From: Aliiroseovarius sp. S1123
GTDB taxonomy: Bacteria; Pseudomonadota; Alphaproteobacteria; Rhodobacterales; Rhodobacteraceae
Assembly: GCF_023015885.1 (NCBI RefSeq)
Contig: NZ_JALKBE010000007.1
Location: 1-64,000 of the forward strand
Direction of reading: 5' to 3'
DNA length: 64,000 nt
Shown here: positions 1 through 64,000 of the stretch, in pieces
Position numbering within the stretch: position 1 is the first letter of the stretch
How the letters are laid out: every line of letters begins with the position of its first letter
Position numbers and translations under genes: made by a program
Notes under the pieces: model-generated
The model's database searches: none
Seen by the model: the letters and a program-made list of their open reading frames with translations, nothing else
What the model was told of the DNA's origin: nothing

Positions 1-43
1 ACTGCGTCTTAAGGCGTGGGAGAGTAGGTCACCGCCAAACCTA
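1..43 (+). rRNA. rrf: 5S ribosomal RNA, 3' end only
   Basis: The first bases read as the last third of a Rhodobacteraceae 5S rRNA: the helix IV/V part with GTGGGAGAGTAGGTC, then the 3' strand of helix I ending CGCCAAACCT. The 5' part lies outside the window, so a complete rrn operon presumably ends here on the plus strand. No tRNA-fMet follows within the next 250 bases, although many relatives carry one after 5S. The exact 3' end is estimated. Confidence 0.85.
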
Positions 44-94
44 ATAAAGAACCAAATAACGTATCCTCTCAATTCGATGATCAGAACAAAACAA

Positions 95-124
95 AACGCC
101 GCGCTCAGAAATGAGCGCGGCGTT
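95..124. terminator. 13-bp hairpin after the rRNA operon
   Basis: A perfect 13-bp stem (95-107 with 112-124) closes on a GAAA tetraloop. On the plus strand only a short T pair follows it. On the minus strand the stem is followed by a T-rich run, the complement of AACAAAACAAAA. It can therefore end rRNA read-through, and it would work even better as a minus-strand intrinsic terminator. Confidence 0.7.
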
Positions 125-310
125 CTGCGTGAAGGGGGGGCTTAGTTGTCTGCTTCGTTGCTGATTGTTGCCGAGGGAGCGATATAGTTGAAAGGGATGC
201 ATCGACAACCCAAGAACCTGACGAGTGTATTTCTATTATTAATTGATCTGAGCAGAGAACTATGGCCATTGTTGCGAACTTGGGACTGGAATTTAAGTAT
301 AGGGGAAATA

Positions 311-628
311 ATGAAGAGAGTAGGAATGGCAGCTCTTGCCTTGTCGCTTTTGGCCGGATGCGAGGGCAGCGTTGCAGCAAACGTAAGTCACCCACAAAGA
401 GTAGATGTAGTAATTGATGGTGAGAAAATTGGTGTCGTTCCTAACAGTGATCACTGGGCGGCGTGGTGGATTTCCGATAAGGCCGTTTCGATCATTCCGG
501 CACTGAGCACCCTTAAACCTCTTCAGGTACGCGCCATTGAACAAGTATCTCGCTGTAGGGTTGTTGAAGCTGAATATCAGCAAAGCAGTCTGCAGCCGTC
601 TTACCTACAGGCCGCGGTCGAGTGCTAA
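311..628 (+). CDS. small predicted lipoprotein, unknown function
   Basis: A 105-residue protein. The ATG at 311 is chosen because AGGGGA lies just upstream and because it places a short lipoprotein signal peptide at the N terminus: MKR, a hydrophobic stretch, then the lipobox LLAGC with Cys at about residue 17. A longer frame from 188 has no such signal. The mature part (about 88 residues) has two more cysteines near the C terminus that could form a disulfide. I recognise no domain. The gene and its flanks are visibly more AT-rich than the ribosomal and metabolic genes nearby, and it sits between an rRNA operon and a permease, which suggests acquired or poorly conserved DNA. Confidence 0.6.
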   Translation: MKRVGMAALALSLLAGCEGSVAANVSHPQRVDVVIDGEKIGVVPNSDHWAAWWISDKAVSIIPALSTLKPLQVRAIEQVSRCRVVEAEYQQSSLQPSYLQAAVEC

Positions 629-809
629 ATTTAGTGTTGCCGAATGACAACGGCATTCGAGCCACTGAAAGAAAAGACCACGAGAACAAGACCTGAAGAC
701 TTTCGCAATGAATGAGGGAGCGACGGGGGGCATGTCCGTACACTCGTACGTGAAGTGCGTTAATCTGCAAATGCTGCTAGCTAACTCTTAAACAACTTCA
801 AAACCTACC

Positions 810-1646
810 ATGCGACTCTTCCTTCTCACCCTCCTCACCATGACCGCCTTCGCGGCAAACTCCCTGCTCAACCGTGCAGGGCTGGCGGAGGGCGCCATTG
901 GTCCTGCCGGATTTGCCGCAATCCGCGTGATCTCGGGTGCGGTTATGTTGTGGGTGTTGATGGTGTTGGGACAGAAGGTTGCGCCCAAACGCCCTGCGCC
1001 TGATTGGATCTCGGCCGGGGCGTTGGCGACCTATCTTCTGGGCTTCTCTTTCGCCTATGTGGCGTTGGATGCAGGGCTGGGTGCGCTTGTGCTGTTTGCC
1101 ATCGTGCAGGTCACGATGTTTGCGGGCGCGGTGCGGGCGGGGGATGGGATCCCGGCGCTACGGTGGGGCGGCATGGCAGTGTCCATGCTTGGGCTCGCCT
1201 ATCTGGTTTGGCCGTCCGAGACTGTGCAGCTCCCTGCGCTCCCCTTGATCTTGATGACTGCCGCGGCAATCGGGTGGGGCATCTATTCCTTGATTGGCCG
1301 TCGCGCGGTTGAACCGCTTCAAGCGACCGGGTGGAATTTCATCTTTGCCACGCCCATCGTGCTGATCGCCACGCTGCCATTCATCTGGGGCGAGGCGTTG
1401 TCCACCCCCGGCATCCTTCTGGCCATCACATCAGGTGCCATCACATCGGGCCTTGGCTATGCGCTGTGGTATCGCGTGTTGCCAAAGCTGGGCGCCAGCA
1501 CCGGCGCGCTCGTCCAGCTTTCGGTTCCGGTGATCGCCATGGGGGCGGGGGTCATCCTGCTGGGTGAAACCGTCGGAGTGCGCGAGGTCACGGCCTCGAC
1601 CCTTGTGTTGGGCGGCATCGCGGTTGGGTTGATGGCACGCAAATAG
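810..1646 (+). CDS. EamA/DMT-superfamily membrane permease
   Basis: A 278-residue protein made almost entirely of hydrophobic segments. About ten transmembrane helices are arranged as two repeated five-helix halves, as in the drug/metabolite transporter superfamily. The second half carries the usual EamA pattern of [11 protein letters not shown], then [15 protein letters not shown] and a terminal LGE motif ([13 protein letters not shown]). It probably moves a small metabolite or amino acid across the inner membrane; the substrate cannot be read from sequence. It stands alone between a lipoprotein gene and rplO, in a place where spc-operon genes would be expected, and so is probably not part of the ribosomal operon. 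Confidence 0.85.
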
Positions 1647-1782
1647 CCACGAAGGCTTGCGTTGGGCAGAAGGCTCGTCTATACGCCCCCGGTGGCCTTT
1701 TGGGCTGCAGAATCAAAACCAAAAAAAGCCGTGTTTGGCCCCGTATCGCTTCTGGGGTCAGTTCCGGCAAAGGAGAAGCGAT

Positions 1783-2253
1783 ATGAAATTGCATGAACTG
1801 CGCGACAATCCTGGCGCAACGAAACCCCGCAAACGCGTTGGTCGTGGTCCCGGTTCGGGCACTGGTAAAACCGGTGGCCGTGGTATCAAAGGTCAGAAGT
1901 CGCGTTCGGGTGTAGCCATCAACGGCTACGAAGGCGGCCAAATGCCCCTCTACCAGCGTCTTCCCAAGCGTGGCTTCAACAAGCCGAACCGCAAGAAGTT
2001 CGCTGTGATCAACCTGGGCCTGATCCAGAAGTTCATCGACGAGAAGAAACTGGACGCTGGTGACATCACCGAAGACACTCTGGTTGCTTCGGGCCTGGTC
2101 CGTCGCAAGCTGGACGGTGTTCGCGTTCTGGCCAAAGGCGAACTGACCGCCAAAGCCAACATCACCGTAACCGGTGCGTCGAAATCGGCTGTTGAAGCTG
2201 TCGAAAAAGCTGGCGGTAAGTTGACCGTCGCTGCTCCGGCTGCGGCTGAATAA
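1783..2253 (+). CDS. rplO: 50S ribosomal protein L15
   Basis: A 156-residue L15, a late-assembly protein of the large subunit. The start at 1783 follows AAGGAGAAGCG and gives the canonical beginning [12 protein letters not shown]; an in-frame upstream extension from 1657 has no family support. The glycine/lysine-rich N-terminal segment ([19 protein letters not shown]) and the [18 protein letters not shown]-like block (here [17 protein letters not shown]) are diagnostic. rplO normally follows rpmD, but here the upstream neighbour is a permease, so this is the first gene of the detached distal spc segment and must have its own promoter upstream of 1783. Confidence 0.98.
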
Positions 2254-2304
2254 GACCTTGTGAGGCGCGCCCCAGCGCCTTACATGTCTAATCACGTTTT
2301 CAAG

Positions 2305-2343
2305 CGCCGCCGGAGCCGGGAACGGTCCGGCGGCGTTTTTCTT
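2305..2343 (+). terminator. terminator-like attenuator between rplO and secY
   Basis: A 10-bp GC stem (2305-2314 with 2326-2335, loop 2315-2325) is followed directly by TTTTTCTT. It has the full form of an intrinsic terminator but lies inside an operon, ending about 16 bases before the secY start. It may therefore reduce rather than abolish transcription into secY. Confidence 0.7.
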
Positions 2344-2359
2344 GATCCAAGGGGGCCTT

Positions 2360-3715
2360 ATGGCATCTGCAGCAGAACAAATGGCGTCGAACATGAGCTG
2401 GAGCGCCTTCGGCAAGGCGACCGAGCTTCGCCAGCGCATCTTCTTCACGATCGGGCTTCTGATCATCTATCGTCTTGGCACGTTCATTCCCGTTCCGGGG
2501 ATCGACGCGAACGCCCTGCGCGAGTTCATGGACCAGGCACAATCCGGCATCGCCGGCGTCTTGGGTATGTTCACCGGCGGTGCGCTAAGCCGGATGGGCG
2601 TATTTGCCCTTGGTATCATGCCGTACATCTCGGCCTCGATCATTGTGCAGCTTCTGTCTTCCATGTGGGAGCCGCTGAAGCAGCTGAAGAAAGAGGGCGA
2701 GCAAGGCCGCAAGAAGATCAACCAGTACACCCGCTATGGCACCGTTCTGCTGGCCACGGGGCAGGCCTTCGCATTGGCGAACTCGTTGCAAGCTGGCGAT
2801 CTGGTCACCAACCCTGGTTCGTTCTTCATCGCAGCCTGTGTGATTACGCTGGTTGGCGGCACCATGTTCCTGATGTGGCTGGGTGAGCAGATCACCGCGC
2901 GCGGCATCGGAAACGGTATTTCGCTGATCATCTTCGTCGGCATCGTGGCCGAGATCCCCGCCGCACTGGCGCAATTCCTGGCCTCGGGTCGTTCGGGTGC
3001 GATCAGCCCTGCTGTGATCATCGGTGTTATCGTCATGATGATCGCCGTAATTGCCTTCGTCGTGTTCATGGAACGCGCGCTGCGTAAGGTGCACATCCAG
3101 TATCCGCGTCGTCAGGTTGGCATGAAGGTGTATGACGGTGGCTCGTCCCACCTGCCGATCAAGGTGAACCCCGCGGGCGTTATCCCGGCGATCTTTGCCT
3201 CGGCGCTGCTGCTGCTGCCGACAACGATCTCGACCTTCTCGTCGGGTCAGGCCGGTCCGGTCATGTCGACCATCCTTGCCTATTTTGGCCCCGGTCAGCC
3301 ACTCTATTTGCTGTTCTTCTCGGCCATGATCATCTTCTTCACCTTCTTCTACACCAAGGAAGTTGCGTTCAAGACGGACGAGGTTGCGGACAACCTGAAA
3401 AACCAGAACGGCTTTGTGCCCGGCATTCGCCCCGGCAAGAAAACCGCCGAGTATCTAGACTATGTCGTGACGCGCCTGCTGGCTCTGGGCTCGGTCTATC
3501 TGGCCGCGGTCTGCTTGATGCCGGAGATCCTGCGCGCACAGCTGGCCATCCCGTTCTACTTCGGCGGCACCTCGGTTCTGATCGTTGTGTCGGTCACCAT
3601 GGACACCATCCAGCAAGTGCAGTCGCATCTTCTGGCCCACCAGTATGAGGGCCTGATCGAGAAGTCGCAGCTGCGCGGTAAGAAACGTGGCAAGAAGGGG
3701 CCTGCACGTCGATGA
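2360..3715 (+). CDS. secY: preprotein translocase subunit SecY
   Basis: A 451-residue, ten-helix channel subunit of the SecYEG translocon in the inner membrane. The start at 2360 follows AAGGGGGCC and gives [11 protein letters not shown]; an in-frame TTG at 2342 would only add six residues. Family marks are [18 protein letters not shown] near residue 75, the [14 protein letters not shown]-type cytoplasmic loop, and the later loop [12 protein letters not shown] with [14 protein letters not shown]. Its last codons overlap adk by four bases (ATGA), so the two are translationally coupled, as is usual in spc operons. Confidence 0.98.
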
Positions 3716-4290
3716 ACATTATTCTTCTTGGACCGCCGGGCGCCGGCAAAGGAACCCAAGCCGCCAAGCTGGTGGAAGAGCGTGGCATGATCCAGCTGTC
3801 GACCGGTGACATGCTGCGGGAAGCCAAAGCCTCGGGCACTGAGATGGGCAAGAAAGTTGCCGCCATCATGGACGCGGGCGAGCTGGTCACAGACGAGATC
3901 GTCATCGGCCTGATCGAGGAAAAGCTGGAAGGCGACACCGGAGGCGGCTTCATCTTCGACGGCTTCCCCCGCACGCTGCCTCAGGCGGATGCTCTGGGTG
4001 CGCTGCTTGAGAAGCATAATCAGACGCTGGACGCTGTTGTCGAAATGCGCGTGGATGACGAGGTGCTGGTTGGCCGTATCGTCGGCCGCGCCGAGGAAGC
4101 CCGCAAAGCAGGTCAGCCTGTGCGCGCCGATGACAACGAGGAAAGCCTGAAGATCCGTCTGATGGAGTACTACAAGAAAACCTCGCCGCTGATTGGCTAC
4201 TACTGGGCCAAAGGCGACCTGAAGTCGGTCAACGGTCTGGGCACCATCGACGAAGTACAGGGCGAAATCGCCGAGGTTCTGGGCGCCTGA
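3712..4290 (+). CDS. adk: adenylate kinase, short-lid form
   Basis: A 192-residue adenylate kinase, which interconverts ATP plus AMP with two ADP in the cytoplasm. The P-loop [10 protein letters not shown] is at residues 7-16, the AMP site [10 protein letters not shown] near residue 83, and the LID region follows [13 protein letters not shown]. The LID is short and lacks the four-Cys zinc site of longer bacterial enzymes, which accounts for the small size. The start overlaps the secY stop. A strong hairpin terminator follows at 4316. Confidence 0.97.
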
Positions 4291-4315
4291 TCCAGACGCC
4301 ATAGATGAGTTTCCA

Positions 4316-4352
4316 AGCGCCGCGGCACTATCGCGGCGCTTTGGGTTTTTTT
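4316..4352 (+). terminator. intrinsic terminator after adk
   Basis: A 9-bp stem AGCGCCGCG / CGCGGCGCT (4316-4324 with 4332-4340, loop 4325-4331) is followed by a run ending in seven T's. It separates the rplO-secY-adk unit from rpsM-rpsK-rpoA-rplQ. Confidence 0.85.
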
Positions 4353-4580
4353 AGGGCCGGGCCGGGGTGTTCAAAATGCTTGGCACTATGATGGGTTGAC
4401 GAACTGTTCAAACCCGAGTAACTCACCCCATCCCTTACGGGAATCGGTGTGTCTGCGGGGTCGCTCCCTGAACCACACCAGACTAGAGAATTCAGCGCGG
4501 CCCGCAGGAATGATCCGGCGGGCTTACGTTGTGAAAAAAGGTTCCGGAGCTACGGAACCGCAACGAAAAGGAAAGACTAC
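4353..4580 (+). promoter_or_regulatory. rpsM leader region with hairpins
   Basis: This stretch of about 230 bases has no convincing gene. It must hold the promoter of the alpha operon, since a terminator closes the upstream unit. Two stems are visible near its 3' end: CCCGC/GCGGG (4501-4505 with 4518-4522) and GGTTCCG/CGGAACC (4540-4546 with 4553-4559). The latter ends about 20 bases before the rpsM start. Such leaders often carry ribosomal-protein feedback sites, but that is inference here. Confidence 0.4.
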
Positions 4581-4949
4581 GTGGCACGTATTGCTGGCGT
4601 AAACATCCCGACCCACAAACGGGTCCCGATCGCCCTGACCTACATTACCGGTATCGGCCATACTTCGGCTGCTGCTATCTGCGAAGCTGTGAACATCGAC
4701 GTTACCCGTCGCGTGAACGAACTGTCGGACGCTGAAGTTCTGGCAATTCGCGAGCACATCGACGCAACCTACACCGTTGAAGGTGACCTGCGCCGTGAAA
4801 CTCAGATGAACATCAAACGTCTGATGGATCTGGGCTGCTACCGCGGTCTGCGTCACCGTCGTAACCTCCCTGTTCGTGGTCAGCGTACCTCGACCAACGC
4901 ACGTACTCGCAAAGGCCCCGCAAAGGCCATTGCTGGTAAGAAGAAATAA
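4581..4949 (+). CDS. rpsM: 30S ribosomal protein S13 (GTG start)
   Basis: A 122-residue S13, which sits in the head of the small subunit and contacts P-site tRNA and helix 42. The start is taken as GTG at 4581 because AAAGGAAAG precedes it and the family begins exactly at (M)[14 protein letters not shown]. The longer in-frame extension from 4449 is leader sequence. The helix-hairpin region ([13 protein letters not shown]) and the basic tail [24 protein letters not shown] are typical. The first gene of the rpsM-rpsK-rpoA-rplQ operon. Confidence 0.97.
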
Positions 4950-4964
4950 GGGGAGTAGTGAACA

Positions 4965-5354
4965 ATGGCTCGCGATAAGACCCGCATGAAGCGTAAAGAG
5001 CGTAAGAACATCGCATCCGGTGTTGCTCACGTTAACTCGTCGTTCAACAACACCAAGATCCTGATCTCGGACGTGCAAGGCAACGCCATCTCGTGGTCGT
5101 CGGCTGGCACCATGGGTTTCAAAGGCTCGCGCAAGTCGACCCCGTATGCTGCTCAGATGGCTGCGGAAGACGCTGGCAAGAAAGCTCAGGAACACGGTGT
5201 TAAGACGCTGGAAGTTGAAGTTCAGGGCCCCGGTTCGGGTCGTGAATCGGCTCTGCGTGCGCTGGCTGCTATCGGTTTCAACATCACCTCGATCCGTGAT
5301 GTAACCCCGATCGCACACAACGGCTGCCGTCCGCCGAAGCGCCGCCGCGTATAA
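4965..5354 (+). CDS. rpsK: 30S ribosomal protein S11
   Basis: A 129-residue S11 of the small-subunit platform, which lines the mRNA exit region near the anti-Shine-Dalgarno helix. Diagnostic segments are [36 protein letters not shown] and the C-terminal [18 protein letters not shown]. It starts at ATG 4965 after GGGGAG, 15 bases behind rpsM. A GC-rich hairpin without a strong T-run lies between it and rpoA (about 5368-5392). Confidence 0.98.
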
Positions 5355-5462
5355 GAACATTTTACGGCCGGGCCCCGCACGAAGCGAGGCCCGGTTTCCG
5401 TCATTTTAACCTCGGGCGTCCTGCCCTTTGGACATGGGGACAGGACAAGTATGGAGGGACGC

Positions 5463-6479
5463 ATGATCCACAAGAACTGGGCAGAATTGATCAAGCCGAC
5501 ACAGCTGGACGTAAAGCCGGGCAATGATCCCGCACGTCAGGCGACTGTTGTTGCTGAACCGCTGGAGCGTGGCTTTGGTCTGACCTTGGGCAACGCCCTG
5601 CGCCGCGTGCTGATGAGCTCGCTGCAAGGTGCCGCCATCACGTCGGTTCAGATCGACAACGTTCTGCACGAGTTCAGCTCGGTTGCTGGTGTACGTGAAG
5701 ACGTCACCGACATCGTTCTGAACCTCAAAGGTGTTGCGATCAACATGGAAGTCGAAGGCCCCAAGCGCCTGTCGATTTCGGCCAAAGGCCCGATGGTTGT
5801 GACCGCTGGTGCGATCTCGGAATCGGCTGGCATTGAGATCCTGAACAAAGATCACGTGATCTGTCACCTGGATGACGGCGCGGACCTGTTCATGGAACTG
5901 ACCGTCAACACTGGCAAAGGCTATGTTGCAGCTGACAAGAACAAGCCGGAAGATGCGCCGATTGGCCTGATCCCGGTTGATGCGATCTATTCGCCGGTCA
6001 AGAAAGTGTCGTATGACGTTCAGCCGACCCGTGAAGGTCAAGTTCTGGACTATGACAAGCTGACCCTGAAACTGGAAACCGATGGTTCGGTTACGCCGGA
6101 AGATGCAGTGGCATACGCTGCGCGCATTCTGCAGGACCAGCTGTCGATCTTCGTGAACTTCGACGAGCCGGAAGCAGCTGGCCGTCAGGACGAAGACGAT
6201 GGTCTCGAGTTCAACCCGCTTCTGCTGAAGAAAGTGGACGAGCTGGAACTGTCTGTCCGTTCGGCAAACTGCCTGAAGAACGACAACATCGTTTACATTG
6301 GCGATCTGATCCAGAAAACCGAAGCCGAGATGCTGCGCACCCCGAACTTCGGCCGCAAGTCGCTGAACGAGATCAAAGAAGTGCTTTCGGGCATGGGTCT
6401 GCACCTTGGCATGGATGTCGAGGAATGGCCGCCTGAGAACATCGAAGAGCTGGCGAAGAAATTCGAAGACCAGTTCTGA
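5463..6479 (+). CDS. rpoA: DNA-directed RNA polymerase alpha subunit
   Basis: A 338-residue alpha subunit. Its N-terminal domain (about 1-230) dimerises and nucleates core assembly; its C-terminal domain (about 255-325) binds UP elements and activators. The start at 5463 ([12 protein letters not shown]) follows GGAGGGACGC; an in-frame ATG at 5451 lies inside that ribosome-binding site. Marks include [20 protein letters not shown] near residue 40 and the CTD helices around [36 protein letters not shown]. Marine alphaproteobacterial alphas typically have the acidic linker seen here. Confidence 0.98.
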
Positions 6480-6635
6480 TTTGACAAGTTTCCGGGGGCG
6501 GCGTAGAGCGGCCCCCGAAATGCCCACAGTAGTGGGGAACATCTGGGCAATCCTGCCCCAAGGAGAGGGACCGACACGCATCGGTTCTCAGACAAAGCAC
6601 CGCTCACCTAAGAGCACCAAAGAAGGATTAAGAAA

Positions 6636-7058
6636 ATGCGTCACGCTCGTGGTTACCGCCGCCTGAACCGCACCCATGAACACCGTAAAGCCATGTTCGC
6701 TAACATGGCTGGATCGCTGATCGAACACGAACAGATCAAGACCACCCTGCCCAAGGCCAAAGAACTGCGCCCGATCATCGAAAAGATGATCACGCTGGCC
6801 AAACGTGGCGACCTGCACGCACGTCGTCAGGCTTCGGCCCGTCTGAAGCAAGAAGCTCTGGTTGCTAAACTGTTCGACGTTCTGGGCCCGCGCTACGCTG
6901 AGCGTCAGGGTGGATACGTCCGCGTTCTGAAAGCTGGCTTCCGCTATGGCGACATGGCTCCGATGGCGATCATCGAATTCGTAGATCGCGATACCGATGC
7001 CAAAGGCGCCGCTGACCGCGCCCGTCTGGAAGCAGAAGAAGTTGCTGCCGAAGAATGA
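6636..7058 (+). CDS. rplQ: 50S ribosomal protein L17
   Basis: A 140-residue L17, the last gene of the alpha operon; the protein sits near the peptide exit tunnel. It starts [20 protein letters not shown] after AAGAAGG, and contains the conserved [25 protein letters not shown]. The C-terminal tail ([14 protein letters not shown]) is acidic, as in other Rhodobacterales. The 156-base rpoA-rplQ gap holds a GC-rich dyad at about 6493-6517 that could slow transcription. A strong terminator follows at 7085. Confidence 0.98.
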
Positions 7059-7084
7059 AGCCGGTCAAAACCGACTTGAAGAAG

Positions 7085-7109
7085 CCCCGCCTTGTGCGGG
7101 GTTTTTTTT
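7085..7109 (+). terminator. intrinsic terminator after rplQ
   Basis: A CCCCGC/GCGGGG stem (7085-7090 with 7096-7101, loop CTTGT) is followed by eight T's. It marks the end of the ribosomal operon. Confidence 0.9.
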
Positions 7110-7167
7110 GTTTTTGTGTTCATTTTCTGGGCGCAGCAGGGCCACCCAATACTCGGCACCAAAATTG

Positions 7168-7212
7168 CAAGCTGCGGTTGTTTGACTCTCTGGCAGCTTG
7201 TCTAAATAGATA
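7168..7212 (+). promoter_or_regulatory. dyad and possible promoter upstream of the luxR-type gene
   Basis: A perfect 8-bp inverted repeat CAAGCTGC (7168-7175) and GCAGCTTG (7193-7200) brackets a TTGACT element (7182-7187) that could be a -35 box. The best -10-like hexamers (7203-7212) are not well spaced. The dyad is too widely spaced to be a standard 20-bp lux box. It lies 67 bases upstream of the start at 7267 and may bind a regulator, possibly the gene's own product. Confidence 0.35.
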
Positions 7213-7266
7213 GTTTTCATCATCTTGATGATTTCTTAAGAAAAGAAGCAGGGTATCCAGCCAAAC

Positions 7267-7878
7267 ATGCAACGCAAGACCGATCTAAGCGAAAGTTTGT
7301 CACATTTAGATAAGCTTGCGCCGTCTGGTTACGGGTTGGGGCTGCATATTCGAAACGGCACGCCGTATATGTTGCTGCGCACATACGACCCCGAATGGTC
7401 TGCAAGATACATCGATGAAGGCTATATGATGGTCGATCCGCTGGTGTTCTGGGGGGTTCAGAACGAAGGCGCTGTTCGGTGGAGCGAATTGGAGGTTCCA
7501 GATCCGCACCATGTTCTTATGCAGGCAGCCACCTACGGTGCCAAATACGGAGTGGCAATTTCAATCGGCCCAATCTCGTCTCGAAGCATCGGAGGATTTT
7601 CGCGGTCTGATCGGGAATACACGGACACTGAAGTTCAGCACCTGCTTAACGTGGTGACCAAGCTGCATTTTAACACGCGGCCACCCGATAGCCTGACCCA
7701 AGCACAGCGTGCGGCGCTGCAGTTGGTCGCCAAAGGATTTCGCCATGCGGAAGCCGCCGCGCGATTGGGGGTCTCAGAAAGCGCGCTCAAGGCGCGGCTG
7801 CGAAGTGCCCGTGATCGCCTGTCAGCGCGCACCACGTCCGAGGCGCTTCAGCGTGCGCAGGAAAACCGTCTTATCTAA
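7267..7878 (+). CDS. LuxR-type regulator with autoinducer-binding domain (orphan)
   Basis: A 203-residue transcription factor. Residues about 15-135 form an acyl-homoserine-lactone-type sensing domain: the stretch EWSARYIDEGYMMVDPLVFW keeps the Trp, Tyr and Asp-Pro signature, ARW supplies the second Trp, and YGVAISIG the conserved Gly. Residues about 142-200 are a LuxR helix-turn-helix (LTQAQRAALQLVAKGFRHAEAAARLGVSESALKARL). No luxI synthase is adjacent or elsewhere in the window, so it is a solo receptor. It may respond to a non-cognate AHL or to another ligand. It is followed closely by rarA, which is probably independently transcribed. Confidence 0.85.
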   Translation: MQRKTDLSESLSHLDKLAPSGYGLGLHIRNGTPYMLLRTYDPEWSARYIDEGYMMVDPLVFWGVQNEGAVRWSELEVPDPHHVLMQAATYGAKYGVAISIGPISSRSIGGFSRSDREYTDTEVQHLLNVVTKLHFNTRPPDSLTQAQRAALQLVAKGFRHAEAAARLGVSESALKARLRSARDRLSARTTSEALQRAQENRLI

Positions 7879-7930
7879 CGCAGGACGTTTTCTTCTTTTC
7901 CCCGTTCACTTGGGCGCATAGTTTCGGCCC

Positions 7931-9247
7931 ATGGCTGACCTATTCGACAGTTCCACCGACCGCCCGGATCGCGGTCATGATGCGCCGCGCCCTTTGGCGG
8001 ATCGGCTGCGCCCGCAATCTTTGCCCGAAGTGATCGGGCAAGAGCAGGTTCTTGGATCCGAGGCGCCGCTAGGTACGATGTTAGCGGCGGGCAGTCTTGG
8101 ATCACTGATCCTGTGGGGGCCGCCCGGCGTGGGCAAGACCACCATCGCGCGCCTTCTGGCCCGCGAAACGGATCTGCATTTCGTCCAGATCAGCGCGATT
8201 TTTTCTGGGGTGCCCGAGCTGCGCAAGGTGTTCGAAGCTGCCAAGCACCGCCGCGCCAATGGGCAGGGCACGCTTCTGTTCGTGGACGAAATCCACCGCT
8301 TCAACAAAGCCCAGCAGGACGGATTCCTGCCGTACATGGAAGACGGCACGATCCTGCTGGTTGGCGCCACGACCGAGAACCCCTCGTTCGAGCTGAACGC
8401 CGCTGTGCTGTCGCGCTCTCAGGTTCTGGTGCTGACGCGCCTGTCATTGGTCGATCTGGAGCGACTGGTGCAACGCGCCGAGCAAGAATTGGGCAAGGCG
8501 TTGCCTTTGACTGGCGAAGCGCGCGAGGCACTTTTGGAAATGGCCGATGGCGACGGGCGGGCGCTGTTGAACTTGGTGGAACAAGTCAACGCATGGAAGA
8601 TCGACGGCAAGCTGGATGTTGAAGGCCTGTCTTCGCGCCTGATGAAACGCGCGGCGGTCTATGACAAGTCCGGCGACGAGCATTACAACCTGATTTCCGC
8701 CCTACACAAATCCATCCGCGGGTCCGATCCGGACGCCGCGCTGTATTGGTTCGCCCGGATGCTAAACGGTGGCGAGGATCCTCGCTTTTTGTCCCGCCGC
8801 TTGACGCGCATGGCGGTCGAAGACATCGGACTGGGCGATCCTCAGGCCCAGCGGGTCTGTCTGGACGCATGGGAGACCTATGAACGTCTCGGCAGCCCGG
8901 AAGGTGAACTGGCCCTCTCGCAGGCGGTGATCTATCTGGCGCTCGCGCCCAAATCCAACGCCAACTATGTGGCCTTCAAGGCGGCAATGCAGGCGGCAAA
9001 GAAAACGGGATCTGCACCGCCTCCCAAGCATATCCTGAACGCGCCGACACGGCTGATGGAAGAGCAGGGCTATGGCGAAGGCTATGCCTATGATCACGAC
9101 GCGCCGGACGGGTTCTCGGGGCAGAATTACTTCCCCGATGACATGAAGCGTGGCGTCTACTATGTGCCGGTCGAACGCGGGTTTGAGCGCGAGCTGAAGA
9201 AACGCACGGACTATTTCGCAAAACTGCGCACGAAACGCCGAACCTGA
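7931..9247 (+). CDS. rarA: replication-associated recombination protein A
   Basis: A 438-residue AAA+ ATPase of the RarA/MgsA/WRNIP1 family that acts at stalled replication forks. The Walker A motif GPPGVGKTTIARLLA is near residue 64 and Walker B with the family hallmark FVDEIHRFNKAQQD near residue 117. The sensor 1 segment GATTENPSFELN and the C-terminal tetramerisation region ending with PDDMKRGVYYVPVERGFEREL are also clear. Length matches the family. It starts at ATG 7931 with only a weak ribosome-binding site. Confidence 0.95.
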   Translation: MADLFDSSTDRPDRGHDAPRPLADRLRPQSLPEVIGQEQVLGSEAPLGTMLAAGSLGSLILWGPPGVGKTTIARLLARETDLHFVQISAIFSGVPELRKVFEAAKHRRANGQGTLLFVDEIHRFNKAQQDGFLPYMEDGTILLVGATTENPSFELNAAVLSRSQVLVLTRLSLVDLERLVQRAEQELGKALPLTGEAREALLEMADGDGRALLNLVEQVNAWKIDGKLDVEGLSSRLMKRAAVYDKSGDEHYNLISALHKSIRGSDPDAALYWFARMLNGGEDPRFLSRRLTRMAVEDIGLGDPQAQRVCLDAWETYERLGSPEGELALSQAVIYLALAPKSNANYVAFKAAMQAAKKTGSAPPPKHILNAPTRLMEEQGYGEGYAYDHDAPDGFSGQNYFPDDMKRGVYYVPVERGFERELKKRTDYFAKLRTKRRT

Positions 9248-9251
9248 TCCG

Positions 9252-9318
9252 TTTTTCTTGTCCCAAATATCCTGGGGGAATGCGTCTTGGAACAAGACGC
9301 ATGGGGGCAAAGCCCCCT
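9252..9318 (-). repeat. dispersed intergenic repeat, copy A
   Basis: Read on the minus strand this is a GGGGGC-TTT-GCCCCC hairpin, an 8-bp hairpin (9281-9288 with 9294-9301), then a core at 9253-9278 beginning CCCCCAGGATATTTG and ending ACAAGAAAA. The same core occurs at 40278-40303 and, lacking the leading C's, at 60358-60382. It lies between the rarA stop and the next gene. Confidence 0.8.
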
Positions 9319-9370
9319 CTCGCCAGATCGGATCAAACATGGCAATCTGGTTCCAACAAAGAGGATTTCT

Positions 9371-9976
9371 ATGCCATTGCAGGATCAACCGCCAATCGAA
9401 ACGCGCTGCATCTGGGATCTGCCGTTGCGCCTGTTCCACTGGACGCTGGTTGTCTGTGTTGTGACCGGCTGGATGCTGGGCAAGTTCGGGCCCAAGATCA
9501 TGACCCTACATTTCTATGCGGGCTATGCGGTGATTGGCCTTTTGGCCTTCCGCATCCTGTGGGGTTTTGTTGGCTCGCGCCCCGCGCGGTTCAGCCACTT
9601 CCTGTTTGGCCCGAAGAAAACGCTGGCCTACGTCGCGACCCTGCCCAAACGCCGCCCGAGCTATTGGCCCGGCCATAACCCGGTGGGCGCGTTGTCGGTC
9701 TTTGCGCTTCTGGGTGTTCTGATCTTGCAAGTCGGGACCGGGCTGTTCATCGACGCGGATGATTTTATCAACACGGGCCCGCTGGTTGACTGGGTCAGCT
9801 ATGACACCGCGCGCGCGGCGGCGGGGCTGCACTATCGCCTGTCGCTTCTGCTTCTGGCGCTGATCGTGCTGCATCTGGGCGCGATCCTGTTTTACCGCTT
9901 TTGGAAGCGCGAAAACCTTGTGAAACCGATGGTCACAGGGTGGAAAGAGGTGCGTAAAGACCACCCTGATATGTGA
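9371..9976 (+). CDS. cytochrome b561-like dihaem membrane protein
   Basis: A 201-residue, four-helix membrane cytochrome of the bacterial cytochrome b561 / Ni-Fe-hydrogenase cytochrome b superfamily. The first helix begins LPLRLFHWTLVVCVV with a haem-ligand His, the second holds HFYAGYAVIGLLAFRILWGFVGSRPARF, and later helices supply LHYRLSLLLLALIVLHLGAILFYRF with two more His. ATG 9371 is preferred because GAGG precedes it; the longer frame from 9287 runs through a repeat element. It could pass electrons between quinol and a periplasmic c-type cytochrome. No partner subunit is adjacent. Confidence 0.88.
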   Translation: MPLQDQPPIETRCIWDLPLRLFHWTLVVCVVTGWMLGKFGPKIMTLHFYAGYAVIGLLAFRILWGFVGSRPARFSHFLFGPKKTLAYVATLPKRRPSYWPGHNPVGALSVFALLGVLILQVGTGLFIDADDFINTGPLVDWVSYDTARAAAGLHYRLSLLLLALIVLHLGAILFYRFWKRENLVKPMVTGWKEVRKDHPDM

Positions 9977-10019
9977 CAGGGCGCTTGACAATAAAGGCGC
10001 TTGGCCTCAGTCAGACGCC

Positions 10020-10397
10020 ATGATGACACCCCTTTTGCAAGTTGCCTTGGGCGGCGCGCTTGGCGCCTCGGCCCGCTATCTGACCGGTACCACGGTGACC
10101 CGCCTGTTGGGCCACGGCTTTCCAGCCGGGACCATGGTGGTGAATGTGGTCGGGTCGTTTCTGATGGGCGCATTGGTTGTCATCCTGGCCAAGAAAGGCG
10201 GGCAAGCGGCAGCGCCTTTCTTGATGACCGGAGTGCTGGGCGGGTTCACGACCTTCTCGGCCTTTTCTTTGGATGCAGTAACGCTGTTCGAGCGCGGTCA
10301 GAGCACCGCGGCGATCGGCTATATCCTTGGGTCCGTCCTGATTTCGATTGCCGCATTGATGGCGGGTCTTTGGCTGACCCGAATGGTATTGGCATGA
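10020..10397 (+). CDS. crcB: fluoride efflux channel CrcB/Fluc
   Basis: A 125-residue, four-helix protein of the Fluc fluoride channel family, which works as an antiparallel homodimer in the inner membrane. Diagnostic are GGALGASARYLTG near residue 10, NVVGSFLMGALV near residue 41 and GGFTTFSAFSLDAVTL near residue 72, which contains the central Phe-box. No fluoride riboswitch was recognised in the 43 bases upstream. Its stop overlaps the next start (ATGA at 10394), placing it at the head of a four-gene chain. Confidence 0.95.
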   Translation: MMTPLLQVALGGALGASARYLTGTTVTRLLGHGFPAGTMVVNVVGSFLMGALVVILAKKGGQAAAPFLMTGVLGGFTTFSAFSLDAVTLFERGQSTAAIGYILGSVLISIAALMAGLWLTRMVLA

Positions 10398-11434
10398 GCG
10401 TTCAACTTATTACTCTTGGCCCGGATGAGGCCGAGCAGCGGCTGGATCGCTGGGTTAAACGCATGTTTCCGCATGTGGGGCAGGGCCGGATCGAAAAAGG
10501 CTGCCGCAAGGGCGAGTTCCGCGTGAATGGCGCCAAGGTCAAAACCTCGACCCGCGTTGGGCCGGGGGACGAAGTGCGCATCCCACCCCTTCCGACCACC
10601 AAGGACGAACGCCCCGCGTCGAAACCTAATGCGCGCGTGTCGGACGCGGACGCTAAGATGATCCAATCCTGCGTCATCTATAAAGATGACTACGTGATCG
10701 CCCTGAACAAACCGCCGGGACTGCCCACGCAGGGTGGATCCAAACAGCTTAAGCATGTGGATGGTCTGGCCGAGGCTCTGAAATATGACCGCGAGGAAAA
10801 ACCCCGCCTTGTGCACCGACTGGACAAAGACACGTCTGGCGTTCTGCTGCTGGCGCGTACGCAGGCTGTGGCCTCGGCCCTGACGGCTGCGATGCGTCAC
10901 AAGGAAACCCGGAAGATTTACTGGGCTGTGGTGGCAGGCGTTCCGACCCCCTATCTGGGCGAGATCCGCTATGGCCTGTTCAAGGCAGCGGGTGGCGGAC
11001 GCGGTGCGGGTGAAAAGATGATCTGCGTGCATCCCCGCGCAATGCATGAATATCCGGACGCCAAGCGCGCGCACACGCTTTACGCAACGCTCTATCGCGT
11101 AGCAAGCCGCGCATCTTGGGTCGCGATGGAGCCGATTACCGGCCGCACCCACCAGCTGCGCGCCCACATGGCCGAGATCGGACACCCGATCATTGGCGAC
11201 GGCAAATATGGAGGCTCGTCTCAGGACAATATGGGCGACGGTTGGGGCGCGATGATTGGCGGAGAGATTTCGCGCAAACTGCACCTTCACGCGCGCTCGA
11301 TGACCTTCGAGCATCCCATGACGAAGAAACCGATTACCGTCACCGCAGACCTGCCGCCCCACATGGCGGATACGTTTGAAACCTTCGGCTGGACGCCTGA
11401 TCTGGCCGCTGATGACCCGTTCGAGGCGCTCTGA
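10394..11434 (+). CDS. rluC: RluC/RluD-family 23S rRNA pseudouridine synthase
   Basis: A 346-residue enzyme. The N-terminal S4-like RNA-binding domain (about 10-75, RLDRWVKRMFPHVGQGRIEKGCRKGEFRVNG) is followed by the pseudouridine synthase domain. The catalytic loop is RLVHRLDKDTSGVLLLAR near residue 140, whose Asp attacks uridine C1', and the TGRTHQLRAHMAEIGHPIIGD segment is also present. ATG 10394 overlaps crcB; the long upstream frame from 10001 is a shadow of crcB. It probably modifies 955/2504/2580-type positions of 23S rRNA, though RluC and RluD cannot be fully separated by eye. Confidence 0.9.
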   Translation: MSVQLITLGPDEAEQRLDRWVKRMFPHVGQGRIEKGCRKGEFRVNGAKVKTSTRVGPGDEVRIPPLPTTKDERPASKPNARVSDADAKMIQSCVIYKDDYVIALNKPPGLPTQGGSKQLKHVDGLAEALKYDREEKPRLVHRLDKDTSGVLLLARTQAVASALTAAMRHKETRKIYWAVVAGVPTPYLGEIRYGLFKAAGGGRGAGEKMICVHPRAMHEYPDAKRAHTLYATLYRVASRASWVAMEPITGRTHQLRAHMAEIGHPIIGDGKYGGSSQDNMGDGWGAMIGGEISRKLHLHARSMTFEHPMTKKPITVTADLPPHMADTFETFGWTPDLAADDPFEAL

Positions 11435-12118
11435 ATGACCACCCTGAAGCTTGCTGTGTTCGATGTTGATGGGACGCTTATCGACAGCCAGGATTTCATC
11501 GTCGAGGCGATGAACCGCGCCTTCGGTGAGATGGGCGTGGCCTTGCCAACGCGCGAACAGGTGCTGTCGATCGTTGGGCTATCCCTGCACGACGCCATCG
11601 CGCGGCTGGTGCCCGAGATGTCCGACAAGGACGTCGACATCGCGGCCCAGCAGTACAAGGATATGTTCATCAAGCTGCGCGCCGAAAAAGGCGGCGAGGC
11701 CGCCGCGCCGATGTATCCCGGCGCCCGCGAAGCGCTTGAGGCCCTGCACCCGCGTGACGAGGTGTTGTTGGGCGTGGCCACAGGAAAAGCGCGACGCGGA
11801 TTGGATCACGCCTATGACGCGCATGATCTGCGCAAGTTTTTTGTGACGCATCAAACGGCAGACGATCACCCGTCCAAGCCGCATCCGTCAATGCTGCAGC
11901 GCGCGCTATCCGAAACCGGAGCCGAGGCGGCCAACGCGGTGATGATTGGCGACACGAGCTTTGATATGGACATGGGCAAAGCCGCGGGATTTCGCACCAT
12001 CGGTGTTACGTGGGGCTATCATCCGCGCGAACGGCTGATCGCGGCCGGCGCAGATATTTTGATTGATGCGTTTGCGGATCTGCCCGCAGCGCTGGACGAA
12101 CTTTGGGGGACAGTATGA
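11435..12118 (+). CDS. HAD-family phosphatase (phosphoglycolate phosphatase-like)
   Basis: A 227-residue haloacid-dehalogenase-superfamily hydrolase. Motif I FDVDGTLIDSQ is at residues 9-19 with the nucleophile Asp. Motif II lies in LLGVATGKARRGLDH, motif III is the Lys of SKPHPSM, and motif IV is MIGDTSFDMDMGKAAG. The helical cap domain lies between motifs I and II. The start abuts the rluC stop. The family hydrolyses small phosphates such as phosphoglycolate or pyrophosphate; the substrate is not determined here. Confidence 0.88.
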   Translation: MTTLKLAVFDVDGTLIDSQDFIVEAMNRAFGEMGVALPTREQVLSIVGLSLHDAIARLVPEMSDKDVDIAAQQYKDMFIKLRAEKGGEAAAPMYPGAREALEALHPRDEVLLGVATGKARRGLDHAYDAHDLRKFFVTHQTADDHPSKPHPSMLQRALSETGAEAANAVMIGDTSFDMDMGKAAGFRTIGVTWGYHPRERLIAAGADILIDAFADLPAALDELWGTV

Positions 12119-12831
12119 GCGGTTGGGCAGCAAAACGGTTCTGGAAAGAAACCTCGGTCGGCGAGGCTGACGGAGGCTTTCAGGTGCTTCTCGACGGGCG
12201 CGCGGTCAAGACGCCCGCCAAGTCGCCTCTGATCGTTCCATCGCGCGCATTGGCTGATGCCATGGCTACCGAATGGGACGCGCAAGAGGACGCGGTGAAC
12301 CCCAACACCATGCCGGTGACGCGTATGTCGAACTCGGCCATTGATAAGGTGTCAGTGCAACATGCCGCTGTTGCAGACATGCTGGCCGCCTATGGAGACA
12401 GCGATCTTCTGTGTTACCGCGCCACCGACCCCCGCGAGCTGGTCGAGCGGCAGGCCGAGAAATGGGATCCGATTCTTGACTGGGCGGTCGATTCTCTAAA
12501 TGTGCGTCTGAAACCGGTCGCGGGTGTGATGCATCAGGCGCAGGATGCGCATTCTGTTCGGAAACTGACGGATTTGGTCCACAGTTTTGCTCCTTTCCAA
12601 TTGACCGCGTTTCACGATCTTGTGTCAATGTCCGGCTCGCTGATCTTGTCCTTCGCCATAACACAAAGGCGTTTGGATGCAGATGCAGCATGGCAATTGT
12701 CGCGTCTGGACGAGCTTTGGCAGGAAGAATTGTGGGGTAAAGACGAAGAAGCACAGGAAATGGTTGAAAGGAAGGGCAAGGATTTTGCCCTTGCAGCATG
12801 GTTCTTTGCCGCAATCGGCGACGAAACTTAA
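12115..12831 (+). CDS. ATP12-family F1-ATPase assembly chaperone
   Basis: A 238-residue homologue of mitochondrial ATP12, which binds the F1 alpha subunit before hexamer assembly; in bacteria the family is mainly alphaproteobacterial. Signature parts are AKRFWKETSVGEADGGFQVLLDGRAVKTPAK at the N terminus and EWDAQEDAVNPNTMPVTRMSNSAID. The start ATG 12115 overlaps the preceding stop, so crcB, rluC, the HAD gene and this gene form one tightly packed operon. It is followed by a 207-base promoter region for aapJ. Confidence 0.93.
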   Translation: MSGWAAKRFWKETSVGEADGGFQVLLDGRAVKTPAKSPLIVPSRALADAMATEWDAQEDAVNPNTMPVTRMSNSAIDKVSVQHAAVADMLAAYGDSDLLCYRATDPRELVERQAEKWDPILDWAVDSLNVRLKPVAGVMHQAQDAHSVRKLTDLVHSFAPFQLTAFHDLVSMSGSLILSFAITQRRLDADAAWQLSRLDELWQEELWGKDEEAQEMVERKGKDFALAAWFFAAIGDET

Positions 12832-12844
12832 CGCAACCAAAGTG

Positions 12845-13038
12845 TTAGGTGTGCCTAATATTCTTACTTTCCCCTAGGTTAAGCATCGCAATTCGCGATG
12901 TTGCCCTTGACGAAATATGATCAATCCTTTCAAAATCTGTCACAGTTGAAGGGGGAAAACCCTTTTTGCATCACTCACAGCGGACAATTGTTCGCATATA
13001 AAGCCCTAAAAACTGGGCAAATTCAGGAAGAGGTAAAT
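12845..13038 (+). promoter_or_regulatory. aapJ upstream region
   Basis: A non-coding region of about 200 bases, AT-richer than its flanks. Visible are two small dyads, TTAGG/CCTAA (12845-12849 with 12854-12858) and CATCGC/GCGATG (12884-12889 with 12895-12900), and a TTGACG hexamer just downstream. The aapJ ribosome-binding site is GGAAGAGG. Nitrogen or Lrp-type control of aap operons is known in rhizobia; no clear sigma-54 site was seen here. Confidence 0.35.
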
Positions 13039-14067
13039 ATGAAGAAATCCGCTTTTCTTGGCGCACTGACTGTTGCCAGCATCGCTGCAAGCGCCGCTGT
13101 TGCTCAGGACGCTTCGACCCTTGATCAGGTTAAAGAACGCGGCAAGCTGAACTGTGGTGTTGCCACCGGTGTTCCAGGCTTTGCTGCTCCAGATGCAAAT
13201 GGCCGTTGGGAAGGTTTCGACGTAAGTGTCTGCCGCGCAGTTGCTGCCGCAGTACTGGGGGATTCCGACGCCGTCGAGTTCATTCCGACCACGGGTAAAA
13301 CGCGCTTCACCGCGCTTGCTTCGGGCGAGATCGACATGCTGGCCCGTAACACCACTTGGACCTTCTCGCGCGATGTCGACCTGAAGTTCGAATTCGTTGG
13401 TGTGAACTACTATGACGGCCAAGGCTTCATGGTTCCGAAAGAAATGGGTGTAACCTCGGCCAAGGAACTGGACGGCGCGACCGTTTGTATTCAGACCGGC
13501 ACCACCACCGAACTGAACCTGGCCGACTTCTTCCGTGCCAACGACATGAGCTATGAGCCGGTTCCAATCGAAACCAACGCAGAAGCTCAGCAGCAGTACT
13601 TGGCTGGCGCTTGTGACGTATACACCACGGACGCTTCGGGTCTGGCCGCCACGCGCTCGACCTTCGAAGATCCGTCGTCGTCGGTCATCTTGCCCGAAAT
13701 CATCTCGAAAGAGCCGCTGGGCCCGCTGGTCCGTCACGGTGACAACAACTGGGGTGACGTCGTACGCTGGACTCTGAACGCTCTGATCAGCTCTGAAGAA
13801 CTTGACATCACTTCGACCAACGTGGGCGAGATGTCGGCGGCTGCCGGTGACAACCCGGAAATCAACCGCTTGCTGGGTACCGAAGGCAATCTGGGTGAAA
13901 TGCTGGGTCTGGACGCCGAATGGGCTAAGCGCGCCATCATGGCGAACGGCAACTACGGTGAAATCTTTGCCAAGACCATTGGTGAAGCTACTCCGATTGG
14001 TCTGGCACGTGGTTTGAACGCACAGTGGACCGACGGCGGCCTGCTGTACTCGCCGCCCTTCCGTTAA
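13039..14067 (+). CDS. aapJ: general L-amino-acid ABC transporter, periplasmic binding protein
   Basis: A 342-residue solute-binding protein. A signal peptide (MKKSAFLGALTVASIAASA, cleavage near AVA-QD at about residue 22) directs it to the periplasm. The mature start TLDQVKERGKLNCGVATGVPGFAAPDANGRWEGFDV is typical of the SBP family 3 group that includes AapJ and BztA. ATG 13039 follows GGAAGAGG; a longer frame from 12898 is promoter DNA. It feeds a broad range of L-amino acids to AapQ/AapM/AapP. A terminator hairpin between aapJ and aapQ (14079-14105) would give excess binding protein over the membrane parts, as is usual for such importers. Confidence 0.95.
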   Translation: MKKSAFLGALTVASIAASAAVAQDASTLDQVKERGKLNCGVATGVPGFAAPDANGRWEGFDVSVCRAVAAAVLGDSDAVEFIPTTGKTRFTALASGEIDMLARNTTWTFSRDVDLKFEFVGVNYYDGQGFMVPKEMGVTSAKELDGATVCIQTGTTTELNLADFFRANDMSYEPVPIETNAEAQQQYLAGACDVYTTDASGLAATRSTFEDPSSSVILPEIISKEPLGPLVRHGDNNWGDVVRWTLNALISSEELDITSTNVGEMSAAAGDNPEINRLLGTEGNLGEMLGLDAEWAKRAIMANGNYGEIFAKTIGEATPIGLARGLNAQWTDGGLLYSPPFR

Positions 14068-14078
14068 GAAACTCATGA

Positions 14079-14110
14079 AAAGGGCGTGGTTGATCCACGC
14101 CCTTTTTCTT
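14079..14110 (+). terminator. hairpin terminator/attenuator between aapJ and aapQ
   Basis: An 11-bp stem (14079-14089 with 14095-14105, loop TTGAT) is followed by a T-rich stretch. It probably uncouples high aapJ expression from the permease genes. Confidence 0.85.
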
Positions 14111-14188
14111 TCCATCTGAACGCACCTTGGCACCGCGGCCCAAGCCGCCTTATCCAATAAAAAGCCAAGGGCAACGGGGATGTATCAC

Positions 14189-15451
14189 ATGACATCTATG
14201 ACCGACCCTCACCAGGGCCAGTTCCGGCTATCCATGCTGTTGTATGACAGCCGGTACCGCTCGATGACCATTCAGATCATTGCCTTGATTGGCTTCTTGA
14301 TCTTGGTCTTCTGGCTGCTTTCTAACACTGCTCAGAACCTCGCCGACTTGGGTAAACAGCCCAGCTTTGGCTTTATGAGCGAACCTGCAGGCTATGACAT
14401 CAACCAGCGCCTGCTTGAATATACCTCTCAGGATACGCACCTGCGCGCGTCGTTGATGGGGCTTCTCAACACGCTGCTTGTGGCTGCTATGGGCTGTATT
14501 GCGGCGACGTTCATCGGGGTTTTCGTGGGCATTTTGCGCCTGTCGCCCAACTGGATCGTTTCGCGCCTTGCTGCGGTGTATGTCGAGTTGTTCCGCAACG
14601 TACCGGTTCTTCTGTGGATCGTGTTCACAATGGCGATCTTGATCGAAACTCTGCCTGCCCCGAGTGCCTTTAGAAAAGGCGAGGCGGCAATGTCGCTTTG
14701 GGACACGGTCGCGGTCACCAATCGCGGTATCTATATCCCGGAGCCGCTGTTTTCGAACAGCTTGGGCAACATTCACCTGTTTGGCCAGTCCAGCCTGCGC
14801 TTTGACATCAGCCTAGACCTTCTGGCGATCGCCTTTGTCTTCTTAGGCGGGCTTTTCATCTCGCGTATCATCAAGCGTCGCGCGGATGTCACGCAGGAAG
14901 CTACCGGCGAACGTCCGACAACGTGGTACTGGCGTCTTGGCGTCGTGGTCGTTCCGACCACGATCGTGCTGACCCTTCTGGGCCTGCACTTGGGCTATCC
15001 CGAGCTGAAGGGATTCAACTTCAAAGGCGGGACGCATATGCGTAACTCGCTGATCGCCCTGTGGCTGGCCTTGTCTATTTATACAGGCGCCTTCATCGCC
15101 GAGATCGTCCGTGCGGGCATCTTGGCCGTGTCGAAGGGGCAGAGCGAAGCTGCTGGCGCGCTGGGCCTTCGGTCGAACCGGATCATGAGCCTTGTGATCT
15201 TGCCACAGGCGCTGCGGGTTATCATTCCGCCGCTGATCTCGAACTATCTGAACCTGACCAAGAACAGCTCTCTGGCGATTGCCGTGGGCTATATGGACAT
15301 CACAGGAACGTTGGGGGGCATCACCATGAACCAGACCGGGCGCGAGCTTGAGACGGTTCTAATGCTGATGGCCGTCTATCTGGTGATCTCGCTGACCATT
15401 TCGGGCGTGATGAACTGGTACAACGAATCCGTGAAGCTGAAGGAGCGCTGA
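14189..15451 (+). CDS. aapQ: general L-amino-acid ABC transporter permease AapQ
   Basis: A 420-residue inner-membrane permease with about eight helices. It carries the large insertion characteristic of AapQ/BztB and the C-terminal EAA loop (EIVRAGILAVSKGQSEAAGALGL) that docks onto the ATPase. ATG 14189 is preferred because GGGGA lies eight bases upstream; ATGs at 14180 and 14198 are in frame and possible. It pairs with AapM, whose start is one base beyond its stop. Confidence 0.93.
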   Translation: MTSMTDPHQGQFRLSMLLYDSRYRSMTIQIIALIGFLILVFWLLSNTAQNLADLGKQPSFGFMSEPAGYDINQRLLEYTSQDTHLRASLMGLLNTLLVAAMGCIAATFIGVFVGILRLSPNWIVSRLAAVYVELFRNVPVLLWIVFTMAILIETLPAPSAFRKGEAAMSLWDTVAVTNRGIYIPEPLFSNSLGNIHLFGQSSLRFDISLDLLAIAFVFLGGLFISRIIKRRADVTQEATGERPTTWYWRLGVVVVPTTIVLTLLGLHLGYPELKGFNFKGGTHMRNSLIALWLALSIYTGAFIAEIVRAGILAVSKGQSEAAGALGLRSNRIMSLVILPQALRVIIPPLISNYLNLTKNSSLAIAVGYMDITGTLGGITMNQTGRELETVLMLMAVYLVISLTISGVMNWYNESVKLKER

Positions 15452-15452
15452 T

Positions 15453-16943
15453 ATGTCTGATATGTCTTATGTCCGCTCTGAAATGCTGCCTGAACGCGCA
15501 CCACCCGCATCGTCGGTGGGGCTTGTCGGGTGGATGCGAGCAAACCTGTTTAGTGGGGCTGTAAACTCGATCCTGACCATCGCGTCGCTGGTACTGATTT
15601 ACATGGTCCTTGCTGCAATCCTGCCTTGGATCTTCTCGCCCACATGGAACGGCACATCGCAAAACGAATGCCGCGAGATCGTCGGTTCGGGCCATCACGC
15701 CGCCTGTTGGGGGGTGATCAATGACCGCTGGGAACAGCTTCTGTTCGGCTTCTATCCGAATGGCAGCGAAGGCGGAGCAGACCAACGCTGGCGCCCGATT
15801 GTGGCCTTTGCGCTGTTGTTCGTGGCGGTGACGCCAGTTCTGTTCAGCATGATCTCGCGCCGCATGAACTGGGTGCTGCTTCTGGCTGTACTTGGTCTGA
15901 CTGGTCTGTATCTGGGTGGAGCCGTTGGGTTGATCCTTGGTCTGGCCCTTCTGGGCGCAGCCGCTTTTGTCGGCTTCAAGGCTTTGTCTACCGACAAAGA
16001 AGCCCGTGCCGCGGAAATCGAGGCTGGCGCCAAGCGACTGCCTAACCCGCTGATCTTCTCGGCCATCTATCCCTTCATAGCTCCATGGCTTTTGTGGGGG
16101 GGAACCGTCTGGTTGCCCATCGCCGCGGCCCTTGGTTTCGTGATCGGTTACTATGCCTTCGTCTTCATCGCGCGGGCGTTGGGAAGTCTGGTTGGGATTA
16201 TCGGGGCCGTAGTTATAGCGATTGTCTGGTGGCTATTCCTGACATCTGGCTTTGCCAATCTGATGGACAGCATCCTGCCCATTAGCCTTGAGGCCGTGGA
16301 AAGCCGGAAGTTCGGGGGCTTCATGCTGTCGATCACCATCGGTGTCGTTGCCATTGCCTGTTCGTTGCCGATCGGCATCGTTCTGGCACTGGGACGCCAG
16401 TCGGACCTGATGATTGTCAAGGCGCTGTGCGTGGGCTTTATCGAGTTCATCCGCGGTGTGCCGCTGATCACGCTTTTGTTCGTGGCCTCGACGCTTCTGA
16501 ACATCTTCATGCCGCCGGGCACGAACTTTGACATCATCCTTCGGGTGCTGATCATGGTGACGCTCTTCGCCTCTGCCTATATGGCCGAGACGATCCGAGG
16601 CGGTCTGGCCGCGCTTCCACGTGGACAGTACGAAGCAGCTGATGCGCTGGGTCTGGACTATTGGAAAGCACAGCGTCTGATCATCATGCCGCAGGCATTG
16701 AAGATTTCGATCCCGGGCATCGTGTCGAACTTCATCGGCGTGTTCAAGGACACGACGCTGGTGTCGATCATTGGCCTGCTCGACCCGCTGGGTCTGTCAA
16801 ATGCCATCCGTGCAGATCAGGCATGGAACGGTCTGGTGTGGGAGCTTTACGGCTTCATCGCCCTTCTGTTCTTCGTCTTCTGTTTCTCGATGTCGCGCTA
16901 CTCGATGTATCTAGAGCGCCGACTTCGTACGGACCACCGCTAA
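15453..16943 (+). CDS. aapM: general L-amino-acid ABC transporter permease AapM
   Basis: A 496-residue second permease subunit. A long N-terminal membrane region with extra helices (about 30-280) precedes the conserved HisM-type core. The core holds GFIEFIRGVPLITLLFVAS and the EAA loop ETIRGGLAALPRGQYEAADALGLDYWKAQ. The length is greater than the roughly 380-430 residues usual for AapM, mainly because of an added hydrophobic segment at residues about 110-180. It starts after AAGGAGCGCTGAT, coupled to aapQ. Confidence 0.93.
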   Translation: MSDMSYVRSEMLPERAPPASSVGLVGWMRANLFSGAVNSILTIASLVLIYMVLAAILPWIFSPTWNGTSQNECREIVGSGHHAACWGVINDRWEQLLFGFYPNGSEGGADQRWRPIVAFALLFVAVTPVLFSMISRRMNWVLLLAVLGLTGLYLGGAVGLILGLALLGAAAFVGFKALSTDKEARAAEIEAGAKRLPNPLIFSAIYPFIAPWLLWGGTVWLPIAAALGFVIGYYAFVFIARALGSLVGIIGAVVIAIVWWLFLTSGFANLMDSILPISLEAVESRKFGGFMLSITIGVVAIACSLPIGIVLALGRQSDLMIVKALCVGFIEFIRGVPLITLLFVASTLLNIFMPPGTNFDIILRVLIMVTLFASAYMAETIRGGLAALPRGQYEAADALGLDYWKAQRLIIMPQALKISIPGIVSNFIGVFKDTTLVSIIGLLDPLGLSNAIRADQAWNGLVWELYGFIALLFFVFCFSMSRYSMYLERRLRTDHR

Positions 16944-16955
16944 AGGAGAGACAAA

Positions 16956-17741
16956 ATGTCTTCGATTACTCTCGATCACCAAATTGATCGCAGCAAGTTG
17001 GCCGTCTCGGACGAGGTGGCAATTGAAATCCGCAACATGAACAAGTGGTACGGCTCGTTCCACGTGCTTCGCGACATTGATCTGACCGTCTATCAGGGCG
17101 AACGGATCGTTATCGCGGGACCGTCGGGCTCGGGTAAATCCACCTTGATCCGTTGTATCAACCGTCTGGAAGAGCACCAGGAAGGTCAGATCATCGTTGA
17201 TGGGACCGAGCTGACCTCGGACCTGAAAAACGTCGACAAGGTGCGCTCGGAAGTGGGGATGGTGTTCCAGCACTTCAACCTCTTCCCGCATCTGACCATT
17301 CTGGAAAACTGCACGCTGGCGCCCATCTGGGTGCGCAAAGAGCCCCGTAAAGAGGCCGAAGAGCGCGCGATGCATTTCCTTGAGAAGGTGAAGATCCCGG
17401 AACAGGCCCACAAGTATCCGGGCATGTTGTCGGGTGGTCAGCAGCAGCGTGTGGCGATTGCCCGCTCGCTGTGCATGATGCCGCGCATCATGCTGTTCGA
17501 CGAACCCACCTCGGCGCTTGACCCTGAGATGATCAAGGAAGTGCTGGAGACCATGGTGGAACTGGCCGAAGAGGGCATGACCATGCTTTGCGTAACCCAC
17601 GAGATGGGCTTCGCGAAAGAGGTCGCCAACCGCGTGATCTTCATGGATGCTGGCCAGATTGTGGAACAGAACGAACCGGAAGAGTTCTTCAACAACCCGC
17701 AATCGGAACGCACCAAGCTGTTCCTCAGCCAGATCCTCTGA
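16956..17741 (+). CDS. aapP: general L-amino-acid ABC transporter ATPase AapP
   Basis: A 261-residue ATPase subunit. Walker A is [10 protein letters not shown] near residue 50, the Q-loop lies in [13 protein letters not shown], the signature [15 protein letters not shown] is near residue 158, and Walker B is [14 protein letters not shown]. The switch His is in CVTHEMGF. It is closest to the polar amino acid (GlnQ/HisP) class. ATG 16956 follows AAAGGAGAGA. The last gene of the operon, with a strong terminator just downstream. Confidence 0.97.
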
Positions 17742-17760
17742 TCTTTCTGACACGAACTTC

Positions 17761-17790
17761 AAAAGCCCCACCATCTGGTGGGGCTTTTTT
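17761..17790 (+). terminator. intrinsic terminator after aapP
   Basis: A GCCCCACCA/TGGTGGGGC stem around 17763-17784 is followed by six T's. On the minus strand the stem is also followed by T's, so it may work in both directions. It separates the aap operon from rpiB. Confidence 0.9.
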
Positions 17791-17853
17791 GTTGCCACTC
17801 TGCTAGAACTGGGCCAGAACCCGGCCAAACTGCGACAGATAGGGAACGCACCC

Positions 17854-18303
17854 ATGACTGCCAACAAACGCATCGTCCTTTCCAGCGACCACGCCGCCAT
17901 TGAGCTGCGCAAGATCATCGCCGACCACATTGCCGCCAAAGGCTATGAACCCGTCGACATCGGGCCGATGACCCCGGAAAGCACCCATTATCCCAAGCAT
18001 GGCGAAGCTGCGGCCCGCAAGGTGGCCTCGGGCGATTGTGCGCTGGGCATCATTCTGTGCGGCACCGGTCAGGGCATCATGATGTCCGCCAACCGCGTTG
18101 ACGGTATCCGCTGCGGCGTCTGCTCGGAAGCGTTCTCGGCCCGTATGATCCGCGAGCACAACAACGCCAACATGCTGTCCATCGGGGCACGCGTTGTCGG
18201 TCAGGATCTGGCGCTGCACATCGTTGACGCCTTCCTGGACGCCGAATTCGAGGGTGGACGTCACGCCACCCGCGTGGACATGATGGAAGCCATCGAAGGC
18301 TAA
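17854..18303 (+). CDS. rpiB: ribose-5-phosphate isomerase B
   Basis: A 149-residue isomerase of the RpiB/LacAB family, which interconverts ribose 5-phosphate and ribulose 5-phosphate in the pentose phosphate pathway. The N terminus KRIVLSSDHAAIELRKII holds the phosphate-binding Asp-His, and GIILCGTGQGIMMSANR near residue 63 holds the catalytic Cys and the glycine loop. ATG 17854 follows ATAGGGA; a frame reaching back to 17647 overlaps aapP and is spurious. It is followed at 22 bases by a membrane-protein gene. Confidence 0.95.
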   Translation: MTANKRIVLSSDHAAIELRKIIADHIAAKGYEPVDIGPMTPESTHYPKHGEAAARKVASGDCALGIILCGTGQGIMMSANRVDGIRCGVCSEAFSARMIREHNNANMLSIGARVVGQDLALHIVDAFLDAEFEGGRHATRVDMMEAIEG

Positions 18304-18324
18304 GCAACAAAGGGCAGGGCGCCC

Positions 18325-18870
18325 ATGACCGCAAAACCGATTTTCGACATCCGCAAATCAGTTTCCAGACGCAATCTGGAATACATGATCATCATGCCGG
18401 TTGTTGTTGCTCTGTTCATTGTCGCGGGGCTGTGGCTTGTGCCCGATGATGCGGTTTGGGCCCTGTCTTTCGAGGCGCTTGAGACGTGGGGCCTGTGGGG
18501 TTTCTTCGGCCTCTTCCTGATCCTCACAGCGCTGTATCATCTGACGAAACTGATCTTCTTCGTGCGCCGCGCCGCAGGTGCGACCGGGGAATGGCGGTTT
18601 CGACTGACGGCGGAGGATCTGCTCTGGCAGGTGCCCGATCATGCCCATGGCCCGGAACAGGGGTTTCATGTACCGCTCGCTGCTATCAAGCAGCTCGAGC
18701 ACATCACATACTACCGGTCAGAAGGCCCAGGCGAGGATCAATACTGGGTACATTTCCACGATCACCCGTCGATCCAGCTGCGCGAATATGCCGGCTATTC
18801 CATCCGGGCCTTGATGGACCAAATCCATCAGGCGGGCGTTCCGTTCGAGCGGACGTTGCTTGGGGATTGA
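18325..18870 (+). CDS. two-helix membrane protein of unknown function
   Basis: A 181-residue protein. Two hydrophobic segments (about 12-34, MIIMPVVVALFIVAGLWLV, and about 52-75, LWGFFGLFLILTALYHLTKLIFFV) flank a short periplasmic loop. A soluble C-terminal domain of about 95 residues (EWRFRLTAEDLLWQVPD onward) looks like a small beta-rich PH-like fold, but no family is recognised with certainty. It lies 21 bases after rpiB and may be co-transcribed. It is conserved-looking in codon style and composition. Confidence 0.7.
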   Translation: MTAKPIFDIRKSVSRRNLEYMIIMPVVVALFIVAGLWLVPDDAVWALSFEALETWGLWGFFGLFLILTALYHLTKLIFFVRRAAGATGEWRFRLTAEDLLWQVPDHAHGPEQGFHVPLAAIKQLEHITYYRSEGPGEDQYWVHFHDHPSIQLREYAGYSIRALMDQIHQAGVPFERTLLGD

Positions 18871-18885
18871 ACCCTGTCGGGCCGA

Positions 18886-19389
18886 TCAGATCAGCTCACG
18901 CGGGACCACGAAGTCGATCACCCGGCCGGTTCCCCATGTCACATCCGCCCAGCTTTCCGCATCAAACTCGATCACGGACGTCGCCGCGGTCGGATAGTGG
19001 TGGAATTTCTCGTGTGGGTGGGATTCGACAGCCAATCGCCGCGCCATATAGGCCGACCCCGGATTATGGGCGACCATCATCACGGTGTTGGCCGAAGCGC
19101 CGCGCAGCTTGTCCAGCATGGTCTCGGGATCTGCCAGATACAGTTCAGACTGATAGCTTGCCTGCGGTACGCCCACCAGCTTGTCGGCGATCAGCGCCCA
19201 AGTCTCGCGCGTGCGGGCCGCATCTGAACACAGAACCTCGCCCGGCGTGTGCCCACGATCAGCCAACCAACGCCCGATGGCCTTGGCCGAGGCACGCCCC
19301 CGCTTGTTCAGCGGGCGGGAATGGTCATCAAGGTCCGCATCGCTCCAACTGGATTTCGCGTGTCGGGTCAGGATCAAGGTTAGGGTCAT
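18886..19389 (-). CDS. SixA-type histidine phosphatase
   Basis: A 167-residue member of the histidine phosphatase (phosphoglycerate mutase-like) superfamily. The N-terminal phosphate-pocket motif is LTRHAKSSWSD with the nucleophile His at about residue 9. A later Arg lies in CSDAARTRETW near residue 55, and the second catalytic His in VAHNPGSAYM near residue 111. SixA removes phosphate from the HPt domains of phosphorelay and PTS proteins, but the target here is unknown. It overlaps the upstream ferredoxin-like gene by four bases (ATGA at 19386-19389). Confidence 0.88.
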   Translation of the reverse strand: MTLTLILTRHAKSSWSDADLDDHSRPLNKRGRASAKAIGRWLADRGHTPGEVLCSDAARTRETWALIADKLVGVPQASYQSELYLADPETMLDKLRGASANTVMMVAHNPGSAYMARRLAVESHPHEKFHHYPTAATSVIEFDAESWADVTWGTGRVIDFVVPRELI

Positions 19390-20063
19390 GTGGGATTAAA
19401 CGCTTTCATGTGAAATGCTGATTGCTTGGGCAACCTGCCATAGGTTTGGCTGACAGGACAAGTGCGCCGCATCGCACAACCTTGCGTCATGCAGTCGGCC
19501 CGATCCTCGGCGTTGAGGTGGGTTTTACAGGCGGGAACGTCGTAACCATCGGGGCCAAGGGCGTTTACTGGGCAGGCGGTCAGGCAGGGGGAATCGCAGG
19601 TCAGACAGGGTTTCGTGCCCGTGTCTGGCAGGCTTAGTAGGTAAGGCAGGCGGATTGCCCCACGATAGCTGACCCACAGCCCTGCCGTGTCATGCACCAA
19701 CATCCCCACCGGGCTATCCCACGCCCGGTTTGAGGCTCGCGCCCACGCTTGAAACGGAGGGTATGGTGGCCCATCCGACGGAAACACTGCACTGCCGCCC
19801 CAGCGCTGGGCCAGCGCGCCGATCACCCGTTTCGACCAGCGGTCTATTGGATCCGCCGTGCCGTCGCGTGCTTCGGGTGTGTCAGAAAATGCCGCCCAAA
19901 ACCCCGGCTCGTGCGGGCCCAGAAGCAGAATGGTCTCGTCCCCTTCCTGCAACATGCCGAAGACGTCCAGATGGGCCGCGCGTGCCTCGGCCGAGTGGTC
20001 TATTTGCGCCGAAACGGCAGCATTAGGCTCCAGCCCAACTTCATCGGTTTGTCGTCCTGCCAT
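19386..20063 (-). CDS. 2x[4Fe-4S] ferredoxin-like protein
   Basis: A protein of up to 225 residues. The N-terminal two-thirds (LLLGPHEPGFWAAFSD, WGGSAVFPSDGPPYPPFQAWARA) has no iron-sulfur motif. The C-terminal third has eight Cys: C153-x2-C156-x3-C160-x3-C164-P and C179, C191, C196, C202-P, enough for two [4Fe-4S] clusters in the style of the QueG/reductive-dehalogenase ferredoxin domain. The family is common in Rhodobacterales, without an assigned reaction. The annotated ATG at 20063 would overlap the upstream desaturase gene by 64 bases, so the true start may be a non-ATG codon further in. Confidence 0.75.
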   Translation of the reverse strand: MAGRQTDEVGLEPNAAVSAQIDHSAEARAAHLDVFGMLQEGDETILLLGPHEPGFWAAFSDTPEARDGTADPIDRWSKRVIGALAQRWGGSAVFPSDGPPYPPFQAWARASNRAWDSPVGMLVHDTAGLWVSYRGAIRLPYLLSLPDTGTKPCLTCDSPCLTACPVNALGPDGYDVPACKTHLNAEDRADCMTQGCAMRRTCPVSQTYGRLPKQSAFHMKAFNPT

Positions 20064-20794
20064 TCCAGTCCTATCACCATGTCGTCATGCCCGTCCTGCG
20101 GTTGGGCGGTGTAGGTGCCAAACCACCGATCCCAGATCGACAGGCAGAAACCATAGTTGCTGTCCGTTTCGTGGCGGTGCACCGAGTGATGCACACGATG
20201 CATGTCGGGTGTCACAAGGACAAGCCTTATGACGCGGTCCAGCGGCAATGGAAGCCGCCAGTTGGCGTGGTTGAACATGGCCGAGCCGTTCAGCACGACC
20301 TCGAACAGGATCACCGCAATCGCCGGTGCACCAATCAGATAGACCAACCCGATCTTGATCAGCATGGACGCGGCGATTTCAATCGGGTGGAACCTGAGCG
20401 CAGTCGAGACGTCAAAGTCACGATCCGCGTGGTGTACTCGGTGCAACCGCCACAGCGCAGGGACTTTGTGGAATAACAGGTGTTGCGCCCAGATTGCGAA
20501 ATCGAGGATCAGGAACGCGGCTAGGACCTCTATCCAGGTGGGCAGGCCGATGACGTTGAACAAACCCCAGCCAGCGCGTGCCGCATCAAGCGCGGCTCCG
20601 ACCGCCAGAAGTGGTAGAAGCAAGCTCATCAATCGCAAAGTCAGGCTGTCGATGGCGACGAGCGTCAGGTTCGTGAACCAACGGCCCGTGCGCGGCTGCA
20701 CGCGCGCGCGACGTGGTGCAAGCGTTTCGGCTAGTGCGAAGATGACAAAGAGCACCAGAAAGCTGCCCAGACGGATCAAGATTTCATATTCCAT
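20000..20794 (-). CDS. sterol desaturase / fatty acid hydroxylase family membrane enzyme
   Basis: A 264-residue membrane di-iron enzyme. Four to five helices surround the histidine clusters HLLFH (105-109), HRVHH (118-122), RFHPIE near 135 and MHRVHHSVHRHE near 207-218, which ligate the two irons in the FA hydroxylase superfamily. In bacteria, members hydroxylate lipids such as carotenoids, ornithine lipids or hopanoids; the substrate cannot be chosen here. It is followed on the same strand by the ferredoxin-like gene, a possible electron donor, and by sixA. Confidence 0.88.
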   Translation of the reverse strand: MEYEILIRLGSFLVLFVIFALAETLAPRRARVQPRTGRWFTNLTLVAIDSLTLRLMSLLLPLLAVGAALDAARAGWGLFNVIGLPTWIEVLAAFLILDFAIWAQHLLFHKVPALWRLHRVHHADRDFDVSTALRFHPIEIAASMLIKIGLVYLIGAPAIAVILFEVVLNGSAMFNHANWRLPLPLDRVIRLVLVTPDMHRVHHSVHRHETDSNYGFCLSIWDRWFGTYTAQPQDGHDDMVIGLEWQDDKPMKLGWSLMLPFRRK

Positions 20795-20846
20795 AAGGGG
20801 AATATAAATTGATCCACCAGAACTTCAACTCACGAAGAAGCGAGCG

Positions 20847-21707
20847 TTATGCGCGGATCAGAGACCCGGCACCGTGGTCGGTATAGAGCTCTAACAGACA
20901 GGCGTTGGGTGCGCGCCCGTCCAGAATGACCACAGCGCGTACGCCGCCTTCGATCGCGTCTAGGGCGGTTTCGGTTTTGGGAATCATCCCACCAGCAATC
21001 ACGCCCGATTCCGTCATTTCGCGGATCTGAGTCGGTGTCAGCTCGGTCAGAACCTCTCCATCTGCGCCCTTCACGCCTTCCACATCGGTCAGCAGAAGCA
21101 GGCGATCCGCCTTCAGCGCTGCAGCGATCGCGCCCGCCATCGTGTCGCCATTGATGTTGAACGTCTCGCCGTTGCGACCCGCGCCCAAGGGGGCGATGAC
21201 CGGAATGGCCTCGGCGGCTGCCAAGTCATGCAGCACAGACACGTCTACGTCAGACGGAGTGCCCACAAAGCCCAGATCGGGGTTGGTCTGGTCGCAGGTT
21301 ACAAGCCCGGCATCCTTGCCTGACAGTCCCACGGCCTTGCCACCCTCGGCGTTGATCGCTTGCACGATTCGCTTGTTCACCCGACCCGACAGCACCATCT
21401 CGACCACTTCTACTGTGGCTTCATCGGTCACACGTTTTCCGTTCACGAAGTGGCTTTCGATCTGAAGCTTGTCCAGCATCGCGTTGATCATCGGCCCGCC
21501 GCCATGCACGACCACAGGCTTTACACCCACTTGGCGCATCAGAACGATGTCGCGGGCAAAGCTTGCCATCTCTTCGTCATCGCCCATGGCGTTTCCGCCG
21601 AACTTGATGACAACAGTCGCGCCGGTATAGCGCTGAAGATAGGGCAGGGCTTGGGATAGGGTGCGGGCGGTGGCGATCCAATCGCGGTTCATATTCTGGG
21701 TCTTCAT
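20847..21707 (-). CDS. argB: acetylglutamate kinase
   Basis: A 286-residue enzyme that phosphorylates N-acetyl-L-glutamate, the second step of arginine synthesis. Features are [13 protein letters not shown] near residue 35, [13 protein letters not shown] near residue 68, [20 protein letters not shown] and the nucleotide-site [32 protein letters not shown] 21707 is preferred because GAAGGA precedes it; the frame continues uninterrupted to 21758 without family support. This is the distal gene of the yidC-MOSC-engB-argB gene order, though here a plus-strand SDR gene separates engB from argB. Confidence 0.95.
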
Positions 21708-21813
21708 CTGATGGTCCTTCGTTCCGACCGTGTTACGCGCTTGACTGCTTCCTGCCAAGGGGCATTGCAGCCGCAGCCGTGCCTGTTACTGTGCCGGTGA
21801 CAAGAGGTGCCCC

Positions 21814-22548
21814 ATGAGTGACGACCGCAAAACCCTACTTCTGACCGGCGCAAGCCGGGGTATCGGACACGCCACTGTGCGCAAGTTCAACCGTGAGGGC
21901 TGGCGCGTGATCACGTGTTCTCGCCACCCGTTTCCCGACGAATGCCCTTGGGGCGGGGGCGCAGAAAATCACGTGCAGCTGGATCTGTCCGACCCCGCCG
22001 ACACGATCAACGCAGTTGGCGTCATTCAAGAACGTCTGAACGGGCGTCTGGATGCGCTGGTCAACAATGCCGGTATTTCGCCCAAGGGCCCGGGCGGGGG
22101 GCGTCTAAACACGCTCAACACCGATCTGATGGATTGGGGCAAGGTGTTCCATGTGAACTTTTTTGCCTCTGTCGTGTTGGCCCGTGGCCTGCGCGAGGAA
22201 CTGGCCGCTGCGAAGGGGGCCGTTGTGAACGTGACCTCAATTGCGGGCGTGCGCGTGCACCCGTTTGCGGGCGCGGCCTATGCGACCTCGAAGGCGGCGC
22301 TGGCGGCGCTAACTCGCGAGATGGCACATGACTTTGGCCCGATGGGCGTGCGCGTCAATGCCATTGCTCCGGGTGAAGTCGAAACCGCGATCCTGTCCCC
22401 CGGCACTGATAAGATTGTCGAGAAACTACCCCTGCAACGTCTCGGCCAGCCAGAAGAGGTCGCCTCGGCGATCTATTTCCTATGTTCTGATGAAAGCTCG
22501 TATATCTCAGGTGCCGAGATCGAGGTGAACGGCGCGCAGCACGTATGA
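21814..22548 (+). CDS. short-chain dehydrogenase/reductase
   Basis: A 244-residue classical SDR. The NAD(P) motif TGASRGIGHATV is at residues 12-23, NNAGIS near residue 86, the catalytic Ser in NVTSIAGVRVH, and YATSK (Tyr and Lys) near residue 155. The C terminus FLCSDESSYISGAEIEVNGAQHV is typical. The substrate is unknown. It is inserted, in opposite orientation, between engB and argB, which are often neighbours in related genomes. Confidence 0.9.
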   Translation: MSDDRKTLLLTGASRGIGHATVRKFNREGWRVITCSRHPFPDECPWGGGAENHVQLDLSDPADTINAVGVIQERLNGRLDALVNNAGISPKGPGGGRLNTLNTDLMDWGKVFHVNFFASVVLARGLREELAAAKGAVVNVTSIAGVRVHPFAGAAYATSKAALAALTREMAHDFGPMGVRVNAIAPGEVETAILSPGTDKIVEKLPLQRLGQPEEVASAIYFLCSDESSYISGAEIEVNGAQHV

Positions 22549-22558
22549 CACTTGAAGG

Positions 22559-22602
22559 CGGAGTTTTGCAAAACTCCGTCCCGTTTTCTTACAAGAAAAC
22601 GG
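22559..22602. terminator. two back-to-back palindromic terminators
   Basis: A perfect 20-bp palindrome CGGAGTTTTG/CAAAACTCCG (22559-22578) is followed after two bases by a second hairpin with 10-bp arms CCGTTTTCTT/AAGAAAACGG (22581-22590 with 22593-22602). They lie between the convergent SDR gene and engB and serve both strands. Confidence 0.8.
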
Positions 22603-22620
22603 CTATACCCGCGCGCCGAG

Positions 22621-23274
22621 TTAATCCAGCCCGGCGATGATCGCCCGCAGGGTCTCGATCCCATCGCCCTTTTCGGACGAGGTCAGCACCAGTTCCGGAT
22701 AGGCCGCAGGGTGTTTGGACAGCGCTTTGCGCACCTGTGCCAGCACCTTCTCGCGGTCCTTTTCCTTGACCTTGTCGGCCTTGGTCATCACCACCTGAAA
22801 GGTCACGGCGGACTTGTCCAGAAGGGACATGATCTCTTCATCGACCTTCTTTACGCCATGTCGCGAGTCGACCAGAACGAAGGCCCGGCGCAGGTTCTGA
22901 CGACCCGACAGATAGTTCTTCAGAAGACGCTGCCATTTCTCGACAATCTGCAACGGAGCATTCGCATAGCCATAGCCCGGAAGGTCGACCAAATAGGGCC
23001 CGCCGGTCGTGGTGAAGAAGTTTATTTCCTGCGTGCGGCCGGGCGTGTTCGATGCGCGGGCAAGCTTGACGCGCCCAGTCAGCGCGTTGATCAGGCTGGA
23101 CTTTCCAACGTTTGATCGTCCGGCAAAGCAGACCTCGATCCGGTCCGGCGCGGGCAGGCCGTCCATCGCGACGACGCCTTTCAGAAAGTCGGTTGCGCCC
23201 GCGAACAGCAGGCGGCCTTTTTCCTTCGATGCCTGATCCGGCTCTTCGGCCATTGGAAAGGGAAGCATGGTCAT
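22621..23274 (-). CDS. engB: ribosome biogenesis GTPase EngB/YsxC/YihA
   Basis: A 217-residue small GTPase needed for large-subunit assembly. G1 is FAGRSNVGKSSLINAL near residue 45, G3 is DLPGYGYA near residue 90, G4 is TKADKV near residue 160 and G5 follows LTSSEKGDG. ATG 23274 overlaps the MOSC stop by four bases, so the in-frame extension to 23343 is rejected. It is the last of the coupled yidC-MOSC-engB chain. Confidence 0.96.
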   Translation of the reverse strand: MTMLPFPMAEEPDQASKEKGRLLFAGATDFLKGVVAMDGLPAPDRIEVCFAGRSNVGKSSLINALTGRVKLARASNTPGRTQEINFFTTTGGPYLVDLPGYGYANAPLQIVEKWQRLLKNYLSGRQNLRRAFVLVDSRHGVKKVDEEIMSLLDKSAVTFQVVMTKADKVKEKDREKVLAQVRKALSKHPAAYPELVLTSSEKGDGIETLRAIIAGLD

Positions 23275-24026
23275 CCGATTACCTCTACCGGTTCTTCGCG
23301 TACGATCACACCGGGCTTGATTACCACGGCATAGACGCCGCAATCCTGGTGCCTCCAGTTCTGGTTCAACACGCCCAGCGTATCCGCATCGCGTTCGCCT
23401 GTGCGGGTGCTGGCCGTCGTTGCCATGCAGCGGGTGATGTGCTCGCGGACCTCAAACTCAGCTTCGCCGATGCGAATGCGTTTGCCAATCCAGTTGCGTT
23501 CTTCCCACGGCTCAAAGCCTTCCAGAAGGACGTTTCCACGCCAGCGCTGCGGCGAGATTTCGCGGCCCAGCTTCTCTTCCACCGCGCGGTGAGAGGCGAG
23601 GTTGATGAAGGAAACGCTTTTATAATCCGTGTCGGTCATTCCGCGGCCAACCGTTACCAGATGCTCTGGCAGCGCTCGGTCTGTCGGAGACAACGGTTTG
23701 ACCCAGTTCAGGAACTTCTCTTGATCCTCGGCGCGATCCGGGTTGATCGTGATACCCGGTTGCGAAGGGTGTGTCAGCGTGATCGTGTTCGTCAGCTCGT
23801 CGGTCACCGCCGATATGGCCATCAGCTTGGGCGCCTTGGATCCGCGCGAAAAATTCGTGCAGGGCACCCAGCTTTTCCCATCTTCCAGCTTGGCGGCTTC
23901 ATGGGCGACCGCCCATTTGCGATCGAAGGGCAAACAATGCCCCTCGGTCACCGGTACGCGCAGCAGCTCTTCGCGCCCATGCGACTTGATCGGGTGCCGC
24001 CAGATGCCAGCGACAACCCCGGTCAT
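23271..24026 (-). CDS. MOSC-domain protein
   Basis: A 251-residue protein with an N-terminal MOSC beta-barrel (GIWRHPIKSHGREELLRVPV) and a C-terminal MOSC domain (about 125-245), the fold of molybdenum-cofactor sulfurases and mARC. The conserved Cys is in HITRCMATTASTRTGERD, followed by LNQNWRHQDCGVYA. It may bind Moco and reduce N-hydroxylated or sulfoxide compounds. Both ends overlap neighbours by four bases (ATGA), tying it to yidC and engB. Confidence 0.88.
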   Translation of the reverse strand: MTGVVAGIWRHPIKSHGREELLRVPVTEGHCLPFDRKWAVAHEAAKLEDGKSWVPCTNFSRGSKAPKLMAISAVTDELTNTITLTHPSQPGITINPDRAEDQEKFLNWVKPLSPTDRALPEHLVTVGRGMTDTDYKSVSFINLASHRAVEEKLGREISPQRWRGNVLLEGFEPWEERNWIGKRIRIGEAEFEVREHITRCMATTASTRTGERDADTLGVLNQNWRHQDCGVYAVVIKPGVIVREEPVEVIG

Positions 24027-25822
24027 TTCGCGTCTTTCGGGCGTTTCTTAAAGCCTTTCAATACGTTGCCCAACACATCGGGCTTGTGCCCGTGGCTGCG
24101 CATGATCGTATATTGCTGAATGAACGTGATGGTGTTGTTCGCGATCCAGTAGACCACAAGACCCGAGGCAAACCCGCCCAGCATGAACATGAACACCCAC
24201 GGCATCCAGGCAAAGATCATCGCCTGCGTCGCGTCGGTGGGTGCCGGATTCAGTTTCTGCTGCAGCCACATCGAGATACCCAGGATGATCGGCAGTACAC
24301 CAAGCGAGATGATGGCAAGAATGCTTTCCGGGCCCGGCGTTGCGTAGGGCAGCAGGCCGAACAGGTTCAGGATCGAGCTGGGATCCGGGGCCGAAAGGTC
24401 TTTGATCCAGCCAATCCACGGGGCGTGGCGAAGCTCAAGCGTGACGAAAATCACCTTGTAGAGCGAGAAGAAGATCGGGATCTGCAGAAGGATCGGCAAA
24501 CAGCCCGAGGCCGGGTTCACCTTTTCCTTCTTGTAAAGCTCCATCATCTCTTGCTGGACCTTTTGGCGGTCGTCGCCAGCGCGTTCCTTAATCTTTTCCA
24601 TCTCGGGCTGAAGCTCTTTCATCTTCGCCATCGAGACATAGGATTTATAGGCCAACGGGAACAGGACTGCCTTGATCACGAGGGTCAGGCCGATGATCGC
24701 CCAGCCCATGTTGCCGATCAGTGCATTCAGCCAGTGCAGCACGGCGAAGATCGGCTTGGTCAGGAAGAAGAACCAGCCCCAGTCGATCGAGTCGATGAAC
24801 TTGTCGATGCCCATGTCATTTTGATAGGCGCGGATGGTTTCCCACTCCTTGGCGCCCGCAAAGAAATAAGTTGTCGCGCTGGCGGTCGCGCCGGGGGCAA
24901 CGTCTTGCGCGCGCAGGCGGAACTGGGCCTGATAGATGTCAGCTTTGTCCGCATAGCGCACGACCGAGGTAAACGGCTCTCCGGGTTCGGGGATCAGTGT
25001 CGTCATCCAGTAGTGGTCGGTGAAACCAATCCAGCCGTTTTCTTCAACTTGCTGTACGTCGGCCAACGAGGCTTCGCGCTCGTCATAGCTCAGGTCGGCG
25101 ATGTCCGAGTAATCGCTTTCTTCCAGTTCGCCATCCACTTCACGGATCAGACCTTCGTGGAGGATGAAGAAGCCCTTTTGATCCTGCGGTTCGCCGTGAC
25201 GAGCGATCACACCATAGGGGGCCATGCGCTGTGTGGTGTCACTGGTGTTTTCGATGGCCTGTTCGATCGAGAACATGAAGTTTTCATCAACCGAAATGGT
25301 GCGACGGAAAATCAGACCCGCGGGGCTGTCCCAACGGAGCGTCACGGGTGTGGACGAGGTCAGCTTGCTGCCATTTTCAACCGTCCAAACGGTAGTCGGG
25401 CCCGGAACATCTTCCAGGGCGGTGGTGCCGCCGGGTGCCCATCCGTAAAGTGTGTAATAGGCCTCTTGTTCGCCGGCAGGGCGCAGCAGGGTAACAATGT
25501 CGCTCTCTTTCGACAGCTCGACATGGTATTCCCTCAGCTTCAGATCATCAATGCGCCCACCCAGAAGCGAGATCGACCCGGCCAGTTCGGGCGTGTCGAT
25601 GTCCACGCGGCCAGCTTCGGCCTGTTGTGTGGCGATATCGGCAGGGGCGGCATCTGCAGGGGCCGTCGCAGCGGGGGCAGCCGCAGCGGTATCTTGTGTC
25701 GTTTGCGTGGCTGGCTCGGCAGGCAGCGGTGGCTCTGCCGGTGGAAACATGATCAACCAGCCAGTGATGACAATAAAGCTGAGAACCGTTGCGAAGATCA
25801 GGTTCTTATTCTGGTCGTCCAT
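24023..25822 (-). CDS. yidC: membrane protein insertase YidC
   Basis: A 599-residue insertase with the Gram-negative layout: one N-terminal helix (LIFATVLSFIVITGWLIMF), an Ala/Pro/Thr-rich linker (about 30-70), the large periplasmic P1 domain (about 70-350) and a five-helix insertase core (about 360-575). The core holds WGWFFFLTKPIFAVLHWLN and MKELQPEMEKIKERAGDDRQKVQQEMMELYKKEKVNPASGCLPILLQIPIFFSLYKVIF. ATG 25822 (MDDQNKNLIFA) is the family start. It acts with SecYEG and alone. Its usual upstream partners rpmH-rnpA-yidD lie 3.6 kb away on the same strand. Confidence 0.97.
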   Translation of the reverse strand: MDDQNKNLIFATVLSFIVITGWLIMFPPAEPPLPAEPATQTTQDTAAAAPAATAPADAAPADIATQQAEAGRVDIDTPELAGSISLLGGRIDDLKLREYHVELSKESDIVTLLRPAGEQEAYYTLYGWAPGGTTALEDVPGPTTVWTVENGSKLTSSTPVTLRWDSPAGLIFRRTISVDENFMFSIEQAIENTSDTTQRMAPYGVIARHGEPQDQKGFFILHEGLIREVDGELEESDYSDIADLSYDEREASLADVQQVEENGWIGFTDHYWMTTLIPEPGEPFTSVVRYADKADIYQAQFRLRAQDVAPGATASATTYFFAGAKEWETIRAYQNDMGIDKFIDSIDWGWFFFLTKPIFAVLHWLNALIGNMGWAIIGLTLVIKAVLFPLAYKSYVSMAKMKELQPEMEKIKERAGDDRQKVQQEMMELYKKEKVNPASGCLPILLQIPIFFSLYKVIFVTLELRHAPWIGWIKDLSAPDPSSILNLFGLLPYATPGPESILAIISLGVLPIILGISMWLQQKLNPAPTDATQAMIFAWMPWVFMFMLGGFASGLVVYWIANNTITFIQQYTIMRSHGHKPDVLGNVLKGFKKRPKDAK

Positions 25823-25928
25823 CGTGCCTACCACTCATAGTTTTCGGTCAGAGTGGTTCAACAGGGCAAGGGCCGAAAGGTCAAGCAGTTTATCCCGATG
25901 TGCCATGAATTGCGGGTCTGCGGGCGCA

Positions 25929-27461
25929 TTAGGCGTGCTTTGGGATGTGGTGGATGCGATCCGAGGTGGATCTGTGGTTCTTGATCCACAGACTGGTTGC
26001 ATCCATCGGCATGGGTTTTGCCACCGCATAGCCTTGAACATCCGTGCACCCTAGCTCGCCCAATTTGGTGTACTCGCCGTGGGTTTCGACCCCTTCGGCC
26101 AGCACGCCAATCTCGAGCTGCCGTGCCATCGTTAGAATGGCTGAGACCATGTTTTGCTGGTTCTTATCTGTGTCCACATGAGTGACGAATGAGCGATCAA
26201 TCTTGATTCGATTCAGGTTGAAGCGCCGGATGTGGGCGATTGATGCGTGGCCCGTACCAAAGTCATCCAGATCGATATTGCACCCCATGCGCGCCAACGC
26301 GTTGATGTTGCGGGCGATCACATCGTCTTCTCCCTGCGCGATCACGCTCTCAAGAATTTCCAACGTCAACCGTTCGGGCGAGACGTCGAACCGGTCCAAG
26401 TCCCAGCGGATTTTTTCGAAAAGCTTGGGGTTGGACAGTTCTTCGGCTGTCATGTTGAGCGATACAGTAGGTACCTCAAGCCCCATCTGGTCCCATTTGC
26501 AGATGCTTGCTAGGCATTCGTACAGCATCACCTCGCTGAGGCGTTCAAGAAGCCCTGCCTGTGTCAGTGCGGGCAGAAAGGCGGCCGGAGCAATCAGGCC
26601 CAGATCAGGATGGTTCCAGCGCACAAGGGCCTCCATCCCAGTCAGGCGCCCCGTGCGCAGGCAGACCTGCGGTTGGAACCAGGGGATCATCTGACCGGTT
26701 TCCAGCGCCTCGGACAGCTCGGCCTCGGAATGTTCGGAGGGTGCCGCCCTTGGGGCCATACCGTTGGAGAAGGCGCGAATTGATCCTGGTCCTGCGACCT
26801 GCGCATTCTGAAGGGCGCTTTCTGCGGCCTGCAAAAGCGATTCTCCCGTTGCTTCAGGCGCGCGCCGGGGAAGAGCAAAGCCCACGCTGGCGGTCAGGTG
26901 CAGGCGTGTTTCATCCAGTTCGATGGGGGTCGAAATGGCCGATTGCAAGCGCGTGGAAATCTGCAGCACGACTTCCAGATCGGCGCGGGTTGTCCTGTCG
27001 ATCGCAATTCCGAACCGTCCGCGCCCCAGCGAACAGATCAAGTCTGTCGCGCGGAGCATCGATCGCAGGGTTTCGCCAAGTTGCGCCTCGATCTTGTCCT
27101 GTGCATCTAACCCATAGTGTTCGGCCAGTTGCGGGAAGGCGTCCACCTCGACCGCCAAGCAGCATTTTTCTTTCATATCAGGATCGTGAAAGCCCGCATC
27201 CAGCATTTTAACAAGCCGCTCACGCAGAGGCAGACCCGTCACCGGATCTTCGGACCATCTGTCCTTTAAAGACGTGCGTGTCAGCATGCCGCCAAGCGCG
27301 AATAGTCCAGGAAAAACGATCGCCGAGATCACTAGAGCCTTCTCCCCCCCCGCCCAAAAGGCCAGCAGCAGTGCTGCGGGCAGAATCGCGGTGAACTGGG
27401 GGCTGGTCAGAAGATGCCGAACAGCGCTCTTCGCAGGGGATGGGCCAAAACGGACAGCCAT
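25929..27461 (-). CDS. EAL phosphodiesterase with degenerate GGDEF domain
   Basis: A 510-residue protein. Two N-terminal hydrophobic segments (about 22-37 and 42-60) precede a GGDEF-fold domain (about 72-230). Its active motif is GRGRF (146-150) instead of GGDEF, so cyclase activity is unlikely. The EAL domain (about 248-495) keeps the catalytic set: EAL at 277-279, Asn336, Glu368, the DDFGTG loop at 399-404, Lys420, Glu456 in AEGVET and Gln476. It probably degrades cyclic di-GMP at the membrane, possibly with GTP as an allosteric ligand of the degenerate domain. Nothing nearby identifies its output. Confidence 0.9.
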   Translation of the reverse strand: MAVRFGPSPAKSAVRHLLTSPQFTAILPAALLLAFWAGGEKALVISAIVFPGLFALGGMLTRTSLKDRWSEDPVTGLPLRERLVKMLDAGFHDPDMKEKCCLAVEVDAFPQLAEHYGLDAQDKIEAQLGETLRSMLRATDLICSLGRGRFGIAIDRTTRADLEVVLQISTRLQSAISTPIELDETRLHLTASVGFALPRRAPEATGESLLQAAESALQNAQVAGPGSIRAFSNGMAPRAAPSEHSEAELSEALETGQMIPWFQPQVCLRTGRLTGMEALVRWNHPDLGLIAPAAFLPALTQAGLLERLSEVMLYECLASICKWDQMGLEVPTVSLNMTAEELSNPKLFEKIRWDLDRFDVSPERLTLEILESVIAQGEDDVIARNINALARMGCNIDLDDFGTGHASIAHIRRFNLNRIKIDRSFVTHVDTDKNQQNMVSAILTMARQLEIGVLAEGVETHGEYTKLGELGCTDVQGYAVAKPMPMDATSLWIKNHRSTSDRIHHIPKHA

Positions 27462-27597
27462 GACGAATTCCTAAGCTAACACTCCAAACACGGTCCGGAT
27501 TCCCGGGGTGCTAAGGACAAACTAGGAACGCGAGGTCAATCAGGTGTTAACGGGCACTCACAAATCTACTAGAAATTGATGAAATGTTTTCGTCACT

Positions 27598-28428
27598 TCA
27601 CGACGGATCGCGTGATAATCCTGCAAAATCAAAGAGTTGCGGGTCCAGAAGGTGGCTCGGACGCGTGTTCATAAGGGCCTTGAACATGATCTGGCGGCGC
27701 CCCGGAAAGTTCGATTCCCACCCATCGATGATCTTTTTCACCTGCTGGCGCTGCAACCCGTCCTGCGATCCGCAAAGGTCACAGGGAATGATGGGATAGT
27801 TCATCTGAGTCGCGAATTTCTCGCAATCTGCCTCGGCCACATGGGCCAACGGTCGATAGACGAACAGGTCGCCTTCTTCGTTCACCAGCTTGGGCGGCAT
27901 CGTGGCCAGACGACCGCCGTGGAACAGGTTCATGAAGAAAGTTTCAAGGATGTCGTCGCGGTGGTGGCCCAGAACCACGGCCGAGCAGCCTTCCTCGCGG
28001 GCGATGCGATACAGGTTGCCGCGACGCAGGCGCGAACACAGCGAACAGAAGGTGCGGCCCTGCGGGATCTTGTCCATCACGATCGAGTAGGTGTCTTCGT
28101 ATTCGATCCGGTGCGGGACCTGCATGTCTTCAAGGAACTTGGGCAGGACAGTCGCGGGAAAACCCGGCTGGCCCTGATCCAGATTGCAGGCAAGGATTTC
28201 GACCGGCAGCACGCCACGCCACTGCAACTCATAGAGTGCTGCTAGCATTGTATAGCTGTCTTTGCCGCCCGACAGGCATACCAGCCACTTGGCGCCGCGT
28301 TCGACCATACCGTATTGGTCCAAGGCCTCGCGCACATTACGCATGATGCGCTTACGCAGCTTTTTGAACTCGGTGGTCGAGGGGGCGCCGTGAAACAGCG
28401 GGTGGATGTCGTCGAGCTGATCTTTCAT
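27598..28428 (-). CDS. ttcA: tRNA 2-thiocytidine(32) synthetase TtcA
   Basis: A 276-residue tRNA-thiolating ATPase that makes s2C32. The PP-loop is [12 protein letters not shown] near residue 50. The two cluster-ligand CxxC pairs are [17 protein letters not shown] near residue 131 and [18 protein letters not shown] near residue 217, which together hold a labile [4Fe-4S]. The C terminus is shorter than in E. coli. It sits alone on the minus strand between the EAL gene and the DUF1127-like genes. Confidence 0.94.
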
Positions 28429-28492
28429 GGGCGCGGCATAGGCGAAAACGCCTTTGTGGGCAAGAGTCGGTCTGCGCTGCTTCCCCCGCAGC

Positions 28493-28723
28493 TTACAGCC
28501 AGTGCTGGCGCTGCGAGGGGAGGGTTATGTCCTGCGACGGCAGGTCCAAATCCCGCAAAAGGGACGGTGGCAGATCCTCAAGGCGCTCTGGCCTGCGGCG
28601 TTTGGCGAACAGGCTGGCGCGGATCACATGCCAGCGGCCATAAGCTTCGATCAGGTTTAGCAGCTTTGCCTCGAAGCGGCGGTTGCGAGTCCGGCGTGGC
28701 GGAAGGGTCAATGTATAGGTCAT
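28493..28723 (-). CDS. small DUF1127-like basic protein
   Basis: A 76-residue basic protein starting after AAGGAGACCGATT, a strong ribosome-binding site. The middle has [18 protein letters not shown] and the end [15 protein letters not shown], a form of the DUF1127 signature (leucine/Arg-rich, ending LpdhLLRDIGL). Such proteins in alphaproteobacteria are involved in stress, RNA turnover or phosphate responses. A second protein with the same ending is encoded just upstream at 28836, so these are probably diverged tandem duplicates. Confidence 0.6.
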
Positions 28724-28835
28724 AATCGGTCTCCTTGATCGGGGGTGACTGCGTTGTCGGACCTCAAGTCAACTTTAGGTCAAGCACTTTCTGGTCCGCC
28801 CCAAAATGCCGGGGCGGACCGTTTGAAAGCGCGGA

Positions 28836-29060
28836 TTACAGTCGCGGTTCACGGAATGTTGGCGGAGGGTGGCCGGGCGGAAGCCCGACGTCCCGGCGCA
28901 GATGCTCGGACAGATGGTCCGCCTGCGGTCGGCGTACGTGCCGCGATACAAGCCGCATCGCCAGCGCGCGCAGCACACGCATCGCGCCGTGATCGGCAAT
29001 TAGGTCATCCAGCAGGTCGTTCAGCCGGACGGGTTCAGAATGAAAATTCGAGTCCATCAT
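28836..29060 (-). CDS. second small DUF1127-like protein
   Basis: A 74-residue protein from the ATG pair at 29058-29060 and 29055-29057. The pattern MRVLRALAMRLVSRHVRRPQ followed by HLSEHLRRDVGLPPG matches a DUF1127-like C-terminal motif and resembles the neighbour at 28493. No Shine-Dalgarno lies at standard distance. AGAAGGG lies about 24 bases upstream, and a perfect CCGGCA/TGCCGG hairpin (29071-29084) lies between, which would shorten the effective spacing. An upstream in-frame GTG at 29132 is less likely. Confidence 0.55.
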   Translation of the reverse strand: MMDSNFHSEPVRLNDLLDDLIADHGAMRVLRALAMRLVSRHVRRPQADHLSEHLRRDVGLPPGHPPPTFREPRL

Positions 29061-29234
29061 GGGTTGGTTACCGGCATGTGCCGGCCCTTCTTTTGAAGTT
29101 TGGATTGGTTGCAGTGAGCGCTGAAAAGTCACGAAACGACGGACGCAGTGCGGCCGTGGTCTTGTGTTACATGTCAGCTATCAGGAAGCCCGGAATACGG
29201 GCGAGCGGGGGCGGTCAGGCGCGTGACGCGTAGA

Positions 29235-29300
29235 TCACGAGGCGTGGGTGCCCCAATTGGCCGCAACACAGGTTTGGCGGAGAGCGGTGATATTCGTCAT
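29235..29300 (-). CDS. 21-codon leader-type ORF with near-perfect ribosome-binding site
   Basis: The ATG at 29298-29300 is preceded by AAGGAGG with a six-base spacer, the best ribosome-binding site in the window. It encodes 21 residues beginning MTNITALRQTC and ending in a short segment with one Trp and one His before TGA. It lies upstream of the two DUF1127-like genes on the same strand and may be a regulatory leader peptide or a free-standing small protein. No similar small ORF was found elsewhere in the window. No family is recognised. Confidence 0.5.
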   Translation of the reverse strand: MTNITALRQTCVAANWGTHAS

Positions 29301-29338
29301 GTAACGCCTCCTTCTGCTTGAGCGTTGCGGTTGGCGCC

Positions 29339-29374
29339 TGTTTAGCGCAAACGGGCTTTAACTCAAGTTTCAAG
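29339..29374 (-). promoter_or_regulatory. candidate promoter for the leader ORF / DUF1127 unit
   Basis: On the minus strand, CTTGAAA (29368-29374) is followed after 12 bases by CCCGTTT (29349-29355), resembling a heat-shock sigma (RpoH) promoter. An overlapping sigma-70-like reading is TTGAGT (29361-29366), 16 bases, TAAACA (29339-29344). Either would start transcription about 30-50 bases before the leader ORF. Neither is a strong consensus match. Confidence 0.3.
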
Positions 29375-29415
29375 TGAGGGTTGTAGTGACCTGTGGCCGC
29401 TGGGGCACGATTGTA

Positions 29416-29664
29416 TCAATCGTGGGTGCTACAATCGTGTTTGGTGCCCGGCACCGGGTCATAGCCGCACGATCCCCACGGGTTGCAGCGGGCAATCCGT
29501 TTGGCTGCAATCCAACCGCCCTTAAAGGCGCCGTGCTTTTGCAGGGCTTCCAGCGCATAGGCGCTGCAGGTGGGTTGATAGCGACAGTTGAATCCAACCC
29601 AGGGGCTGAAGATCAGGCGATAGGCCCGGATCGGTAAAGACAGAATGAAAGCTGCGGGGCTCAT
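29416..29664 (-). CDS. yidD: membrane protein insertion efficiency factor YidD
   Basis: An 82-residue YidD, a small amphipathic inner-membrane-associated protein that assists YidC. The family signature [20 protein letters not shown] with its Cys pair, [29 protein letters not shown], is complete. The start overlaps the rnpA stop by four bases. The usual next gene, yidC, is displaced by 3.6 kb. Confidence 0.95.
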
Positions 29665-30101
29665 GATTTCTTTCGCGGGGCGTGGATCTGGTCGATGGCG
29701 CGGGCTAGGTCCGCTTTCAGATCAATATAGTCACGCGACACGGTTTTTTCAGCGCGACCGATGAGCACATAGTCCCAGCCGGGTTTGCCCAGACCGGGCA
29801 GAACCTCGCGCGCGATGGCGCGCAGGCGGCGCTTGGCGCGGTTGCGGACCACGGCGTTGCCGACTTTCTTTGAGCAGGTGAACCCGATGCGGGTTTGGTG
29901 GGGAAGGGCTTTCTCGCCCTCACGCCGTTTGCGGGCCTGTAACAAAAACGCAGGCGCAGGTGCGCGGCGGGCGCGGGCGGCGGCCAGAAAGTCACGCCGC
30001 TCGGTCAGGGTGATCAGTTTGGGATCATCCACGCAAACGGAAACCGCCGCAGACCCATCGGCCTCGGCGGTCTTCGTTTTGTCAGCTTTGGGCGCAGACA
30101 T
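29661..30101 (-). CDS. rnpA: ribonuclease P protein component
   Basis: A 146-residue RNase P protein that supports the catalytic RNA in tRNA 5' maturation. The core [28 protein letters not shown] is followed by [27 protein letters not shown], which contains the RNR motif. The C terminus is the usual [13 protein letters not shown]. The N-terminal 30 residues ([16 protein letters not shown]) are a low-complexity extension typical of Rhodobacterales. It lies 17 bases behind rpmH. Confidence 0.95.
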
Positions 30102-30118
30102 GCCTGCGACCCGAGCGC

Positions 30119-30253
30119 TTATGCGCTCAGCGACTTCCGGCCACGTACGCGGCGGGCGTTCAGGATCTTGCGACCGGCTTTGGTAGCCATGCGCGAGCGA
30201 AAGCCGTGGCGGCGTTTGCGAACCAGGTTCGAAGGTTGGTAAGTGCGTTTCAT
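30119..30253 (-). CDS. rpmH: 50S ribosomal protein L34
   Basis: A 44-codon gene on the minus strand, ATG at 30251-30253 and TAA at 30119-30121. It begins [20 protein letters not shown] and ends in a basic tail closing with GRKSLSA, a complete L34. It heads the rpmH-rnpA-yidD operon. No dnaA is seen on the other side; a VTT-family gene is divergent instead, across a 256-base region that must hold both promoters. Confidence 0.97.
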
Positions 30254-30509
30254 CGCCCGTCTCCGTTTAGGCCCCCAATCCCGGTGGATTCGGAGCGTGT
30301 GTCATTCGAAGCCCGGTCTATAGGGGGCAATTGGGGGCAAGTCAAATGCCTGATGAAATATTTTCGCCCCTTTTGTTACATCCGTACGCGATTTCTTCAC
30401 CCCTGTTCAAGCAAGCGTGAGGTGGGTGGGCAAGTCCGGCAATTGCGCTCATGTTGCAGACAACCACCGCGGCACAGTCGCCACCCTGCTGCATTGACCG
30501 GAAAGACCG

Positions 30510-31253
30510 ATGATGATGACCGACCCCGACACGAATATGTCGAAGCCCCAACCGAACGCGCTGCTGCGCCGTTTGCCCTTGATTGCGATCCTCAGCGTGG
30601 CTGTGATTGGCGCGTTTACCCTGCGCGATTACCTCAGCTTCGAGACCTTGGCGCAGAATCGCGAGGCGCTTTTGGCGTTTCGGGATGCCAATTATCTGCT
30701 GACCGTCGGCGTGTTCATCGCTGCCTATGTGGTGATCGTCGGCTTTTCGTTGCCCGGCGCGACCATTGCGACCCTGACCGGGGGCTTTCTGTTCGCGACC
30801 TTTCCGGGTGTCCTGTTCAACGTGACAGGTGCCACGATTGGCGCGACGGTGATCTTTCTGGCCGCGCGCTGGGGACTGGGCGAGAAACTGGCCGCCAAGA
30901 TGGAAGGCAGCGAGGGTGCGGTGAAGAACATCAAAGACGGGATCGACGAAAACCAGTGGTCCGTCCTGTTCCTGATCCGATTGGTGCCCGCTGTGCCCTT
31001 CTTTGTGGCGAACCTGATCCCCGCGCTTGTCGGCGTGCCACTGCACCGCTTTGTCATCTCGACCTTCCTTGGCATCATCCCCGGCGGGCTGGTCTATACC
31101 TCGGTCGGCGCTGGGCTGGGCGAGGTCTTTGCCCGCGGCGAAAACCCGGATCTGGGCATCATCTTTGAACCCCACATCCTGCTGCCCATGCTGGGCTTGG
31201 CCGCGCTGGCCGCCCTTCCGATGGTGCTGAAACTTTTCAAGAAGGACGCCTGA
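30510..31253 (+). CDS. TVP38/TMEM64 (VTT/DedA-like) membrane protein
   Basis: A 247-residue membrane protein of the VTT (SNARE-associated, DedA-like) superfamily. It has a lead helix (LIAILSVAVIGAFTLRDYL) and a core with the reentrant-loop motif SLPGATIATLTGGFLFATFPG near residue 76. The signature FLIRLVPAVPFFVANLIPALVGVPLHRFVISTFLGIIPGGLVYTSVGAGLGE is near residue 152. DedA-like proteins are lipid scramblases or transporters. It is followed one base after its stop by a disulfide oxidoreductase gene, a pairing seen in many bacteria, sometimes as a fusion. Confidence 0.9.
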   Translation: MMMTDPDTNMSKPQPNALLRRLPLIAILSVAVIGAFTLRDYLSFETLAQNREALLAFRDANYLLTVGVFIAAYVVIVGFSLPGATIATLTGGFLFATFPGVLFNVTGATIGATVIFLAARWGLGEKLAAKMEGSEGAVKNIKDGIDENQWSVLFLIRLVPAVPFFVANLIPALVGVPLHRFVISTFLGIIPGGLVYTSVGAGLGEVFARGENPDLGIIFEPHILLPMLGLAALAALPMVLKLFKKDA

Positions 31254-31254
31254 C

Positions 31255-32625
31255 ATGGCTGAACGTATCAAGACGGATGTCTGCATCATCGGTGCGGGAT
31301 CGGGCGGGCTGTCAGTGGCAGCGGGGGCCGTGCAGATGGGGGCATCCGTGGTGCTTCTGGAAGGCCACAAGATGGGCGGAGACTGCCTGAACTATGGCTG
31401 TGTGCCCTCGAAGGCTTTGCTGCATGCAGGCAAGACTGCGATGGGCTGGGATGAAGCGCATGACCACGTGCGCCAAACCATCGCCACCATCGAACCCCAC
31501 GATTCGGTCGAGCGGTTCGAAGGGCTCGGCGTGCGCGTCATCACGGAATACGGCCAGTTCATCTCGCCCAAAGAAGTGCAGGCCGGTGACCACATCATCG
31601 AAGCACGACGCTTTGTGATCTCGACCGGCTCGTCGCCTTTTGTGCCGCCCATTCCGGGCGTCGAGAACGTACCCTACGAGACGAACGAGACGATTTTCGA
31701 TCTGAAAGACAAACCCGACCACCTGCTGATCATTGGTGGTGGCCCCATCGGGCTGGAGATGGCGCAGGCGCATCGCCGACTAGGTTGCGAGGTCACCGTA
31801 ATCGAAGGTGCCAAAGCGCTGGGCCGGGACGATCCAGAAATGGCCGCGCATGTGCTGGAAGCCTTGCGTGACGAAGGAATTGCCATCGAAGAAGATGCGC
31901 TCGCGGCCGAAATCCGTGGCGAAGCTGGCGCGATTGAAGTCGAGATCAAGGATGGCCGCGTCTTCAAGGGCACGCATCTGCTGATGGCTGTCGGGCGCAA
32001 GCCGAACACCGACAAGCTGAACCTTGCAGCAGCCGGGATCGAACCCACCCGCGCGGGCATCAAGGTCGACGCCAGCCTGCGCACCACCAACAAAAAGGTC
32101 TATGCGATCGGAGATATCGCGGGCGGGCTGCAATTCACCCACGTGGCGGGCTACCACGCGGGCGTGATCATCCGCTCGATGCTGTTTGGGCTGCCGTCGA
32201 AGCAGCGCACGGATCATATCCCTTGGGCAACCTATACCGCGCCGGAATTGGCTCAGATCGGTCTGACCGAAGCGGAAGCGCGAAAGACCCACGGCGACAA
32301 ACTGGAAGTCGCGCGGTTCGACTTCGCCGGAAACGACCGCGCCATCGCGACCCAGCAGGCCAAGGGGCTGATCAAGGTGATGATCGTCAAAGGCCGCCCG
32401 GTCGGTGTCTCGATCGTCGGCCCCGGCGCGGGCGAGATGATTACGCTGTGGGCGCTGGCTATCGCCAACCGTTTGAAAATGGGGCAGATCGCGGCCATGG
32501 TCGCCCCCTATCCCACCATGGCGGAAATCAGCAAGCGGGCGGCGGGGGCCTATTTCTCGCCTCGACTTTTTGATAACCCTACGGTCAAACGGGTGGTAGG
32601 TTTCGTGCAGAAATTCATCCCGTAA
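31255..32625 (+). CDS. FAD-dependent pyridine nucleotide-disulfide oxidoreductase (mercuric-reductase-like)
   Basis: A 456-residue class I flavin disulfide reductase. The FAD motif GAGSGGLSVAAGA is near residue 14, the redox pair GGDCLNYGCVPSKALLHAGK near residue 41, the NAD(P) motif IIGGGPIGLEMAQA near residue 160, and the second FAD motif YAIGDIAGGLQFTHVAGYHAG near residue 282. The C terminus has PYPTMAEISKRAAG, with Tyr in place of the His of lipoamide and glutathione reductases. It lacks the C-terminal CC pair of true mercuric reductase, so mercury reduction is not supported. It is coupled to the VTT gene; the substrate is unknown. Confidence 0.88.
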   Translation: MAERIKTDVCIIGAGSGGLSVAAGAVQMGASVVLLEGHKMGGDCLNYGCVPSKALLHAGKTAMGWDEAHDHVRQTIATIEPHDSVERFEGLGVRVITEYGQFISPKEVQAGDHIIEARRFVISTGSSPFVPPIPGVENVPYETNETIFDLKDKPDHLLIIGGGPIGLEMAQAHRRLGCEVTVIEGAKALGRDDPEMAAHVLEALRDEGIAIEEDALAAEIRGEAGAIEVEIKDGRVFKGTHLLMAVGRKPNTDKLNLAAAGIEPTRAGIKVDASLRTTNKKVYAIGDIAGGLQFTHVAGYHAGVIIRSMLFGLPSKQRTDHIPWATYTAPELAQIGLTEAEARKTHGDKLEVARFDFAGNDRAIATQQAKGLIKVMIVKGRPVGVSIVGPGAGEMITLWALAIANRLKMGQIAAMVAPYPTMAEISKRAAGAYFSPRLFDNPTVKRVVGFVQKFIP

Positions 32626-32648
32626 CCCGAACCAAAGAGGGCGCGCAG

Positions 32649-34031
32649 GTGTTCAACACTCTTTCCGGCCGTTTCCTGATCCTGACGACTCTGTTCGTCA
32701 TGCTGGCCGAGATTTTGATCTTCGTGCCCTCGGTCGCGCGCTTTCGGGCGGATTACCTGCAAGACCGGCTGGAGCGGGCGCAGATCGCGTCCTTGGCGTT
32801 GCTTGCCGATGACATGATCGCGCCGGAACTGGAAGCCGAGCTTCTGGAAAACGCCGAGGTCTATAACGTCGTTCTGCGCCGCGATGAGATGCGCGAACTG
32901 ATGTTGTCGTCGACCCTGCCCGGAGCGGTCACCCACGATTATGATCTGCGCGACGCATCCGCGATGACCCTGATCCGCGACGCGATGATGCGTCTATTCA
33001 ATCCCGAACCCGAGGTGATCCGCGTCATCGGAGACCCGGTCCGCGAGGGCGGTCTGGTGATCGAGGTCACCATGTGGACCGCCAAGCTGCGGGCTGCAAT
33101 GATCGATTATGGTCTGAATATTCTTCTGCTCTCCGCGGTGATCTCGGTCATCACGGCGCTTTTGCTATTCCTTGCAGTTCAGCGCCTGATCGTGCGCCCG
33201 ATCAAGGGCGTTGTGGGCAACATGAAAGCCTATGCCGCCGATCCCGAGGACGCGCGGCGCATCATTTCTCCGGCGACCAGTGTAACGGAACTGCGCGAGG
33301 CAGAAGTCACCTTGCGCAGTCTGCAAACGGATTTGACGAGCGCGCTGAGACAGAAAGAGCGGCTGGCGCAACTGGGCGGTGCAGTCGCCCGGATCAGCCA
33401 TGACCTGCGCAATGTTCTGACCACGGCCCAGCTGTTTGCCGACCGGATGGAAAGCAGCGAGGATCCCTTGGTGAAACGGGTTGGTCCTAAGCTGATGAAC
33501 TCGATCAGCCGTGCGGTTAGTCTGTGTGAAAACACTCTGGCCTTCGGAAAGGCAGAAGAACCTGCGCCGACCATGAACCGCTTCAATCTGGCTGCGTTGA
33601 CCGCGGACATCATCGAAAGCGAGCGCCTGTCGGCAGGCGATCACGACCTGTCCTTTGCCGAGGATATCCCCGCCGGGCTGACTTTGCGGGCCGATCCCGA
33701 GCAACTGTATCGGGTGCTCTCAAACCTGGTGCGCAACGCGCGTCAGGCCATCGTGGCCTCGGGCAAACCGGGCGAGATTGCTCTGCAAGCCAGCGAAACC
33801 GAAACCAATTGGCAAATCCGCGTGGTGGATACCGGGCCGGGGCTGCCCAAATCTTCGCAAGACACGCTGTTCCAGCCCTTTGCCGGCACCAATCGCAAAG
33901 GTGGGTCCGGACTGGGCATGGCAATCTCGGCCGAACTGGTGCGTGGGCATGGCGGCACGCTTACGCTAGAGCGCACCGACGAAACTGGCACTGCCTTCCT
34001 GATCACCCTGCCGCGCAATATCGCAGAGTGA
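32649..34031 (+). CDS. membrane sensor histidine kinase (orphan, GTG start)
   Basis: A 460-residue sensor kinase. TM1 (about 8-28), a periplasmic sensor of about 120 residues, TM2 (about 154-178), HAMP (about 178-235), and a HisKA-like segment with the phospho-acceptor His251 in ARISHDLRNVLTTAQ. The ATPase domain has NLVRNARQAI (N box), DTGPGLP (G1) and GGSGLGMAI (G2). The start is GTG 32649; GAGGGCGCGCAG lies upstream. No response regulator is adjacent, so its partner lies elsewhere. Its position just after the VTT/oxidoreductase pair suggests a linked stress or envelope role, as inference only. Confidence 0.9.
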   Translation: MFNTLSGRFLILTTLFVMLAEILIFVPSVARFRADYLQDRLERAQIASLALLADDMIAPELEAELLENAEVYNVVLRRDEMRELMLSSTLPGAVTHDYDLRDASAMTLIRDAMMRLFNPEPEVIRVIGDPVREGGLVIEVTMWTAKLRAAMIDYGLNILLLSAVISVITALLLFLAVQRLIVRPIKGVVGNMKAYAADPEDARRIISPATSVTELREAEVTLRSLQTDLTSALRQKERLAQLGGAVARISHDLRNVLTTAQLFADRMESSEDPLVKRVGPKLMNSISRAVSLCENTLAFGKAEEPAPTMNRFNLAALTADIIESERLSAGDHDLSFAEDIPAGLTLRADPEQLYRVLSNLVRNARQAIVASGKPGEIALQASETETNWQIRVVDTGPGLPKSSQDTLFQPFAGTNRKGGSGLGMAISAELVRGHGGTLTLERTDETGTAFLITLPRNIAE

Positions 34032-34040
34032 ACCGCAGGC

Positions 34041-34070
34041 AAAGAAAAGGGGCCGCCTGGGCGACCCCTT
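34041..34070 (-). terminator. intrinsic terminator after the fasciclin gene
   Basis: A stem AAGGGG/CCCCTT (34047-34052 with 34065-34070) continues with an inner CGCC/GGCG. On the minus strand it is followed by a T-rich tract (complement of AAAGAAAA), so it terminates the fasciclin gene and lies between convergent genes. Confidence 0.7.
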
Positions 34071-34093
34071 GCCTGCCGTGAGGGGGGAAAGCT

Positions 34094-34579
34094 TTAGCTT
34101 TCTGGGGGCAGGATCACGCTGTCGATCACATGGATCACACCGTTCGAGGCTTCGATATCTGCTGCAATGACGTTTGCGCCCTGAACGGTCACGCCCGACA
34201 TGGTGCCGATTTTAACTTCAGCGCCTTGAACTGTGGCGGCCATCATGCCGTCCGACAGATCGCCGGACATCACTTTGCCGGGGACCACGTGGTAGGTCAG
34301 GATCGACACCAGCTTGTCCTTGTTTTCCGGCATCAGAAGCGTTTCGACGGTGCCTTCGGGCAGGGCGGCAAACGCGTCATCGGTGGGGGCGAAGACGGTG
34401 AAGGGGCCGTCGCCCTTCAAAGTGTCAACCAGACCGGCGGCCTGTACGGCGGCGACCAAGGTGGTGAAGCTGCCTGCGCCGACCGCAGTATCGACGATGT
34501 CTTTAGAATGGTCATCTGCGAAGGCCGGGGCGGCAAAGGCTGCGGCAGCGGTGACGGCAATGAAAGTACGACGAAGCAT
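34094..34579 (-). CDS. secreted fasciclin (FAS1)-domain protein
   Basis: A 161-residue protein. ATG 34579 follows AAGGAGATCAAC and gives a signal peptide ([21 protein letters not shown], cleavage near residue 21). A single FAS1 domain (about 25-160) follows, with the conserved H1 region [39 protein letters not shown] and the YHVVPGKV segment, ending with [16 protein letters not shown]1 proteins mediate adhesion or cell-surface interaction and are common in marine Rhodobacteraceae. It is unrelated in function to the dehalogenase gene upstream. Confidence 0.93.
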
Positions 34580-34672
34580 GTTGATCTCCTTGTTGTCAGA
34601 TACAAGGAGTACGGGGGGCTTTCGGGTTCGGATCACCGGTTCAGATGACGTTTCTGTGAGGGGCGCGTGAGG

Positions 34673-37600
34673 CTACAGATCCAGCGCAATCTCTCCGCCC
34701 GGGTCTTTCGCACGGCTTTGGCACAGGATCATCGCACCCTCGCGCTGGGCGTTGGACAGGACGAAGTCGCGGTGCTCGACATCGCCCGCCAGCACGCCGC
34801 ATTTACACACACCGCAGATCCCGTCCGAGCATTTGACGTCGACATGGAACCCGGCGTCGTTCAAGGCGTCCGCCGCCGTCTGGTCTTCCGAAACCGCGAT
34901 CGTGCGGCCATCCTTCAGACGCAGAGTGAAGGGATGGTTTTCATAATCCGGTTGTTCGGGCACGCTGAAATATTCCAGATGCCGCGCGTCCTCGGGGATG
35001 CCTTGGCGTTCCGCAGCCTGCATCACCGCGTCCATATAGCGATCTGCCCCACAGGCATAAACATGCGCGCCTTCTGGGGCGTCTGTGAACACAGTATCAA
35101 AATCCGCTCGGCTGCCTTCGTCCGAGAAATGCAGATGCACCTTGTCCGCCCACGGCATCGCCGCCAGATCATCCAGATACCCCGCATCCTTCCGGCTGCT
35201 GGCCGAGTAATGCAGCGTGAAATCGGCACCAAGCGCGTGCAGGCGGTGCGCGAAGGCAATCATCGGGGTGATGCCAATGCCGCCGCCCATCAGGAAGGTC
35301 TTGGGCGCATCCTCGACCAGTTCAAAATGATTGATGGGGTGCGAGACGAAGACCTTGCGGCCCTCGGTGAAGATGCGGTGCAAAAGGGCCGAACCGCCAC
35401 GCCCCTCGTCTTCGCGCAGGACGCCGATCTGATAGCGGCTGCGGTCAGCCGGATCGCCGGACATCGAATACTGCCGCAAGAAATCCGGCGAGACGAGCAC
35501 GTCCAGATGCGCCCCGGCGGTCCATGCGGGCAGGTCGGATCCGTCCAACGTGGACAGCTCGTATTTCGTGACGCCCGGCGTCATCTGCTCGATCTTCGAT
35601 AGGGTCAGTTGCAGGACCGGGCTGTCGTCCGGCACCACATAGCGGTGGACCATCGACATGTCCCCGCGCGCCTTTCGCTCGCGGTACTCCTTGGCCGAGA
35701 TCAGCGCGTCATAGGCAGCAATCCCCGCCTCGCGATCCATCGGGAACGGGTAGGGATAGGGCGGCGGGGCCAGCGGCGCGGGATAGGTGGCGAGGGTTTG
35801 GTCCTCGGGCTTCAGGTCAATCTCGCGCTGAAGGTCACGGCGGTTCGTAGGTTGCACAGGCGCGTGGTATCCGCCATCCTCGCCAAGCTCCAAATCCCAC
35901 CACCATTTCTTGACCTCGTTCAGCCCGCCATTGCCAACCGCATCATCGAGCTTCGCCAAAACAGGCGCCGCGCCGGGAAGGTTCGAGGCCGCCCAGCGGA
36001 ACGGTGTCTGAGAAAACAGCCCTTCAAGGTTCCACGGGCAGGTCTTCATACAGCGCCCACACATCGCGCCGCCCGGCTGGGTCACGCGATAGGTGGTGCA
36101 TTTTTGGCTGTCGGATTTCCAAATCTCATAGCCGTTGAACATCTTCTTCGGCCCGGCGGTAATCGCGCCCGAGGGGCATTCCCGCGCGCATTTGTTGCAA
36201 GCCTCGCAGAAGCGCTGCAGGCCGAAATCAATCGGCTTGTCATGGGCCAGCGGCATGTCGGTTGTCACCGCGCCGGATTTCAGGCGGGGGCCAAGTAGGG
36301 GATGCAGAATAACCTCGCCTATCCGGCTGATCTCGCCCAATCCGGCAAGAAGCAGAAGCGGCGGTTGCAGCACCGTGCCGTCCATCACTGTATGCGCCTT
36401 GGCCGAGTAGCCAAGATTGCGGATCTGCTGGGCGATGACGCCGCCAATCAAGGAAAACCGCAGATAGGCGCGCATGGATTGGCTGACCGCGATCCAGTCA
36501 TCGCCGGACGCGCCCTCCATCGTTTCAAATCCCTGATCCACGATCATGGAAATCGCGTTGTTGTGGGGCGGCACGATCTCGGCCCCCGTCGCGTCGTGGC
36601 TGTACCAGACCCAGTCGGGGCAGCGGCTGGTGCCCGCCGCGTCGATCCCAAGGAAATAGCTGGCGGCACGCAGCGCGGCGGCGTTCTGTTCCGCATCCGT
36701 TGGGCGTGCGCCGTCGGCCACGGGGCCGTCTTGCAGTGGCGTAAAGACCCCAAGCGCGCGGCGCTGGGCATAGCTGGGGGCAGCTTTGCGCACATACATC
36801 CCGCCCGAGGAGCTCTCGTGCAGGTGCTTACCCATGTCGCCAAACTGTGCGCGGGCGAACATGTCAGAGCGTTTTGGCACGCGGGCAACGTTTTCTTCGT
36901 CGATATAGGATGTGGGCTGGTCGACACGCTTCAACCGCTCGAAGGGTAGCGGGCCTTGAGCGTAGTCGCGCCGCGCATAGGGATCACGGTTCAGGCCAGA
37001 TTTCGCGCTGTCCATGCCCAGCGTCCACCGCAAACCAGTCATGTTCGACTGTTCCGCCTCGGGGGCAAGGGGGCGGTCGGCCGTGTTCTCAAGATCGGTG
37101 GTGACGACGGCAATGCCGAAATGGTCCCCGATCCACGGGGCACGTGGGCCGTCCGGCGTTGCCCATGTCAGCCCGGCTTGCACGGACAGTCGAGACATCC
37201 AGACATCGCTGGCCGCACCCGTGTGGGCCTTCGCGTCGAACCCCAGAAGCCGCAGATAATTCGCAATGACGATGGCGGTTTCCGAGGACAGAAGACAGGC
37301 GCGGTGATCCTGCGCGTCCATGATCCAATCCGCGCCCGGCTCGTCCGGGCGGGGCTCGCGGTGGTGTTCGTACAGAAAGACTATCGCATGGCTGTGACCC
37401 GACACGGGGCGGATGCCGGCAGACAGGCTTTCCTTCAGCTCGGCCATCAGCGTGTCGATGCCAGCGGCCAGCGTCCGGACCTCGCGCGTCTCTAAGGCGG
37501 TGACCAGCTCTTGAATGCCGGGGTTCTCGGCGGGCGTGTCGCGCAGCGCGTCCGCGTCCAGCCGCGTGATGCCAACCATCGACGCGTCCGCGAAATAGCC

Positions 37601-37870
37601 AAAGGCTTTCAGGTGACGGGCGCGCGCGTCTGGATCATCGGGAATGGTCGAGCGGGTTGGATTGACCTCTCCGTCCCGGATCGCGTCCAGCGCCGCCTGA
37701 TAGGGGGCCATTGCGTTGACAAGGCTTTCGGGGCGGTCGGGCCGGTCAAAGGACAGGTGCGGGTCCGGGGCAAGTTGATCCAGTCCTGCCGCCGTATCGC
37801 AACGGTGCAAGCGTTCAAGCGGGTAGGGGCCCAGATCCACGGGCCGATTGCGGGTCGAAAACAAGCGCAT
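34673..37870 (-). CDS. rdhA: self-sufficient reductive dehalogenase (RdhA fused to FMN/2Fe-2S reductase)
   Basis: A 1065-residue protein. The first 620 residues form a cobalamin-dependent reductive dehalogenase core built from two related halves (KAHTG near 215, KAHTV near 491). The clusters are C555-x2-C558-x2-C561-x3-C565-P and C591-x12-C604-x2-C607-x3-C611-P, the RdhA pattern. There is no Tat signal and no RdhB anchor gene, so it is a cytoplasmic catabolic type like BhbA and NpRdhA, which remove halogen from aromatic acids or phenols. The C-terminal 330 residues resemble phthalate dioxygenase reductase: flavin motif RQYSMSG (799-805), NAD(P) loop GGGIGITPM (862-870), and 2Fe-2S ligands C1014-x4-C1019-x2-C1022 and C1050. 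It lies behind a TetR gene on the same strand. The substrate is unknown. Confidence 0.9.
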   Translation of the reverse strand: MRLFSTRNRPVDLGPYPLERLHRCDTAAGLDQLAPDPHLSFDRPDRPESLVNAMAPYQAALDAIRDGEVNPTRSTIPDDPDARARHLKAFGYFADASMVGITRLDADALRDTPAENPGIQELVTALETREVRTLAAGIDTLMAELKESLSAGIRPVSGHSHAIVFLYEHHREPRPDEPGADWIMDAQDHRACLLSSETAIVIANYLRLLGFDAKAHTGAASDVWMSRLSVQAGLTWATPDGPRAPWIGDHFGIAVVTTDLENTADRPLAPEAEQSNMTGLRWTLGMDSAKSGLNRDPYARRDYAQGPLPFERLKRVDQPTSYIDEENVARVPKRSDMFARAQFGDMGKHLHESSSGGMYVRKAAPSYAQRRALGVFTPLQDGPVADGARPTDAEQNAAALRAASYFLGIDAAGTSRCPDWVWYSHDATGAEIVPPHNNAISMIVDQGFETMEGASGDDWIAVSQSMRAYLRFSLIGGVIAQQIRNLGYSAKAHTVMDGTVLQPPLLLLAGLGEISRIGEVILHPLLGPRLKSGAVTTDMPLAHDKPIDFGLQRFCEACNKCARECPSGAITAGPKKMFNGYEIWKSDSQKCTTYRVTQPGGAMCGRCMKTCPWNLEGLFSQTPFRWAASNLPGAAPVLAKLDDAVGNGGLNEVKKWWWDLELGEDGGYHAPVQPTNRRDLQREIDLKPEDQTLATYPAPLAPPPYPYPFPMDREAGIAAYDALISAKEYRERKARGDMSMVHRYVVPDDSPVLQLTLSKIEQMTPGVTKYELSTLDGSDLPAWTAGAHLDVLVSPDFLRQYSMSGDPADRSRYQIGVLREDEGRGGSALLHRIFTEGRKVFVSHPINHFELVEDAPKTFLMGGGIGITPMIAFAHRLHALGADFTLHYSASSRKDAGYLDDLAAMPWADKVHLHFSDEGSRADFDTVFTDAPEGAHVYACGADRYMDAVMQAAERQGIPEDARHLEYFSVPEQPDYENHPFTLRLKDGRTIAVSEDQTAADALNDAGFHVDVKCSDGICGVCKCGVLAGDVEHRDFVLSNAQREGAMILCQSRAKDPGGEIALDL

Positions 37871-37887
37871 GTCGGTCGTCCATTTTA

Positions 37888-37909
37888 CCGGGCAGATCGG
37901 CTGGCCCGG
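37888..37909 (-). promoter_or_regulatory. hairpin in the rdhA leader
   Basis: CCGGGC/GCCCGG (37888-37893 with 37904-37909, 10-base loop) lies between tetR and rdhA, about 18 bases before the rdhA start. It could stabilise or modulate rdhA mRNA. The tetR-rdhA gap is only 106 bases, too short for a full cobalamin riboswitch. Confidence 0.4.
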
Positions 37910-37976
37910 TCAGGTCTTTAAGGTGCTAGAATACCCAAAGCATGGATGGAAAACAGACGCTAGAAGAAAATTGGAT

Positions 37977-38594
37977 TCAATATCCGTTCCGTGTGCGAAA
38001 ACGCCGGATCTCGCTGTTCGACGGGGTTTGACCGGTGAAAAGCTGGACATAACGCGGGACGCGGTCGATCCGGCCGGTAGGGTCCTCTTTGATCTCCATC
38101 GCGATATAGCCGACTTGCGTGTACAGAATGGTCATGGTCCTGACCTCGGCATCATCCGGGGTATAGCCGTAGCGCTCGAACATGGACTTAATGGCAGCTT
38201 TGCGCAGGGCGTCAGCGGCTTCCACCCGTCGCTTCAGCTCCGGATCATGGTCGGCCCAATTTCGAATGGCGCGATCAAGCTGTGCGTCGAACAGGTCATT
38301 TTGGAACCAGCAATCTTGCAGGTTGAACATCGCCTCACAGATCGTCTCGGCATAGAGCGCGCATTGGGCGACCAGATTGCCGGTGTTCTTGTCCTCCCAC
38401 CGTTTAATCATAGCGTCCAGCAGCGCCTCGCGGTCGCGGAAGTGGTGGTAAAATCCGGTGCGCGTCAGGCCCAGGCGTTTTGCCAACGGGAGGATCTTCA
38501 CACCGTCCACTCCGGCTTCAAGCAGCAGGTCAAGCGCTGCATCAAGCCACATGCGTTCCGAGGCGCGCGGGCGGGGTATGTCGTTTTTAGCCAT
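37977..38594 (-). CDS. TetR/AcrR-family regulator of the rdhA region
   Basis: A 205-residue TetR-type regulator. The N-terminal helix-turn-helix (about 12-58) includes LDAALDLLLEAGVDGVKILPLAKRLGLTRTGFYHHFRDREALLDAM. The ligand-binding C-terminal domain is divergent and holds ENLQDCWF-like aromatic residues (here MFNLQDCWFQNDLFD). It is encoded directly upstream of and in tandem with rdhA, and divergent from the methyltransferase gene at 38681. The 86-base intergenic region has a perfect palindrome, its probable operator. It plausibly represses both directions until a haloaromatic or methylated amine ligand binds. Confidence 0.9.
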   Translation of the reverse strand: MAKNDIPRPRASERMWLDAALDLLLEAGVDGVKILPLAKRLGLTRTGFYHHFRDREALLDAMIKRWEDKNTGNLVAQCALYAETICEAMFNLQDCWFQNDLFDAQLDRAIRNWADHDPELKRRVEAADALRKAAIKSMFERYGYTPDDAEVRTMTILYTQVGYIAMEIKEDPTGRIDRVPRYVQLFTGQTPSNSEIRRFRTRNGY

Positions 38595-38614
38595 AGTCTC
38601 GCATCATAGGTGAC

Positions 38615-38630
38615 TTGACACATGTGTCAA
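38615..38630. promoter_or_regulatory. perfect 16-bp palindromic operator
   Basis: TTGACACATGTGTCAA is a perfect palindrome, centred 28 bases before the tetR start and 58 bases before the methyltransferase start. The size and position fit a TetR-dimer operator controlling both divergent promoters. The outer flanks GGTGAC (38609-38614) and GTCACC (38638-38643) form a further dyad. Confidence 0.75.
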
Positions 38631-38636
38631 ATCAGA

Positions 38637-38651
38637 TGTCACCTGTGTCAA
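38637..38651. promoter_or_regulatory. second, imperfect operator-like site
   Basis: TGTCACCTGTGTCAA repeats the right half of the main operator (TGTGTCAA) 21 bases further on, about two helical turns, with an imperfect left half. It may be a secondary TetR site near the methyltransferase promoter. Confidence 0.5.
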
Positions 38652-38680
38652 CTATGCGACTCATGACAAGGGAGGACGTG

Positions 38681-40240
38681 ATGAGCGAACCCAGCACAGG
38701 ACGGCGGCGCAGCCGTGGAAAGCGGGAGGCACGCGATGGTGCGCCAGGGCAGAACCCGCATCTGGAGCGTCCGTATATCAAGCGCGGCATCCCTACTTAC
38801 GACATCCTTGGTGAAGACGCGTTGCAGCAGATCGAGGCAACAGCCGACCGCATTATGGCCGAGATCGGTATCGAGTTTCGCGATGATCCCGATACGGTCG
38901 AGATGTTTCGCAAGGCCGGCGGTGAGGTCACGCAGCTGGACGACACGCGGTGGAATATCAAGTTCGCGCCCGGCATGATCCGCGAGATCCTGAAGACAGC
39001 ACCGGCGGTCTTTACTCAGCACGCCCGCAACCCTGCCAACAATGTCGAAATCGGCGGGGACAATGTGGTCTTTGCGCCCTCGTATGGCAGCCCTTTCGTG
39101 ATGGATCTGGACAAGGGTCGCCGCTATGGCACGCTTGAGGATTTCCAGAACTTTGTGAAGCTGGGTCAGATGAGCCCGTGGCTGCACCACTCCGGCGGCA
39201 CGGTGTGCGAACCGACCGATGTGCCGGTGAACAAACGCCATCTGGATATGGTCTATGCACATATGCGCTATTCCGACCGGCCGTTTCTTGGCTCGGTCAC
39301 CGCGCCAGAACGCGCCGCCGACAGTGTCGAGATGTGCCGCGTGCTGTTCGGCGCGGATTTCGTCGACCAGAACTGCGTCATCATGGGGAACTTCAACACC
39401 ACCAGCCCCTTGGTTATGGACGGGATCACGACGCAGGGCATTCGCGAGTATGCCAAGGCGGGGCAGGGCTCGATTCATTTGCCGTTTTTGCTGGGCGGGG
39501 CGGTGTCGCCTCTGACGATGGCTGGGTCCATCGCGCAATGTCTGGCGGAAAGCATGGTGTCCTGCGCGGTGGCACAGCTGGAACGTCCGGGCGCACCGGT
39601 GGTTCTGGCAAGCTTTCTCAGCTCGATGTCGTTGCGCTCGGGTTCACCGACATTCGGGACGGCAGAGCCCGCGGTGGGCAGTCTGGTCTATGGCCAGCTG
39701 GCACGCCGCTTGAACCTGCCACTTCGCTGTGCGGGCAACTTCTCGACCTCGAAACTTCCCGATGCACAGGCGATGCAGCAGGCGATGATGTCGATGATGT
39801 CGGCGGTGCAGTGTGGGGCGAATTATCTGCTGCACTCGGCGGGCTTCTTGGATGGGCTTCTGTCCATGTCCTACGAAAAATTCATGCTGGATCTGGACCT
39901 GTGTGGCGCGCTGCATTCCTATTACGATGGGGTCGTGGTGAACGAGGATACGCTGGGCTTTGACGCGTTGGCCGAAAAAGGACCGGGTGAGCATTTGTTC
40001 TCAACCGCCCATACTTTGCGGCACTACAAAACCGCCTATTACGACAGCGCGCTGGACGACAATCAGCCGTGGGAGACATGGGACGAACAGGGAGAGATTG
40101 ACATGGCGACCCGTGCGAACCAACGCTGGAAGGCGCAGCTTGCGGCCTATGAGGCGCCCGCGATGGATCCAGCAACGGACGAGGCGCTGAAGGACTTTGT
40201 CGCACGCAAGAAGGCCTCGATGGAAGATGCTTGGTATTAA
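38681..40240 (+). CDS. MttB-superfamily corrinoid methyltransferase homologue (non-pyrrolysine)
   Basis: A 519-residue member of the trimethylamine methyltransferase (MttB) superfamily. No in-frame amber codon is needed, so it is of the glycine-betaine-methyltransferase (MtgB-like) kind, without pyrrolysine. ATG 38681 follows GGGAGGACGTG; a TTG frame from 38615 would cover the operator. The N terminus is basic (GRRRSRGKREARDG). Conserved parts are LHHSGGTVCEPTDVPVNKRH, GNFNTTSPLVMDGITTQGIREYAKAG and NYLLHSAGFLDGLLSMSYEKFMLD. Relatives transfer a methyl from quaternary amines to a corrinoid protein. No corrinoid protein (MttC-like) is encoded in the window. Confidence 0.85.
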   Translation: MSEPSTGRRRSRGKREARDGAPGQNPHLERPYIKRGIPTYDILGEDALQQIEATADRIMAEIGIEFRDDPDTVEMFRKAGGEVTQLDDTRWNIKFAPGMIREILKTAPAVFTQHARNPANNVEIGGDNVVFAPSYGSPFVMDLDKGRRYGTLEDFQNFVKLGQMSPWLHHSGGTVCEPTDVPVNKRHLDMVYAHMRYSDRPFLGSVTAPERAADSVEMCRVLFGADFVDQNCVIMGNFNTTSPLVMDGITTQGIREYAKAGQGSIHLPFLLGGAVSPLTMAGSIAQCLAESMVSCAVAQLERPGAPVVLASFLSSMSLRSGSPTFGTAEPAVGSLVYGQLARRLNLPLRCAGNFSTSKLPDAQAMQQAMMSMMSAVQCGANYLLHSAGFLDGLLSMSYEKFMLDLDLCGALHSYYDGVVVNEDTLGFDALAEKGPGEHLFSTAHTLRHYKTAYYDSALDDNQPWETWDEQGEIDMATRANQRWKAQLAAYEAPAMDPATDEALKDFVARKKASMEDAWY

Positions 40241-40248
40241 CGTGGGAA

Positions 40249-40307
40249 GGGGGCTTTGCCCCCGCGTCTGCGACGCTCCCCCAGGATATTTGTGACAAGA
40301 AAATGCG
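40249..40307 (+). repeat. dispersed intergenic repeat, copy B
   Basis: A GGGGGC-TTT-GCCCCC hairpin is followed by a short GCGTC/GACGC arm and the core at 40278-40303. Bases 40283-40307 are identical to 60358-60382. It lies between the methyltransferase stop and the next gene, so the two genes may still be co-transcribed through it. Confidence 0.85.
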
Positions 40308-40337
40308 GGTAAGAAAGCCCCAAGCCGAGAAGGATGG

Positions 40338-42383
40338 ATGATGTCGAACGATCCACTTTTGCAGCCGTATCAATTGGGGCATCTGACCCTGAGAAACCGG
40401 ATCATGACCACCAGCCATGAACCGGCCTATCCCGAGGATGGGATGCCGAAAGCGCGCTATGCGGCATATCATGCTGAACGGGCCAAGGCAGGTGTGGCGA
40501 TGACCATGACGGCGGGGTCAGCGGCCGTTTCGAAGGACAGTCCGCCCGTTTTCAACAACATCCTCGCCTATAAGGACGAGGTTGTGCCGTGGATCCGTAA
40601 TCTGACTGATGCGGTGCACGAACATGGCGCGGCTTGCATGATTCAGCTGACCCATTTGGGGCGGCGGACGGGGTGGAACAAGGGCGAGTGGTTGCCGCCC
40701 GTCTGTTCAACGCCGCATCGCGAACCTGCCCACCGCGCCTTCCCGAAAATGGCCGAGGACTGGGATATATCGCGGATTATTTCCGACTTCGCGGATGCGG
40801 CCGAACGGATGAAAGAAGGTGGCATGGATGGGGTTGAGGTGATGACCCACGGGCATTTGCTGGACCAGTTCATCTCGCCCCTGACCAACCGCTTGGACGG
40901 CCCCTATGGCGGCGATCTTGCCGGGCGGATGAAGCTGACGATGGATATCATTGAAGCCGTGCGCACCCGCGTGGGACGTGAGTTCATCGTGGGCGTCCGC
41001 TTTGCGCCTGACGAGGTTGAATCCGGCGGAATTGATCCCGATATGGGGCTGGAGATCGCGCGGATGCTGCGCGACTGCGGGCATGTGGATTATCTGAACA
41101 TCAACCGGGGCCGCATTCATACGGATCCCGCGATGACCGACATGATCCCCATTCAGGGTGCGCCTGCGTCTCCGCATTTGGATTTCGCGGGGCGGGTCCG
41201 CAAAGAGGTCGGGATGCCCACCTTCCACGCCGCGCGCATACCGGATGTCGCGACCGCGCGTCACGCGGTGGCCTCTGGCCAGTTAGACATGGTCGGTATG
41301 ACGCGCGCGCATATGGCTGATCCGCATATCGTGAAGAAGATCATTGAAGGGCGGGAAGAGGATATTCGCCCTTGCGTCGGTGCCACCTACTGTCTGGACC
41401 GGATTTATCAGGCCGGCGATGCGCTCTGCGTGCACAACGCGGCCACGGGGCGCGAGCTGACCATGCCGCACGAGATTGCCGCTGCAGACACCCCCCGCAA
41501 AGTGGTGATCGTGGGCGCGGGGCCTGCGGGGCTTGAGGCCGCGCGGGTAGCCGCCGAGCGTGGTCACGATGTGACCGTCTTTGAAGCACAGCCTGATCCC
41601 GGTGGACAGGTGCGTCTGACCGCGCAGACGCCGCGTCGGCGCGAGATGATCGGTATCGTCGACTGGCGCATGGCGCAATGTGCGGCCCGCGATGTCACCT
41701 TCCATTTCAACACATGGGCCGAGGCCCATGACGTGACCGCCCTGAACCCCGATGTGGTGATCGTTGCCACCGGTGGTTTGCCGAACCTTGAACTGTTCGA
41801 GACCAAGGGCGAGCAGGATTTGGCGGTCAGCGCGTGGGACGTGATCGCGGGCGACGTGAAATGCGCGGGTGATGTGCTGATCTATGACGAAAGCGGCGAC
41901 CATCCGGCGCTGCAAGCCGCCGAGATCGCTTCTGAAGCCGGTGCGAATGTCGAGGTGATGACCCCGGACCGCGTCTTCGCCCCCGATATCATGGCGATGA
42001 ACCTTGTGCCCTATATGCGGTCGCTGCAGCCTAAGGGTGTGCGGTTCACTGTGACCGAACGCCTGAAAGACATTAAGCGCGACGGTAACCGCCTGAGGGT
42101 CACACTGGGCACGGATTATTCCGAGTTCACGCGTCAAGCGACCTATGATCAGGTCGTTGTGAACTATGGCACGATGCCGATGGATGATCTGTATTTCGAC
42201 CTGAAAGAGCTCTCATCCAACCGGGGTGAAGTGGACCACAACGCCCTGATCGAGGGACGTCCGCAGGCCATCAACACCAATCCCGACGGGCATTTCCAGC
42301 TTTTCCGGATCGGCGACGCGGTGTCGGCACGCAATACGCATGCCGCCATCTATGACGCGCTTCGGTTGGTGAAAGACCTGTAA
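40338..42383 (+). CDS. Old-Yellow-Enzyme-type N-demethylase (DgcA/StcD/TMADH family)
   Basis: A 681-residue flavoprotein. It has an FMN TIM-barrel of the NADH:flavin oxidoreductase family (about 1-345), a cluster region, then an FAD/NAD(P)-binding half (IVGAGPAGLEAARVA at 391-405). This is the layout of trimethylamine dehydrogenase, dimethylglycine demethylase DgcA and stachydrine demethylase StcD. The cluster Cys read C346-x2-A349-x2-C352-x11-C364, so one of the four usual ligands is Ala. Barrel marks include LTHLGRR (104-110), HGHLLDQFISPLTNRL and GMTRAHMADPHIVKK. It lies 97 bases after the MttB-like gene and probably acts on the same class of methylated amines. Confidence 0.85.
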   Translation: MMSNDPLLQPYQLGHLTLRNRIMTTSHEPAYPEDGMPKARYAAYHAERAKAGVAMTMTAGSAAVSKDSPPVFNNILAYKDEVVPWIRNLTDAVHEHGAACMIQLTHLGRRTGWNKGEWLPPVCSTPHREPAHRAFPKMAEDWDISRIISDFADAAERMKEGGMDGVEVMTHGHLLDQFISPLTNRLDGPYGGDLAGRMKLTMDIIEAVRTRVGREFIVGVRFAPDEVESGGIDPDMGLEIARMLRDCGHVDYLNINRGRIHTDPAMTDMIPIQGAPASPHLDFAGRVRKEVGMPTFHAARIPDVATARHAVASGQLDMVGMTRAHMADPHIVKKIIEGREEDIRPCVGATYCLDRIYQAGDALCVHNAATGRELTMPHEIAAADTPRKVVIVGAGPAGLEAARVAAERGHDVTVFEAQPDPGGQVRLTAQTPRRREMIGIVDWRMAQCAARDVTFHFNTWAEAHDVTALNPDVVIVATGGLPNLELFETKGEQDLAVSAWDVIAGDVKCAGDVLIYDESGDHPALQAAEIASEAGANVEVMTPDRVFAPDIMAMNLVPYMRSLQPKGVRFTVTERLKDIKRDGNRLRVTLGTDYSEFTRQATYDQVVVNYGTMPMDDLYFDLKELSSNRGEVDHNALIEGRPQAINTNPDGHFQLFRIGDAVSARNTHAAIYDALRLVKDL

Positions 42384-42385
42384 GC

Positions 42386-42712
42386 TTAAGCCTGCTGCGT
42401 GCGTTCGATATACGCGCGCAGCTCTTCAGCTTCGTGGCGGGCGTCGCGTAGACCGTCCATCGCGGCGCGCAGCTCCGCCTCGGTCTGATACAGCTGGTTG
42501 GCCATCTCGGCCTCGCGCGATTGCAGATAGGTGATCGCCTCGTCGCGGGTTTCTTCCGCGTCGTGAAGCGCCTGCGCCATCTTGTCCAGCTCGCTCATTT
42601 CGCTGCCCTGCACCTGCACGAAGCGATGGATCAGCCAGTGGGCAAACCAACCCAGCACAAAGGCCACGAAAAGAATAATGGCGGTAACGATGATAAACTC
42701 GGTTCTGTTCAT
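42386..42712 (-). CDS. small membrane-anchored coiled-coil protein
   Basis: A 108-residue protein. One N-terminal helix (FIIVTAIILFVAFVLGWFAHWLI, about 5-27) is followed by a strongly charged, Glu/Ala-rich coiled coil (about 38-106, MSELDKMAQALHDAEETRDEAITYLQ). No named domain is recognised. It lies 22 bases downstream of the OmpA-family gene on the same strand, so the two may form an operon with an envelope role. It ends two bases from the stop of the convergent demethylase gene. Confidence 0.7.
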   Translation of the reverse strand: MNRTEFIIVTAIILFVAFVLGWFAHWLIHRFVQVQGSEMSELDKMAQALHDAEETRDEAITYLQSREAEMANQLYQTEAELRAAMDGLRDARHEAEELRAYIERTQQA

Positions 42713-42734
42713 CGGGGCGGTCCTTCCGTGTCAA

Positions 42735-44777
42735 TCAGCGTTCCGGGCGCGGGGCCGGACGAGGGTCGTCTGCATCGGGGGCGAAGATTTCGGGGCCACT
42801 ATAGGGCGGCGCGGCGGGAGCTTCACTTGATTCTGTGCTGGTCACGTCCGGTGCGTCACCTTCGGTGGCTTCGCCTGCCGCAGGAGTTTCTTCAGTAGAC
42901 GCATCTGCGGTTTCAGGAGTTGCCTCGGCGTCGCTGGCTTCGTCTGCGTCGTCCGACACACCTTCCAGCAGTCGGAATTCGATCCGGCGGTTTGCCTCAC
43001 GACCATCCTCGGTTCCGTTGTCGGCGATCGGGTTTTCTTCGCCATAGCCGACGGCCGATAGGTTCGAGGTCAGGATGCGGCGTGACAGAAGCGCGGACAG
43101 CACGGCCTGCGCGCGGCTTTGCGACAGGGCAAGGTTCATTTCTTCGCGGCCCTGGCTGTCGGTATAGCCCGCGATCTCCATCCGCACATCCGCACACTCG
43201 CGCATGATCTCGGCAATCTTATCGACGGTATCCGCAGCCGAGGCTTCGATATTGGCCGAGCTGGGCGCGAAGGTGATTTTCTTCTCGGCCAGAACCGCGT
43301 TGATACCTGCCGCACATTCTTCCGGGCTGGGCAGGTTTAGGGTCGGGTTCAAGCTTTCTTCGTAGGTCACATTGACCTGAAAGTTCTCGGATGCCCCCAA
43401 CTTTTCCCCCAACAAGCGCGAAATTTCGGACGCGACTTCCGGATCTCCGGTGCGCCCGCGAATGTCCACGATGTCGGGCTGCACAACGATCACACCGCTG
43501 TGCACCAGAGACAAAGCTTCAAGACTAGCCAGAACGCGGGTGGGCCAATTGGCGGGTAGATTGGGGTCAAGGCGGGTGGCCGGATAGACGGCATTCGACC
43601 CGAACTTGGCGCGGGCAAAGCTTTCTGCCGCGCTGCGCAAGGCTTCGTCCGACAGGCGGCCGCGCAGTTGTACAAGACCTTCGGGGCTGAGGGTCGCGAC
43701 GAACTCGGGCGTTGCCTCGCCTTGGCCTGTGCCGTCAATCTTGACGGGTTCAGGCAGGACCGAGTGCAGCGAATAGAGGTCAGGCAGGTTGCTTTCCAGC
43801 TCGCCCACCACGCGGTCAAAATTGGCTTGCGGCGTGGTGTCCAGCGCGACCAGCGTGACGTCGGCATCCGAGAATGTGACCGATCCGCCGCCAAGGGCAG
43901 CGACCGCGTTGATGCCCATTTCCGCTGCATCGGCCCAATCGGGCGATGGCACGCCCAAACCGATGATGCAGTTGGTCACGCCTTCAAGCCCGGCTTCGGT
44001 CGCGGCAGAAATGATCTTGGCGCGTCCGATGGCGTTATAGGCCGAACAGGCGTCAAACCGTGCTCCGTTCTCGTCGATCAGGAAGCGCAGGGTGAACGGC
44101 GTGATGACCGGGCGCGGGGCCGAGATGTCGATGGACAAAAGGATTGAACGCGGGGCCTTGCGTTTCAGACGGCGCGCCCACTCTTGCTGCTCTTCCACGC
44201 TATCCGCCACCGCCGTAATCGATACCTTGTCGGCATCCATCGAGATTTTCGAGCGCGGCAGCTGCTTCAGGGCATAAAGCGCGAACTCAAGCGTTGTGTC
44301 CCAGTTGGCGGGCACGGGATAGTCGGCGACCTCGAGCAAATCGGTGACTTCGGCTTTGCCGGCGATGCGACCCACTTCGTCTACCAGACCTTCGCGGTCC
44401 GATTGTGTGGGGATCAGGCCGATCATCGAGATACCTGAATTGTTACGCAGCACCTCGATCGAGAAGCGCGGGGGGGCCACGATCTCGGCATCTGGTATGG
44501 TCATGTTGTCAATCACGCGGGTCGCGTCGACTTCGCTTCCAGCGATGGACAGCGCGCGAAACCGCATGGCTTCGCTGGGCGCATCGCCCGACAGAACGAC
44601 CTGCAGACCGTCAGACTGAACCTGCGCCCATTCGTGACCGCGCAGAGTCAGCGCATCCCGCACCGCATCTTCTGAAAAGCTTTCGATGGCGTTGACCGAA
44701 AGAATGGCCGCAAACAGGGCCAGAAAAGCGCCAACAACAAGCGAGGCCGAGGCCATGAGAAATTGCGAGGGGCGCAT
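42735..44777 (-). CDS. OmpA-family protein with BON-like repeats and acidic tail
   Basis: A 680-residue protein. An N-terminal membrane anchor (LMASASLVVGAFLALFAAILSVNA, about 7-30) is followed by several domains of about 70-80 residues resembling BON modules (for example 35-95, 105-150, 355-470). A C-terminal OmpA/MotB peptidoglycan-binding domain (498-604) holds the family motifs MEIAGYTDSQG and REANRRIEFRL. The last 75 residues are an Asp/Glu/Ala/Pro-rich tail (607-680). It probably tethers the inner membrane to peptidoglycan. Followed by a small coiled-coil membrane protein gene. Confidence 0.88.
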   Translation of the reverse strand: MRPSQFLMASASLVVGAFLALFAAILSVNAIESFSEDAVRDALTLRGHEWAQVQSDGLQVVLSGDAPSEAMRFRALSIAGSEVDATRVIDNMTIPDAEIVAPPRFSIEVLRNNSGISMIGLIPTQSDREGLVDEVGRIAGKAEVTDLLEVADYPVPANWDTTLEFALYALKQLPRSKISMDADKVSITAVADSVEEQQEWARRLKRKAPRSILLSIDISAPRPVITPFTLRFLIDENGARFDACSAYNAIGRAKIISAATEAGLEGVTNCIIGLGVPSPDWADAAEMGINAVAALGGGSVTFSDADVTLVALDTTPQANFDRVVGELESNLPDLYSLHSVLPEPVKIDGTGQGEATPEFVATLSPEGLVQLRGRLSDEALRSAAESFARAKFGSNAVYPATRLDPNLPANWPTRVLASLEALSLVHSGVIVVQPDIVDIRGRTGDPEVASEISRLLGEKLGASENFQVNVTYEESLNPTLNLPSPEECAAGINAVLAEKKITFAPSSANIEASAADTVDKIAEIMRECADVRMEIAGYTDSQGREEMNLALSQSRAQAVLSALLSRRILTSNLSAVGYGEENPIADNGTEDGREANRRIEFRLLEGVSDDADEASDAEATPETADASTEETPAAGEATEGDAPDVTSTESSEAPAAPPYSGPEIFAPDADDPRPAPRPER

Positions 44778-44841
44778 ACGTATTCAGGTCCGTGATTTCT
44801 TTGGTTTTAAGTTTATTATGGGGTGTTGGGGCAGGGTGCAA

Positions 44842-45810
44842 TCATACGATTTGGCTTGCGGCAAGAAACAGCACAAGAATTAGACCCGTGTCGCGATTGG
44901 ACCTAAACAGTTTCAGGCAGTTTTCCGGGCTGTCCGTGTCCAAAGACCGCAGCTGCCACGCCAGATGCCAGCCCATGAACCACGCGCCGCCCAGCGCGAT
45001 GACCAACGACAGGACATTCGCGCTGGGGGCAAGCGCCAGAATGATCGCAAGGGCGGTCAGCGCGACGGTCGCGATCAGGAACATCCGCAGCCACGTGCGG
45101 CTGTTGTCGCCAAACAGGCGCGCGGTGGATTTCACGCCGATCAGCGCATCATCCTCGGTGTCCTGATAGGCATAGATGGTATCGTAGAATAGCGTCCACG
45201 CGATCCCGGCCGCGTAAAGCGCAACGGGGGCGAAGCCAAGCGATCCGGTATGTGCAACCCAGCCTACCAGCGCCCCCCAGTTGAACGCGACGCCAAGGAA
45301 GACCTGCGGCCACCATGTGAAGCGTTTGGCGAAGGGATAGATTGCCACGGGCAACAGGGCCGCGACGCCCAGAAGGATCGTAGCCCAGTTGAAGGTCAGA
45401 AGGATGCCAAAGGAAATCAGCGCCTGTAGCCCCATCCAGATCAGAGCCTGTTTCACCGTCACCTGCCCCGAGGGGATTGGACGGCTTTTCGTGCGCTCGA
45501 CCTTGCCGTCGAAATCGCGGTCCGTGATGTCATTCCACGTACAGCCCGCGCCGCGCATCAGGAAGGATCCAATCGCGCAGCCCAGCATGATCCATGCCTC
45601 ATACCAACCAAAACGCCCGGTGCTTGCAGTCGCCAGAAGCAGGCTCCACCAGCAGGGGATCAGCAGAAGCCACGTACCAATGGGGCGATCTGCGCGGCTG
45701 AGGCGCAGATAGGGCCGCGACCATGCCGGCGCGCGGTGATCCACCCAATTACCTGTATAGGCATCAGAAACCTGTCCATTCGGGTCTGGCAAATCGGCGT
45801 TCGGGGTCAT
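44842..45810 (-). CDS. ubiA: 4-hydroxybenzoate polyprenyltransferase
   Basis: A 322-residue integral membrane prenyltransferase with about eight helices. The first Asp-rich motif is WNDITDRDFDGKVERTKSRPIPSGQ near residue 92 and the second YDTIYAYQDTEDDALIGVKSTA near residue 208, both needed for Mg-polyprenyl diphosphate binding. It attaches the isoprenoid tail to 4-hydroxybenzoate in ubiquinone biosynthesis. It is divergent from rsmE with an 11-base gap between the two starts, so the promoters must overlap the neighbouring coding sequences. Confidence 0.95.
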   Translation of the reverse strand: MTPNADLPDPNGQVSDAYTGNWVDHRAPAWSRPYLRLSRADRPIGTWLLLIPCWWSLLLATASTGRFGWYEAWIMLGCAIGSFLMRGAGCTWNDITDRDFDGKVERTKSRPIPSGQVTVKQALIWMGLQALISFGILLTFNWATILLGVAALLPVAIYPFAKRFTWWPQVFLGVAFNWGALVGWVAHTGSLGFAPVALYAAGIAWTLFYDTIYAYQDTEDDALIGVKSTARLFGDNSRTWLRMFLIATVALTALAIILALAPSANVLSLVIALGGAWFMGWHLAWQLRSLDTDSPENCLKLFRSNRDTGLILVLFLAASQIV

Positions 45811-45821
45811 AGATTTCCCTC

Positions 45822-46547
45822 ATGAAACAGGCAAAAACTCGGCTCTATGTAGATCACCCCTTGGGTCAGGGGCAAACCGTTTCGCTGGATCGCGATCAGG
45901 CGCATTACCTTTTTGGGGTGATGCGGCTGGGCGAAGGCGATCATGTGGCGCTATTTAACGGGCGCGACGGCGAATATCCTGCCCGCGTGATTGAGGCCGG
46001 TAAACGCAAGGGCGTGCTGGAGTGCCTTGAGCAATCCCGCCCGCTGCACATGCCCCCAGACCTGTGGCTGTGCTTTGCGCCGATCAAGAAGGCGCGCACC
46101 GATTTTATTGTCGAGAAAGCCGCCGAGATGGGCGCCGCCCTGATCCAGCCCATGTCGACCGAGTTCACGAACTCTGAACGCATCCGCCGCGACCGCCTGC
46201 AGGCCCACGCTGTTGAAGCTGCCGAGCAATGCGGCGGCACTTACGTGCCCGAGGTCGTCGACTTGATGCGCATGGACAAGCTGCTGGACGCCTGGCCCGA
46301 CGACCGCCAGATCATGTTCTGTGACGAGGCGCTGGTCGGCGCGGCCGAGACGCTGTCCGCCGCCAGTGGTCACCGCTGGGCCATCTTCATCGGCCCCGAA
46401 GGCGGCTTCTCGGACCGCGAACGCGCGCGCCTCCACGCAATGGAAAATGCCCACCCCGTCAGCCTCGGCCCCCGCATCCTGCGCGCCGACACCGCCGCCG
46501 TCGCCGCCATGACCATGTGGCAGCAAGTGCTGGGGGATTGGGGGTGA
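45822..46547 (+). CDS. rsmE: 16S rRNA m3U1498 methyltransferase RsmE
   Basis: A 241-residue SPOUT-class methyltransferase. A PUA-like N-terminal domain (DQAHYLFGVMRLGEGDHVALFNGRDGEY) precedes the knotted SAM domain: LCFAPIKKARTDFIVEKAAEMG near residue 84, FIGPEGGFSDRERARLHA near residue 188, and the SPOUT closing motif SLGPRILRADTAAVAAM near residue 217. It methylates U1498 of 16S rRNA. Its stop overlaps the next gene by four bases (GTGA). Confidence 0.95.
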   Translation: MKQAKTRLYVDHPLGQGQTVSLDRDQAHYLFGVMRLGEGDHVALFNGRDGEYPARVIEAGKRKGVLECLEQSRPLHMPPDLWLCFAPIKKARTDFIVEKAAEMGAALIQPMSTEFTNSERIRRDRLQAHAVEAAEQCGGTYVPEVVDLMRMDKLLDAWPDDRQIMFCDEALVGAAETLSAASGHRWAIFIGPEGGFSDRERARLHAMENAHPVSLGPRILRADTAAVAAMTMWQQVLGDWG

Positions 46548-47050
46548 TCCGTCCCGAGCTTCAGGCACAGCTTCTGCGGTATCGCGAGGCGCTTTTCGGA
46601 GCGGCCATCTTGCTTCTCGGCCTTTGGTGGGCATGGGGCGCGCTGGGACTGATCACATGGTTGGGGCTGGCCTTGGCTGCGTTTGGTGCGGTAATCCTGT
46701 GGTCCGGTCTGCGTCGTGCGCGCATTCGCTCGGCGCATGGCGGGGTGGGCGTCGTACAGATTGACGAGCGCCAAGTGACCTATCTGGCGCCCATCGGAGG
46801 GGGCTTTGCTTCGCTTGACGATGTGGTGCGGATCGAGATTGGGCGCGATCTGGCTGGTCTGCCTGTCTGGCGGTTCCAGCAGTTGGGCGCAGTCCTGACG
46901 ATCCCCGCCCGTGCCGAAGGGGCCGAGGCGATCTTTGATGCGCTGACCGCGCTATCCGGCGCCAATATCGACGCGGCCATCCGCGCCGTGAATACGCCCC
47001 CCAATGACACTGTCGTGATCTGGACGCGCGGCGTCGCAAAGCTGCATTGA
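46544..47050 (+). CDS. two-helix membrane protein, unknown function (GTG start)
   Basis: A 168-residue protein. GTG 46544 overlaps the rsmE stop (GTGA), the preferred start by coupling; an ORF from 46517 lies inside rsmE. Two helices (ALFGAAILLLGLWWAWGALG and TWLGLALAAFGAVILWSGLRRARI) are followed by a soluble domain of about 105 residues with beta-rich character (VGVVQIDERQVTYLAPIGGGFASLDDVVRIEI). No characterised homologue is recognised, though it resembles conserved Rhodobacterales proteins encoded in this position. Confidence 0.75.
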   Translation: MIRPELQAQLLRYREALFGAAILLLGLWWAWGALGLITWLGLALAAFGAVILWSGLRRARIRSAHGGVGVVQIDERQVTYLAPIGGGFASLDDVVRIEIGRDLAGLPVWRFQQLGAVLTIPARAEGAEAIFDALTALSGANIDAAIRAVNTPPNDTVVIWTRGVAKLH

Positions 47051-47112
47051 CACTGGCAGCCGCTTGCCCCACGACTGGAGCCCCCTAGGGGCGTTTTCTA
47101 TAGGAGCCGAAC

Positions 47113-48483
47113 ATGTCCATTCCTCAGTCCGGTGGTGGTCCGATCACCCATCACGACCAGCTGGCCCAGTTTCTGGAAGACGGTTGTAAACCGCGTGACA
47201 CATGGAAAATCGGCACTGAGCACGAGAAGTTCGGCTATTGCAAAGATACGCTGAAGCCGCTGCCCTATGACGGCCCGCGTTCTATCCTGAAAATGCTGGA
47301 AGGGTTGCGCGACCGCTATAACTGGACCGAGGTGCGCGAGGCGGGCAACCTGATCGGGTTGCAGCGCGAAGGCGCGAACATCTCGCTGGAACCGGGCGGG
47401 CAGTTCGAACTGTCCGGTGCGCCCTTGGATAACATCCATCAAACTTGCGACGAAGTGAACGAACACCTGCGCGAAGTGCACGAGATTGCAGACGAGATCG
47501 GCGCACGCTTCATCGGTCTGGGCGCGGCACCAGAATGGACCCACGAACAGATGCCGGTGATGCCCAAGGGGCGTTACAAGCTGATGACCGACTATATGGA
47601 CAAGGTCGGCACCCACGGAAAACAGATGATGTATCGGACCTGCACCGTGCAGGTGAACCTCGACTTCGCATCCGAGGCCGACATGGTTCAGAAGTTCCGC
47701 GTTGCGCTGGCGCTGCAGCCCGTTGCGACTGCGCTCTTTGCGAACTCGCCCTTCTTCGAGGGCAAGCCCAACGGGCACAAATCATGGCGCTCGCGCATCT
47801 GGCGTGACCTTGATGGCGCACGTACCGGGATGCTGCCCTTCGTGTTTGAAGACGGCATGGGGTTTGAACGCTACGTGCAATATGCGCTCGATGTGCCAAT
47901 GTACTTCGTCTATCGCGACGGGCAATATATCGACGCGCTGGGCCAATCTTTCCGCGACTTCATGCAGGGCAAACTGCCCGCACTGCCGGGCGAGACGCCG
48001 ACGCTGAGCGACTGGGCCGATCACCTGACCACGATCTTCCCCGAGGCACGGATCAAACAATACATGGAAATGCGCGGCGCCGATGGTGGCCCGTGGCGTC
48101 GCCTCTGTGCACTGCCCGCTCTGTGGGTTGGCCTGATGTATGACCAGACCAGCCTTGATGCGGCATGGGATCTGGCGAAAGGCTGGGACGCGGAAACCCG
48201 CGAGGCGCTGCGCGTTGCGGCTTCCGTCGAAGGGCTACAGGCCGAGGTGAACGGCATCCGTATGATCGACCTCGCCCGCGATGTGGTGAAAATTGCCGAA
48301 GGTGGCCTGAAATCCCGCGCCCGTGTGGGCAGCGGCGGCATGGTGCCGGACGAGACACACTTCCTGAACGCGCTGCAAGAAAGCGTCGAAGAAGGCCGCT
48401 CGCCCGCCTGTGAACTTCTGGGCAAGTATCACGGCGAATGGGATGGGGATCTCAGCCGGATTTATGCGGAATATAGTTACTGA
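47113..48483 (+). CDS. gshA: glutamate-cysteine ligase (plant/alphaproteobacterial type)
   Basis: A 456-residue GCS2-group enzyme, which makes gamma-glutamylcysteine in the first step of glutathione synthesis. It begins with KIGTEHEKFGYCKDTLKPLPYDG near residue 33; ANISLEPGGQFELSGAPL near residue 95 holds substrate-binding residues, and NGHKSWRSRIWRDLDGARTGMLPF near residue 220 is also conserved. The length fits plant chloroplast and alphaproteobacterial enzymes rather than the gammaproteobacterial kind. The start follows AGGAGCCGAAC. No gshB is nearby. Confidence 0.95.
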   Translation: MSIPQSGGGPITHHDQLAQFLEDGCKPRDTWKIGTEHEKFGYCKDTLKPLPYDGPRSILKMLEGLRDRYNWTEVREAGNLIGLQREGANISLEPGGQFELSGAPLDNIHQTCDEVNEHLREVHEIADEIGARFIGLGAAPEWTHEQMPVMPKGRYKLMTDYMDKVGTHGKQMMYRTCTVQVNLDFASEADMVQKFRVALALQPVATALFANSPFFEGKPNGHKSWRSRIWRDLDGARTGMLPFVFEDGMGFERYVQYALDVPMYFVYRDGQYIDALGQSFRDFMQGKLPALPGETPTLSDWADHLTTIFPEARIKQYMEMRGADGGPWRRLCALPALWVGLMYDQTSLDAAWDLAKGWDAETREALRVAASVEGLQAEVNGIRMIDLARDVVKIAEGGLKSRARVGSGGMVPDETHFLNALQESVEEGRSPACELLGKYHGEWDGDLSRIYAEYSY

Positions 48484-48533
48484 GAGCTGCTGCGCGGACT
48501 TCGCTGTCCTTGCACGAATGTCTCCTGTGGGGG

Positions 48534-49085
48534 TCAGCCGCAGGCGCGCATCATGAATTCAACGTGCTTATCAATGCTATTCTTGGCGAGGTTACCCAGT
48601 GCCATTTGGTGTGCCAGTGCAACGACCGTTTGGGCCAAATGATTGCCCAAGACAGGTAGATCTTCTTCCGGTACCGGAGCGAAGGCCGCCAGTTCCGCTG
48701 AAATCTCAATCTGTAGCAATTCCATGATTTCTGGAACCGAGCTTGCCAACGAAGCCACGAGAAGAATGGCCTCGGGGTCGACCACCGCTGTTTCCAGAAT
48801 CATGCTTAAACAAGCTTCCAGCCGTGCAAACCCTCTCGGAATCTCCGTATGCAGAGAAGCAAACCGTTCCTTGATTTCAATCGCGGTTTCATGCGCCACA
48901 GTCGAAACTAGGGCATCGACATCTTCGAAGTAGTTATAAAAGGATGTTCGTCCTACGCCTGCCCGCTCGCAAACCGCCATCACGTTCAAACCGGCGACTC
49001 CCCGATGCCCGAGTTCCACCCTTGCGGCTGCCAACAATGCCGACCTTGTCCGCCTCGCCTTTGGTGTAAGGTCTCTAATGCTCAC
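48534..49085 (-). CDS. TetR-family regulator (GTG start)
   Basis: A 183-residue regulator. The GTG at 49085 is preferred over the ATG at 49154 because the longer form would place both clear operator dyads inside the gene and adds 23 atypical residues. The DNA-binding region is RRTRSALLAAARVELGHRGVAGLNVMAVCERAGVGRTSFYNYFEDVDALV. It is divergent from a membrane-protein gene at 49170; the two together look like a self-contained repressor/target pair. The base composition is somewhat more AT-rich than the neighbouring gshA. Confidence 0.85.
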   Translation of the reverse strand: MSIRDLTPKARRTRSALLAAARVELGHRGVAGLNVMAVCERAGVGRTSFYNYFEDVDALVSTVAHETAIEIKERFASLHTEIPRGFARLEACLSMILETAVVDPEAILLVASLASSVPEIMELLQIEISAELAAFAPVPEEDLPVLGNHLAQTVVALAHQMALGNLAKNSIDKHVEFMMRACG

Positions 49086-49115
49086 GTTCGCCCAAAGCCT
49101 TGCAAAATATCCCTT

Positions 49116-49153
49116 AATGACATATCCGTCATTTTTAACTGACACAACTGTCA
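49116..49153. promoter_or_regulatory. two inverted-repeat operators between tetR and its divergent target
   Basis: Site 1 is AATGAC-N6-GTCATT (49116-49133). Site 2 is TGACA-CAAC-TGTCA (49140-49153). Both are perfect inverted repeats sharing the TGAC half-site, seven bases apart, in the interval 49086-49169. They are likely TetR operators controlling both directions. Confidence 0.7.
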
Positions 49154-49169
49154 TTTTTAGGGGGAAGCC

Positions 49170-49694
49170 ATGATTTCATTAATTGCCCGGCTGGGGACAA
49201 GACGCGGATTAACCGTACTCATCATCACCTATCTCGTAGTATTTGGCGCAATCCTGACGACGCTTGGGCAACTTATGGAGGTCAGCGGCGGATTTGGAAT
49301 TCTGGATTTCGACCAGAGCTATTCCAAAGACAGGGTGAGGGAAGTCTTCGGAAGCTATGGAGAGTATGGGTTCTCGTTATACCGCCGAATCCAGCTTCTG
49401 GATGTCTTGAACCCCGCTCTTTACTCGCTGATCGCCTCTGTGTTGACCTACCTACTATGGAAAGGGCGAGGCGTTGATTGGCTTTGCCTCACACCACTAC
49501 TTGGTGGGATTGGGGACTATGCCGAGAATGTGACCTTGTTTTTTCTCGCGCGAGGATATCCCCAAGTCTCTGACGGTTTGGTTTCCGTGAGTTCGACACT
49601 GAGTCTGATAAAGAACGGGCTGCTGATCTTGGGAGTGCTGCCTTTGCTTTTTGGGTTCGTTCGATGGGGCATCCAGCGATTGCGAAGAAGCTAA
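49170..49694 (+). CDS. four-helix membrane protein controlled by divergent TetR
   Basis: A 174-residue membrane protein. Four hydrophobic segments at about 13-34 (LTVLIITYLVVFGAILTTLG), 83-97 (LNPALYSLIASVLTYLL), 104-122 and 146-164 (LLILGVLPLLFGFVRW) surround a hydrophilic region (about 40-75, DFDQSYSKDRVREVFGSYGEYG). No named family is recognised. Its start lies 84 bases from the tetR GTG, with two operators between, so expression is probably induced by the ligand of that TetR. Following on the opposite strand is the FAD-linked dehydrogenase gene. Confidence 0.75.
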   Translation: MISLIARLGTRRGLTVLIITYLVVFGAILTTLGQLMEVSGGFGILDFDQSYSKDRVREVFGSYGEYGFSLYRRIQLLDVLNPALYSLIASVLTYLLWKGRGVDWLCLTPLLGGIGDYAENVTLFFLARGYPQVSDGLVSVSSTLSLIKNGLLILGVLPLLFGFVRWGIQRLRRS

Positions 49695-49778
49695 GCGACA
49701 CCGAAAGTTTCCGTTCGCTGCGCCCTGACCAGTGGGCAAGTTGGGCTCAAAGCGGACCTGCGGACGAACCACAATATT

Positions 49779-51185
49779 TCACCCCGGCAATACCTTCCCC
49801 GGGTTCATGATCCCCTTCGGGTCCAGCGCCTGTTTGATCTGGCGCATCACCTCCAACGCAACAGGATCCTTGTGGCGCTGCATCGAAGGCAGTTTGGACA
49901 GGCCGATCCCGTGTTCGGCGGAGAAGCTGCCGCCCATTTCGCGCACCACGTCTTCGACCCGTTCCATGATCGGGTCACACAGCACAGTATCGCTTGGGAA
50001 TACCGCATAGTGAATATTGCCATCGCCCAGATGCGCGACCTCCAACACATCGGCCTTCGGGTCCAGAGTGGCAAGCTCATCTGTCATGCGGGTCAGGAAG
50101 GGTTCGACTTGATCCAGCGGCAGGGCGATGTCGTTGTTCACCAACGGGCTGCGGGCAAGGCAGACCTCGGCGGCGGCTTCGCGGCGGGCCCAGAGCTGGC
50201 TGCGCTGGGTGTCGTTCTGGGCGATGACAGCATCATTGATGTGCCCGGCTTCAATCGCGTCGGCCAGCAACGCTTCGAACATGCTGACCAGCGGCAGGCT
50301 GCCATCCGGGTCGGGCTGGGCATCTTTTGGCGCGGTCGATGCGATCTCGGCCAAGACAATCACCGGATGGTCGGCGTCGAAAACGGGGGTCAGGTCGGGG
50401 AAGTGGGTGTGCACGGCAGACAGGTAATGCACGGGCATGTATTCGAATGCCTCAACCGCGCCGCCGGTGGCCTCTTGCAGGCGGTTTAGAACGGACAGCG
50501 CATCGGTCAGATTGTCCAGCGCCAGCATTGCCGTCGCCCGCGCGGCGGGGGCAGGGACCAGCTTCAGCACCGCGCCGGTAATCACACCCAACGTGCCTTC
50601 CGAGCCAATCAGCAGATCGCGCAGATCATAGCCGGAATTGTCCTTGTGCAGCTGGCTCATCAAGTCCAGAACGCGGCCATCGGGCAACACGGCCTCGATC
50701 CCGATGCACAGCGCGCGGGTGTTGCCGAATTTCAGGACATTGGACCCGCCCGCATTGGTCGCCAGCATCCCGGCAATCTGGCACGAGCCTTGCGCGCCGA
50801 AGGTCATGGGAAAGCGCAGCCCGTGTTCGGCGACCGCGTTGTGCAGGGTCTCCAACACCACGCCACCGTCCACGATGGCAAGGCGGGCGTCTGGCTTGAT
50901 TTCGCGGATCGTGTTCAGCCGCGCCAGCGACAGCATCAGGCTGCCTTCGGGCGCGTGGGCGCCACCTGCAAGTCCGGTGTGGCCTGAGACCGGCACGACG
51001 GGCGTTTGCGTGTCATTTGCCAGTTTCATGATCTGCGAGACGTCCTCGACTGATCCGGGACGCACGACCGCCAAGGGCGTGTTCTGGTACTTCCCGATCC
51101 AATCCGTCGCAAACCCCGCCATGTCTGGTCCGGTTAAAACATGGTCCGGTCCGGTGATGCTGCGCAGGGCGTTCAGAATATCCAT
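49779..51185 (-). CDS. FAD-linked 2-hydroxyacid dehydrogenase (D-lactate/2-hydroxyglutarate type)
   Basis: A 468-residue member of the GlcD/D-LDH group. The FAD PP-type domain is at the N terminus (AVVRPGSVEDVSQIMKLANDTQTPVVPVSGHTGLAGGA near residue 40, RFPMTFGAQGSCQIAGMLATNAGGSNVLKFGNTRA near residue 125). The cap domain includes EIASTAPKDAQ, and the C terminus contains GAEHGIG-like EHGIGLSKLPSMQRHKDPVALEVMRQIKQALDPKGIMNPGK. ATG 51185 is the family start; the frame extends to 51356 without support. It oxidises D-2-hydroxy acids, passing electrons to a quinone or ETF. Divergent from glpK. Confidence 0.9.
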   Translation of the reverse strand: MDILNALRSITGPDHVLTGPDMAGFATDWIGKYQNTPLAVVRPGSVEDVSQIMKLANDTQTPVVPVSGHTGLAGGAHAPEGSLMLSLARLNTIREIKPDARLAIVDGGVVLETLHNAVAEHGLRFPMTFGAQGSCQIAGMLATNAGGSNVLKFGNTRALCIGIEAVLPDGRVLDLMSQLHKDNSGYDLRDLLIGSEGTLGVITGAVLKLVPAPAARATAMLALDNLTDALSVLNRLQEATGGAVEAFEYMPVHYLSAVHTHFPDLTPVFDADHPVIVLAEIASTAPKDAQPDPDGSLPLVSMFEALLADAIEAGHINDAVIAQNDTQRSQLWARREAAAEVCLARSPLVNNDIALPLDQVEPFLTRMTDELATLDPKADVLEVAHLGDGNIHYAVFPSDTVLCDPIMERVEDVVREMGGSFSAEHGIGLSKLPSMQRHKDPVALEVMRQIKQALDPKGIMNPGKVLPG

Positions 51186-51280
51186 TTCGGGTCCTTCGGG
51201 ATGTACGTGACTTGGATTTGGCAAGGTGCTAGCGATAACTTCTAGAAAGTTCCGCGCGCGATGCCAAGAAGGAGAGCCCC

Positions 51281-52747
51281 ATGACCCATATCCTTGCCAT
51301 TGATCAGGGCACCACATCCTCGCGTGCGATCCTGTTTGATGGGGATATGCGGCCAAGTGCCGTTGCGCAAAAGGAATTCAACCAGCATTTCCCGGCCTCG
51401 GGCTGGGTCGAGCATGACCCGGAAGAAATCTGGGAGACCGTGTGTGCGACCTGTTTGGAAGCCGCCGAGGGGCAAGAGGTTGCGGCCATTGGCATCACCA
51501 ACCAGCGCGAGACCACGTTGGTCTGGGACCGTGTGACGGGGGCTCCGATTTATAACGCGATTGTCTGGCAGGATCGTCGGACGGCGCAGACCTGTGCCGG
51601 TTTGAAAGCCGCCGGGCATGAAGCGATGGTGGCGGACCGAACGGGTCTTTTGCTGGACCCGTATTTCTCGGCCACGAAGCTGGCGTGGATCTTGGACAAC
51701 GTGGACGGCGCGCGCGCCAAGGCCGAGGCAGGGGAGCTGGCGTTCGGGACGGTGGACACCTTCCTGATCTGGCGGCTGACCGATGGCGCCGCGCATGTGA
51801 CCGACGCTACCAATGCCGCACGCACGATGCTGTATGACATCAAGCGCGGCGCGTGGGATGCGGATATCTGCGCGCTGCTGAATATCCCGATGAACTTGCT
51901 GCCCGAGGTGCGCGATTGCGCGTCGCATTTCGGTGTGACCGACCTATTGGGTGCGCCAGTGCCCATTCTGGGCGTGGCGGGGGATCAGCAGGCGGCAACC
52001 ATCGGGCAGGCGTGTTTCCAGCCGGGGATGCTGAAATCCACCTATGGCACCGGGTGTTTTGCGCTGCTGAACACTGGCGATGCGCCAGTTGCGTCAAAAA
52101 ATCGCCTGCTGACCACGATTGCTTTTCAGCTGGACGGCAAGCCGACTTATGCGTTGGAGGGCTCGATCTTTATCGCGGGTGCTGCGGTGCAGTGGCTGCG
52201 CGACGGGCTGGGGATCATCGACAATGCGGCTGAAACCACGGCGCTGGCCGATGCCGCTGACCCTGAACAAGAGGTGATCCTTGTGCCCGCCTTCACCGGC
52301 ATGGGCGCGCCCTATTGGGATGCGGAATGTCGGGGTGCGGTGTTTGGCCTGACCCGCGGGTCAGGCCCGAAGGAACTCGCCCGGGCCGCGCTGGAAGCGG
52401 TAGGCTTCCAGACACGCGATCTGCTTGAAGCGATGCAAGCAGATTTGGGCGACGTGGGCGAAACGGTGCTGCGTGTGGATGGGGGCATGGCGGCGTCCGA
52501 TTGGGCGATGCAGTTCTTGGCAGACATCAACGGGGCCGCTGTGGACCGTCCAACGGTTTTGGAAACCACCGCGCTGGGTGCCGCGTGGCTTGCGGGCATG
52601 AAGGCCGGGATCTATCCAGATCAAGCCGGGTTTGCGGACACATGGGCGCTTGAGCGTAGCTTTGCGCCGCAGATGAACGACGACACCCGTACGCGTCGCT
52701 ATGCAGGGTGGAAAGACGCAGTCTCGCGGACGCTTAGCCGCGCTTGA
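51281..52747 (+). CDS. glpK: glycerol kinase
   Basis: A 488-residue FGGY kinase. The N terminus [17 protein letters not shown] is the phosphate-binding strand. [30 protein letters not shown] near residue 74 holds the glycerol-site Arg/Glu and Trp. [13 protein letters not shown] near residue 254 and the FGGY signature [39 protein letters not shown] are also present. It makes sn-glycerol 3-phosphate from glycerol. No glpD or facilitator gene is adjacent. Its 3' end overlaps a convergent small gene by 14 bases. Confidence 0.96.
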
Positions 52748-52985
52748 TCTCGGACCGATAGATCCCTTCGGGCAGGTTCAGCGCCGCTGTTAGGTCGCGC
52801 AGCTGCGCAGGCGACAGAGTGATCTTGTGCACCTGATCGGTCCGCGGATCCCATTGCTCAAGCGTCACGCAATCGGCAAAGGCGTTGATGGTCACGTCCT
52901 CGTTCAGATAGGGGCCGTCGGCATCATCGCCCTCGTCCACAAGGGTGACGACGGTCGAGTCAAATTCGTGTTCGATGGTAAACAT
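52734..52985 (-). CDS. conserved small acidic protein, unknown function
   Basis: An 83-residue acidic protein starting [21 protein letters not shown], with a probable small beta-sheet fold followed by a helix ([20 protein letters not shown]). No domain is recognised. The ORF starts after no strong ribosome-binding site, but codon use is coding-like, and small proteins of this look are common in Rhodobacterales. It overlaps the glpK stop by 14 bases in convergent arrangement. Confidence 0.6.
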
Positions 52986-53062
52986 GATCCAAGTCTAGTC
53001 GCTTGGGCGACAAAGGCCAGAGTGATCTGGCGAAGCGCCGGTGCGGCGGCTATACATTTCCT

Positions 53063-53449
53063 ATGGGCAAGACAGATATGCAGCAATTCAGCGGGTTTCT
53101 GACCGACCGGGGATCGAAATATGCGGTCTCGGGCGGGCCGGTCAGCAGTCGCGCAGATGTGAAAGCGTTCTTGAAAACCCTGACCCGCGACAAACGCTAT
53201 GCCAAGGCCACGCACAACACCTGGGCGGCGATCCTGCCTGACGAGGGCGGCACGAAAGGCGATGATGGCGAGGCGGGTGCGGGCATGGTCATTCTGCGGA
53301 TGCTGGAACGCGAGGGCGTCACGGGCCACATCATCGTTGTGACCCGCTGGTTTGGCGGTACCAAGCTGGGCGGCGATCGGTTCCGCCGGGTGCAGGATGC
53401 GGTGCAGCACTATTTCGAACATGCAACGCTGAAGGGGGACACATGCTGA
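53063..53449 (+). CDS. yigZ: YigZ/IMPACT N-terminal-domain protein
   Basis: A 128-residue protein with the UPF0029 (IMPACT N-terminal) fold. Signature segments are DVKAFLKTLTRDKRYAKATHNTWAAIL, DEGGTKGDDGEAGAGMVILRMLERE and HIIVVTRWFGGTKLGGDRFRRVQDAV. YigZ of E. coli is about 205 residues; this copy lacks the C-terminal domain, so it is a single-domain form. ATG 53063 is the likely start. It overlaps dgkA by seven bases. Confidence 0.85.
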   Translation: MGKTDMQQFSGFLTDRGSKYAVSGGPVSSRADVKAFLKTLTRDKRYAKATHNTWAAILPDEGGTKGDDGEAGAGMVILRMLEREGVTGHIIVVTRWFGGTKLGGDRFRRVQDAVQHYFEHATLKGDTC

Positions 53450-53796
53450 AGGCTTTCCTGCGTCGGTTCTGGCAAAGATGCATCTGGTCCTGGGCCGGAT
53501 GGCGCGCCGCGTGGCGTACCGAAGCGTCCCTGTGGCAATGGACCGTCGTCTGCGTAATTTCCTGTGCGGCGGCGCTGTGGATGGACCTGACCCGCGGGGA
53601 AACCGCGCTGCTTCTGGCGCTGAGCGTGCTGGTGGTCGCGTCCGAGCTGATCAACACCGCAATTGAGCGCACCGTTGATCTGGTCACCCGCGAACAACAC
53701 GATCTTGCGCGCGAGGCCAAGGACACAGCCAGCGCGTTTGTCGCGCTGACGGCGATTGCCGGGGGCGTTGCTTGGTTGGTGATCCTGTTCGGCTGA
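53443..53796 (+). CDS. dgkA: diacylglycerol kinase (prokaryotic DgkA)
   Basis: A 117-residue, three-helix inner-membrane kinase that phosphorylates diacylglycerol in lipid recycling. The hallmark ELINTAIERTVDLVTREQHDLAREAKDTASAFV near residue 67 is complete, including the Glu, Asn and Asp/Lys residues of the active site. It starts within the last codons of yigZ, so the two are coupled. Confidence 0.95.
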   Translation: MLKAFLRRFWQRCIWSWAGWRAAWRTEASLWQWTVVCVISCAAALWMDLTRGETALLLALSVLVVASELINTAIERTVDLVTREQHDLAREAKDTASAFVALTAIAGGVAWLVILFG

Positions 53797-53824
53797 TCCG
53801 GCCCAGATAATCGGGGCCAGATAA

Positions 53825-54298
53825 TCAGGCTTGGCCGTTCCCGGCCTCTTCTTCCAGATGCAGCTTCATGTCGATCAGCACATGCTGAAGCGCCAGCGTC
53901 TCGCGCAGAAGGCGCTTGGCTTCGTTGATCGTGATGATCCCGTCTTCGATGGACTGTTGGTATTCTGCCATCAGCATCGCAAAGCGCTGCGACAGGGCAA
54001 TCACGTCGCTGTTTATCCCGCCTTCGGGGGAGTTCTTGCGCTCGGCATCATAGGAAATCGTGATCCCCTGAAGTTCGGCCAAGGCGCTGGTCACATGGGG
54101 GTAACGCGAGGCCTCTTCCAGTGCGGCAACGGCGTCGATGGGCATGAAACGGTCGGCGTGTTCTTCGCTATCGGAATAGTAACGTCCCAGAGTCGCCTTG
54201 GATTTACCAGTGACAGAACAGGCCGCTTCCAAGCCCACGTCCTTCCCCAGCGCCTCTGTATGTTTTTTCAGATAGCTTCCAACACCAGCCATACTCAT
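53825..54298 (-). CDS. phage CII-like helix-turn-helix protein
   Basis: A 157-residue protein. ATG 54298 follows AGGGGAAT, giving MSMAGVGSYLKKHTEALGKDVGLEAACSVTGKSKATLGRYYSD, which looks like the N-terminal helix-turn-helix of the phage regulatory CII/CP76 family. The remainder is helical, ending LRETLALQHVLIDMKLHLEEEAG. No other phage gene is adjacent, so this is probably a domesticated regulator. The 5' leader has a TCCCCA/TGGGGA hairpin (54311-54330) and, further up, a CCATTA/TAATGG dyad (54348-54368) in an AT-rich stretch. Confidence 0.6.
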   Translation of the reverse strand: MSMAGVGSYLKKHTEALGKDVGLEAACSVTGKSKATLGRYYSDSEEHADRFMPIDAVAALEEASRYPHVTSALAELQGITISYDAERKNSPEGGINSDVIALSQRFAMLMAEYQQSIEDGIITINEAKRLLRETLALQHVLIDMKLHLEEEAGNGQA

Positions 54299-54666
54299 AT
54301 TCCCCTGTCGTCCCCATATGCGTGTGGGGAATTCCATATCTCTTTTCCCATTATTTTGACGGTAATGGAATGGCTTATTTCTGAGGTGTAGCGAGTTCTT
54401 TTTTGCTGTTTGCGAGTGAGAGAGTTTCGTGACAAGTGCCCGGCGCCACCAGCGTCGGCAAGAAAGGCCCCGCGGTCAGTATTCCGTTGGGGGTGTGGGT
54501 GAAGGCCTGCATGAGAAAGCGGGATGCGAATTGTTTCCCAGTACAACGGTCATTTCCATCCCCGGGCTTTGCCCATCGACCGGATTTGTGTGCGCATCCG
54601 CTTTCTCCTTTTCGGCACGCCCCGAGACGGGTTGAACCGTCCGCGCAGGCCGCGTAATTCAGGGGT
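54299..54666. other. long non-coding stretch between the CII-like gene and tdk
   Basis: This stretch of about 370 bases carries no convincing long gene. Its left part is AT-rich and holds the leader hairpin (54311-54330) and dyad (54348-54368) of the CII-like gene. On the minus strand, a 15-codon ORF (54550-54597) with an AAGGAG-type ribosome-binding site is visible. Between 54400 and 54545 the minus strand has high GC at third positions in one frame without a start or stop that makes a gene, possibly a decayed coding region. Confidence 0.5.
54550..54597 (-). CDS. 15-residue basic mini-ORF
   Basis: ATG at 54595-54597 follows AAAAGGAGAAAGCGG, a good ribosome-binding site. It encodes a basic 15-residue peptide (MRTQIRSMGKARGWK) ending in TGA. 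It may be the remnant of a longer gene or a true small peptide. No family is recognised. Confidence 0.25.
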   Translation of the reverse strand: MRTQIRSMGKARGWK

Positions 54667-55245
54667 ATGGCAAAGCTCTATTTTCACTATTCGACCATGA
54701 ACGCGGGGAAATCGACCCTGCTGCTGCAGGCCAGCTATAACTATCATGAACGCGGGATGCAGACCTATCTGATCACGGCGCAATTCGATAATCGCGCGGG
54801 CGAGGCGCGGATCGGCAGCCGGATTGGGATCGGCGCGGAAGCAGATACCTTTGCCGTAGGCGAGGATCTTTATGACAAGATTGCACGTAGGCGGGCGGCG
54901 GGTCCCTGTGCCTGTGTGTTCATTGACGAAGCGCAGTTCCTAAGCCGCGATCAGGTCTGGCAGCTGGCGCGTGCGGTGGATGATCTGGGTGTGCCGGTGA
55001 TGTGCTACGGGTTGCGGGTGGACTTTCAAGGCAACCTGTTCCCGGGCTCGGCCGCGCTGTTGGCGCTGGCGGATGAGATGCGCGAAGTACGCACGATCTG
55101 TCACTGCGGAAAGAAGGCCACGATGGTGGTGCGGCAGGACGATCAGGGGCGCGTGCTGACCGATGGCGATCAGGTGCAGATTGGTGGGAACGAGACCTAT
55201 GTCTCGCTCTGCCGCCGCCACTGGCGCGAGGCCACCGGAAGCTAA
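54667..55245 (+). CDS. tdk: thymidine kinase
   Basis: A 192-residue type II thymidine kinase for pyrimidine salvage. The P-loop is YSTMNAGKSTLLLQ at residues 7-20, Walker B is CVFIDEAQFLSRDQVW near residue 83, and the lasso/zinc region has ICHCGKKATMVVRQ with the C-terminal LCRRHWREA providing further Cys/His ligands. It is an isolated gene. Confidence 0.95.
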   Translation: MAKLYFHYSTMNAGKSTLLLQASYNYHERGMQTYLITAQFDNRAGEARIGSRIGIGAEADTFAVGEDLYDKIARRRAAGPCACVFIDEAQFLSRDQVWQLARAVDDLGVPVMCYGLRVDFQGNLFPGSAALLALADEMREVRTICHCGKKATMVVRQDDQGRVLTDGDQVQIGGNETYVSLCRRHWREATGS

Positions 55246-55280
55246 GGTTCCCAAAGGAGCGCCTGCGGCGCGCTTGATGG

Positions 55281-55337
55281 CCTGTCGCAGTGCGACAGGC
55301 GGTGCCTCCGGCAGAGGTATTTTGGGCAAGAGGAAAG
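55281..55337 (+). repeat. dispersed intergenic repeat, diverged copy D
   Basis: CCTGTCGC-AGT-GCGACAGG (55281-55299) is followed by a core-like segment (about 55315-55337, AGGTATTTTGGGCAAGAGG) that matches the cores at 9253, 40278 and 60358 only loosely. It lies between the stops of the convergent tdk and reductase genes. Confidence 0.5.
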
Positions 55338-56291
55338 TTAGACGGGGGTGAGCGGGGGCTCGCCACGTGCGAACGCCTCGACATTGTCCATTGCCAGCAT
55401 GCCCATATCGGTCCGCACTTCCAACGTTGCGGTCCCCAGATGGGGCAGCAGGGTCACGTCCTCGCGGTCAGTGAGGGCCTTGGGTACTTTGGGTTCGAAC
55501 TCGTAGACATCCAGACCCGCGCCTGCGATCTGGCCGTGTTCCAGAGCGTCGATCAGGGCGGCTTCGCGGACGACTTCTCCGCGGGCGATGTTGATCAGAA
55601 GCGCATGGGGCAGCATGGCGGCGAACGTGTCTTTGTCGATCAGGTGTTGTGTCTCGGCCCCGCCCGGAACGGCGATGACAAGGATGTCTGCTTCGCGGGC
55701 GACGTCTTCAATGCTGGGCAGTTGCTGTGCAGGCAGGTCAGGCGTTTTGGGCGAGCGATTGTAGAAGACCACCTTCATGCCGAAACCGAAATGACAGCGT
55801 TTGGCGATTGCCTCGCCAATGCGACCCATGCCGATGATGCCGACGGTTTTCCCGGACACATGCATGCCCAGAAGCTGTGTTGGGTGCCAGCCTTCCCACG
55901 CGCCCTTGCGTAGCATGCGTTCGCCTTCTCCGGCCCGGCGGGCGGTCATCAGGATCAGGGTCATGGCCGTGTCGGCAGTAGCATCAGTGACCGCGCCGGG
56001 GGTGTTTGTCACCAGAAGTCCGTGAGCCTTGGCAGCAATCACGTCGATATGGTTGTAACCCACGCCGAAATTCGCCAGCAGTTTGGAGCGGATGGGGCCT
56101 GCGTCTTTGAAAATGTCGGCGGTATAGAGGTCGCCCAGCGTCGGCAGGACAATGTCGTAGTCGCGCAGGCTCGCGATCATCTCGTCCCGCGTCATGGGGG
56201 TGGTGATGTCGCGCACAGTCGTGTCGAAGGCCGCGCGGGCGCGGGTCAGGACGGCGTCGGGCAGAGGGCGCGAAATGAAAAGGCTCAGCAC
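55338..56291 (-). CDS. 2-hydroxyacid dehydrogenase (glyoxylate/hydroxypyruvate reductase type)
   Basis: A 317-residue D-isomer-specific dehydrogenase. GTG 56291 is the likely start, overlapping the csaA stop; the frame from 56519 is a shadow of csaA. Marks are ANFGVGYNHIDVIAAKAHGLLVTNTPGAVTDATADTAMTL, the NAD(P) loop VGIIGMGRIGEAIAKR with FYNRS after the second strand, favouring NADPH, ARGEVVREAALIDAL and the catalytic His in LPHLGTATLEVR. It reduces glyoxylate or hydroxypyruvate in C2 and serine metabolism. Probably co-transcribed with proC and csaA. Confidence 0.9.
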   Translation of the reverse strand: MLSLFISRPLPDAVLTRARAAFDTTVRDITTPMTRDEMIASLRDYDIVLPTLGDLYTADIFKDAGPIRSKLLANFGVGYNHIDVIAAKAHGLLVTNTPGAVTDATADTAMTLILMTARRAGEGERMLRKGAWEGWHPTQLLGMHVSGKTVGIIGMGRIGEAIAKRCHFGFGMKVVFYNRSPKTPDLPAQQLPSIEDVAREADILVIAVPGGAETQHLIDKDTFAAMLPHALLINIARGEVVREAALIDALEHGQIAGAGLDVYEFEPKVPKALTDREDVTLLPHLGTATLEVRTDMGMLAMDNVEAFARGEPPLTPV

Positions 56292-56623
56292 AAGCGTGCT
56301 CCGTCCGGGGTGTCTTTGTCTGGTGTGATCAGGCCGACATTCCCGTCTGCGTCGTAGAGGCCAAGGATGAGAACTTCCGACCGCATTGGCCCAATTTGGC
56401 GCGGTGGGAAGTTCACCACGCCCAGCACGGATTTGCCCACCAGATCTTCGGGCGCGTAATGCTGCGTGATCTGGGCCGAGCTTTTGCGTTCGCCAATCTC
56501 TGGGCCGAAATCGACCCACAGCTTGATGGCGGGCTTGCGGGCTTCGGGGAAGGGTTCGGCGCGCACGATGGTGCCCTTGCGGATGTCGATCTTCAGGAAG
56601 TCGTCGAAATTGATTTCAGCCAT
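56285..56623 (-). CDS. csaA: CsaA-type tRNA-binding / chaperone protein
   Basis: A 112-residue single OB-fold protein of the CsaA/tRNA-binding domain family. It holds FDDFLKIDIRKGTIVRAEPFPEARKPAIKLWVDFG and the signature SAQITQHYAPEDLVGKSVLGVVNFPPRQIG. CsaA proteins bind tRNA and preproteins. ATG 56623 overlaps the end of proC by eight bases; a TTG two codons upstream is possible. The stop overlaps the hydroxyacid dehydrogenase start. Confidence 0.92.
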   Translation of the reverse strand: MAEINFDDFLKIDIRKGTIVRAEPFPEARKPAIKLWVDFGPEIGERKSSAQITQHYAPEDLVGKSVLGVVNFPPRQIGPMRSEVLILGLYDADGNVGLITPDKDTPDGARLC

Positions 56624-57431
56624 TGGCAAGCTCCTTGGAGCGGTCGGCGGCGGCTTTCACCGCGCGGGTCAGAAGGTCGGGGAAACCAGTGTCCTCATTC
56701 ATCAGGACGGACAGAGCGGCGGCGGTGGTGCCGCCGGGGCTGGTGACGTTGATGCGCAGTTGAGCAGGGTCGTCGTCGGCCTCTTCCGCCAGTGCACCCG
56801 CGCCACCCACGGTGGCTTTGGCCAGTTGCATGGAAAGCTCTTCCGATAGACCTTGCTTGACGCCTGCGGCGGCCAGCGTTTCGATCAAGTGGAACACATA
56901 GGCGGGGCCAGAGCCCGAGACGGCGGTGACGGCGTCCATCTGGTGTTCCCCGTCCAGCCGGACGACCTGACCGACGGCGGACAAAAGCGCTTGGGCCAGA
57001 TCCATGTCCGCAACGCTGGCATGATCATTGCCGCAAATCGCCGTAATCCCGCGCCCGATGGCCGCAGGGGTGTTGGGCATGGCACGGATGATCGGGGTCT
57101 GGTCGCCCAGCATGTCCTCATAAGTCGAGATCGGGGTGCCTGCCGCTACCGACAGGAACAGGGTCGTGCCATTGCCGAGCGCTTTCAGGGTCGGCAGCGC
57201 CTCGGCCATCATTTGCGGTTTCACGGCGATCAGCACGATGGCGGGGTTTTCGGGCAGCGTCGTATTCAGGTTCAGCCCGTCCAGCGATTGCAGCCAGTCC
57301 GACGGGTAGGGGTCGTTCACCCAGACCGAGCTTGTCGGCAACCCGTCGGACAGCCAGCCTTCCAGCATGGCCGACCCCATCTTGCCGCAACCCAGAAGCA
57401 CCAGTCCGCGTGATCTTACCTGTTCCATCAT
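56616..57431 (-). CDS. proC: pyrroline-5-carboxylate reductase
   Basis: A 271-residue enzyme for the last step of proline synthesis. The NAD(P) motif LVLLGCGKMGSAMLEGWL is near the N terminus, VLIAVKPQMM near residue 72, and the C-terminal signature DAVTAVSGSGPAYVFHLIETLAAAGVKQGL near residue 160 with TSPGGTTAAALSVL near residue 230. The start is one of the ATGs at 57431 or 57428; the ATG at 57455 is further from the conserved beginning. First gene of a proC-csaA-dehydrogenase chain. Confidence 0.94.
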   Translation of the reverse strand: MMEQVRSRGLVLLGCGKMGSAMLEGWLSDGLPTSSVWVNDPYPSDWLQSLDGLNLNTTLPENPAIVLIAVKPQMMAEALPTLKALGNGTTLFLSVAAGTPISTYEDMLGDQTPIIRAMPNTPAAIGRGITAICGNDHASVADMDLAQALLSAVGQVVRLDGEHQMDAVTAVSGSGPAYVFHLIETLAAAGVKQGLSEELSMQLAKATVGGAGALAEEADDDPAQLRINVTSPGGTTAAALSVLMNEDTGFPDLLTRAVKAAADRSKELANG

Positions 57432-57550
57432 GATGTTGCCCCATCCCGTGTTCATTTGACGTGCGAGATTAGAGCGCAGTGCGGGCGGCGCAAGCTGAAA
57501 CCGCGCCCGAAGGCGCGGCTGGCTTTAGTGAGTGGTGGTTAATGGTGGGG

Positions 57551-58054
57551 TTAGGCGCGCCCGTAGGCCTCGGCGATGGCGACCTGAAGTGCGTCTTCGA
57601 CGCTGCGGTCGGTCCATGCGACCAGCTGGAACGCGGGGTAGAAACGTTCCGATGCGGACACGGCCGAGGCGATCAGGCGGTCGATCTGCTCGGGCGCTGC
57701 AAACTGTCCGCCCGTCAGAGGTAGGCCGTAACGCCAGACCATCAAGCGCTGCTCTTCCCAATAGGTGAAGGCGCCAGTCCAGCACTGGTCGTTGATGCGA
57801 TTCAGGGCATCATAGACGCGTGGCAGGCTGTCTTCGGGCGGTTCCATTTCGAAAGTGCAGATCAGGCGCAGGGTTTCGTCATAGGGCGACCAGGCCAACG
57901 TGATCGAATAGGTGCGCCACTGGCCTTCAACCGCCATGGCAATCTGATCCTCGGCGACGCGGTCGAACTCCCACGCGTGGTGTTCCGCGATGGTTTCGAC
58001 GATGTCGATTGGGTGAAGATCTTCGCTTTCGATGTACTGCTCGGTTGCGGCCAT
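57551..58054 (-). CDS. YbjN-family protein
   Basis: A 167-residue protein matching the YbjN sensory/type III chaperone-like family. It has ESEDLHPIDIVETIAEHHAWEFDRVAEDQIAMAVEGQWRTYSITLAWSPYDETLRLICTFEMEPPE and an alpha-helical C terminus. ATG 58054 follows GGGGGGCAT. YbjN proteins are linked to envelope stress and motility control in enterobacteria; the role here is unknown. It lies between proC and lolC on the opposite strand to lolC. Confidence 0.85.
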   Translation of the reverse strand: MAATEQYIESEDLHPIDIVETIAEHHAWEFDRVAEDQIAMAVEGQWRTYSITLAWSPYDETLRLICTFEMEPPEDSLPRVYDALNRINDQCWTGAFTYWEEQRLMVWRYGLPLTGGQFAAPEQIDRLIASAVSASERFYPAFQLVAWTDRSVEDALQVAIAEAYGRA

Positions 58055-58369
58055 GATATGCCCCCCATTGGTTTCAACATTTGTGACGGGGTCGTGGCAG
58101 CGACCGCTAATGGCCACAAATGCTTGATGCCTGTACAAGGTTCGGCGTTCTTTGCGCCTTGCCTTACTAGATATGGTGTCACCCAGATTTCTCTCTGTAA
58201 AGTGAAACTTTGCGCGTTAAGCGAGTTGTCCACAGAAAACTTTTGTTTCTCCACAGGTTAACGGATTCTTGGTGGAGTGGCGGTTTCAGGCCGCAATCGG
58301 GTCTGGTGCTTGACCTTGCCGCCCAGAACCCCCAGTTTGGCGCAAATATTAATCCGTCAGGAGCCCCAG

Positions 58370-59656
58370 TTGCCCAAGCGAACAGCCCCGTTTTCCCGTT
58401 TCGAATGGCAGATTGCGTGGCGGTATCTGCGCGCGCGTCGTGCTGAAGGTGGCGTCAGCACCATGACGTGGATCAGCTTGATCGGCATCACCTTGGCGGT
58501 GGCTGCCCTGATCATCACGCTGGCGGTGCGTACCGGGTTCCGGGATGAATTCGTCGATACCATTCTTGGCGCCAATGCCCATGTCGAGGTTTTCGCACAC
58601 AGCCGCGTCACCGCGAATGGCGGGTTGGATCGCACGATCTCGAACTATGAAGACTGGGCGGATCGGATCATGACCGTGCCGGGGGTCGTCCGCGCGGCGC
58701 CTTTGGTCAAAGGGCAGGTCATGGCAAACCGGGGGCAGTATAATGCCGGGGTCGAGGTCTTCGGGATCGCCTATGAAGACATCTTAACCATCCCGCGCAT
58801 TGTCGAACCCGAAAGCTCGGCCGGTGCGTTGTCTGATTTCGAAAGTGGCGTGGCTATTGGTTCGGGCGTGGCGGCGGAATTGAATGTCGGGATCGGGGAC
58901 AAGATCAAAATCATCTCGCCCAACGGGGTGAAGACGGCGTTTGGCACCAGCCCGCGGGTGAATGCCTACGAAGTCACCTATATCTTCACCGCCGGCCGCT
59001 GGGACATCGACCGCACCCGCGTCTACCTGCCCATCGCCGAGGCCCAGAGCTTTTTCAATCGCGAAGGGTTGGCCGATGAGATCGAGGTGATGGTCGAGGA
59101 TCCGGAAGGCATCGACAAACTGCTCATGCCGATCATGGAGGCCGTCGAAGACCCCAGTGGTGTCTGGACATGGCGCGACCGTTCGGGCGCGTTTCTGCGG
59201 GCCTTGGATATGGAAGACAACGTCATGTTCATCATCCTGTCCGTGCTTGTGCTGATCGCGTCGATGAACATCACCTCTGGCCTGATCATGCTGGTGAAGA
59301 ACAAGGGGCGCGATATCGGCATCCTGCGCACGATGGGTCTGACCGAAGGATCCATTCTGCGGGTGTTCTTCCTGTGCGGGTCGCTGACGGGGATTGTCGG
59401 GACGATTGCTGGCGTGATCCTTGGCTGCCTGTTCGCATTGAACATCGACACTGTGTTTGCGGTGGTGAACTATTTCTCGGGCGGAGGCGTCTGGGATCCG
59501 TCGATCCGGGGCATCTATCACTTGCCTGCAAAGCTTGAGTTCTGGGATGTCGCCTCGGCCGTTGGCCTGTCGCTGACACTGTCCTTCGTTGTGACCCTGT
59601 TCCCGGCGCGAAAGGCCGCGCGGATGAACCCGGTGGAGGCACTGCGCTATGAGTGA
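58370..59656 (+). CDS. lolC: lipoprotein-releasing ABC transporter permease LolC/LolE (TTG start)
   Basis: A 428-residue permease with the LolC/E layout. A first helix ([27 protein letters not shown], about 32-58) is followed by a large periplasmic domain (about 60-285) and three C-terminal helices in the FtsX-type domain ([39 protein letters not shown]). It extracts lipoproteins from the inner membrane with LolD. TTG 58370 follows CAGGAG and gives the family-typical start; the longer frame from 58277 is not supported. Its end overlaps lolD by eight bases. Confidence 0.93.
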
Positions 59657-60326
59657 CACGGTTCTGACCCTCTCGGGTATCACCAAGACCTATAACGAGG
59701 GCACGCCGGGCGAAATCCGTGTGCTGCGCGGCGCAAACCTGTCGATAGCCAAGGGCGAGGTTGTGGCGCTGGTTGCGCCCTCGGGATCCGGCAAGTCGAC
59801 GCTTCTGCATATCGCGGGGCTTCTGGACGCGGCTGATGCGGGTGAAGTGTCGATCAACGGACAAAAGATGGATGGCCAGTCTGATCGCCGCCGCACCGCC
59901 ACCCGGCGCAACGAGGTGGGCTTTGTCTATCAGTTCCACCACCTGCTTCCGGAATTTACCGCGCTGGAGAACATTGTTCTGCCGCAGCTGGCGAACGGCG
60001 TGGGCGAACGTGTCGCGCGCGATCACGCGATGGAGTTGATGGCCCGCGTGGGTGTTGACAGTCGCGCAACTCATCGCCCGGCGGAACTGTCCGGCGGCGA
60101 GCAGCAGCGCGTTGCGTTTTGCCGGGCACTGGCCAACCGGCCTGCGCTGCTTTTGGCGGATGAGCCGACGGGGAATCTTGACCCAGGCACCGCCGACACA
60201 GTGTTTGCGGCTCTGATGGAGCTTGTGCGCGACACGGGCCTGTCGGCACTGATCGCCACGCACAATCTGGAGCTGGCCGCGCGTATGGATCGCACCTTGC
60301 GTCTTGATGGCGGCGAGATCTTGTGA
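59649..60326 (+). CDS. lolD: lipoprotein-releasing ABC transporter ATPase
   Basis: A 225-residue ATPase. Walker A is [18 protein letters not shown] near residue 39, the Q-loop lies in [25 protein letters not shown] near residue 92 (the MacB/LolD type), the signature [16 protein letters not shown] near residue 143, and Walker [17 protein letters not shown] near residue 165. It powers LolC. Note APSGSGKST with Ala where Gly is usual; this does not disrupt the P-loop. Confidence 0.96.
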
Positions 60327-60357
60327 GGCGCCTGTCGCGGATTTCATGCCTTCGGCG

Positions 60358-60382
60358 AGGATATTTGTGACAAGAAAATGCG
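60358..60382 (+). repeat. dispersed intergenic repeat, copy C (core only)
   Basis: These 25 bases are identical to 40283-40307 and match the reverse complement of 9253-9276 closely. They begin AGGATATTTG and end AAAATGCG. It lies 31 bases after the lolD stop. The hairpin arms of copies A and B are missing here. Confidence 0.85.
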
Positions 60383-60482
60383 TACGCGCGCCCTCGCAAT
60401 CTCTGACATTCGCGTGAACCCTGATTGCGCGTCCGCGCGGGATCGGCAATCTGGCAGGCATAAATCTCTGCCGGAGCTTCCG

Positions 60483-61124
60483 ATGCGTATCCTGACCGCG
60501 ACCCTTGCCCTGACCCTGTCGGCCTCGATGGCCACGGCGGGCCCGGTGAACTTCAACGCGTGGCGCACGCATTGGTTTGCCTTCTTTTCGAAAGTCACAT
60601 TCGCAGCGTCCGAGGGCGCGATTGGAGTGACGGCGGATGGATCGGTGTCGATCACCTATGACCGACTGGCCCCCAAGGATTGGGACGCACGCAGGGCCAG
60701 TTGGCGTTGGGCGGTGGACAGTTCGGTCCCGGCAACGGATCTGCGCCAGAAGGGCGGGGATGACCGCAACCTTGCGCTCTATTTCGCCTTCCTGCCGAAG
60801 GCCGAGGCCGAACGTCTGCAAAGCACCCGCAGCCTGCGCAAGCTTCTGAACCATCCCGAGGGCCGCGTGCTGGTCTATGTTTGGGGCGGCGATCACAAAC
60901 GCGGGGCGGTGCTGGGATCGCCCTATCTGGGGCCGCGCGGCAAGACCATCGTGCTGCGCCCGTCGGGCATCGGATCACATGCGGAAACTGTCGATCTGGC
61001 CACCGATTATCGCCGCGCTTTCGGGGACGCCCCCGAGGCACTGGTCGCGCTGGCCCTGTCGGCAGACAGCGACGACACGGATGTGGTCATGCAGGGGCAG
61101 GTCAGTAATTTGCGTTTGCAATGA
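60483..61124 (+). CDS. DUF3047-type secreted protein
   Basis: A 213-residue protein. ATG 60483 follows GGAGCTTCCG and starts a signal peptide (MRILTATLALTLSASMATA, cleavage near residue 19). The mature part (WAVDSSVPATDLRQKGGDDRNLALYFAF, LVYVWGGDHKRGAVLGSPYLGPRGKTIVLRP, ALSADSDDTDVV) resembles the DUF3047 family of periplasmic proteins. A longer frame from 60378 runs through a repeat. Function unknown. It precedes the cytochrome lipoprotein gene by 76 bases. Confidence 0.8.
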   Translation: MRILTATLALTLSASMATAGPVNFNAWRTHWFAFFSKVTFAASEGAIGVTADGSVSITYDRLAPKDWDARRASWRWAVDSSVPATDLRQKGGDDRNLALYFAFLPKAEAERLQSTRSLRKLLNHPEGRVLVYVWGGDHKRGAVLGSPYLGPRGKTIVLRPSGIGSHAETVDLATDYRRAFGDAPEALVALALSADSDDTDVVMQGQVSNLRLQ

Positions 61125-61200
61125 CCTAGGGTTGCACGTAGACGCAGGCGTGGTAGAATCACGCCAAAGCAAGCCCTTAGAAAGGCAACAGGGTTCCCCA

Positions 61201-61611
61201 ATGCGCCGCGCAGCACCTCTTCTTCTGATCCTTCTTGCTGCCTGTCAGCCACAGGACATCTTCCGCACCAATGCCAAGCCCAGGGTTCAGGACGTGTCCG
61301 ACCTGACTGGGGCCGAGATCTATGCCGAAAACTGCGCCGCCTGCCACGGTGATGACGCCAAGGGCGGCGTTTATCCCAGCGCGCCGGGCCTGACCAAATT
61401 GACCGCCAAACACGGCGGCACCTTCCCGACCCGCTATGTCATGTCGACCATCGATGGCTATGCCAAAGGCACCCAACGCGGCCCCATGCCCGAATTCGGC
61501 GCGCTTCTGGATAGCGAGATGGAGGTCTGGGTGGACGAAAAAGGCGTGATGACCCCGACGCCAGCTGCGCTGGTAAGGCTGGCAGAGTATTTGGAGTCTG
61601 TGCAGGACTGA
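61201..61611 (+). CDS. c-type cytochrome lipoprotein
   Basis: A 136-residue protein. The signal MRRAAPLLLILLAACQ carries a lipobox with lipidated Cys15. The cytochrome c domain has the haem site CAACH in LTGAEIYAENCAACHGDDAKGG near residue 45 and a probable Met ligand in PMPEFG near residue 97. It would be tethered to a membrane facing the periplasm and carry electrons. No oxidase or dehydrogenase partner is adjacent. Confidence 0.92.
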   Translation: MRRAAPLLLILLAACQPQDIFRTNAKPRVQDVSDLTGAEIYAENCAACHGDDAKGGVYPSAPGLTKLTAKHGGTFPTRYVMSTIDGYAKGTQRGPMPEFGALLDSEMEVWVDEKGVMTPTPAALVRLAEYLESVQD

Positions 61612-61669
61612 TCTGCGCGTGGCTTAGCCCCACGACACAACTTTCTCCCGCATGTCATGTGAAATAGAG

Positions 61670-61794
61670 GGCCACGCCCGACCCTGGGTGGGCGTCGTCG
61701 GCATCTCAGTTTGTTAAGCCTTCACCATATCCGCGGCGTGTCGTTTGGCGATCCGTCGCAATACGCCCTCCCGGGGGGAGGGTCGGGCGTGGCC
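61670..61794. repeat. 16-bp inverted-repeat element, 125 bases long
   Basis: GGCCACGCCCGACCCT (61670-61685) is mirrored exactly by AGGGTCGGGCGTGGCC (61779-61794), with 93 bases between. The left arm is extended by AG (61668-61669). The inner segment has a further CCCTCCC/GGGGGGAGGG pairing next to the right arm. It lies between the cytochrome gene and a low-GC lipoprotein gene, and could be a miniature transposable element or a stable RNA hairpin. Confidence 0.6.
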
Positions 61795-61837
61795 CGTGCG
61801 GTGCACGGGCTATGAACAAGTTTCGGCGATAACCTGT

Positions 61838-62275
61838 TTACATCGTGCTGACATACCGCCTGATCAGGAGTTGGGTAATTGAGGCATCCGCATCGTGGAG
61901 GTTCATATTAAACTGAATCTCTCCTAGGCGCGCTGTCGCAGCTATAATGCTAATGGTTTGCCGCCCATCTTCCGTAGCAAAGCAATCGTGGTGACTAATG
62001 TAGTTGATCCTGTCACCATCGCGTAGATCCTCGAGAAACGGTTCTTTCCACGGATTAATTTCACTGCGTACTCCAGAGAGAAGCGTTTCCCACTCAGTTT
62101 TGTTTACTGGCGTATTGAGCAGTCTCTTGCTGAGTTCCAATGCGCCTTTGCAGCGTGGGTACTGAGAATTCAGAGAGCCACTGGCTGGCTGCTGTTCACA
62201 GTTTGCTAGAAGAAATGGTGCGATAGTGGCAAACAAAAGTGCTTTGAAGTTCACCGACGAGGCAGCCTCAAACAT
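61838..62275 (-). CDS. small predicted lipoprotein, low GC
   Basis: A 145-residue protein from ATG 62275, which overlaps the parE stop by eight bases; a GTG at 62254 would give a better signal peptide (VNFKALLFATIAPFLLANC, lipobox LLANC). The mature part has CKGAL, HHDC and similar Cys residues that may form a disulfide. No family is recognised. The base composition is markedly lower in GC than parE and the cytochrome gene, suggesting horizontal transfer of this small segment, next to an inverted-repeat element. Confidence 0.6.
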   Translation of the reverse strand: MFEAASSVNFKALLFATIAPFLLANCEQQPASGSLNSQYPRCKGALELSKRLLNTPVNKTEWETLLSGVRSEINPWKEPFLEDLRDGDRINYISHHDCFATEDGRQTISIIAATARLGEIQFNMNLHDADASITQLLIRRYVSTM

Positions 62276-64000
62276 CCAACTCCTCCACGAACTTCGCGTT
62301 CTCCTGAATATATTGGAAGCGAAGTTCGGGTTTTTTGCCCATCAGCTGCTCGACCAAGGCGGCGGTTTCGCCGGGCTCGTCTTCGTCAATCGTCACGCGG
62401 ATCAAGGTGCGGGATGCCGGGTCCATCGTGGTTTCTTTCAGGTCTTTCGCGTCCATCTCGCCCAGACCTTTAAAGCGGCTGACGTCGATTTTGCCTTTGC
62501 CGCCCAGACCTTTTTCCAGATGCACGTCACGCTCGGCTTCGTCGATGCAATATACGCGTTTGGCCCCTTGGGTCAGCCTAAACAGCGGCGGGCAGGCAAG
62601 GTACAGGTGGCCCGCGTCGATCATCGGCCGCATCTGGGTGAAGAAGAACGTCATCAGAAGCGAGGCGATGTGCGCCCCGTCCACGTCCGCATCGGTCATG
62701 ATGATGATCTTGTCATAGCGCAAATCATCGACGTTGAACTTGGTGCCCAGCCCGACGCCAAGGGCTTGGGTCAGGTCGTTGATCTCGGCGTTCGTACCGA
62801 TCTTGGAACTGGCCGCGCCCAGCACGTTCAGGATTTTGCCGCGCAGGGGCAGCAGCGCCTGCGTTTTGCGGTTACGCGCCATCTTGGCCGAGCCACCCGC
62901 CGAGTCACCCTCGACGATGAAAAGCTCGGTGCCCTCGCGGTTGGTGGCCGAACAATCGACCAGCTTGCCGGGCAGGCGCAGCTTCTTGGTGGCGGTCTTG
63001 CGCTGTGTCTCTTTTTCCTGACGGCGGCGCAGGCGCTCTTCTGCGCGCAGGACAAGGAAATCGAGGATCGCACCGGCGGATTTCGTATCCGCCGCCAACC
63101 AGTTGTCAAAGTGATCGCGCACCGATTGCTCGACCATTTTGGCGGCGGCTTCGGTCGACAGGCGGTCCTTGGTTTGGCCCACGAACGCAGGGTCGGCGAT
63201 GAAGCAGGATACCAGCGCACAACCGCCCGTCAGCAGGTCGTCTCGGGTGATGTTGGCGGCCTTCTTGTTGCCCACCAGCTCGCCATAGGCCTTGATGCCC
63301 TTCAGGATCGCGGCCCAGAAACCGGTGACATGGGTGCCGCCTTCGGGGGTCGGTACAGTGTTACAATAGGACTGGATGTAGCCATCGCGCGAGGGCGTCC
63401 AGTTGATCGCCCATTCGACATAGCCCGGCTCGCCAAAGCGTTCCTGGAAGGTGACTTTTCCCGCGAAGGGCTGGTCGGCATAGACAGATGCTTTGCCCAG
63501 CGTTTCCTTTAGGTAGTCGGACAGACCGCCGGGGAAATGGAACGTGGCTTCGGTCGGGGTTTCGCCGTCTTCGATGGCGGATTTCCAGCGGATTTCCACG
63601 CCCGAGAAAAGATAAGCTTTTGACCGCACCAGCGTAAACAGGCGCTTGGGCTTGAAGCGGTGCTTGCCGAAAATCTGTTCGTCCGCGTGGAAAGTGACTT
63701 CAGTGCCGCGGCGGTTCGGTGCAGCGCCGATTTTCGCGACCGGTCCCAGCGGGATGCCGCGCGAAAAGCTTTGTTCGAACAGTTCCTTGTTCTTGGCGAC
63801 ACGCACCACCATCGAATCCGACAGCGCGTTCACCACCGATGAGCCAACGCCGTGCAGGCCGCCCGAGGTCTGATACGCCTTGCCCGAGAACTTGCCGCCC
63901 GCATGAAGCGTACACAGAATGACCTCGAGCGCGGATTTGTCGGGGAATTTGGGGTGCGGATCGATCGGAATGCCGCGCCCGTTATCGGTAATCGAGACCG
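62268..64000 (-). CDS. parE: DNA topoisomerase IV subunit B, 3' part
   Basis: The gene runs off the right edge; the C-terminal 577 residues are visible. The GHKL ATPase end has GGLHGVGSSVVNALSD, the transducer region has KRLFTLVRSKAYLFSGVEIRW, and the TOPRIM domain has LFIVEGDSAGGSAKMARNRKTQALLPLRGKILNV and IIIMTDADVDGAHI. The PLRGKILNVLGAASSKIGTNAEI version, and RLPGKLVDCSATNREGTEL, point to ParE rather than GyrB. With ParC it decatenates daughter chromosomes. Confidence 0.93.
   Translation of the reverse strand, partial: VSITDNGRGIPIDPHPKFPDKSALEVILCTLHAGGKFSGKAYQTSGGLHGVGSSVVNALSDSMVVRVAKNKELFEQSFSRGIPLGPVAKIGAAPNRRGTEVTFHADEQIFGKHRFKPKRLFTLVRSKAYLFSGVEIRWKSAIEDGETPTEATFHFPGGLSDYLKETLGKASVYADQPFAGKVTFQERFGEPGYVEWAINWTPSRDGYIQSYCNTVPTPEGGTHVTGFWAAILKGIKAYGELVGNKKAANITRDDLLTGGCALVSCFIADPAFVGQTKDRLSTEAAAKMVEQSVRDHFDNWLAADTKSAGAILDFLVLRAEERLRRRQEKETQRKTATKKLRLPGKLVDCSATNREGTELFIVEGDSAGGSAKMARNRKTQALLPLRGKILNVLGAASSKIGTNAEINDLTQALGVGLGTKFNVDDLRYDKIIIMTDADVDGAHIASLLMTFFFTQMRPMIDAGHLYLACPPLFRLTQGAKRVYCIDEAERDVHLEKGLGGKGKIDVSRFKGLGEMDAKDLKETTMDPASRTLIRVTIDEDEPGETAALVEQLMGKKPELRFQYIQENAKFVEELDV

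Follow-up and report, generated by a model that had tools for sequence, protein, structure and literature searches.

At positions 34673–37870 of the window, the 64,000-nucleotide stretch of Aliiroseovarius sp. S1123 that we analysed, lies a gene (rdhA) for a reductive dehalogenase joined to its own reductase. The minus strand carries an intact open reading frame of 1065 amino acids (aa), from ATG to TAG, and the plus-strand reading of the same interval has four stops; the first-pass annotation had the coordinates exactly right and left the strand unstated. Full-length relatives with 47–95% identity were found in more than 70 loci of other genomes, most of the fusion is also present in eight plasmid records, and dN/dS was 0.056–0.133 in seven comparisons, indicating purifying selection. 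The full-length relatives and the dN/dS values are evidence against a chance ORF or a pseudogene. Only one place in the host genome exceeded the cut-off of TIGR02486, the reductive dehalogenase profile, giving a single copy by this measure. The features of the locus are listed from the promoter downwards.

38603–38630, minus strand: sigma-70-like promoter match TTGACA-16-TATGAT (11/12), upstream of tetR
37977–38594, minus strand: TetR-family regulator, upstream of rdhA across a 106-bp gap
34673–37870, minus strand: rdhA–reductase fusion gene
37070–37636, minus strand: degenerate N-terminal duplicate of the cobalamin-binding domain, known as 'vestigial' in catabolic RdhAs
37400–37549, minus strand: 50-residue insert, residues 108–157
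35933–36580, minus strand: RdhA core, residues 431–646
36464–36466, minus strand: Tyr469 (NpRdhA Tyr426)
36278–36280, minus strand: Lys531 (NpRdhA Lys488)
36176–36208, minus strand: [4Fe-4S] cluster motif C555-C558-C561-C565
36086–36088, minus strand: Arg595 (NpRdhA Arg552)
36038–36100, minus strand: [4Fe-4S] cluster motif C591-C604-C607-C611
34676–35632, minus strand: phthalate-dioxygenase-reductase-type domain, residues 747–1065
35462–35476, minus strand: flavin motif RQYSM, residues 799–803
35261–35287, minus strand: nucleotide-binding motif GGGIGITPM, residues 862–870
34721–34831, minus strand: [2Fe-2S] ferredoxin motif C1014, C1019, C1022, C1050

The fusion claimed by the first-pass annotation is upheld by profile and pairwise searches. 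TIGR02486 (cut-off 160.35) scored 197 bits, with its best stretch at residues 431–646, where PceA also matches, and phmmer aligned residues 1–107 and 158–728 to NpRdhA (4ras, E 6.7e-158). Residues 747–1065 matched phthalate dioxygenase reductase (2pia) in phmmer (E 4.2e-51) and Foldseek (E 2.5e-32). The vestigial domain by which the self-sufficient catabolic RdhA group is recognised appeared in two ways, as a weak second TIGR02486 match near the N-terminus (29.3 bits) and as a match of the catalytic core to residues 73–222 of NpRdhA, its own vestigial half. The insert, absent from NpRdhA, is 49–50 aa long in all 79 aligned fusions, BhbA included.

All 12 cluster cysteines, including the eight that had been named in the core, are identical in 79/79 aligned sequences, as are the Tyr, Lys and Arg placed by the 4ras alignment; this alignment left out four of 83 sequences, and the filter used in collecting them relied on motifs near the tested sites. 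In the reductase domain, the ferredoxin motif falls within PF00111, R799, Y801 and S802 of RQYSM are invariant in 33 sequences, and so are G863, G864, I865, G866 and P869 of GGGIGITPM. We take RQYSM to bind FMN and GGGIGITPM to bind the nucleotide, and the full set of FMN/NAD(P)H/2Fe-2S reductase motifs is present, as had been proposed. F338, S465 and M466, likewise invariant in 33 sequences, are counterparts of further NpRdhA active-site residues named in PMC10463259.

The structure prediction recovered the NpRdhA fold. NpRdhA chains took ranks 1–14 in a Foldseek search with the AlphaFold model (E 5.9e-61 to 3.0e-58), the predicted fold aligning at 39–40% identity with TM(target) 0.88–0.89, and the next matches were PDR-type P450 fusions and 2pia. 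Mean pLDDT was 77.6, with values under 50 across much of the cofactor region (residues 562–588 and 601–610, for example), so the domain arrangement is to be read as predicted. The protein has neither a hydrophobic N-terminal segment nor, in its first 60 residues, an RRxFxK sequence, which we take to be the twin-arginine motif. This agrees with the earlier statement that there is no export signal, and the location is likely to be cytoplasmic.

The best explanation overall, held with confidence, is that the gene product is a catabolic reductive dehalogenase of the BhbA/JtRdhA kind, self-sufficient and located in the cytoplasm. Two other identities were weighed against it. RdhA and QueG (epoxyqueuosine reductase) have the cobalamin/2x[4Fe-4S] fold in common, so a fusion of a reductase to QueG, or to an enzyme like it, might look similar, and the QueG profile TIGR00276 does match. 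However, it does so at 23.9 bits, far below its cut-off of 200, a score that rules the identity out, whereas the dehalogenase profile clears its own cut-off. Another, separate host protein of 368 aa (at C15) matches TIGR02486 weakly (38.7 bits) and was judged by eye to be the QueG of this organism. In a tree of the core, checked against BhbA and QueG as the first-pass annotation had asked, the window protein grouped with NpRdhA and BhbA (97/95) and inside Aliiroseovarius (98/96); 17 of the 31 inner branches are open, resolution is weak along the long deep branches, and QueG and PceA sit on very long branches, so we gave the profile scores more weight. The probability left to QueG is negligible. 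A respiratory, energy-conserving enzyme is highly improbable: two PDB entries of PceA match the core, but the export signals are absent, the reductase is part of the same polypeptide, the vestigial domain is present, and inspection by eye of the neighbouring ORFs of at least 100 aa showed no RdhB-like gene. Signal and architecture together rule it out. Membership of the self-sufficient catabolic group with BhbA and JtRdhA is backed by sequence, structure-model and residue evidence, and by PMC10463259.

By analogy with these homologues, NADPH would deliver hydride to the FMN of the C-terminal reductase domain, from which single electrons would pass through the [2Fe-2S] and the two [4Fe-4S] clusters to base-off cobalamin in the core. 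The cobalt would meet the halogen on an ortho-halogenated phenol. A proton would come from Tyr469, together with Lys531 and Arg595, and the products would be halide and the dehalogenated phenol. In this scheme the cofactors, the route of the electrons, the preference for NADPH and the bromo- or iodophenol substrates are all read across from homologues. The host genome carries CobN and two cobalamin riboswitches, and the organism can probably make B12. The enzyme's likely role would be to make halogenated phenolic acids accessible to pathways of ring cleavage, and in Aliiroseovarius sp. S1123 the route would be that of homogentisate, because hmgA is present in the genome and no pobA match there reached the cut-off.

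The first-pass annotation had proposed that an organohalide is dehalogenated with NAD(P)H directly. The use of NAD(P)H is supported by sequence and by JtRdhA, which is NADPH-dependent and debrominates and deiodinates phenols (PMC10463259), but 'organohalide' was too broad and we narrow it to bromo- and iodophenols, because JtRdhA dehalogenated no chlorinated compound tested, these acting as inhibitors (PMC10463259). The homologue data thus point to ortho-bromo- and iodophenols rather than chlorophenols, and the brominated phenols suggested earlier gain support. The same annotation described catabolic RdhAs as oxygen-tolerant, with BhbA a fusion. BhbA is indeed a fusion, but NpRdhA has no reductase and oxygen tolerance is not to be assumed, because Ros_A3X954 was reported to be highly oxygen sensitive, losing activity on exposure (data not shown in that paper, PMC13101508).

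Within the window, we found no conserved partner gene for rdhA, and the neighbours are not conserved. The TetR gene, although on the same strand, probably belongs to the divergent MTTB–OYE unit rather than to rdhA: it stays beside MTTB where parted from rdhA (L006, L008), and tetR, MTTB and OYE are missing together from the stretches analysed around rdhA in L007 and L009. The weak promoter match preceding tetR (1 found vs 1.1 expected in shuffles) might serve rdhA as well. No Rfam match was found in 33500–42500, and conservation of the upstream DNA is apparent in the nearest relatives only.

Elsewhere, rdhA sometimes adjoins genes of phenolic-acid catabolism, either hmgA-fahA-maiA or pobA. The gene names were assigned by eye and later confirmed, namely hmgA, fahA, maiA, an FAD monooxygenase and MarR in L055, the LysR of L068, the pobA of L027, and GST-like and QuiC-like proteins. 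Among 80 rdhA-bearing genomes, only two had hmgA and two had pobA no more than 10 kb from the best-matching rdhA site (P of two or more, 0.051 and 0.038 respectively, uncorrected and assuming uniform placement in a 4-Mb genome). The sole clearly unusual proximity was pobA within 1 kb of rdhA, in 2 of 61 pobA-bearing genomes (4.5e-4). These 80 genomes may overlap with the organisms of the named loci, and the two sets are not additive. hmgA itself was present in 72/80 rdhA-bearing genomes (the less fragmented of 152) vs 43/80 without an rdhA match (the first 80 by number of 242; 20 shown to lack one, 60 assigned because they were missing among the listed matches), an excess confounded by relatedness and by this choice of genomes.

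A sulfatase-family gene lies within 3 kb of rdhA in 8/82 loci, in about four arrangements, and was found through same-strand ORFs ending at the rdhA start, followed by tblastn. Longest-ORF calling had masked it under antisense ORFs in L006, L007 and L008, and gene calling by codon-position GC masked it in these and in L065, so neighbour lists from either method are unsafe in detail. The sulfatase-family proteins fall below every NCBIfam equivalog cut-off; the best profile, PehA (phosphoric/sulfuric ester hydrolase), scored 296 vs 900 in L006 and 291 vs 900 in L065. Nor is the family dedicated to rdhA, since it occurs in 66 plasmid records at E up to 1e-100, vs the eight with most of the fusion, and the Yoonia plasmid NZ_CP151764 carries both genes about 43 kb apart. 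The proximity of sulfatase and phenolic-acid genes suggests, without proving it, that in nature the enzyme acts on bromophenols from algae or on derivatives of bromotyrosine, some of which carry sulfate.

How the dehalogenase is used is a matter for more tentative readings. Both MTTB-type and RdhA-type enzymes use corrinoids, and in 12/77 loci, seven of them from Aliiroseovarius, MTTB lies within the stretch of up to 10 kb analysed on either side of rdhA, so rdhA might be functionally tied to the adjacent MTTB/OYE genes, possibly in quaternary-amine demethylation. The remaining five loci, however, have MTTBs only 32–36% identical, and the retention of rdhA without the block in the stretches analysed of L007 and L009 rules out the TetR–MTTB–OYE block as the main context; such a tie is very unlikely. 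A possible but doubtful reading keeps the same B12-dependent chemistry and makes its natural role the detoxification of brominated and iodinated phenols, or halide recovery, rather than carbon use. It agrees with regulators and neighbours that vary between lineages, with a gene in the window that has no surrounding catabolic operon, with hmgA or pobA within 10 kb in only four of the 80 genomes, and with the ease with which JtRdhA handles iodinated phenols (PMC10463259). Catabolism is favoured instead by the hmgA-fahA-maiA or pobA genes that adjoin rdhA in certain genomes and by the place of BhbA in a cluster for bromoxynil degradation (PMC10463259). We put forward, equally tentatively, that algal compounds of the bromophenol/bromotyrosine type are broken down by a widespread aerobic pathway in which the RdhA fusions of marine Rhodobacterales carry out debromination. 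A sulfatase would cleave off sulfate esters, RdhA would take off bromine at a cost in NADPH, and the phenolic acid would pass on to homogentisate or protocatechuate cleavage. If so, the lineage to which the window belongs would have to supply any sulfatase and the catabolic genes from other parts of its genome.

Reductive dehalogenation is usually regarded as anaerobic respiration. The fusion occurs in 20/21 Aliiroseovarius genomes and in 152/394 sampled genomes of the family, and bhbA homologues were already stated to be widespread in the Roseobacter clade (PMC13101508). With about two fifths of the sampled family carrying it, such an enzyme, soluble and probably driven by NADPH, could contribute to the aerobic cycling of bromine and iodine from seaweed metabolites and brominated pollutants, and the neighbourhood data make its natural substrate testable.

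JtRdhA, from the marine Jhaorihella thermophila, is the protein of another species and is likened here by its described architecture, not by sequence identity: like the window protein it has a vestigial domain, an RdhA core, a PDOR-like reductase and no Tat signal, its key Y/K/R residues are the same, and the fusions are described as having an insert relative to NpRdhA (PMC10463259). Ros_A3X954 from Roseobacter sp. MED193 is a catabolic enzyme of the marine Roseobacter group, described without a Tat signal, as here, and converts 2,6-dibromophenol to 2-bromophenol in an assay with methyl viologen/Ti(III) citrate (PMC13101508). NpRdhA from Nitratireductor pacificus (4ras, 6zxu, 6zxx, 6zy0, 6zy1) has the same core and vestigial domains and catalytic residues, but serves as a model for nothing beyond the core, because it lacks the reductase domain (PMC10463259). 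The reductase module of 2pia and of the self-sufficient P450 fusions 6kbh and 6laa is that of the window protein, but there it is free or joined to other catalytic domains. BhbA of Comamonas sp. 7D-2 (WP_015585978, plasmid pBHB) is a full-length fusion with 48.4% identity over 100% of the query and an insert of the same length class. Its gene lies on a plasmid typed as conjugative, with genes for protocatechuate 4,5-dioxygenase and transporters next to it; no cluster of that sort surrounds the window gene, whose neighbours are retained in most related loci of the genus. The enzyme class is already biochemically characterised, and the window protein adds another member to it.

The gene for a reductive dehalogenase fused to its own reductase (rdhA), placed by the first-pass annotation at 34673-37870, is real and intact: it lies on the minus strand and encodes 1065 aa, and the plus-strand reading of 34673-37870 contains four stops. 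The fusion itself was borne out by several matches. The protein scored 197 bits against the NCBIfam reductive dehalogenase model TIGR02486 (cut-off 160.35; best stretch 431-646), and phmmer against PDB sequences matched the catabolic dehalogenase NpRdhA (4ras) to residues 1-107 and 158-728 (E 6.7e-158) and phthalate dioxygenase reductase (2pia) to residues 747-1065 (E 4.2e-51). Pfam Fer2 and 4Fe-4S domains were present. The core also aligns to NpRdhA residues 73-222 and the N-terminal half carries a second, weak TIGR02486 match (29.3 bits), which makes this half a degenerate copy of the core. No Tat motif was found in the first 60 residues, which agrees with the earlier claim that the protein lacks an export signal.

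We aligned the protein with its counterparts from 78 of 82 rdhA loci (77 loci and 5 plasmid loci), leaving out L079 and L080 (partial), L072 (two ORFs) and L073 (missed by the motif filter). The eight [4Fe-4S] cysteines named in the annotation (C555/558/561/565 and C591/604/607/611), the [2Fe-2S] cysteines 1014, 1019, 1022 and 1050, and Tyr469, Lys531 and Arg595 were identical in 79/79 sequences, which were collected with a filter requiring motifs near the tested sites. The last three align with Tyr426, Lys488 and Arg552 of NpRdhA, named as key residues in PMC10463259. Phe338, Ser465 and Met466, equivalents of further NpRdhA active-site residues (including F291) named in that paper, were invariant in a 33-sequence alignment. 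Residues 108-157 form an insert relative to NpRdhA in the phmmer alignment, 49-50 residues long in all 79 sequences, BhbA among them. The split rdhA at L072:4406-8040, from a metagenome bin, reflects assembly error or decay.

The AlphaFold2 model (33 sequences) had a mean pLDDT of 77.6 and a pTM of 0.78, with pLDDT dropping under 50 at some places in the cofactor region. In a Foldseek search of the PDB, NpRdhA chains took ranks 1-14 (E 5.9e-61 to 3.0e-58, 39-40% identity, TM by target 0.88-0.89), followed by two self-sufficient P450 fusions and 2pia, which matched the reductase part. The predicted fold is that of NpRdhA; the model does not fix the domain arrangement.

Membership of the QueG family was considered and rejected: the protein reached 23.9 bits against TIGR00276, far below the cut-off of 200, and a separate protein at C15 in the same genome is taken, by eye, for its QueG. 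In a 34-row tree of the core, the protein grouped with Aliiroseovarius (98/96), and this branch was nested in a 31-member group that also held BhbA and NpRdhA (97/95), the deep forks not being resolved. BhbA of Comamonas 7D-2 (WP_015585978) is 48.4% identical to the protein over the whole query. The protein's closest relatives, 91-95% identical, are in Aliiroseovarius genomes, which points to an origin of the window in that genus. Matches to rdhA (E up to 1e-100) occurred in 20/21 Aliiroseovarius genomes, two of them partial, and in 152/394 sampled family genomes (142/347 among those of good quality). dN/dS against seven Aliiroseovarius copies was 0.056-0.133. Every feature that defines the self-sufficient catabolic RdhAs and can be read from sequence is present in the protein.

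JtRdhA of Jhaorihella thermophila passes electrons along NADPH, FMN, [2Fe-2S], two [4Fe-4S] clusters and base-off cobalamin with tight coupling; it is active with and without air, and its reported substrates are brominated and iodinated phenols, the chlorinated and fluorinated compounds tested not being substrates (PMC10463259). Ros_A3X954 of Roseobacter MED193 debrominates 2,6-dibromophenol and is reported to be highly oxygen sensitive (PMC13101508). By analogy, our enzyme would be an NADPH-dependent dehalogenase of ortho-bromo/iodophenols. The host likely makes B12, since its genome holds CobN and two cobalamin riboswitches.

Three genes lie upstream of rdhA.

Genes upstream of rdhA in the window
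37977-38594, minus strand (as rdhA), tetR
38615-40240, divergent from tetR, methyltransferase-family gene (MTTB)
40338-42383, divergent from tetR, OYE-type flavoenzyme (OYE)

These genes are separated from rdhA in L006 and L008 and absent from the stretch examined in L007 and L009, which keep rdhA, and so behave as a unit of their own. The MTTB-OYE pair (38615-42383) is possibly a quaternary-amine demethylation unit. MTTB scored 228.7 bits against trimeth_pyl (cut-off 525), and the genome has three MTTB-family genes. Nine loci (L004-L010, L026, L052) share the wider site, which has a histidine kinase and a lipoamide-dehydrogenase-like gene on one flank and OmpA and UbiA-like genes on the opposite flank; Aliiroseovarius sp. 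KMU-50 (L012) does not share it. Rfam gave no match between 33500 and 42500 of the window.

Elsewhere, regulators beside rdhA vary by lineage. MarR-type genes lie nearby in L041, L042, L050, L055, L059, L062, L089 and L092 (that of L055 is Pfam MarR, with HpaR, the homoprotocatechuate regulator, as best NCBIfam match, below cut-off), and LysR-type genes immediately upstream in several Ruegeria-group loci (Pfam LysR in L068). Homogentisate genes occurred within 10 kb in 3/82 loci.

Homogentisate clusters (hmgA, fahA, maiA) near rdhA
L055:13214-19286 (query source)
L063:13824-17006
L077:13829-19978

In L055 all three exceeded NCBIfam cut-offs, with a PRK08132-type FAD monooxygenase among them. 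pobA lay within 10 kb in 4/82 loci (L027, confirmed by NCBIfam, L035, L088 and the query source L091). Across the 80 less fragmented of the 152 rdhA-bearing genomes, hmgA (640 bp, 5.4 kb) and pobA (247 bp, 362 bp) each lay within 10 kb in two, with uncorrected chance estimates of 0.051 and 0.038 (pobA within 1 kb, 4.5e-4). hmgA was present in 72/80 rdhA-bearing against 43/80 rdhA-lacking genomes (39/69 at >=90% completeness; Fisher 3.5e-6 for 72/80 v 39/69, confounded by relatedness). The window genome carries an hmgA-maiA-fahA cluster on C15, with a PRK08132-type FAD monooxygenase nearby, and no pobA over cut-off. Its HPPD-like domain was below cut-off only, inside a 638-aa QuiC-like dehydroshikimate dehydratase (L097, C18:37309-38280; best match QuiC, 498.6 bits, cut-off 1200) whose gene by eye adjoins an AroE-like ORF. 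The ORF at L063:3742-4809, from Roseobacter sp. HKCCD6576-2, stops 39 bp short of that of rdhA; its 355-aa product has glutathione-transferase domains.

A sulfatase-family gene touched rdhA or lay within 3 kb on the same strand in 8/82 loci, in about four arrangements. In four Aliiroseovarius loci a 551-558-aa ORF ends no more than about 3 bp from the start of the rdhA match.

Sulfatase-family ORFs, same strand as rdhA
L006:8326-9999
L007:8343-9998
L008:8322-9998
L012:8337-10001

Genes for relatives that share 61-68% identity with the L006 protein are found on the same strand directly after rdhA (L065, L072) or 2-3 kb before it (L043, L058); the window's own rdhA has none beside it, and L063 has a different sulfatase-like gene between rdhA and hmgA. 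The L006 and L065 proteins are Pfam Sulfatase (PF00884), all NCBIfam equivalogs were below cut-off, the active-site motif is CGASR or CGSSR, and the N-termini inspected by eye do not look exported. Among solved structures the nearest is 4upl, 'sulfatase family protein' (E 1.1e-235). Red algae are reported to contain lanosol-4,7-disulfate and 3,5-dibromotyrosine (PMC9322897), which would suit a sulfatase and RdhA pair. In marine Desulfatiglans, PMC6129605 treats dehalogenases and sulfatases as separate abilities. This sulfatase family is often present where rdhA is not, and the link between the two is therefore suggestive only.

Among open-licence papers, none was found that mentions Aliiroseovarius together with a dehalogenase, which is weak evidence of absence. 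The interpretation in the first-pass annotation was largely right, but the kind of enzyme was already known. Most worth pursuing are the leads from gene context.
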